DNA of 6,685 nt from Candidatus Alcyoniella australis (GTDB lineage Bacteria; Lernaellota; Lernaellaia; JAVCCG01; Alcyoniellaceae): NCBI GenBank assembly GCA_030765605.1, contig JAVCCG010000116.1, positions 1 to 6,685 on the forward strand, written 5' to 3'. This document shows positions 1-6,685 of this stretch, one piece after another. The position numbers and the translations under genes were made by a program. Each line of letters opens with the position of its first letter. The first letter of the stretch is position 1. The notes beneath the pieces are model-generated. The model had not been told where the DNA came from. It saw only the letters and a list, made by a program, of their open reading frames with translations, and ran no database searches.

Positions 1-69
1 CGCACCCAGTGTCCTGCTTTGCCAATAACGCTGGTCAGTCCTATTTTCGGATGAGAACCCGCTGATCAA

Positions 70-146
70 TCCCCCGCGCACACAATTGCATCGCCTTTGA
101 GCTTAGTAGGAAAAATCTCAAACTGATTTTTGCCGAGCGCGGGGGA
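70..146. repeat. Long-range 10-bp inverted repeat enclosing an A/T hairpin
   Basis: TCCCCCGCGC at 70-79 is the exact reverse complement of GCGCGGGGGA at 137-146. Nested inside, AAAAATC at 111-117 pairs with GATTTTT at 125-131 across a 7-nt loop. The two helices are compatible and would form one compact domain as RNA or extruded DNA. The inner hairpin has A-runs on one side and T-runs on the other, so it could be a weak terminator on either strand, but its stem is short and AT-only apart from one pair. Strand and function are not decided. Confidence 0.5.
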
Positions 147-153
147 GAGAAGC

Positions 154-184
154 GGCGCGTCGGCTTGGAACAAGCCGACGCGCC
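154..184. repeat. Perfect 14-bp GC-rich hairpin with GAA loop
   Basis: GGCGCGTCGGCTTG at 154-167 is exactly complementary to 171-184, leaving only GAA as loop. The match is perfect over 14 bp. No U-tract follows on either strand, so it is not a standard terminator. Its apex word CGGCTTGGA (161-169) recurs inverted at 215-223 in the next hairpin, suggesting that the two are related elements, such as a REP-like extragenic palindrome pair. A structured RNA leader is the alternative. Confidence 0.65.
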
Positions 185-199
185 TGCCCCACCCCACCT

Positions 200-234
200 G
201 CTTGCCGGGGCGGCTCCAAGCCGCCCCGGCAAGC
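200..234. repeat. Perfect 16-bp GC-rich hairpin with CCA loop
   Basis: GCTTGCCGGGGCGGCT at 200-215 is exactly complementary to 219-234, with only CCA (216-218) between the arms. This is the strongest predicted structure in the window by length and GC content. It lies 16 bp downstream of the hairpin at 154-184, has the same 3-nt loop size and shares an inverted 9-bp apex word with it. The sequence after it is CTACAC, not a T-run, so intrinsic termination is unlikely. It could be a repetitive extragenic palindrome, an mRNA-stabilising element or a roadblock structure. Confidence 0.65.
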
Positions 235-242
235 CTACACAC

Positions 243-264
243 AAAGATCGATTAATCGATCTTT
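243..264. promoter_or_regulatory. Perfect 22-bp palindrome, candidate operator
   Basis: AAAGATCGATT at 243-253 is followed directly by its exact reverse complement at 254-264, giving a 22-bp perfect palindrome with no spacer. It is AT-richer than the hairpins beside it. The half-site CGATCTTT (257-264) recurs at 276-283, 19 bp on. A perfect two-fold symmetric site plus an extra half-site is the usual form of a binding site for a dimeric regulator, and it sits 121 bp before the GT2 start. No known regulator consensus is recognised. The alternative is a stem-loop in the leader RNA. Confidence 0.4.
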
Positions 265-335
265 ACCAACCTCCCCGATCTTTGGTCGCGGAGAGGCACA
301 TTGGATTACGGCCAGCGAACTACGCGAGTTTTGCG

Positions 336-352
336 GGCACCTCTAAGGTGCC
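336..352. repeat. 7-bp hairpin with CTA loop just upstream of the GT2 gene
   Basis: GGCACCT (336-342) pairs exactly with AGGTGCC (346-352) across CTA (343-345). It is the third hairpin in this region with a 3-nt loop and ends 32 bp before the first possible start of the GT2 gene. It does not cover the ribosome-binding region. It is short enough to arise by chance in GC-rich DNA, so its significance rests on its place in the series. Confidence 0.35.
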
Positions 353-384
353 GCGTTGACGAATGGTGATGAATATTCCAGGTT

Positions 385-1128
385 ATGGGCATGTCAAAGC
401 GGCTAGTGATGATCCCGGCCCTGAACGAGGAGCAGACCATCGGCGACGTGGTGCGCGAGGCTCAGGCCGCGATTCAGGGCGCGCGCGTACTGGTGATTAA
501 TGATGGATCGACCGATCGCACGGCCGAAGTTGCGCGGGCCGCGGGCGCGCTGGTGATCGATCTGCCGCTGCGCACGGGGATCGGCTGCGCGGTGCAGGTC
601 GGCTACATCTACGCCTTGCGCAACGGCTACGAGCTGGTGGTCAGGCTCGACGGCGACGGCCAGCACCCGGCGGACCAGGCCGCGGCGTTGATCGCCAAGG
701 TCGAAAGCGGCGCGGCCGACGTGGCCGTGGGCTCGCGCTTTGTGATCAGCGTCAGCCGGGAGTCGACCACTGCGACGCGCGTGCTGGGGATCAGGTTGTT
801 CTCGGTCCTGATGCGGGTGATGTTCTCGCTGCGCAGCACCGATCCGACCTCGGGCCTGTGGGTTGTGGGGCCCGCTGCGCTGAAGCTGCTCAGTTCGCAC
901 AGCCCGGACGATTTCCCGGAGGTCGAGTCGCTGGCCGTGTGTCAGCGCATGGGCCTGCGGGTCTGCGAACTGCCGGTGCGGATGCGCTCGCGCCAGGGCG
1001 GCCGCTCGTCGATCGGCTACCTGGATGCGTTGCTCTACATGGCCAAGGTAGTATTCTCGCTGGTGGTGATCTCGATCAGGCGCTACGATTCACGGGGACT
1101 TCCCAAAGACCCGTTGGAACTGCCATGA
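385..1128 (+). CDS. Family 2 glycosyltransferase, polyprenyl-phosphate sugar transferase type
   Basis: A 247-residue GT-A enzyme of the DPM1/DPG-synthase-like branch of GT2, which usually moves a sugar from a nucleotide donor to a polyprenyl phosphate on the cytosolic face of the membrane. Visible motifs: PALNEE (11-16) at the N-terminal strand, NDGSTD (39-44) for nucleotide binding, DGDGQH (89-94) holding the metal-binding D89-x-D91, TSGLWV (155-160), and DFPEVE (176-181) in the acceptor/catalytic region. Residues 213-231 are hydrophobic and may touch the membrane; there are no multiple C-terminal TM helices. An in-frame stop at 370-372 fixes the 5' limit. ATG 385 has AGG only 2 nt upstream, whereas ATG 391 (Met3) has it at 8 nt, so Met3 may be the true start. 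Its TGA overlaps an ATGA that leads into the DUF2304 gene. Family is firm; sugar and lipid substrates are unknown. Confidence 0.93.
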   Translation: MGMSKRLVMIPALNEEQTIGDVVREAQAAIQGARVLVINDGSTDRTAEVARAAGALVIDLPLRTGIGCAVQVGYIYALRNGYELVVRLDGDGQHPADQAAALIAKVESGAADVAVGSRFVISVSRESTTATRVLGIRLFSVLMRVMFSLRSTDPTSGLWVVGPAALKLLSSHSPDDFPEVESLAVCQRMGLRVCELPVRMRSRQGGRSSIGYLDALLYMAKVVFSLVVISIRRYDSRGLPKDPLELP

Positions 1129-1160
1129 GCTTGAAGGGCAAACACAGAGGCTGCGGATGA
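1125..1160 (+). CDS. Possible 11-codon coupling reading frame
   Basis: An ATG at 1125 overlaps the GT2 stop as ATGA. The frame runs 11 codons (MSLKGKHRGCG) and ends in a TGA that again overlaps the downstream start codon as ATGA at 1157-1160. The geometry would let a terminating ribosome re-initiate twice and so bridge the 28-nt gap between the two genes. The peptide is basic and unlike anything recognised. No strong Shine-Dalgarno precedes ATG 1125, and the downstream gene has its own good site, so this may be coincidence. Confidence 0.2.
   Translation: MSLKGKHRGCG
1146..1150 (+). promoter_or_regulatory. Ribosome-binding site of the DUF2304 gene
   Basis: AGAGG lies 6 nt upstream of ATG 1157, near-ideal Shine-Dalgarno spacing. 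This supports ATG 1157 as the start and allows translation independent of the gene before it. Confidence 0.55.
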
Positions 1161-1537
1161 CTCCTTATCAGCGGATGATGGCGATCGTAGTCGCACTGAT
1201 GTTCTTCGGGCTGGTGCTCTACCTGGTGCGCTCGTACCGTTTGAGCGAACGCCTGGCCCTGCTGTGGCTGGCGATCAGCGTAATGATCGCGGCGATCGCC
1301 GCCTGGGAGCCGCTGCTGATGTTCTCGGCGCGGATCGTCGGCGCGGAGGTGCCGATCTCGGGACTGCACTTCTGGGGAATTATGACCCTGCTGGTGCTGA
1401 CGCTGCTGCAATCGGTCAAGACCCACAAGCTGCACAAGCGCTCGTTGCGGCTGATCCAGGAGGTGGCGCTGCTCAAGGACGAGATCCGGCGGCTGCGCGA
1501 GGGCGAGAAACTTGCCCCCAAAGTAGACGGCGACTAA
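1157..1537 (+). CDS. DUF2304-type small membrane protein
   Basis: A 126-residue integral membrane protein with three predicted hydrophobic segments, about residues 6-24, 33-58 and 68-86. A charged, heptad-like tail follows at 95-117, rich in Leu, Arg, Lys and Glu, which probably forms a cytoplasmic coiled coil. The RLSERLALLWL stretch (28-38) after the first segment and the leucine-rich helix with its basic tail are what I recognise as the DUF2304 family. From general knowledge, DUF2304 genes often sit directly after GT2 genes of the polyprenyl-phosphate type, as here. A role as membrane partner of the transferase, or in handling its lipid-linked product, is inference; no catalytic motif is visible. 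The gene ends in TAA at 1535-1537, directly abutting the stop of the convergent gene. Confidence 0.82.
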   Translation: MTPYQRMMAIVVALMFFGLVLYLVRSYRLSERLALLWLAISVMIAAIAAWEPLLMFSARIVGAEVPISGLHFWGIMTLLVLTLLQSVKTHKLHKRSLRLIQEVALLKDEIRRLREGEKLAPKVDGD

Positions 1538-2731
1538 TCAGAGAAATTTACGATAGAGCTCGATCGAACGTTGTGCGACTGCCGCAGAGCTGTATCGCTC
1601 AACGATCCAGTCCCGTGCTCGTTGGGCCCGTTGTGCCCGATCTTCCCGTTGCGCGATCACGGAAACGATCTCTTGCGCAAGCCCGTCGATATCGCCTGAC
1701 CTGAACACTCCACAATTGCCGGATTTGGCGATTTCGTGATGGATTCCCACGGCAGAGCTGACCACAACGGGACAGCCGAGCCCCAGGGCCTCGATTGCGC
1801 AGATCGGGAACGCGTCATACCGGGAGGGGAGCACCAACAGATCCGCGTCGCGCAAAGCGGTCCAGATCCGTTGTTTCTCAAAGTATCCGAGGAAGGCGAC
1901 CCGTTCGTTTAATCCGAGCTTGGAGCATAGTGCGATCAACGAGGACTTCCGGCCGTCATCGGGTCCGATGACCGCCATTTTCCATGCGCTTTGGTTCTGC
2001 TGTAAAAGCCGTGCGCCTGCCTGCAGGAGCAGGTCAACTCCTTTCACCTGGTTCAATCTTCCAATGAACAGTATCAGCGGTTGATCTCCGTCGATTCCGA
2101 GATCGCAACGCAGATCGCCCTTGTCAATGGAGTCGATGTCCGGCAGGTCGACCGCGTTGGGCAGTTGGACGATGCGATCCGAACCAGCGCCGTACTTTTT
2201 AAACAGATCGGTCTCTAAGGACGACAATGCGCAGAATCCTTGGCAATGCCTTATCAGTCGCCTGCCGTAGGTTTTGTCGAGAATCGTTCTGAGCCGTCCA
2301 GAGATCCCGAGGCGAGCCAGTGAGCCGTGGGCCGAGAGCACGTAGGGTTTGTTTGCGGCGCGGGCCGCGGTCGCGGCCCAGTAGCTGGTGAACGAGCGGA
2401 ACTCGTGGATGTGCACGATGTCGGCCGCATCGACCATCTGCTCCGCGGCCACTGAGAAATCGCGCGGCGCGAACAGTTTGTGCTTCCAGGCCAGGCGGTT
2501 GGAGCGGTTGGGCAAATAGCGCACCTGCACGCCCTGGATTTCGTCGCGCTCGATTTCCACCCGCGAGTGCGCGTCCAGTGCGTCGCTGGTCAGTACGCGG
2601 ACAGTGTGACCCAGTGCGGCCTGGGCAATGGCCAGGGTCGTGGCCGCGGCAGGCGATCCGCCGTAGGCAAAGGCCGGCGCGAAGTAGGGCGTGACGTGCA
2701 GGATCGAAAGCTTCGTCTGCTCCATGCTCAT
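1538..2731 (-). CDS. Family 4 glycosyltransferase (GT-B fold)
   Basis: A 397-residue retaining glycosyltransferase of GT4, full length for the family. N-terminal acceptor domain: HVTPYFAPAFAYGG (12-25) with its glycine loop, then VHIHEF (106-111) and LSAHGS (132-137). C-terminal donor domain: FIGRLNQVKG (222-231), where R225 and K230 sit at the usual nucleotide-phosphate positions, and ALGLGCPVV (315-323). The E-x7-E motif is present as D306-x7-E314, so the first Glu is replaced by Asp. The start overlaps the upstream gene's stop as ATGA (2728-2731), implying translational coupling. Met3 (ATG at 2725-2723) is better placed behind the Shine-Dalgarno sequence and may be the real start. Hand counts give about 55% GC over 1921-2280, below the neighbouring genes. 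A secondary methionine-start frame inside 2199-2750 is a shadow. Donor and acceptor cannot be named. Confidence 0.93.
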   Translation of the reverse strand: MSMEQTKLSILHVTPYFAPAFAYGGSPAAATTLAIAQAALGHTVRVLTSDALDAHSRVEIERDEIQGVQVRYLPNRSNRLAWKHKLFAPRDFSVAAEQMVDAADIVHIHEFRSFTSYWAATAARAANKPYVLSAHGSLARLGISGRLRTILDKTYGRRLIRHCQGFCALSSLETDLFKKYGAGSDRIVQLPNAVDLPDIDSIDKGDLRCDLGIDGDQPLILFIGRLNQVKGVDLLLQAGARLLQQNQSAWKMAVIGPDDGRKSSLIALCSKLGLNERVAFLGYFEKQRIWTALRDADLLVLPSRYDAFPICAIEALGLGCPVVVSSAVGIHHEIAKSGNCGVFRSGDIDGLAQEIVSVIAQREDRAQRAQRARDWIVERYSSAAVAQRSIELYRKFL

Positions 2732-4095
2732 GCTCCGTCCGCTGCCGCACGCAGCAGCGTTGCCAGCTCGGCCGTGAGCTCGCGGCGGTCGATGGATCGC
2801 AGCAGCTCGGGCGGATGCTCCGCAGGCTTCCAGCGTTCCTCGATTACTTGGTCGTAGATCTCGCGCACGACCTGCGCCGCGCCCTGCTGATCGTCAGGTG
2901 CGATCAGCGTGCCCACGTTGTGGCGCTCGATCAGCTCGGCGGCGGCTCCGGGCTCGGCCATGGTCAAGATCGGTCGCCTGGCCAGCAAATATTCGTAGAG
3001 CTTGCCCGGGATCGCGCTGGGAATGCCGCGCGAGGGGAGCAGCACCAGCAGGTGCGACCCACACAGCAGGCGCGCGAACTCGCGGCGGGGCAGCGCGTCG
3101 ACAAAGCGTGCCACTTCCGGCGGCAGTTCGCGCAGGCCGAACTCGCTGTACTGCGGCAGCACGTTGCCCGGGATCGTGATCTCGATTTTTACGGGGTCGA
3201 TCACGCGCTCCTGGATCAGCGTCTTGCAGGCGTGCAGCAGTGGCCGCGGATCGCGGCGCTGATCGAGCATCCCGGCCACGGTGATCAGCAGCTTGCCCGC
3301 AGCGGGCGCGGGCGCGTCGCTGAAGTCCAACGGGTCGGCGCCGTTGGGGATCAGGACGAAGCGTGCGGGGTCCAGCTTGGCGTGGCGCTCCAGGTGCGAA
3401 CGTTCGCTTTCGCGCGTTACCAGCACAGTGCGTGTGGCGCGGCGCACGACGCGGCGTTCCCACCAGCGCTCCAGCGCGCGGCGCACAGCCGACGCCGTGT
3501 TGTACAGCGGGCCGTTGATCCAGACGTCCTTGATGTCGATTACCAGCGGCTTGCGCAGCGCCAGCGATATCAGCCAGCCGACCACCAGCGCGCCGTAGGG
3601 CGGGCCCACGGCGTAGACCACGTCGATTTTATCGCTGCGGGCGATGCGGCGCGCCGCGGCCAGGGCGTGGGGCGCCCAGAGCACGGTGTAGTCCGGGCAG
3701 AGCAACAGCGGCTCCACCCAGCGGCGCAACGCGCCCAGCGCGCGTCCGATCAGCGAAGGCTTCTCTCCCGCAACGTCGATGGCATTGCGGATGCGCGTCT
3801 TGGCCGCGCCGTCGGGCTCGATCGAGCGCGTGCGCACCACACGCACCTCGGGGCCCAGACGCTCGACCAGCCCCGGATCGTACGGCTCGAGCTCATCGAT
3901 GTAGCGTTCGTTGATAGTCAGCACCGTGGGTCGCACGTTGTAGAGCGGCAAATAGCGGGCAAAGGCGTCGGCGCGCACGCTGGCTCCTCCGGCCCAGGGC
4001 GGAAAGTTGTAGCAGACCAGCAGCGCGTGCAAGCCGCGCAATGCAGGCTCGGTCGTCCGGCGGTCGTCGCGCAATGCTTTTTCGGAAATCGGCAT
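2728..4095 (-). CDS. Family 4-like glycosyltransferase (GT-B fold)
   Basis: A 455-residue GT-B glycosyltransferase. A polar lead of about 20 residues precedes the first strand, LLVCYNFPPWAGGASVRA (25-42), the N-terminal glycine-loop motif of one GT4 branch. DIKDVW (187-192) matches the usual D-x-R/K-D-x-W element of that branch. VLIPNGAD (247-254) marks the linker, and IPGKLYEYLLARRPIL (362-377) the donor-site helix, where GKLYEYL replaces the classical E-x7-E context. The likely Shine-Dalgarno is GGGGAATT immediately before ATG 4095, slightly close. The 3' end overlaps the next GT4 by 4 nt, so the two form an operon transcribed leftward. The opposite strand also has a long open frame (2815-4170), an artefact of high GC with no family motif. 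Role: one sugar-addition step in glycan assembly; substrate unknown. Confidence 0.92.
   Translation of the reverse strand: MPISEKALRDDRRTTEPALRGLHALLVCYNFPPWAGGASVRADAFARYLPLYNVRPTVLTINERYIDELEPYDPGLVERLGPEVRVVRTRSIEPDGAAKTRIRNAIDVAGEKPSLIGRALGALRRWVEPLLLCPDYTVLWAPHALAAARRIARSDKIDVVYAVGPPYGALVVGWLISLALRKPLVIDIKDVWINGPLYNTASAVRRALERWWERRVVRRATRTVLVTRESERSHLERHAKLDPARFVLIPNGADPLDFSDAPAPAAGKLLITVAGMLDQRRDPRPLLHACKTLIQERVIDPVKIEITIPGNVLPQYSEFGLRELPPEVARFVDALPRREFARLLCGSHLLVLLPSRGIPSAIPGKLYEYLLARRPILTMAEPGAAAELIERHNVGTLIAPDDQQGAAQVVREIYDQVIEERWKPAEHPPELLRSIDRRELTAELATLLRAAADGA
2733..2740 (-). promoter_or_regulatory. Shine-Dalgarno sequence deciding the start of the 397-residue GT4
   Basis: Read on the minus strand, GGACGGAG ends one base before the ATG at 2731 and seven bases before the in-frame ATG at 2725. 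The spacing favours the second ATG (Met3) for independent initiation. The first ATG is the one in the ATGA overlap and would suit coupled re-initiation. It lies inside the 3' end of the upstream GT4 gene. Confidence 0.45.
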
Positions 4096-4229
4096 AATTC
4101 CCCAGCAGTATCCGATCGGCCCGCTGGAGTGTCAAACCTCGCCATGGGCCGGGCGCGGGTCGCTCTGTGAACGATTTATGATATATAGGCCTTTGCACCA
4201 TCCAGCGTAGGCGGAATGCCCGGGGGACC
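4096..4229. promoter_or_regulatory. Divergent intergenic region with AT-rich promoter-like island
   Basis: This 134-bp gap separates two divergent transcription units, so it must hold promoters for both or be read through. The only AT-rich stretch in this GC-rich neighbourhood is about 4174-4187. It contains TATGAT (4177-4182) and TATATA (4182-4187), each one mismatch from the sigma-70 -10 box on the plus strand, and it is also AT-rich enough to melt for leftward initiation. No acceptable -35 box is found 16-18 bp upstream, so only the location, not the exact promoter, is supported. The rightward leader would be about 35-40 nt. Confidence 0.4.
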
Positions 4230-5621
4230 ATGGACCAGGGGATTGACGCACAATGCGGCGATAACGCCGACAAGCACACGGCAAAATCAGCACGGCTGAC
4301 CTGGCGTCGTCCGTGGCGGGTGCTCGTCGTGGGCCTGTACTATCTGACGCAGATCTCGATCAACCTAGCCTGGGCCCTGTATTTACGCGCGGGCGGTCGG
4401 CGGCCCGCAAAGTGGGATACGCAGCGCAAAGAGCTATTGTACCTGATCTGCGATCAAGACTTTTGGAGCGGCGACCAGTTCTCCTATGGCGGCCACGTGG
4501 CGCACATTCGGGGCGTGATCCAGGCCCTGGCGCAGGACGGGTATCGCGTGCATCTGGTGACCAACCAGGCGCAGCCGCGGATCGACCATCCCAATGTGAT
4601 TCGCCATTTGGTCCAATTCCAAGGCCGCGTGCCCGAGGCGCCGATTCTCAACCAGTTCGCCTTTAATCGCCGTTTGACGCGAGTGGCCCTGGACGTTGCG
4701 GCACGCAATCGGATCGGATTCGTCTACCAACGACACTCGATGCTGGCCTTCAGCGGCGCGGCTGTGGCGCGGTGTCTGGGCGTGCCGCTGTTTCTGGAGG
4801 TCAACAGTCCGCTGAGCCTGCTGGAAAAGGGCGTTGCGGGCCGGATGCTGCTGGTGCGCTTTTTTGAGACCACGGCCTTTGCTTTGGCGCAACGTATCGG
4901 CGTGGTCAGCGATATGGCCCGTGAGCTGCTGATGCAGGCCGATCCGCGCGTCAAGGCCGCGGATGTGCTGGCCAACCCCAACGGGGTGGACGCGCGGATG
5001 TTCGCACCCGAAGCAGCGCGCCCGGGATTGCGGCACGAGCACGGCATTGCGCAGGATGCGTTCGTGGTCGGCTTCTCCGGCGCGTTCTCTTTCTGGCACG
5101 GCATCGAGACATTGATCGAGGCCTTCTGCGATTTCGCGGCCGAGCGCCCCGGGGCGCGGCTGGCGATGCTCGGCAGTGGGGGCGAGCGCGCGAAGTACGA
5201 GGCGAAGCTCGATGAGCGTGGAATGCTCGATCGCGCCACGTTCTTCGGCGTGGTCCCCTTTGAGCAGGTCCCCTCGCACCTGGCGTGCTGCGACGCGCTG
5301 GTCAGCCCGCAGGTGCCGTTCATCGGCAAGACCTTCCACGGCTCGCCGATCAAGCTCTTCGAGTACATGGCCATGGGCAAGCCGGTGGTGGCCAGCGACA
5401 TCGGCCAGTTGGCGCAGGTGGTGCGCCACGAGCACAGCGGACTATTGTTCGAGCCGGGCAACGCCGGGCAGTTGGCGCGCTGCTTTCAGCGGCTTTACAA
5501 CGACCCGCAGCTTGCCCGGCGACTGGGCGCGAATGCGCGGCAAGAGGTGTTGCAGTACTATACCTGGGAGCGCAACGCGCGGCGGATTATCGAGGCGTTG
5601 AGGGATTGCAATGACAACTGA
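4230..5621 (+). CDS. Family 4 glycosyltransferase with N-terminal hydrophobic segment
   Basis: A 463-residue GT-B enzyme. A hydrophilic lead (1-29) is followed by a hydrophobic stretch (30-52) that may anchor or dock it on the membrane. Motifs in order: GGHVAHI (87-93) glycine loop, VYQRHS (165-170), LEVNSPL (189-195), ANPNGVD (248-254), FSGAFSFWHGIETL (282-295) and SPIKLFEYMAMGKPVV (372-387). These mark the GT4 branch with a WHG donor loop and an SPxKLFEYM helix. In it H290 stands at the position usually held by Lys, and H370 at the first Glu of E-x7-E, with E378 as the second. ATG 4230 has GGGGGA only 2 nt upstream, a poor spacing. No better in-frame ATG is near, so the start is less certain than the family. 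The next gene begins 15 nt after its TGA, so they are probably co-transcribed. Substrate unknown. Confidence 0.92.
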   Translation: MDQGIDAQCGDNADKHTAKSARLTWRRPWRVLVVGLYYLTQISINLAWALYLRAGGRRPAKWDTQRKELLYLICDQDFWSGDQFSYGGHVAHIRGVIQALAQDGYRVHLVTNQAQPRIDHPNVIRHLVQFQGRVPEAPILNQFAFNRRLTRVALDVAARNRIGFVYQRHSMLAFSGAAVARCLGVPLFLEVNSPLSLLEKGVAGRMLLVRFFETTAFALAQRIGVVSDMARELLMQADPRVKAADVLANPNGVDARMFAPEAARPGLRHEHGIAQDAFVVGFSGAFSFWHGIETLIEAFCDFAAERPGARLAMLGSGGERAKYEAKLDERGMLDRATFFGVVPFEQVPSHLACCDALVSPQVPFIGKTFHGSPIKLFEYMAMGKPVVASDIGQLAQVVRHEHSGLLFEPGNAGQLARCFQRLYNDPQLARRLGANARQEVLQYYTWERNARRIIEALRDCNDN

Positions 5622-5636
5622 TCCACGGGATCGACG

Positions 5637-6685
5637 ATGAAGCAGGTGTTTTTCGCGGCCTCGGGCCGCGTGGAGATGCAACAGGTCCCGGCGCCCGCTC
5701 CCCAGGACGGGCGGGTGCTGGTGGAAGTCAGCCACTCGCTGGTGAGCACCGGCACCGAGCTGGCCGGAACCGCCAACGCCGACAGCATTGTGTTGCGCGT
5801 GCTCAAAGACCCGGCGCTGGCCAAGCGTGCGTTGGAGCACGCGGTGCAGTTCGGCCTGCGCGCGACCATCGAGCTGGCCGCGGGCACGGGCCCCAAATCG
5901 TTGTTCAGCATCGGCTACAGCGCTGCGGGACGGGTGGTGCATGCGCCTCAGGGCTGCGGCCATCGCTCGGGCGACCGTGTGGCAGTGGGCGGCGCGGGGT
6001 ACGCCAATCACGCGGAGTACGACAGTGTGCCGTTGCGGCTGACCGTGCCGGTCCCCACAGGCGTGTCAACGGCCGACGCCTGTTTTGCCACGGTGGGCGC
6101 CATCGCCATGCAGGGCGTGCGCCGCGCCGCGCCGGGCATCGGCGAGACCGTGGTGGTCTCGGGCCTGGGGCTGATCGGCCAGCTTACCTGTCAGATTCTG
6201 CTCGCCGGGGGCTGCCGCGTGATCGGCGTTGATCCGCTGGCCGACCGCCGTGAGCGGGCGCTGGAGGCCGGGGCCGTGGCCGCGCTGGAGCCCGGAGAGA
6301 ACGGTTACGCGAGGGCCGTGCTCGAACTGACCCAGGGGCAGGGGGCGGACGCGGCCATTGTCTGCGCCGCGAGCAGTTCCAGCGCGCCGCTGAACCAGGC
6401 GCTTAATGCCTGCCGCCGCAAGGGGCGGGTTGTGGCGGTGGGCGCGGTGGGCATGGAAATCGACCGCGCCGAGCTTTACGCCAAGGAACTCGATTTGCTG
6501 ATTTCGACCTCCTACGGCCCGGGCCGCTACGACCCGGTCTACGAGGAGCAAGGGCACGATTACCCCCTGGGGTACGTGCGCTGGACCGAACAGCGCAACA
6601 TGCAGTCGTTTATCGAGCTGGTCGCAACGGGCAAGATTCGGCCCTCGTCCCTGGTGACGCTCCAAGGGTCGCCCGAGGACGCGCC
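5637..6685 (+). CDS. Zinc-less medium-chain dehydrogenase-like oxidoreductase, cut by window end (probable bi-domain protein)
   Basis: The frame is open from ATG 5637 through all 349 codons to the edge. A GroES-like domain (about 1-150) is followed by a Rossmann domain with GLGLIG (176-181). D199 at the end of the second strand favours NAD(H). The substrate-side block SYGPGRYDPVYEEQG (292-306) and YVRWTEQRN (313-321) are, from memory, hallmarks of the 'bi-domain oxidoreductases' of polysaccharide loci. There an MDR-like half is fused to a Gfo/Idh/MocA half, which here would lie beyond the window. The catalytic-zinc Cys expected near residue 38 is absent (SLVSTGTEL, 34-42), as is the structural-zinc Cys cluster. 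The gene follows the GT4 gene by 15 nt, with GGGA 6 nt before the start. Precursor sugar oxidation or epimerisation is a reasonable but unproven role. A stand-alone zinc-independent dehydrogenase is the alternative. Confidence 0.85.
   Translation, partial: MKQVFFAASGRVEMQQVPAPAPQDGRVLVEVSHSLVSTGTELAGTANADSIVLRVLKDPALAKRALEHAVQFGLRATIELAAGTGPKSLFSIGYSAAGRVVHAPQGCGHRSGDRVAVGGAGYANHAEYDSVPLRLTVPVPTGVSTADACFATVGAIAMQGVRRAAPGIGETVVVSGLGLIGQLTCQILLAGGCRVIGVDPLADRRERALEAGAVAALEPGENGYARAVLELTQGQGADAAIVCAASSSSAPLNQALNACRRKGRVVAVGAVGMEIDRAELYAKELDLLISTSYGPGRYDPVYEEQGHDYPLGYVRWTEQRNMQSFIELVATGKIRPSSLVTLQGSPEDA

Follow-up and report, generated by a model that had tools for sequence, protein, structure and literature searches.

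A mosaic island of hairpins in Candidatus Alcyoniella australis probably belongs to a new REP/BIME-like repeat family

Introduction

GTAG REPs are hairpin-forming extragenic sequences whose stems come in alternative complementary versions. They occur as dimers and in groups, mostly less than 20 bp from the 3' ends of genes and in convergent or unidirectional gaps, where they often supply TAG stop codons; mRNA stabilisation or an action in termination has been proposed for REP elements (PMC3733652). In REPINs, two REPs form an inverted doublet, and the hairpins show compensatory changes (PMC3116915); RAYTs have been proposed as the movers of REPs and REPINs (PMC2817692). The TnpAREP proteins of E. 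coli, Stenotrophomonas and Marinomonas cleave folded single-stranded REPs, and their dependence on the GTAG sequence differs (PMC8266576).

Here we analysed a stretch of 6,685 nt (the window), which is the whole of one contig of Candidatus Alcyoniella australis and in which a sequence-only reading had noticed a cluster of inverted repeats at 70-352. We consider it likely, with a probability of roughly 80%, that positions 1-355 hold a single copy, truncated on the left where the contig starts, of a composite extragenic island that belongs to a new mosaic family of REP/BIME-like repeats; this family would spread through its hairpins and be tolerated at gene ends. Among the possibilities raised from the sequence, the REP/BIME-like array is supported by what was found: the repeats are multicopy, extragenic and palindromic, they form inverted dimers and they lie at the 3' ends of genes.

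Results

Inverted repeats at the start of the contig

The five inverted repeats that had been described are all present in the sequence at the expected positions (Table 1), and they are real and far beyond chance. When 200 first-order random sequences with the length and dinucleotide make-up of the window were used as controls, the best perfect arms around a 3-nt loop were 5-10 bp long, versus 16 bp observed, and the best gapless palindrome arms were likewise 5-10 bp, versus 11 bp observed, in agreement with the view that such stems are hard to obtain by chance. The proposed folding check gave the same answer: segment 60-390 folds with z scores of -7.9 (RNA, plus strand), -8.1 (RNA, minus strand) and -8.9 (DNA, plus strand), and none of the shuffled sequences was equally stable, either as RNA of one or the other strand or as DNA. 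It had also been supposed that no protein-coding explanation fits and that no T-runs follow the stems; indeed, not a single ORF of at least 80 aa overlaps 60-384, and no T-run terminator was found within window 1-420.

Table 1. Features of the repeat island in the window
Feature	Position	Strand	Remarks
Repeat module A, right-hand part of a giant hairpin	1..211	+	Left arm off contig
10-bp long-range helix around a small hairpin	70..146	+	Arms 70-79/137-146, perfect
Module A: right arm of its long closing stem (AAAAATCTCAAACTGATTTTTGCCGAGCGC region)	about 111..141	+	From the L012 fold
Swappable slot hairpin, 14 bp, 3-nt loop	154..184	+	Arms 154-167/171-184, perfect
16-bp, 3-nt-loop hairpin linking modules A and B	200..234	-	Arms 200-215/219-234, perfect
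GTAG-type tag at the foot of the 200-234 hairpin	235..238	-	
22-bp palindrome AAAGATCGATTAATCGATCTTT, A+T-rich	243..264	no strand	Perfect
65-nt REP-like unit: internal GGTCGT/ACGACC hairpin, CGCGAGTTTTG motif, terminal hairpin	288..352	+	
Terminal hairpin of the unit, GGCACCTCTAAGGTGCC	336..352	+	Hairpin alone 17 nt; 7-bp stem with 3-nt loop in RNA and DNA folds

The extent of 70-352 assigned earlier falls inside the repeat, but the feature is bigger, and homology to other copies begins at base 1. Bases 1-127 recur exactly where contig C92 ends and where contig C25 begins, and C104 and C115 likewise have 127 bases in common. The contig starts at an assembly branch within the repeat; these repeats explain the fragmented assembly, the contigs of which break within them.

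On its other side, the island is located 32 nt upstream of the start codon of a GT2 gene. What had been read as a glycosyltransferase pair is one GT2 gene (PF00535, 385-1128) and one DUF2304 gene (PF10066, 1157-1537). The DUF2304 gene lies immediately 3' of the GT2 gene and is followed by two GT4 genes on the opposite strand, beyond which another GT4 gene and a zinc-type dehydrogenase gene are found, an assortment typical of a polysaccharide-type cluster.

Two modules, a palindrome and a 65-nt unit

Searching the genome of origin (4.29 Mb, 157 contigs) with segment 60-390 returned 90 matches in two groups, which correspond to module A (about 1-211 of the window) and module B (about 209-355). 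BLAST copies of module A share 86-99% identity and are located on contigs C25, C63, C69, C151, C67 and C92. In an intact copy (locus L012), module A folds into a single giant hairpin that is closed by more than 30 pairs in a nearly uninterrupted stem; the window carries the right part of this hairpin only; the left arm that pairs with the counterpart of 111-141 is present in L012, L013, L021, L032 and L015. The 10-bp helix that had been recognised around the small hairpin is perfect, but it may be secondary, given that 111-141 pairs in intact copies with a partner that lies off the window's contig. The helix probably competes with this longer stem, and in one copy (L032) an inverted dimer stands in place of the helix region.

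Inspection of 56 loci in the genome yielded a common plan for the islands, in which the 65-nt unit is followed by the 22-bp palindrome, then by a GC-rich stem whose foot reads CTAC on the plus and GTAG on the minus strand, and then by inner modules that are interchangeable hairpins or giant hairpins. The unit carries GCGG at one end and the terminal GC hairpin, and its internal hairpin is weak in the window copy. Reading the minus strand of the window, GTAG (238-235) directly abuts and precedes the 200-234 hairpin. Across copies, the tag at the foot of this GC stem is GTAG in 24 of 43 and GTGG in 12 of 43, whereas the unit's terminal hairpin has no GTAG at its foot. The stem of the 200-234 hairpin is altered on both sides in the window, from the consensus GCTCGCC/GGCGAGC to GCTTGCC/GGCAAGC, and in longer copies (L013, L023) its loop is occupied by other hairpins or by 200-nt inserts.

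The family is abundant within its own genome. A covariance model of the 65-nt unit (R1), with which the window copy scores 76 bits, has at least 172 matches there; it found the unit in none of six genomes of the same class, all of which come from other families, and the window repeat had no DNA match in 40 other genomes. Recurrence in the source genome and its relatives had been proposed as a check, and the repeat proved to be multicopy across the former and was not found in those of the latter that were searched. Simple pattern searches agree with the model: the ACGCGAGTTTTGYRGC motif of the unit has 151 matches in the genome versus 11 for the reversed control, and the 22-bp palindrome has 62 sites at up to 2 mismatches versus 0 for the reversed pattern. 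The 22-nt junction motif had no exact counterpart among viral contigs.

Pairing is kept while the sequences change

Copies of the hairpins differ in ways that preserve their pairing. In 43 copies of the palindrome, 99.0% of the cells are paired and 81 cells are changed on both sides, with a covariation score of 0.547 versus a shuffled mean of 0.153 and far lower values for every slid control; for the unit, the corresponding figures are 91 both-side cells and a score of 0.225 versus 0.118, and in both cases the covarying cells do not represent independent events, since the copies are related and fall into subfamilies. RNAalifold predicted only 7 pairs from the unit alignment, and the pairs of the unit structure were counted directly alongside it. 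The terminal stem takes a few alternative forms in 90 units, namely CACC/GGTG (39/90), CGGC/GCCG (33/90) and CAGC/GCTG (9/90); the remaining ones are mostly single departures, and terminal stems are nearly always complementary.

The slot occupied by the 154-184 hairpin in the window is filled by differing sequences, all eight versions of which form a stem of 13-15 bp with a 3-nt loop. The alternative hairpins were seen in L013, L012, L010, L015, L026, L028 and L040 and were folded one by one, a MAFFT alignment of them being of no use. Intermediates changed on one side of a stem are rare, which suggests that stems are exchanged whole, or that one arm is copied from its partner, instead of compensation building up slowly.

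Units lie behind genes, next to stop codons

Gene context was assessed at the 56 sampled loci, which were chosen for holding the repeat, with approximate gene calls from an in-house codon model for which these same loci had served as training set; in this sample, 0 of 175 units lie within called genes. Units occupy 24 convergent, 21 tandem and 3 divergent gaps, versus 9, 96 and 34 such gaps, respectively, that lack units, so convergent gaps are strongly enriched (Fisher p 2.6e-10). Among 80 gene edges that face a hairpin, 48 are 3' ends within 30 nt and none is a 5' end within 30 nt, and the distance from the terminal hairpin to the 3' end of the gene is often 0-5 nt. Gene 5' ends are faced by 22 hairpin ends at more than 30 nt, and the window copy, at 32 nt, belongs to this minority. 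TAG is the stop codon in 18 of 27 genes that end 0-6 nt from a hairpin versus 68 of 202 others (p 0.001), an excess that matches the description of GTAG REPs, the termini of which often supply TAG stops (PMC3733652). The idea that the window hairpins form the leader of a glycosyltransferase gene is not supported: their modules turn up again at scores of loci unrelated to it, and no facing gene edge is a 5' end within 30 nt.

Inverted dimers and signs of movement

Neighbouring units are arranged as direct repeats or as inverted pairs with their hairpins outward. When neighbours have opposite orientations, the order is '-+' in 20 cases versus '+-' in 1, and in 15 of the '-+' pairs exactly 3 nt separate the two units. 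One type of dimer is found inside module A at two places (L015 and L032), where it replaces the local sequence; module A is without a dimer there in the window, L009, L012, L013 and L021. At a further locus (L010), this dimer type abuts a shortened O-methyltransferase reading frame, and the gene has apparently been cut by the repeat. Taken together, comparison of copies within this one genome indicates that the modules move or recombine. The shortened frame (L010:4245-4556, minus strand) resembles the O-methyltransferase model PF01596, with the similarity ending at model position 67 of 204.

A single RAYT gene in the genome

The genome contains a single gene for a RAYT-type Y1 transposase (C95:13478-13834; L129:1351-1923, minus strand). 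Its reading frame, as listed, has 190 aa and matches NF047646 at 146 bits, and the nearest solved protein is TnpArep (4er8, E 1.4e-21). A covariance model search of a 5-kb locus (L130) around the gene detected no unit beside it, and no convincing terminal inverted repeats were found to flank it. In the gap between the RAYT gene and the convergent downstream gene, a 14-nt stretch, CGAGCTTTGCGGGC, located by a TAG stop, resembles by eye the flank of a terminal hairpin; this stretch is possibly a degenerate unit beside the RAYT gene.

Discussion

The family shares most of its general traits with GTAG REPs (PMC3733652): it has a high copy number (usually more than 100 in those REPs), is extragenic and hairpin-forming, has complementary alternatives of the stem and occurs in dimers and groups; like them, it is placed within about 20 bp of the 3' ends of genes, where the gap is convergent or unidirectional, and has TAG stops as neighbours. 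Unlike these REPs, which are 20-40 bp long, its unit has 65 nt and two hairpins; furthermore, its tag is kept only in part and stands at another stem, and the unit was not found beside the RAYT gene. The REPINs of Pseudomonas fluorescens SBW25 (PMC3116915) are comparable in that inverted doublets appear to be the copied entity, hairpins show compensatory changes, tandem clusters are formed and a RAYT is encoded within the genome; however, the doublet spacer in our family is usually 3 nt between 65-nt units, and doublets are nested in other hairpin modules and were not found to flank the RAYT gene. Enterobacterial BIMEs are likewise mosaic islands of palindromic units in opposing orientations behind genes, but their sequences differ from those of our family, which in addition possesses very large inner hairpins (more than 30 pairs in L012) and a slot in which a hairpin is replaced wholesale. 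The protein encoded on C95 is a predicted homologue of TnpA_REP/RAYT (E. coli, 4er8; NF047646), matching it over most of its length and keeping the HLH (HUH) motif and the Y..NPVKHG region, but its gene is without intact flanking repeats. By all these likenesses, the window family would work like the published REPs and REPINs; we stop short of calling it a true GTAG REP or REPIN, since its unit exceeds the length of that class, the tag is kept only in part and the RAYT gene is not flanked by it.

Under the REP/BIME-like reading, the units would spread as non-autonomous elements. An enzyme would recognise their hairpins in the form of folded single-stranded DNA, and the most plausible candidate for it is the single RAYT of the genome, a TnpA_REP-like HUH/Y1 transposase. 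The units would survive mainly just behind stop codons, where insertion may be least harmful and where a hairpin at the stop may shield the 3' end of the mRNA or mark its limit; the place of the window island upstream of the GT2 gene would be happenstance. This last role can be turned into an explanation of its own, in which the hairpins are functional elements of mRNA 3' ends, either stabilisers or factor-dependent terminators, under selection as RNA and mobile only incidentally. We regard it as possible, though clearly less probable than the REP/BIME-like reading. The terminal hairpins do abut stop codons, often at 0-5 nt, exonuclease protection needs no T-run, and REPs have been proposed to act in mRNA stabilisation or termination (PMC3733652). 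Such a function would not call for the many redundant hairpins, tandem arrays and symmetrical halves seen in the islands, nor for copies that are nested in repeats without an adjacent gene. Moreover, the terminal hairpins comprise 11 G-T and 16 A-C cells versus 568 Watson-Crick ones; pairs of the G-U kind hardly ever occur, so there is no clear strand-specific RNA signature. The genome also has ordinary T-run terminators, as read from the sequence at L025 and L044. The hairpins themselves were rejected as intrinsic terminators, since T-runs are missing from window 1-420 and from the flanks of the terminal hairpins that were read.

Somewhat less probable, and in our opinion doubtful, is that the units are MITE-like elements whose mover is a different transposase, or a recombinase, and not the RAYT; examples would be an integron-like enzyme acting on folded attC-like sites and an IS110-type enzyme. 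Structure that is kept as the sequence varies, together with tandem direct repeats of ~67 nt, recalls attC, and the RAYT gene lacks a flanking repeat. However, no integron integrase above the TIGR02249 cut-off was found, with matches at the Xer level only, and the arrays hold no cassette genes; an attC/integron array was rejected on these grounds, as was an IS110-type mover because the transposase domain PF02371 was not found. By far the least probable alternative, which we consider very unlikely, is that the island forms a structured leader RNA, riboswitch-like or an attenuator, by which the GT2 and DUF2304 genes are regulated. The position of the island 32 nt before the GT2 start and the strong folding (z -7.9) would suit it; against this, the modules of the island also occur at scores of other, unrelated loci, chiefly behind genes, the opposite strand and the DNA fold equally strongly, and the unit was not found in the relatives from the class. 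In addition, Rfam gave no match in the window or in seven other loci, only tRNAs reaching the gathering score in these 8 loci, and a leader RNA or riboswitch was rejected as a candidate. The case serves as a caution that hairpins of this kind should not be taken for riboswitch-like leaders.

Under the REP/BIME-like reading, the known repertoire gains a family whose nested architecture is unusually large and whose host belongs to an uncultured lineage with few sequenced relatives. The exchange of stems with pairing kept provides many natural variants for probing recognition by RAYT or by a template-switching polymerase. A more far-reaching thought, which we offer as a long shot, is that the hairpins are selected or rewritten as shapes, with stem length and the 3-nt loop kept in each slot, both arms replaced together and whole inverted dimers taking the place of hairpins inside other hairpins. 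If true, folded single-stranded DNA would be recognised by RAYT independently of its sequence, or template switching would repeatedly copy arm from arm. Among the class-mates, one genome (G005) has 23 Y1_Tnp matches versus 1-7 in the others, and it may host REP-like or IS200 families of its own.
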